Position numbers and translations under genes: made by a program. The notes beneath the pieces were generated by a model. The model saw only the letters and a program-made list of their open reading frames with translations, was not told the origin of the DNA and ran no database searches. A DNA stretch of 14,573 nt from Candidatus Aminicenantota bacterium. GTDB lineage: Bacteria; Acidobacteriota; Aminicenantia; JAMOAD01. Numbering within the stretch: the first letter of the stretch is position 1; each line of letters starts with the position of its first letter. Below are positions 1-14,573 of the stretch, in pieces. The stretch is from assembly GCA_027061995.1 (NCBI GenBank), contig JAMOUT010000015.1:1-14573 (forward strand), read 5' to 3'.

Positions 1-27
1 AAAACTATCTTTAATAATTATCTCCAT
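1..27 (-). CDS. Start of a further operon gene (N-terminal 9 codons only)
   Basis: An ATG at 27-25 is followed by an open frame (MEIIIKDSF) that runs off the left edge of the window. It is preceded by TAGGAGACAAAAG, a Shine-Dalgarno AGGAG with about seven bases of spacing. That motif overlaps the TAG stop of the GHMP kinase, so this is very probably the next gene of the sugar operon. Nine residues are too few to assign a family. A nucleotidyltransferase that uses the sugar 1-phosphate would suit the context, but that is only inference. Confidence 0.6.
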
Positions 28-37
28 CTTTTGTCTC

Positions 38-1069
38 CTAAACTATATCAATTTTAAAAGCTTTGATATTTAACCCTTGTAATTTATCCATGATAAACTC
101 CTCTTTTCCGGGAGCATAAAAAAACACGGTTCCTCCGCCCCCAGAACCATTGATTTTACCTCCCAAAGCTCCGTTTTTCATTGCAATGTCAAGTATTTTT
201 TCGATTTTTTCGGTGGATATCTCAAGATAATCTCTTAATATTTCATGCTCTTCATTCAAGTATTCACCCAATAAAGTTTCATCAATCTTATCCTTCTTTA
301 AAAGAGTCCGTCCTTTAATTGTTAATTGATAATTCATAACAGCGGCTTTACCGTATTTAATTAAATCAGAAGATAAAAAATAAAGCTCCTTTTCTTCAAG
401 CTCCGCAATATCAGCGTTTTTATATCTTTCCTTAATAAGTTTAAGTGCCGTTGTTTCCCCGTATTTCAATCTTTTTAAAACTCCGAAAGTATCCTTGGGT
501 GTTAAAGAATCTACAAGAACAAAACCCGACATGTTTTTTTTGAGTTTTTCATATTCTTTTTTAATAAAATCAAGATAAACAATCCCCCCTACGGCGGAAG
601 TATATTGATCCATCTTACCTCCTGGTTCTCCGAACTCTTCCACCTCCGCAAGATAAGCATATTCCCCTATCTCATAATCATCAGAGATATTCAGATTATA
701 AACATCTGACAAAAACCTTATCCACGCAACAGCAAGAGCCGAAGAAGAGGATGTTCCCGCCATTATAGGGATATTACTCCAAACTTCAACTTCAACCCCT
801 CTGTCTATCTCATATCCCTTTTTTCTTAAAATATTTATTCCGCTTTTAAAATAATCTCTCTCTTTTTCATAATTAAGTAATCCCTCTTTCGGCAGAATGA
901 ATTCCTCCCTTTCCTCCAAATCCAATTTATTTATTATAACTCTGTTATCATCTCTTAATTCCCCTTTTATATTAAAAAAAAGGTTGATAGCTCCCGCTAT
1001 TACGGGATGCCCTATATAATCCTGATGCTCTCCGAATATACAGATTCTTCCCGGGGCTTTACTCAGCAT
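38..1069 (-). CDS. GHMP-family sugar kinase, galactokinase-like
   Basis: This should be a cytoplasmic ATP-dependent kinase of the GHMP fold (343 aa), probably phosphorylating a free sugar at C1. Near the N-terminus it has GRICIFGEHQDYIGH, matching the galactokinase signature (GR...GEHxDYxxG). Mid-protein it has the ATP-loop motif PIMAGTSSSSAL. It then has GKMDQYTSAVGG, equivalent to the galactokinase GxMDQ segment that supplies the catalytic Asp. The C-terminal GHMP motif reads GGKINGSGGGGTVFF. I chose the ATG at 1069 because GGAGGAG lies just before it; a TTG at 1087 is possible but would put that site inside the gene. The kinase overlaps the end of the mutase gene by 11 bp and is followed at once by another gene. 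A mutase plus a GHMP kinase points to sugar 1-phosphate or nucleotide-sugar supply. Substrate (galactose, arabinose, fucose or uronic acid) cannot be read from sequence. Confidence 0.85.
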   Translation of the reverse strand: MLSKAPGRICIFGEHQDYIGHPVIAGAINLFFNIKGELRDDNRVIINKLDLEEREEFILPKEGLLNYEKERDYFKSGINILRKKGYEIDRGVEVEVWSNIPIMAGTSSSSALAVAWIRFLSDVYNLNISDDYEIGEYAYLAEVEEFGEPGGKMDQYTSAVGGIVYLDFIKKEYEKLKKNMSGFVLVDSLTPKDTFGVLKRLKYGETTALKLIKERYKNADIAELEEKELYFLSSDLIKYGKAAVMNYQLTIKGRTLLKKDKIDETLLGEYLNEEHEILRDYLEISTEKIEKILDIAMKNGALGGKINGSGGGGTVFFYAPGKEEFIMDKLQGLNIKAFKIDIV

Positions 1070-2426
1070 ATCTCCTCCATTTTTCAATTTTATTTATAAG
1101 CATATCCATTATCTCATCACTTTTATCTTCGGAATCGGATTCCGTTATAATTCGGACAACAGGCTCGGTATTAGACGGCCTCACATGAAACCAATACTCG
1201 GGAAAACCGATTTTTATCCCGTCGCTTAAATCCTCTATATTATCTGAAAATTCCTCTTTTAATTTTTCAAAAATTTTAGTATATTCAATATATGAAAGTT
1301 CTATCTTTGTCTTTTTCATAAAATATTCTTTCAACCCCTTTTTAAGTTCGGAAACCTTTTTATTACTCCACGCAAGATATTCAAGAAACAGCACCATTCC
1401 CGTAAAACTATCCCTGCAAAAATGGATATCTCCCGCTATTATCCCTCCGTTTCCCTCTCCCCCTATTTTCGAACCTTTTTTTATCATCTGTTCAACAACA
1501 TTAATCTCTCCCACTTTCGCTCTGAAAACCCGAACATTCTCTTCCTTTGCTATATCCTCTATCATTCTTGTTGTTGAAAGATTTACAACAATATCCGTCT
1601 TTGCTTTTCTTTTAAGATAATATTGAATGGCAAGGGATAAAGTGCTTTCCTCCCCTATGGGATTTCCGTTTTCATCCACAACTGCCAATCTGTCCGCATC
1701 CGCATCCTGAGCAAAACCAATATCAGCTTTCTCCCTTTTTACCTCTTTTGAAAGTTCGGAAAGATTTTCGGGAACAGGTTCGGGGTTTCTCGGAAAAATC
1801 TTATTTATATCCGTATTTATTGTCCTAACTTCGCAACCCAATTCTTCAAGAAAACTTTTAACAAAAGGGGAACCCGCTCCATTACAGGAATCAATAACAA
1901 CTTTTAGCTTTCTTTTTTTTATTAATTCTATATTTGCAAATTTTAATAGTTTCCTAAGATGAAATTTAAAAGAATCAGGATAATTTTTAACCGAATTATT
2001 ATTAAGCCCCACCCTTTTTGCCCTTTCCTGATTATATATATCAAATAATTCCTCGGCTTCATAAGAATAAAGATAATATCCCCCTTTTTTTATAAGTTTC
2101 AGGGCATTCCATTTCACCGGATTATGACTTGCGGTGATAGCAATTCCTCCCTGCGCACCTATGCTATCAACAAATATTTGAAAAGAGGGGATAGGGAGAA
2201 TTCCCGCATCTATCGGAGTCGCTCCCGCTGACAAAAGACCTGCGAACACTCCGTTTTTCACAAACTCTCTCGATGGTCTCGAATCATAGGCAACGGCAAT
2301 CTTTCCTCCCCCTGTCCATGTTGCAAAAGCTTCGGCAAAACTTATAATCAGCTTCGGTGTTAAGCTTTTACCGACTATCGCTCTTACACCTGAAACACTT
2401 ATCTTTAAATCAGAGCCTGCTTTCAT
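1059..2426 (-). CDS. Phosphohexomutase (phosphomannomutase/phosphoglucomutase/GlmM superfamily), catalytically intact
   Basis: This is an alpha-D-phosphohexomutase (455 aa, normal length) interconverting hexose 6- and 1-phosphates in the cytoplasm. All four active-site elements are present. The phosphoserine loop is TASHNP with Ser100. The metal loop is DADADR with Asp241, Asp243 and Asp245. The sugar-specificity loop is GEGNGG around Glu324, a form common in archaeal and deep-branching bacterial enzymes. The phosphate-binding loop is RPSNTEP (416-422). The start is the ATG at 2426, which overlaps the TGA of the upstream gene by one base (TGATG) and is preceded by AGAGG at seven bases. It is the middle gene of the operon and a paralogue of the gene before it. 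Whether it acts on mannose, glucose or glucosamine phosphates is not resolved; phosphomannomutase or GlmM-like are the main options. Confidence 0.92.
   Translation of the reverse strand: MKAGSDLKISVSGVRAIVGKSLTPKLIISFAEAFATWTGGGKIAVAYDSRPSREFVKNGVFAGLLSAGATPIDAGILPIPSFQIFVDSIGAQGGIAITASHNPVKWNALKLIKKGGYYLYSYEAEELFDIYNQERAKRVGLNNNSVKNYPDSFKFHLRKLLKFANIELIKKRKLKVVIDSCNGAGSPFVKSFLEELGCEVRTINTDINKIFPRNPEPVPENLSELSKEVKREKADIGFAQDADADRLAVVDENGNPIGEESTLSLAIQYYLKRKAKTDIVVNLSTTRMIEDIAKEENVRVFRAKVGEINVVEQMIKKGSKIGGEGNGGIIAGDIHFCRDSFTGMVLFLEYLAWSNKKVSELKKGLKEYFMKKTKIELSYIEYTKIFEKLKEEFSDNIEDLSDGIKIGFPEYWFHVRPSNTEPVVRIITESDSEDKSDEIMDMLINKIEKWRRYAE
1072..1078 (-). promoter_or_regulatory. Shine-Dalgarno site fixing the GHMP kinase start
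   Basis: On the minus strand the sequence reads ATGGAGGAGATATG. GGAGGAG sits just ahead of the ATG at 1069-1067 and inside the last codons of the upstream mutase gene. It decides for this ATG over the TTG 18 bases further upstream. Confidence 0.7.
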
Positions 2427-3772
2427 CAGTAAACCTCTAAAATATCCTCTATTTCAGCATAACTGTTTTCAAGCAATTGTTCATCTTCAGCTTCTATTAT
2501 TATTCTTAAAGCAAATTCAGTGGTGGAAGGTCTTATATTAAACCAAACCCCTTTTTTCTCCACCCTTATCCCGTCTATCGTCATAGGGTTAAGTTTACCA
2601 TACTTTTTTTCAAGATTATGCAAGGCTTTGTATGATTTTTCAAGAGGGATGAATTTTTTAAATTTTTTCATTATAAATCTATCATATTTTTTTATAATAT
2701 CCGAGATTGGTTTTCCTGTTTCAGCCATAAGCTGTAAAATAAGAGCAAGCGAGATAAAAGAATCATATCCGAAGGAAAGCTCTCTAATACAAACGCTTCC
2801 GCTACCTTCGCCACCGATCTCACTGTTTTTTGCTCTCATAAGATGAATAACGGCAGGCTGCCCCACTTTTGTTCTTAATACGGGGATATTAAATTCCTCC
2901 CCTATTATCTCTATGATTTTTGAAGTTGCAACAGTGGTTATAATTTGAGAATTAATATTCTTAATATATGCACGAGTTACAAGAGGAAGGGTAAATTCTT
3001 CGCTTAAACCTCTCCCTTTTTCATCTACTACCGATAATCTGCTCCCGTCACTATTAAACAAAAATCCGATATCGGAGGAAGTCGCCCGAACGGTTGCCTC
3101 TGTTTGATAACTGTTTTCAGGAGAAGGCTCCGGTTTATGAGGAAATTTCCCCGTGATTTTATCATTAAGATGGATTAAGTTTATATTAAAATATTGAGCG
3201 AATTTATCCATTATTTTTACGGGAGAAGAGCTGCAACTGTCAACAACTATTTTAAACCTGTTTTTTCTAATCTCTTCAGTATTAACAATAGAACCTATTT
3301 TCTCAATATATTTATCAATATCAGCATCAATATTTTTTATTTTACCCAAATTATCCCAGGAAACTTTTTTAAAATCTTTTGAATGATAAATATTAAAAAT
3401 CTCTTTTCCTTCTATAAAATCGGGATAAGAGCCGTCTCTATTTAATAAAAGAAGAGCATTCCAATTCTCGTTATTATGCCCCCCCGTTATGGAGATTCCA
3501 GCATCAAAGACCCTGTCTTTCAAAAAAAATTGGACAACAGGGGTTGGCAATACCCGTAGGAAAGAGGTATCAAGCCCCGAAGAGGAAAGAGATGAGATAA
3601 CCGAATGAGCAAACATCCTTCCCGACCATCTTCCGTCGGTTATAACAGCTATATCCCCCTTTTCAAGGTAGGTCGCATAAGCGGAAGTAAAATCGGAAAC
3701 AATTGAAACATTCAAACCTTCGGGAACTTTCCCTCTTATACCTGATGTTGTAATCCTAATTTTATCACTCAT
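2426..3772 (-). CDS. Pseudo-phosphohexomutase: paralogue lacking the catalytic Ser and metal ligands
   Basis: The protein (448 aa) aligns end to end by eye with the next gene's phosphohexomutase, sharing the N-terminal SG(V/I)R segment, VVDSC and NPEPVPEN/KPEPSPEN. Its active site has been rewritten. The phosphoserine loop TASHNP is TGGHNN (96-101), so Gly98 replaces the essential Ser. The metal loop DADADR is NSDGSR (240-245), losing two of three Asp ligands. GEGNGG is GEGSGS (Glu322 kept), and RPSNTEP is RPSTTEF. The ligand-binding loops thus survive better than the catalytic ones. The frame is open and full length, so this is not a decayed pseudogene. By the usual mechanism it should not catalyse phosphoryl transfer. 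A structural or regulatory partner of the active enzyme, or a sugar-phosphate sensor, is my inference. It is the first gene of the operon. Confidence 0.85.
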   Translation of the reverse strand: MSDKIRITTSGIRGKVPEGLNVSIVSDFTSAYATYLEKGDIAVITDGRWSGRMFAHSVISSLSSSGLDTSFLRVLPTPVVQFFLKDRVFDAGISITGGHNNENWNALLLLNRDGSYPDFIEGKEIFNIYHSKDFKKVSWDNLGKIKNIDADIDKYIEKIGSIVNTEEIRKNRFKIVVDSCSSSPVKIMDKFAQYFNINLIHLNDKITGKFPHKPEPSPENSYQTEATVRATSSDIGFLFNSDGSRLSVVDEKGRGLSEEFTLPLVTRAYIKNINSQIITTVATSKIIEIIGEEFNIPVLRTKVGQPAVIHLMRAKNSEIGGEGSGSVCIRELSFGYDSFISLALILQLMAETGKPISDIIKKYDRFIMKKFKKFIPLEKSYKALHNLEKKYGKLNPMTIDGIRVEKKGVWFNIRPSTTEFALRIIIEAEDEQLLENSYAEIEDILEVY

Positions 3773-3799
3773 CTTTTTCTCTTGTTAATAATTTAAAAC

Positions 3800-3828
3800 A
3801 TTATATTCCAATAATAAAGGTTAGTCAA
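3800..3828 (-). promoter_or_regulatory. Sigma-70-type promoter of the sugar-phosphate operon
   Basis: On the minus strand TTGACT (3828-3823) and TATAAT (3805-3800) are separated by exactly 17 bp. Transcription should start near 3793, leaving a leader of about 20 bases before the ATG at 3772. The start has only a weak purine-rich ribosome site (AAGAGAAAAAG). No operator-like symmetry is obvious. Confidence 0.8.
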
Positions 3829-3946
3829 TATTTAAGCTTGCTTATGAAAAACAGAGAAAGCGATAATATTATGATTGTAAAAATTCGCTTGAGTTTTTTT
3901 CGATTGAAAATTATATTTCCAAAACCTGTTTTTAATACTTTTTCTT

Positions 3947-4645
3947 TTATTTATCAGCTCTTATTTTCTCGTTAATCTCTTCCAAAGAATCTTTTTGCAT
4001 ATCCAAAATCTCCATTATCATTTGATTTTGATATAAGATAAGATGGTCAATCTTTTCGTGTAATAATTTTATCTCTAATTCAGCTTTTAAATTAATCTTA
4101 TAATCATTTTCCCCTCTTTTTCTGTCTTTTTCCTCTTGTCTGTTTTGACTCATCATTATTACGGGAGCTTGAATTGCGGCAAGTGTTGATAAAAAAAGGT
4201 TTAATAAGATAAAAGGATAAGGATCAAAAGGTTTTGAGGCTAAAAACCAAATATTTGTTGCCATCCAAAGGACAAGAAATACGGCAAAAGAGATAATAAA
4301 TGTCCAACTTCCTCCGAATTTGGCAACCTTATCCGCTATTTTTTGTCCGGTTGTCAGCTTATCCTTTAAATCATCTTCAACATCACTTGCTATTAAGGTT
4401 TTATTAGAAACAGCCTCAATAACCGATTTATCTATGGTTCGAAATTTTTTATTCTCTTTTTTTATAAGATTTACCAAATGATTATCCCTGTATTTTACCG
4501 CCTCTTTTTTTTCAATAAGGCAATCTCTGTTAAAAGAAGGGTAATCCTTTTTTATTAACTCAAAAACAGGAGCTCGTAAAAGATGAGCACTGATGTATAA
4601 ATTTTTATCAACTTTACCTTTCTTTTTACAAATTATCTTTTCCAT
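3947..4645 (-). CDS. DUF1003 family inner-membrane protein
   Basis: This is a 232-aa protein with two transmembrane segments: a first helix containing WTFIISFAVFLVLWMATNIW and, after a short loop (PFDPYP), a second containing FILLNLFLSTLAAIQAPVIM. The SQNRQEEKDRKR tail of the second helix and the long charged, probably coiled-coil C-terminus are typical of DUF1003 proteins, whose function is unknown. In relatives as I recall them, the N-terminal domain usually carries two CxxC pairs. Here only single cysteines remain (CKKKGK, and RDCLIEKKEA), so a zinc site has probably been lost. I chose ATG 4645 because GGAGG lies seven bases upstream; the in-frame GTG at 4651 is only one base from that site. 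No convincing promoter is visible; a TATAAA lies at 4666-4671 but lacks a good -35. It appears to be a single-gene unit. Confidence 0.85.
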   Translation of the reverse strand: MEKIICKKKGKVDKNLYISAHLLRAPVFELIKKDYPSFNRDCLIEKKEAVKYRDNHLVNLIKKENKKFRTIDKSVIEAVSNKTLIASDVEDDLKDKLTTGQKIADKVAKFGGSWTFIISFAVFLVLWMATNIWFLASKPFDPYPFILLNLFLSTLAAIQAPVIMMSQNRQEEKDRKRGENDYKINLKAELEIKLLHEKIDHLILYQNQMIMEILDMQKDSLEEINEKIRADK

Positions 4646-4652
4646 ACTCACA

Positions 4653-4657
4653 CCTCC
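4653..4657 (-). promoter_or_regulatory. Shine-Dalgarno GGAGG of the DUF1003 gene
   Basis: On the minus strand AAAGGAGGTGTGAGTATG places GGAGG seven bases from ATG 4645. This fixes that start rather than the upstream GTG. Confidence 0.75.
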
Positions 4658-4712
4658 TTTTGCATTTTATATGTTAAAAAACAATCTAATTGATTTTTTC
4701 CATGATATACGG

Positions 4713-4799
4713 ATTTTACACCCTTTCCATGAAAAAAGCATCAAGGGGAAATTTTGGTAAGATCAGTTTAAAAAGCTGAGCAGCCCTCAGCCGAGCAGC
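4713..4799. repeat. 87-bp perfect direct repeat, copy 1 (left boundary of AbiE module)
   Basis: Positions 4713-4799 are identical to 6713-6799, base for base and in the same orientation; the match breaks at 4800/6800. The repeat begins ATTTTACACCC and ends CCGAGCAGC. It contains a GC-rich hairpin that acts as a minus-strand terminator candidate. It has no start-to-stop reading frame of useful length. The two copies flank the toxin-antitoxin pair. Confidence 0.95.
4770..4791 (-). terminator. Rho-independent terminator candidate after AbiEii
   Basis: On the minus strand GCTGAG-GGCTG-CTCAGC folds into a 6-bp stem with a 5-base loop and is followed directly by TTTTT. An outer pairing AAAGCTG/CAGCTTT can extend it in this copy. 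It lies about 80 bases past the AbiEii stop, as expected for that operon. Confidence 0.65.
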
Positions 4800-4870
4800 A
4801 GAGCAGCTTTCTTAGAACCGTGCGGTAGTTAGAGATGATGAGTTATTAATTGTTTAATCTATGTATAATA

Positions 4871-5842
4871 TTATTCTATTTCCCACTTGATTTTTTTTAA
4901 TCTAAGTGAAAGATTTGTCAATGTGTATAGAATTTCCTTATTAGTTGGGAATTTCCCATATACTAATTCTCTAAAACCGGTATTATAAGTATTTTGTAGT
5001 TGTTCCCAAATAGTGTCCGGTTTATCGAATAGTATTGCAAAAGAAGGATGTTTTTTTAGCCAGTTATTTTCTTTTAAAACAGAATAATCATCAACCCCCA
5101 CTTTTTGTAGCATTTTATCAAAATCGAGCGAGTTAAAAAAAACATTTATTGAATCATCCTTTAATAACATATGAATATCATAAATATGTCTAATTTTTCT
5201 ACTTAATTCTTCTATAGGTTTTTCAGAAAAAGAAAATCTAACCAAACTCATGATTTTTTCGCAAAGTGTTCTCTTAGGACTCAATACATTAACTTTGAAT
5301 GGATTCATTTCATATTCATCTATGAGTTTTTGTTGACCTGATTCTTTCATCATGTTATATATCATTGAACCAATAATCCCTTTTTCGAATGGTTCATAAT
5401 TTCCCAACCAACTTGATTCAACAATAATAATATCTCTTATTTGTCCGAATTTACCCGTGAATTGTTTTTCGTAATAATGGGCTGTTTTCCTAATCATCCC
5501 TTTTTTATTAGTAATTCCTTCAACCACAATCTCGGGAAGAATGTTTTCCACATAGTTTGAAATAATTTTAAGTTTTTTCTTTAATTGATTTCCAGATTCC
5601 TCTGATTTATTTAATACTACAAGGTCAATATCTTCTGAAAACCTTTTTATTAAATTATTGCATTTTGATAAAGCTGTTCCACCTTTAAAAACAGTTTCTT
5701 TTCCTATATCACTTTCAAATACAGATTTCAAAACAGAGGTTATCCAATAATCTTTTTCGATAAAAATCTCTTGAATACCCTTTTTTTGTGAAGTTGCGAT
5801 TATTGCGTTTTTAAATAATTCTTTGTTCGTATGTAATTTCAT
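4871..5842 (-). CDS. abiEii: AbiEii-family nucleotidyltransferase toxin (type IV toxin-antitoxin)
   Basis: This 323-aa protein has the four AbiEii motifs. Motif I is FKGGTALSK (residues 52-60). Motif II is RFSEDIDLVVL, with Asp71 and Asp73 as likely metal ligands. Motif III is TLCEKIMSL with Lys196. Motif IV is RKIRHIYDIHMLL with Tyr221-Asp222. In studied members the enzyme adds nucleotides to a cellular target (for example tRNA acceptor ends in MenT-type toxins), arresting growth and aborting phage infection; the target here is unknown. I chose ATG 5842, giving a 4-bp ATGA overlap with the antitoxin and an N-terminus (MKLHTNKELF) typical of the family. The GTG at 5854 has no better ribosome site. 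The overlap implies coupled translation. All motif residues are intact, so the toxin should be active. Confidence 0.9.
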   Translation of the reverse strand: MKLHTNKELFKNAIIATSQKKGIQEIFIEKDYWITSVLKSVFESDIGKETVFKGGTALSKCNNLIKRFSEDIDLVVLNKSEESGNQLKKKLKIISNYVENILPEIVVEGITNKKGMIRKTAHYYEKQFTGKFGQIRDIIIVESSWLGNYEPFEKGIIGSMIYNMMKESGQQKLIDEYEMNPFKVNVLSPKRTLCEKIMSLVRFSFSEKPIEELSRKIRHIYDIHMLLKDDSINVFFNSLDFDKMLQKVGVDDYSVLKENNWLKKHPSFAILFDKPDTIWEQLQNTYNTGFRELVYGKFPTNKEILYTLTNLSLRLKKIKWEIE

Positions 5843-6564
5843 TTTATTTTCCACTTTTCAGTTGTCGGTAAAATGTTTTTATCAATTCCCAATGAATATT
5901 CGGTAAATGGGTTCAAGCTTTCTTGCAATTCATCAAGATTTTCTTTTATGTTGTTTGCTTCTAATAAAGCACCAAGTAAAGCCCTTGTTCTCGGAGGATA
6001 CTTCAGGCTATATTTTATAATTTTTTTAGTTTCCCCTTTTTTCAGTTTTTTAAGTATTTCAGATAAAATTTTTAATCCGTTTTTTATTTTTAGGTCGGGT
6101 ATTTTTTTAAAATCCTTCAAAGCATCCAATATTTCAAGATATTGATAGTTCCTATTTGTAACCTCCACATAACTTTTTACCGGCAATGCTTTTATATTGG
6201 TTTTATTTATTTTAATCACTTTTTCCCTGCTTGCAATTTTTATTATTTGGGGGATTTGTGTTGTTAAACCTAATTTATTATATAGAAAGGTTCCTGTAAT
6301 ATATGCGATTCTTTTCCCTCCTTTAAATAAATAGGATTTTAGGATTTCCTCATTATCAGGTAATAATTCTCCGAAAACAGTTTTTTTTGGTTTATAAAAA
6401 AGACCTGTTGAAATCCGTTTAATTATCTCTCTTTTTATTAATCGTTCGATTGTTTTTGATGTGGCTGAATACTCTTCTCTCTTTATTGTCAGGTCTTTAT
6501 AGGTAAATGTTTTCCCTTTTTCAATATTACTAATTTTTTCTTCGATCCTTTTTGCTATATTCAT
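5839..6564 (-). CDS. abiEi: AbiEi-like antitoxin and autorepressor (DUF6088 type)
   Basis: This 241-aa protein is encoded directly upstream of the AbiEii toxin. Residues 1-60 look like a winged helix-turn-helix (GKTFTYKDL, TSKTIERLIKREIIKRIS, GLFYKPKK), followed by the longer alpha/beta domain usual in DUF6088/AbiEi antitoxins. Known AbiEi proteins neutralise the toxin without stable binding and repress their own operon by binding inverted repeats in the promoter. A matching inverted repeat lies here at 6592-6625. The ATG at 6564 (MNIAKRIEEK) is the sensible start, because the 20 upstream in-frame codons are simply promoter and operator DNA. There is no Shine-Dalgarno, and the predicted transcript starts at or next to this ATG, so translation may be leaderless. 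Confidence 0.85.
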   Translation of the reverse strand: MNIAKRIEEKISNIEKGKTFTYKDLTIKREEYSATSKTIERLIKREIIKRISTGLFYKPKKTVFGELLPDNEEILKSYLFKGGKRIAYITGTFLYNKLGLTTQIPQIIKIASREKVIKINKTNIKALPVKSYVEVTNRNYQYLEILDALKDFKKIPDLKIKNGLKILSEILKKLKKGETKKIIKYSLKYPPRTRALLGALLEANNIKENLDELQESLNPFTEYSLGIDKNILPTTEKWKIK

Positions 6565-6570
6565 ACTATT

Positions 6571-6599
6571 AATATAATAATTTTTTATAAATTTGTCAA
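6571..6599 (-). promoter_or_regulatory. Promoter of the AbiE operon, predicted leaderless start
   Basis: On the minus strand TTGACA (6599-6594) and TATATT (6576-6571) are separated by 17 bp. Only six bases lie between the -10 box and the ATG at 6564, so the expected transcription start falls on the initiation codon. Confidence 0.75.
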
Positions 6600-6625
6600 G
6601 TATTATAATGAAAATACTTGACAAA
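6592..6625. promoter_or_regulatory. Operator candidate: 13-bp inverted repeat over the AbiE -35 box
   Basis: TTTGTCAAGTATT (6592-6604) and AATACTTGACAAA (6613-6625) are perfect inverted repeats with an 8-base spacer. The promoter's -35 hexamer lies inside the proximal arm, so a bound repressor would block RNA polymerase. AbiEi binding is inferred from the behaviour of the family. Confidence 0.75.
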
Positions 6626-6712
6626 ATATATTGTTTTTTTAATTATTACAGCAATTTTACTGTAAACGAGATGGAGTTTTATACACTATACTTTACTGTT
6701 TTTTATAATTTT

Positions 6713-6799
6713 ATTTTACACCCTTTCCATGAAAAAAGCATCAAGGGGAAATTTTGGTAAGATCAGTTTAAAAAGCTGAGCAGCCCTCAGCCGAGCAGC
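6713..6799. repeat. 87-bp perfect direct repeat, copy 2 (right boundary of AbiE module)
   Basis: This is identical to 4713-4799. After it the two loci diverge: here TCTGCTGTTCG follows, while copy 1 continues AGAGCAGCTTTC. It separates the AbiE promoter region from the restriction-modification cassette. Confidence 0.95.
6770..6791 (-). terminator. Rho-independent terminator candidate inside repeat copy 2
   Basis: This is the same GCTGAG/CTCAGC hairpin plus TTTTT as in copy 1. Here it would stop transcripts leaving the restriction-modification operon about 300 bp past its last stop, insulating the AbiE promoter. Confidence 0.55.
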
Positions 6800-6815
6800 T
6801 CTGCTGTTCGACTTT

Positions 6816-6843
6816 TTTATAATTCAGCATTCATAATTCATAA
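6816..6843. repeat. Heptamer tandem repeat array (TTCATAA family), locus A
   Basis: On the plus strand there are four 7-bp units in phase: TTTATAA, TTCAGCA, TTCATAA, TTCATAA. The last unit runs into the 37-bp repeat at 6838-6874. Confidence 0.7.
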
Positions 6844-6874
6844 TTTGTTTATCTCTCTCTATAAAACCTGTCTC
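6838..6874. repeat. 37-bp direct repeat, copy 1: duplicated 3' end of the RlaP gene
   Basis: This is identical to 11100-11136. On the minus strand it encodes the fragment DRFYRER plus the TAA stop of the 352-aa RlaP-family gene, with 11 further bases, but no gene precedes it here. It is therefore a detached gene tail and marks the far junction of the restriction-modification insertion. Confidence 0.9.
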
Positions 6875-7090
6875 CAAAAAGCTTATCTAAAAAGTCAAAA
6901 GATAATTATTTTCTTCCATTGTTATTTTTAGTTATTTATTTAAGGCTTCTTTGCATTATGATAAAAGTCTAATAGTTTTATACTTTATTATTCCATTCCT
7001 TGCCTTATATTGATAGAGACATACTCTTTTGTAATTTTTTTAAGTATTGAATTGTGCGAATTGCAAAAGGGTTTGGCTTTCAGGTCGCTA
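6875..7090. other. Non-coding stretch downstream of the endonuclease gene
   Basis: About 216 bp of AT-rich sequence between the endonuclease stop and the 37-bp repeat. I see no RNA gene, strong hairpin or convincing reading frame. Together with repeat copies and heptamers it makes up the 6626-7090 gap. Confidence 0.5.
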
Positions 7091-8659
7091 TTAATTTAAA
7101 TTTTCTCTAAATTCTTTAAAAACATTTCTTGTATAATTTTCCATATCTTTAAAATTTTCTCTCTTCAGAGTTGTTTCTACAAATTCCTTTAGTGAATAAG
7201 GTTTCAGATTTACTTTATAATTATCCTTTTTTGCCATTACTATTGAAATGTCAAAAAATCTTTTTGTATCCATATGAATAAAGGGAGCAACGAATGATAA
7301 ATATTTATTAAGTCTATTTGAAATTTCTTCATTTGAAAACAAATGACGAATTACTGATGTTGTTTCATTATTCAACTGTTGAGTTTTATTCCGTATAAGC
7401 GTAACTTCAATTAACCAATAAATATCATCAGAATATATTTCAATATCTCCCTTATTACCGGGTGCGTGAGAATAAGGTTTTCCTATATGGTCGGCTTTAT
7501 AGTTTGGTCTTATTGAGAATTCTTTACCGTATTTTAAAGCAATTAATATAGAAATATAAAATTCTAATTTTAAAGGATCCGGTATTTCTTTAAATTCTTC
7601 AATTATTGCTTTCTTGCTACCAATTTTATCAATACTTTTTATAATTATTTCTTCGTTAATTTTGTAGTTTTCAATAATGTCAAAAATTTTATTTACATAT
7701 TCACTCCCCTTTATGATGTCTTCCTTTCTATATTTGCTAATTAATGATAGTAATTTATCATTTTTTGTTTCAAGTTTGTTAAAATATTTAATACTATCAG
7801 TTTTTTCTTCTTCTGTTAATGAAAATTCATATTTTAAAAGTTCATTGATATATTTCAATTTATTTTCATTTATCTGAATTAATTTTTTCCCACTATACCT
7901 AATTGATACAAAACCTGAAATAATAAAAACTCTTCTTACAACATCGGGATAATCTTTTGTTGCAGTTTTTTCATTAGTTGTTAAATTGTAATTCTTTTTT
8001 ACAAAATCAAATGCAGAAGAAAAATCCTTGAAATTATTATTATTTATGATGTTAATAAAGTCATTAACATCTCCTTTTTCACTAAACATTGCAACAATAA
8101 ATTGCTCATAACTAAGAGATTTCCCCTTTTCTTTTAATTTTATTAAAACTTTAAGGATAAAACTGAAAAAATTAAAATCATTAGTTACATTTCTATAAGG
8201 ATTTTTCCTGTTGTATTTTATAGCTTGAATAGAAAATGCTTCTTGCTCATCAATTTTTCCTTCTATAAGTTTTTTAGCAATAGTTGAAAACTTGAAAGTT
8301 TTATTATATCTTGCATAGACAAAACCTAATTCTGATGGTGTTCGCATATATGTCCAAAATCTTGATGCATATCCACTTGGGAAACCCCCATCTGCCCTTC
8401 GTGATTTATTTACCTTTGCAACATGGTCTTTAATATCATCAATGGTTGTTGTTTCGTCAACAACAACATCATCACTGGTAACAATTTTATTCAAATAAAG
8501 ATGAGACACTATTTTTAACAAATTTTCGTCATTTAATATAGTCCCATCAAACTCTTTAAGTGCAGTAAATATTTCTAAATATCGTTCAGGATTTCTTACG
8601 GCTGTTTCAAAAGCCATTTGTTTATATGTCGGTTTTCTTTTAATTCCTTTTTTTCTCAT
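7091..8659 (-). CDS. AlwI-family type IIS restriction endonuclease
   Basis: This 522-aa protein matches the AlwI/MlyI/PleI/BstNBI endonuclease family. The N-terminal half carries the DNA-recognition region (RADGGFPSGYASRFWTYMR, then TPSELGFV). The C-terminal PD-(D/E)XK cleavage domain shows LEFYISILIALKYG with Glu366, HAPGNKGDIEIY with Asp405, and LIEVTL with Glu418, followed by ETTSVIRHL. Family members bind short asymmetric sites (GGATC or GAGTC) and cut a few bases to one side; BstNBI-type relatives cut only one strand because they dimerise poorly. Which behaviour applies here cannot be read from sequence. The gene starts five bases after the stop of the Dam-like methyltransferase, with no Shine-Dalgarno, so translation probably depends on upstream ribosomes. 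Being last in the operon lets protection precede cutting. Catalytic residues look intact. Confidence 0.88.
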   Translation of the reverse strand: MRKKGIKRKPTYKQMAFETAVRNPERYLEIFTALKEFDGTILNDENLLKIVSHLYLNKIVTSDDVVVDETTTIDDIKDHVAKVNKSRRADGGFPSGYASRFWTYMRTPSELGFVYARYNKTFKFSTIAKKLIEGKIDEQEAFSIQAIKYNRKNPYRNVTNDFNFFSFILKVLIKLKEKGKSLSYEQFIVAMFSEKGDVNDFINIINNNNFKDFSSAFDFVKKNYNLTTNEKTATKDYPDVVRRVFIISGFVSIRYSGKKLIQINENKLKYINELLKYEFSLTEEEKTDSIKYFNKLETKNDKLLSLISKYRKEDIIKGSEYVNKIFDIIENYKINEEIIIKSIDKIGSKKAIIEEFKEIPDPLKLEFYISILIALKYGKEFSIRPNYKADHIGKPYSHAPGNKGDIEIYSDDIYWLIEVTLIRNKTQQLNNETTSVIRHLFSNEEISNRLNKYLSFVAPFIHMDTKRFFDISIVMAKKDNYKVNLKPYSLKEFVETTLKRENFKDMENYTRNVFKEFRENLN

Positions 8660-8664
8660 AATTT

Positions 8665-9642
8665 CTATAAAACTTTAATTTTTTCTTTTTCAAATGTAAA
8701 GTCTAATTCTAACTCAATAACTTTTTTCTCTGTTTTGTAATTGGTAATCAATACTTCTTTAAATGATTTTATAGTATTGTCGTGATAACTAATATAATTG
8801 CTTTTTATATCAAATGAATTATATTTTTTGCTCCATTCCAAAAACCTATTATTTGTTTTTCCTTTATAATGTGTAATATTTGAAATAGCAAAGTTTACAT
8901 TTTTTCCGTGTAATTCATCAAGTAAATTAATAAGTTTTTGTTCACTTTGTTCGTTCCAATATTTATTATATTCGCTAAATGTTATTAAATATGGCGGATC
9001 AAGATAAATAAAATCATCTGTTTGAAAATCAATTTGCTTTATAAAATCAACAAAATCAAGATTGTAAAAGTTTATCTTTTTATTTTTGACTATTCTAAAA
9101 TAGTTTAATAATGCATTATAAACATTTTTATTAAAATCTACATTTCCAACCGGCAAATTATATTCACCTTTTGAATTAAATCTTAACATTCTATTAAAAC
9201 CATATATTAATAAAAGATACAAATGTAAAATATCATTATGGTTTGACTTATTATAATCTTTTTTTAATTTTTGAAATCCTGTTTTGTTAAATTTGGCATA
9301 ATAAGTTTTTTTCCATTGTTCTTTTAATTCCATTGGAACTATATCTTTAATGTATGAATGAGATAAACCGTATTCATATATTTTTTGTTTGATTTTTTCA
9401 AAAAAAACAGTAGGATTTTTAGCTTGTTGCATTAAAAATCGATGGATCTTCACTACATTTTCATCTATATCATTTAAAAAATATTCATCTGCATTAATAT
9501 TTAAAAAAACAGAACCTCCGCCGGTGAATGGCTCAATAAATCTATTTATTTTTTGAGGGAATATTTTTTTTATTTCAGGCAATAATTTGTATTTATCACC
9601 AACATAAAATAAAGGAGAACGATATATCATATTATTACTCAT
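8665..9642 (-). CDS. DNA N6-adenine methyltransferase, Dam/DpnII-like (D12 class)
   Basis: This protein (325 aa) transfers methyl groups from S-adenosylmethionine to adenine N6. Motifs run in the D12 (alpha) order: YVGDKYKLL at the N-terminus, the SAM-binding EPFTGGGSVF (37-46), LNDID (56-60), the target-recognition segment FNRMLRFNSKGEYNLPVG (149-166), and catalytic DPPY (215-218). This is the Dam/DpnII subgroup. The gene overlaps the upstream methyltransferase by 8 bp and has no ribosome site; an internal ATG at 9630 is an alternative start that loses four residues. With two methyltransferases and one AlwI-type endonuclease, each probably modifies one strand of an asymmetric site containing adenine on both strands. 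GATC specificity alone is another possibility. Confidence 0.88.
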   Translation of the reverse strand: MSNNMIYRSPLFYVGDKYKLLPEIKKIFPQKINRFIEPFTGGGSVFLNINADEYFLNDIDENVVKIHRFLMQQAKNPTVFFEKIKQKIYEYGLSHSYIKDIVPMELKEQWKKTYYAKFNKTGFQKLKKDYNKSNHNDILHLYLLLIYGFNRMLRFNSKGEYNLPVGNVDFNKNVYNALLNYFRIVKNKKINFYNLDFVDFIKQIDFQTDDFIYLDPPYLITFSEYNKYWNEQSEQKLINLLDELHGKNVNFAISNITHYKGKTNNRFLEWSKKYNSFDIKSNYISYHDNTIKSFKEVLITNYKTEKKVIELELDFTFEKEKIKVL

Positions 9643-10978
9643 ATTTTTTTGTTAAAAATAAAAATTCTTTATGGTTTACAAAATCTGTTTTTCCTGTATT
9701 AAAAAATCTATGCGGTTGTTCAAATACTTTTGTATTACCAACTTCATTCAAAATTTGATTGATTTCTTCCAATTTAATCTTATTTTCAGATGATTTGCTT
9801 TTAGATTTGTAAGTATTGTTATAAGAAACAACAAGATATTTAACATTAAGATTTTGAACTAAATCACGGAACATCTCTTTTGCCTTTACTGTGCAATATT
9901 TACTCATATTTTCAGGTTTTGGTTTTAATGCAACACCATATAATTTAGGTTTATCCCATTTTACCAAAGTTTCATAAAGATGGTAAAAACGGCTATATTG
10001 GCGAGAATTATATGGCGGGTCTATATATGCAATATCAGCGGTAATTTTTCTTGCTAATTCATTAGCATCTTTTCGGTAAATTTCTACGCCTTTAAAATCT
10101 TCTGTTTTTATAAGTTTTACTTGAAAATTTGTTTTACGAATAGGTTTTTTAATATAAGCGTCAAAGTGCCCGACTGTATTCGCAACTTTATCCATAGAAT
10201 AAATCAAGCTTGATAGAAGGATGTTATATTCCTTATTTTTTAGATCTTTTTTTAATTTTTCTATATCTTCACGAATAAAACCTATTTTTTTTGCAATATT
10301 ATACTCAAAAAATTTGTTCCCGAAATTTTCTGAGAAATAATTATCTTGTAATTTGTTAGCATTGATAGAATTGTAATAATGCAATAATTTTGTTAATTTG
10401 TTTTTATTCCAATTTTCAAGTTTAAAAAATGCTTGATATATAATATAATTTGAATAAAGAATATCATTAATTATAACTTTCTTGTATTTTTTCATTGCCT
10501 TTTTTGCAACACTTGCTGTTCCCGAGAAAACATCAACAAAACTCTTTACATCTGTTGTTTCTTTATCAATAACTTGCATTATCCAGTCTGTTAATTTTGC
10601 TTTATTTCCTATGTATCTCCGACTTTCTAAATTTATATTATCCTCTATCTCATATCTGGGGAAAAGATATGCTTGATATTTAATCTTTTCTTCCGCAAGT
10701 TGTAATGCTTCAAGACTAATATCAATTGCTGTATATCTTTTTACTTCATCAAAAATTTTATCGCTTATTAAGATTTTTAAAAGTTCTTTTTTATTGTAAT
10801 TATAAAAGACAGATAGTCTTTCAATTTGTTCTTTTGTTGGCAACCTTTTTCCTGTTTCTATACGACTTAAAAGAGTGAAATTTATATCTGTTTGTGTTGC
10901 AACATCTTGTAACATTAAATTTCTACTCTCTCTAATCTTTTTTAAAACATTCCCTATTGTAATAAAAGTTTCTATCAT
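9635..10978 (-). CDS. Adenine methyltransferase with N-terminal XRE DNA-binding domain
   Basis: This 447-aa fusion joins an XRE/Cro helix-turn-helix (roughly residues 6-65: IGNVLKKIRESRNLMLQDVA, then TLLSRIETGKRLPT) to a D12-class N6-adenine methyltransferase. The second part shows RRYIGNKAKLTDWI, the SAM motif VDVFSGTASV (about 149-158), INDI, and the catalytic DPPYNSRQYSRFYHLYET from about 320. The long motif after DPPY resembles FokI/StsI-type methyltransferases of asymmetric sites. I chose ATG 10978; the TTG at 10999 lies inside operator-like DNA. It is the first gene of the operon, downstream of a consensus promoter with paired TTGTCA sites. The domain probably gives autoregulation, doing the job of a separate controller protein. 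The region between the domains (about 75-115) has no recognised fold. Confidence 0.88.
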   Translation of the reverse strand: MIETFITIGNVLKKIRESRNLMLQDVATQTDINFTLLSRIETGKRLPTKEQIERLSVFYNYNKKELLKILISDKIFDEVKRYTAIDISLEALQLAEEKIKYQAYLFPRYEIEDNINLESRRYIGNKAKLTDWIMQVIDKETTDVKSFVDVFSGTASVAKKAMKKYKKVIINDILYSNYIIYQAFFKLENWNKNKLTKLLHYYNSINANKLQDNYFSENFGNKFFEYNIAKKIGFIREDIEKLKKDLKNKEYNILLSSLIYSMDKVANTVGHFDAYIKKPIRKTNFQVKLIKTEDFKGVEIYRKDANELARKITADIAYIDPPYNSRQYSRFYHLYETLVKWDKPKLYGVALKPKPENMSKYCTVKAKEMFRDLVQNLNVKYLVVSYNNTYKSKSKSSENKIKLEEINQILNEVGNTKVFEQPHRFFNTGKTDFVNHKEFLFLTKKYE

Positions 10979-10993
10979 AATTCCAACACAATT

Positions 10994-11009
10994 TGACAAT
11001 TTATGACAA
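10994..11009. promoter_or_regulatory. Operator candidate: two TTGTCA sites 10 bp apart
   Basis: On the minus strand TTGTCA occurs at 11009-11004 and 10999-10994, one helical turn apart, just after the -10 box and across the expected start site. ATTTGACA (10991-10998) and TGTCAAAT (11034-11041) also form an 8-bp inverted pair linking this site to the -35 region. The XRE domain encoded just downstream is the natural candidate ligand. Confidence 0.6.
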
Positions 11010-11010
11010 A

Positions 11011-11039
11011 ATTATAAATCATAATTTACTCAATGTCAA
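11011..11039 (-). promoter_or_regulatory. Promoter of the restriction-modification operon
   Basis: On the minus strand TTGACA (11039-11034) and TATAAT (11016-11011) are separated by 17 bp, a full consensus match. The start should fall near 11004, leaving a leader of about 25 bases to ATG 10978. Confidence 0.85.
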
Positions 11040-11099
11040 ATATCCTTTTTTTGTGATTTGTTAACTAATTTTGTAAACCTTTCTTATAAAAAATAAAAC

Positions 11100-11136
11100 T
11101 CATAATTTGTTTATCTCTCTCTATAAAACCTGTCTC
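11100..11136. repeat. 37-bp direct repeat, copy 2 (true 3' end of the RlaP gene)
   Basis: This is identical to 6838-6874. It contains the last codons and TAA stop of the RlaP gene (11111-12169) plus 11 bases beyond. It is taken as the original copy because it is continuous with an intact gene. Confidence 0.9.
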
Positions 11137-12169
11137 TGATTTTGTATGTTAATTCATTAATCGCATTCCTGTCAGGTTTTTCTTGTAAATCCGATTTTGC
11201 AAAAGCCTCCTCCATTTCCTCTTGTTTTTCTTTTGCCATTATTAATAAATCCTCATACTCATATTTTCCGTTTTTAATATTAAGTAAAAATTCACGGTCA
11301 TCCCTTTTTACTTTTATCTTTTTTTCTTTTGCTATTTCAATCGCCATCTGTAAAAGTCTGAATGTGTGCATCATGTTTTTAGCATCATACTTTTTCCCGT
11401 GTTTTTGAGTGCTTTGATATCTTGCTTCATTTCTGTTTTTCACCCATTCCCAATATTCCTTATATTCTTTACAATATCTTGAATATTCCTCTTTGTTGAA
11501 ATAAACCAATGCAACTTGTTTTTCCCCTTTCGGAACAGAGCTTAAACTGATATCATTTGATAACTCGTTTTTTATAATCCCTCTATAGTCCGCTTTTTCA
11601 TTATAAAATAAAGCATACATATTTTTCATATGGGGGATTTTAGTTAAACCGCAATTCTTCTGTTTATAATTGTTGATTTTAAGAAATTCCGGTAATAAAA
11701 CAGAGCCGTTTTCATAATTAACATAACAAAAGGATAAAAGAGTTTTTCTCTTTTTATCAATAGGATTAACTATTTTCTTTTTTAATCCCTTGGCTTTTTT
11801 TATTTGAGATAAAGCATACTTTCCGAAAGTGTTTTTGCAAAGCTTTGACAGTATTAATTCAGGCTTAATCTCGTTTAAAAACGGATGCTTATAGAGAATA
11901 GTATCCTTCGGGGCACTCAATAACTCCAAAATATTGGGATTGTTTAGGGATAATAGTTCCATAAAACGGTTGAATTCATAATAAACAATATCATTTGTGG
12001 AATTGCTAATCTGCGAGATATAATCAAGCCCGTAAAAATCTTTTTTGGGCAATAAAAAAACCCCTTTTATATCAGTATCGGAAGCAGGGGTATCAAGACC
12101 ATATGCTCTGCTTCCGCTTACACTTTCAAAAATAATTAAATTTTTTCTTTTTATCTCATCTATGTTCAT
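11111..12169 (-). CDS. RlaP/YcgL-family nucleotidyltransferase (long paralogue)
   Basis: This 352-aa protein belongs to the predicted polymerase-beta-fold nucleotidyltransferases typified by Bacillus YcgL and called RlaP. The signature is ESVSGSRAYGLDTPASDTD: Gly19-Ser20 and the catalytic pair Asp31-x-Asp33. A third candidate Asp is Asp60 in NDIVYYEF. A helical C-terminal region follows, with LLSFCYVNYENGS and KNMMHTFRLLQMAIEIA. RlaP proteins are predicted to act in RNA repair or end modification; no substrate has been settled to my knowledge. The ATG overlaps the end of the upstream paralogue by 14 bp, implying co-translation. Its last codons are duplicated at 6838-6874. No RNA ligase gene is in the window, so the link to RNA repair comes from the family only. 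Confidence 0.85.
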   Translation of the reverse strand: MNIDEIKRKNLIIFESVSGSRAYGLDTPASDTDIKGVFLLPKKDFYGLDYISQISNSTNDIVYYEFNRFMELLSLNNPNILELLSAPKDTILYKHPFLNEIKPELILSKLCKNTFGKYALSQIKKAKGLKKKIVNPIDKKRKTLLSFCYVNYENGSVLLPEFLKINNYKQKNCGLTKIPHMKNMYALFYNEKADYRGIIKNELSNDISLSSVPKGEKQVALVYFNKEEYSRYCKEYKEYWEWVKNRNEARYQSTQKHGKKYDAKNMMHTFRLLQMAIEIAKEKKIKVKRDDREFLLNIKNGKYEYEDLLIMAKEKQEEMEEAFAKSDLQEKPDRNAINELTYKIRDRFYRER

Positions 12170-12929
12170 AACGATTAAGTGTTTTTAAAAAAAACAAATT
12201 CAACTTATTTATATCCCTCTTTGCCGCAGGTAACTCCTCTCTCTTATTATCAGATTCATTAATGCAATCTTCCATAAAATCGATTAATCTCTCTTCCCCT
12301 TTATGATAATACTTCTCACTTACCTTTGCTTTTAAGGAAATTAATTCATTGATACGATTTATCATTGACTTTGATAAATTCAAGTTATTAACCATTTTAA
12401 GAAATTCAATGGGCGGCATCTGTTCTTTTTCCAATATCCATTTACAAGCGGTAGCCGCTCTTAAAGCATAAAAGAATTTTTTCAATCTGTATTCTTTCTT
12501 CCCTTTAATCTCTTCAAGAAATTTTTTAGCCATACTCAAATAATGATGAATTGCAGCAATTCTCGAATATTCCCCTTTTGCAATTGTTTTTATCTCTTTC
12601 AGAAACTCATTATCGCTTTTGTAAATTATCGGTGATTGAATCCTTTCCAATAAAGGGGGATTTGATTTATGTAAAAGCATCAGTGTTTTCCTTAAATCCC
12701 AACCGGCAATATCAATTTGATTATTTTCAAACATCAAATTAATGCTATCTTTATTTTTTGAAAGAGATAAATACCACTCTTTTTTATGTTTATATATTAT
12801 ACGAACATCATAATCACTATCGGGAGAGTGAAAACCCCAAGCTCTTGAACCTGTTTCACAAGCCAAAAGAATTTTCATATCTTTTTCCTCTTCGATTTTT
12901 GTCAAATATCGGTTTATTTTATCCCTCAT
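12156..12929 (-). CDS. RlaP/YcgL-family nucleotidyltransferase (short paralogue)
   Basis: This 257-aa protein belongs to the same family as the gene after it. It has CETGSRAWGFHSPDSDYD: Gly27-Ser28, Asp39 and Asp41. A third acidic residue is Asp73 in QIDIAGWDLRK. The C-terminal half is helical (HHYLSMAKKFLEEI, FFYALRAATACKWILE), as usual for this family's HEPN-like extension. Both paralogues keep the metal-binding triad, so both should be catalytic; they differ in length and signature (GSRAWGFHS against GSRAYGLDT), pointing to distinct substrates or a heteromer. The start is ATG 12929, six bases from the -10 box and with no Shine-Dalgarno. This is the first gene of a two-gene operon. Confidence 0.85.
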   Translation of the reverse strand: MRDKINRYLTKIEEEKDMKILLACETGSRAWGFHSPDSDYDVRIIYKHKKEWYLSLSKNKDSINLMFENNQIDIAGWDLRKTLMLLHKSNPPLLERIQSPIIYKSDNEFLKEIKTIAKGEYSRIAAIHHYLSMAKKFLEEIKGKKEYRLKKFFYALRAATACKWILEKEQMPPIEFLKMVNNLNLSKSMINRINELISLKAKVSEKYYHKGEERLIDFMEDCINESDNKREELPAAKRDINKLNLFFLKTLNRYEHR

Positions 12930-12935
12930 TTAATA

Positions 12936-12964
12936 ATTTTATCTTTATATCTCTGTTTTTTCAA
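12936..12964 (-). promoter_or_regulatory. Promoter of the RlaP pair, predicted leaderless start
   Basis: On the minus strand TTGAAA (12964-12959) and TAAAAT (12941-12936) are 17 bp apart. Six bases separate the -10 box from ATG 12929, so the transcript should begin at or next to the start codon. Confidence 0.65.
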
Positions 12965-13084
12965 GTTAAAAATTATAAATATTTAGTAATATTCCTCTTA
13001 AACTATTTGTCTGCTTTTGACTTTTTGCTATCCGACATATTTACGGAATTATTCTGAATTAACAGTTTCTTATCATGTTTTAAA

Positions 13085-13119
13085 TTCATCACTCATCATT
13101 CATAATTCAGCCTTCATAA
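13085..13119. repeat. Heptamer tandem repeat array, locus B
   Basis: On the plus strand there are five 7-bp units in phase: TTCATCA, CTCATCA, TTCATAA, TTCAGCC, TTCATAA, followed by TTATCTTCC. The flank is shared with loci C and D. Confidence 0.8.
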
Positions 13120-13232
13120 TTATCTTCCTCGCAATTTCTGTACTTATAAATTTACGACTAATTTAAAGGGTATTTTAAAAAAGTCTTGACTTTCTTAAAA
13201 TTATATTATTTCTGCTTGTTGATAGTTGCCCA

Positions 13233-13319
13233 TTAATATTTCCACAAATCATGCTCATCCCAAAATTTTTTAGCTTCTTCAGAACCATTTTCATAGGCTT
13301 TTCTATCAAATTTAGAAGT
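13233..13319 (-). pseudogene. C-terminal remnant resembling a CopG-type antitoxin
   Basis: A 28-codon open frame ends in TAA at 13233 and has no start codon; an in-frame TAA at 13320-13322 closes it at the edge of heptamer locus C. It contains SKFDRKAYENGSEEAKKFWD, then EHDLWKY. The pattern SEEA..FWxxHD...Y resembles the N-terminal SExEExEFWxxHD motif of CopG_antitoxin family proteins, from memory. It looks like a gene piece left where the repeat array begins. A chance open frame cannot be excluded at this length. Confidence 0.4.
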
Positions 13320-13326
13320 TTAATCA

Positions 13327-13361
13327 TTCATCACTCATAATTCAGCATTCATCATTCATAA
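13327..13361. repeat. Heptamer tandem repeat array, locus C, overlapping the KilA-N stop
   Basis: On the plus strand there are five units: TTCATCA, CTCATAA, TTCAGCA, TTCATCA, TTCATAA, then TTATCTTCC. The array supplies the TGA stop (13354-13352) and, with its TTATCTT flank, the last codons (DNYE) of the KilA-N gene. Confidence 0.8.
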
Positions 13362-14197
13362 TTATCTTCCCCGCTTTTTTTTAACTTTCTTATACTGCTA
13401 TCTTCAACAAGTATTTTCATTTGTTGAATAGCTATTTGATTTAATTTTTCAAGTCTTACAGGTTGTGAATAGCCCTCTTCTATAAAAACAGCATTCAAAT
13501 TTTCAAGATTGGCAAGACAAACCAATTGTGCCACATTGGCATAATCTCTGATATTCCCTTTTTTATCCGGGTTTTCTTCTCGCCATTGTTTGGCGGTTTT
13601 CCCGAACAAAGCCATGTTCAAAACATCAGCCTCATTGGCGTATATAAAATTTATTTGCTGCTTTGAAAGATGCTCAGGAATCAAATTCTCCTTTATTGCA
13701 TCAGTATGAATACGGTAATTAATCTTTGTCAGTTGTCGTTTAATATCCCATCCGAGTTGTTTTTGCTCTTTTTCTTTTAATCGCTGAAATTCCTTTATTA
13801 AATAGAGTTTAAACTCAACCGAAATCCAAGAAGCAAATTCAAAAGCTATATCCTTGTGAGCGTAAGTTCCGCCATATCTTCCCGATTTTGAAATAATACC
13901 AATAGCATTTGTCTTTTCAATCCATTGTTTAGGTGTTAATACAAAACTATTTAATCCGGCTTTATTTCTAAACCCCTCGAATTCGATGGGATTAAAATCA
14001 GGATTGTTTAAGCGTTCCCAAATGCCAAGAAATTCAATGGTATTCCGATTGCGCAGCCAATTTTGAATAATATAATCAGTTCGTTTAGAATCTTTAAATC
14101 GAGCTATATCAGTTAGACTTATATAATCCTCTCTCGTTGAAGATTGCAGTCTTATTAATGTTCCTTTAACTTCTATTTTTTTAGTATGCTTTTTCAT
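13352..14197 (-). CDS. KilA-N domain protein, phage-type DNA-binding
   Basis: This 281-aa protein has a KilA-N domain in its first half (about residues 20-140): YISLTDIARFKDSKRTDYII, NWLRNRNTIEFLGIWE, then the conserved GGTYAHKDIAFEFASWIS and FKLYLIKEFQRLKEKE. KilA-N occurs in phage and large-virus proteins and is thought to bind nucleic acid; many bacteria carry stand-alone copies of this length with no known role. The second half (LSKQQINFIYANEADVLNMA, LFGKTAKQWREENPDKKGNI) is helical and I cannot assign it. ATG 14197 lies within a heptamer repeat, with AGG nine bases upstream. It has its own consensus promoter and appears to be monocistronic. Both ends touch the repeat family, hinting at a passenger gene or rearrangement. 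Confidence 0.85.
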   Translation of the reverse strand: MKKHTKKIEVKGTLIRLQSSTREDYISLTDIARFKDSKRTDYIIQNWLRNRNTIEFLGIWERLNNPDFNPIEFEGFRNKAGLNSFVLTPKQWIEKTNAIGIISKSGRYGGTYAHKDIAFEFASWISVEFKLYLIKEFQRLKEKEQKQLGWDIKRQLTKINYRIHTDAIKENLIPEHLSKQQINFIYANEADVLNMALFGKTAKQWREENPDKKGNIRDYANVAQLVCLANLENLNAVFIEEGYSQPVRLEKLNQIAIQQMKILVEDSSIRKLKKSGEDNYE

Positions 14198-14206
14198 AAT
14201 TCATAA
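14193..14206. repeat. Two TTCATAA heptamers at the KilA-N start codon, locus E
   Basis: Plus strand TTCATAA twice in tandem; the minus-strand initiator ATG (14197-14195) is part of the first unit. Confidence 0.5.
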
Positions 14207-14259
14207 CCTAAATCTTTAAACACTTTCAACAATTCTTATTTTTCCCAACCTTAAAAATA

Positions 14260-14288
14260 ATTATAGAGCGGATGAATATGTTTGTCAA
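14260..14288 (-). promoter_or_regulatory. Promoter of the KilA-N gene
   Basis: On the minus strand TTGACA (14288-14283) and TATAAT (14265-14260) are separated by 17 bp, a full consensus match. The expected start near 14253 leaves a leader of about 55 bases. Confidence 0.85.
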
Positions 14289-14345
14289 TCTATTGTTTCT
14301 TCCCTATCTGACATTATGGCAATTAATTTTTTAACTTGGTAGCTT

Positions 14346-14369
14346 ACTTGTTCGGCTACTTGTTCGGCT
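14346..14369. repeat. 12-bp perfect tandem repeat, two units
   Basis: ACTTGTTCGGCT occurs twice back to back (14346-14357, 14358-14369) and is followed by a T-run and then heptamer locus D. A related string, TGTTCGACTTTTTTATAA, lies beside heptamer locus A near 6805-6822. Confidence 0.75.
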
Positions 14370-14380
14370 TTTTTATTTAA

Positions 14381-14408
14381 CTCATAATTCATAATTCAGC
14401 ATTCATAA
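14381..14408. repeat. Heptamer tandem repeat array, locus D
   Basis: On the plus strand there are four units: CTCATAA, TTCATAA, TTCAGCA, TTCATAA, followed by TTATCTT as at loci B and C. Confidence 0.8.
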
Positions 14409-14478
14409 TTATCTTTATCTCTTTTGTCTTATAATTTTAGTTTTTATTATTAAACGATCTGTTTTTATTTTGATAATA

Positions 14479-14573
14479 CTATCTCTCTATAATGTTTTTA
14501 AATTTGATTCCTCGATCTTCAAGAAGAGTTCCGAGAGCTTTTTTGAATTTTAAAATGGCAATATTAAGATCCA
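14479..14573 (-). CDS. 3' end of an unrecognised gene (last 30 codons)
   Basis: An open frame enters from the right edge and ends at TAG (14481-14479). The visible part starts DLNIAILKFKKALGTLLE and ends FKNIIER. It is rich in Lys, Leu and Ile and could form an amphipathic helix, as real C-termini do. There is too little to name a family. No terminator is obvious after it; the 12-bp tandem repeat and locus D follow. Confidence 0.5.
   Translation of the reverse strand, partial: DLNIAILKFKKALGTLLEDRGIKFKNIIER

Follow-up and report, generated by a model that had tools for sequence, protein, structure and literature searches.

A tandem pair of phosphohexomutase genes

The window, that is, the whole 14,573-nucleotide stretch of Candidatus Aminicenantota DNA that we analyzed, contains on its minus strand two adjacent genes of the phosphohexomutase (PHM) type, and we refer to the inactive copy as PSE and to the intact adjacent mutase as ACT. 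PSE (2426..3772, minus strand) is an uninterrupted reading frame of 448 codons running from the ATG at 3772 to the TGA stop at 2428-2426, and the PGM_PMM_I, II, III, and IV domains of its 448-residue product each scored above the Pfam cut-off. It aligned with ACT from end to end at 33% identity, which bears out an earlier note on this DNA that described a full-length PHM paralogue beside an active mutase. ACT (1059..2426, minus strand; 455 residues) contains the motifs TASHNP, DADADR, GEGNGG, and RPSNTEP together with Lys110, and its score of 466.1 bits against TIGR03990 (Arch_GlmM; cut-off 439) identifies it, at the level of sequence, as an archaeal-GlmM-type mutase. The same model was the best NCBIfam match for PSE, at 367.8 bits and thus under the cut-off.

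The stop codon of PSE overlaps the start codon of ACT in the sequence TGATG (2426..2428, minus strand), an arrangement that likely couples translation of ACT to that of PSE. The third gene encodes a GHMP (galactokinase-like) sugar kinase (38..1069, minus strand) recognized by domain matches; its likely ATG at 1069 lies behind a GGAGG and overlaps the end of ACT, and the mechanically called ORF start is a TTG at 1087. Upstream of PSE is a promoter-like TTGACT-17-TATAAT (3800..3828, minus strand), which is a consensus match only, at 11 of 12 positions. The suggestion in the earlier note that PSE is the first gene of its operon would fit both this site (3828-3800) and the TGATG overlap. The assembly has a second copy of the pair on a contig of 3,064 bases (L038, G000:C36:1-3064), with PSE 91% and ACT 92% identical to the window genes; the promoter-like site is kept there, though the more distal upstream DNA diverges, and this copy may represent either another locus or a variant from a different strain. 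Since a PMM/PGM-like gene and a GlmM-like gene, both read by eye, are present elsewhere in the genome, the PSE/ACT pair is extra to housekeeping functions.

Several other genes noted in the window are also on the minus strand. Upstream of the mutase operon is a gene for a DUF1003 protein (3947-4651). An AbiEii-family nucleotidyltransferase with a DUF6088 partner (4871-6624) is probably a type IV toxin-antitoxin pair. An AlwI-type restriction endonuclease and two D12-class adenine methyltransferases, one of them with an N-terminal HTH domain, occupy 7091-10999 and probably constitute a restriction-modification system. Two tandem genes of the RlaP family (RNA repair nucleotidyltransferases) at 11111-12929 form another divergent tandem pair, in which one member matches the Pfam model far more closely than its neighbor, and a KilA-N domain protein is encoded at 13352-14197.

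The AF2 model of PSE (mean pLDDT 93.1, pTM 0.93) predicts that the PHM fold is retained. In Foldseek searches, the closest solved folds were those of Pyrococcus horikoshii 1WQA and Thermococcus kodakarensis 9DU5, with TM scores of 0.90-0.93 (0.90 for 1WQA) at 28% identity. These archaeal-type PHMs (TIGR03990) are the nearest matches to PSE in both sequence and structure and share its four domains; PSE differs from them in lacking the phosphoserine, the first and third metal-binding Asp, the Lys, and the acid/base candidate.

Catalytic losses and retained ligand contacts

At the position of the phosphoserine, PSE has Gly98 (codon GGG, 3479..3481, minus strand), its TGGHNN replacing TASHNP as the earlier note had observed. 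The alignment showed Gly here in 79/79 full-length PSE relatives and Ser in 68/68 partners, so this substitution is more than chance. A Lentisphaeria sequence (L128), which was left out of the 79, reads GHQ for GHN and has Gly at the serine position as well. The metal loop DADADR is replaced by NSDGSR (residues 240-245; 3038..3055, minus strand), and the claim that two of the three metal-ligand Asp residues had been replaced holds at these residues in the sequence. Beyond the losses listed in that note, we found two more. The window PSE has Leu at the position of ACT Lys110 (WNALL versus WNALK), a residue that corresponds to Lys118 of Pseudomonas aeruginosa PMM/PGM. In addition, Gln305 (2858..2860, minus strand) replaces ACT Glu307, which is probably the general base or acid-base candidate, and aligns with the His308 position of P. 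aeruginosa PMM/PGM; this residue was Glu in 68/68 active and Gln in 71/79 inactive sequences. All 68 full-length ACT proteins retained the Ser, the Lys, the DxDxD loop, and Glu307. Thus, the window PSE lacks the phosphorylatable serine, the DxDxD loop, and the catalytic Lys of an active PHM, while it keeps the four-domain fold, the Glu of the sugar loop, and the R.S.T pattern of the phosphate loop. We read the ORF at 2426-3772 (minus strand) as a dedicated pseudoenzyme within the alpha-D-phosphohexomutase superfamily.

The extent of the catalytic loss is graded across the family. In a deep tier, which comprises 54 sequences, mainly from Aminicenantes, the metal loop reads NxDxS, the Lys is missing, and Glu307 is mostly replaced by Gln. 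The shallow group (Blastocatellia and Armatimonadota) keeps the Lys and has DxDxE or, in some members, DxDxD, usually with Gln for Glu. Because the shallow members are changed only at the Ser, usually at the general base, and often at one metal Asp (to Glu), a complete loss of catalysis can be asserted with confidence, as judged from sequence, for no more than the deep tier, to which the window PSE belongs; shallow members, with the Lys and most metal ligands in place, could have retained a chemistry other than that of a mutase.

The residues that contact the ligand have had a different fate. The sugar-binding loop GEGSGS (residues 321-326, with Glu322; 2795..2812, minus strand) and the phosphate-binding loop RPSTTEF (residues 414-420, with Arg414, Ser416, and Thr418; 2513..2533, minus strand) are retained, confirming that Glu322 and most of RPSTTEF are kept, and the R, S, T, and E of the latter were invariant in 79/79. 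Ten residues that make phosphate and sugar contacts (R13, D46, R48, H99, R245, E322, R414, S416, T418, and E419 in PSE numbering) showed little or no variation in the deep and shallow tiers alike. Over the whole set, only four highly conserved positions discriminated PSE from ACT, of which S100G, E307Q, and N326S belong to catalytic or ligand loops, the fourth being G258S. Among deep PSE members, conservation was 0.81 in the sugar loop and 0.68 in the domain-4 phosphate loop, compared with 0.60 overall; the neutral evolution of the binding loops that would have contradicted the earlier note was therefore not seen. The domain-4 Asn of SNTE is absent from the deep members, and for this reason the ligand of PSE may differ from that of ACT.

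This pattern bears on the possibility that PSE is a catalyst of another kind, whose serine-less pocket accepts a phosphoryl donor from solution or relies on a different nucleophile (e.g., His99) and makes, stores, or hydrolyses a hexose-1,6-bisphosphate that primes ACT. The mutase partner is expected to require a bisphosphate primer, His99 was invariant in 79/79, and Blastocatellia and Armatimonadota keep the Lys, the Arg, and DxDxD or DxDxE, which exceeds the strict needs of binding and counts against a role in binding only. However, Gln occupies the position of the general base in 71/79, and the metal site and the Lys are gone in the deep tier, which makes a single family-wide chemistry unlikely. 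We regard this reading as quite improbable.

Inheritance of the pair and selection on PSE

Similar tandem pairs turned out to be widespread, contrary to the absence elsewhere that would have refuted the earlier note. Among 60 related genomes, 20 contained PSE and ACT, 39 contained neither, and one (G007) contained a broken ACT only; every one of the 20 PSE-bearing relatives had ACT, in some of them cut by contig ends. Scanning 84,980 species genomes yielded 124 confirmed matches, with 80 loci listed among them. It assigned the host lineage to Candidatus Aminicenantes and also revealed the pair in Blastocatellia, Pyrinomonadaceae, gp4 and gp11 Acidobacteria, Chloracidobacterium, Armatimonadota, and Lentisphaerota. 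More pairs from Acidobacteriota and Armatimonadota came to light in pattern searches whose matches were translated; many raw pattern matches lay outside mutase genes, and raw counts were not taken as prevalence. We rejected the idea that the pair is a curiosity of Aminicenantes, as pairs occur in other Acidobacteriota, Armatimonadota, and Lentisphaerota.

PSE precedes ACT in 78/79 pairs, and in 59/79 the two genes overlap or lie no more than 25 bp apart (-40 to +25 bp). Of 48 Blastocatellia-class genomes, eight had ACT and six of these also had PSE (in G537 on another contig). Two apparent cases of ACT without PSE were discarded: in G564 the contig breaks off immediately upstream of ACT, and its edge still encodes the C-terminus of PSE, and in G568 the contig ends inside ACT, so that it is not assessable. 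With G564 included, PSE accompanied ACT in 7/7 Blastocatellia with an assessable ACT. Conversely, PSE without ACT was not found where the contig permitted a full check, save in L100, a locus whose frame looks broken and whose partner is incomplete. G007 lacks PSE, and its truncated ACT continues in frame from an unrelated, lipoprotein-like N-terminus (L028, 568-1518); joint loss of the pair or a misassembly is possible there.

A tree built with twelve catalytic and ligand-loop columns left out placed the PSE sequences on one side of a branch with SH-aLRT 98 (a quick search, no bootstrap), indicating from sequence a single origin of the inactive clade. The PSE and ACT subtrees contain matching groups, and pairwise distances among PSE sequences track those among their ACT partners (r = 0.91, 68 pairs), a value largely due to shared ancestry; these mirror trees thus mostly reflect common descent and do not prove contact between PSE and ACT.

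Comparison of dN/dS (NG86) between the window and the C36 copy gave 0.085 for PSE and 0.111 for ACT. Other close pairs with unsaturated dS mostly gave about 0.06-0.12 for both genes, with a few higher values, among them 0.35 for PSE in L062/L063. These ratios indicate purifying selection on PSE. With regard to mutase activity, the proposal of a selected pseudoenzyme is thus well supported by the widespread pairs, the conserved loops, and the dN/dS of 0.085. The loss of catalytic residues is what would be seen in a decaying duplicate, a pseudogene in the making, but 79 open full-length homologues in several phyla, a dN/dS of about 0.09, and invariant loops refute this explanation, to which we give a negligible chance. 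A pseudogene or an assembly artefact was rejected on the homologues and the low dN/dS alike.

The strict co-occurrence, the coupled translation with PSE first, and the broken ACT of G007, which has no PSE, would also be expected if PSE were an obligate structural partner that senses nothing and that ACT needs only for folding or stability. A pure scaffold, however, has no need of invariant sugar and phosphate loops, and we consider this alternative unlikely.

Pathway context and a proposed regulatory role

The genes around the pair point to amino-sugar metabolism. Across 82 loci, many of them cut by contig ends, a GHMP kinase homologous to that of the window lies near the pair in 30 and a NagA-like gene in 23. 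In Aminicenantes, the neighbors include NagB fused to GHMP kinase (TIGR00502, 277 versus a cut-off of 237), NagA (TIGR00221, 305 versus 226, in L048), and a NagZ-like beta-N-acetylhexosaminidase (PRK05337 model, 215 versus 207). The upstream gene in Blastocatellia encodes a GHMP kinase fused to a GlmU-like nucleotidyltransferase domain and lies near an MFS transporter gene. In Saccharicenans-type loci (L047, 9012-12392; L085, 1006-2775; L103, 8839-11664), the pair is surrounded by GH38-like, fucose-isomerase-like, and exo-beta-glucosaminidase-type GH2 genes. Given NagA, NagB, the NagZ-like enzyme, the GHMP kinase, and the GlmU-like domain in the neighborhood, the simplest reading of the pathway is amino-sugar salvage, with the mutase linking the 1-phosphate and the 6-phosphate. 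GHMP kinase, NagA, and NagB are frequent, not universal, neighbors; the sole near-constant neighbor of PSE is the mutase.

This last observation weighs against the view that PSE is a sugar-phosphate sensor acting on a target other than the mutase, such as the GHMP kinase, a transporter, or a regulator. A PHM is known as a protein regulator from the binding of GlmM to the cyclase CdaA/DacA (PMC8573169, PMC6368335), which resembles the role proposed for PSE, except that GlmM is an active mutase and its partner is a diadenylate cyclase. The retained ligand residues and the kinase in the operon would also suit such a sensor, yet the constant neighbor is not the kinase, and in fully checkable contigs PSE was not seen apart from ACT, with the exception of L100 noted above. 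We judge a target other than ACT to be doubtful.

The conserved fold and ligand sites, the absence of catalytic groups, the strict pairing, and the PSE-first coupling suggest a regulatory or obligatory subunit. Our preferred reading, to which we assign a probability of about 55%, is that PSE is a dedicated pseudoenzyme made first and in step with ACT, that it forms a hetero-oligomer with ACT, and that it regulates ACT by binding a hexosamine phosphate (or 1,6-bisphosphate). PSE would be translated first and coupled to ACT, the two proteins would assemble, and the retained pocket of PSE would bind the ligand and thereby adjust ACT, as GlgD does GlgC. The pair would probably stand at the branch point between hexosamine 1-phosphate and 6-phosphate in an amino-sugar salvage operon: the kinase would supply the sugar 1-phosphate and the mutase would convert it to the 6-phosphate for NagA/NagB, with a GlmU-like uridylyltransferase offering an alternative fate for the 1-phosphate. 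We infer the ligand binding, the hetero-oligomer, the regulation, and the exact substrate. The chain numbers of several archaeal PHM entries, deposited with up to four, make a PSE/ACT hetero-oligomer at most plausible.

Two known systems help to place this proposal. PGM5 (aciculin) is an inactive vertebrate PHM that still binds sugar phosphate; in contrast to PSE, this eukaryotic protein keeps the serine (seen phosphorylated) and the metal site, and its gene has no active twin beside it in an operon (PMC7761743). The ADP-glucose pyrophosphorylase GlgC/GlgD of Firmicutes is a functional analogue, in which an inactive paralogue modulates a catalytic sugar-phosphate enzyme within a heterotetramer, GlgD altering both the kinetics of GlgC and its response to effectors (PMC9093745). 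As in that system, the inactive and active genes of PSE/ACT are adjacent and inherited together, whereas the fold and reaction are unrelated and the complex is proven for GlgC/GlgD and inferred for PSE/ACT.

The papers searched, which cover the literature incompletely, contained no earlier description of a bacterial PHM pseudoenzyme. One shallow PSE (L125) scored 451.8 bits against TIGR03990, above the cut-off of 439, which does not exclude Ser-less members. Because curated cut-offs fail to separate them from active phosphoglucosamine mutases, serine-less shallow members are likely annotated as enzymes. More tentatively, and with somewhat less than even confidence, we hypothesize that PSE represents a hitherto unreported family of serine-less PHMs, spread over several phyla, that form obligate hetero-oligomers with ACT, sense hexosamine phosphate, and control the flux between the breakdown of amino sugars and UDP-amino-sugar salvage, with a graded catalytic loss that began with the phosphoserine.

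PHMs are commonly regarded as self-sufficient enzymes. The long shared inheritance of PSE and ACT makes it probable that the inactive protein serves the active one as a regulatory subunit. With its shallow and deep stages, the PSE family offers a natural series on how an enzyme becomes a regulator, and the conservation of an inactive copy within an operon of its own would point to an unrecognized layer of control, or to hetero-oligomers, in bacterial amino-sugar metabolism.
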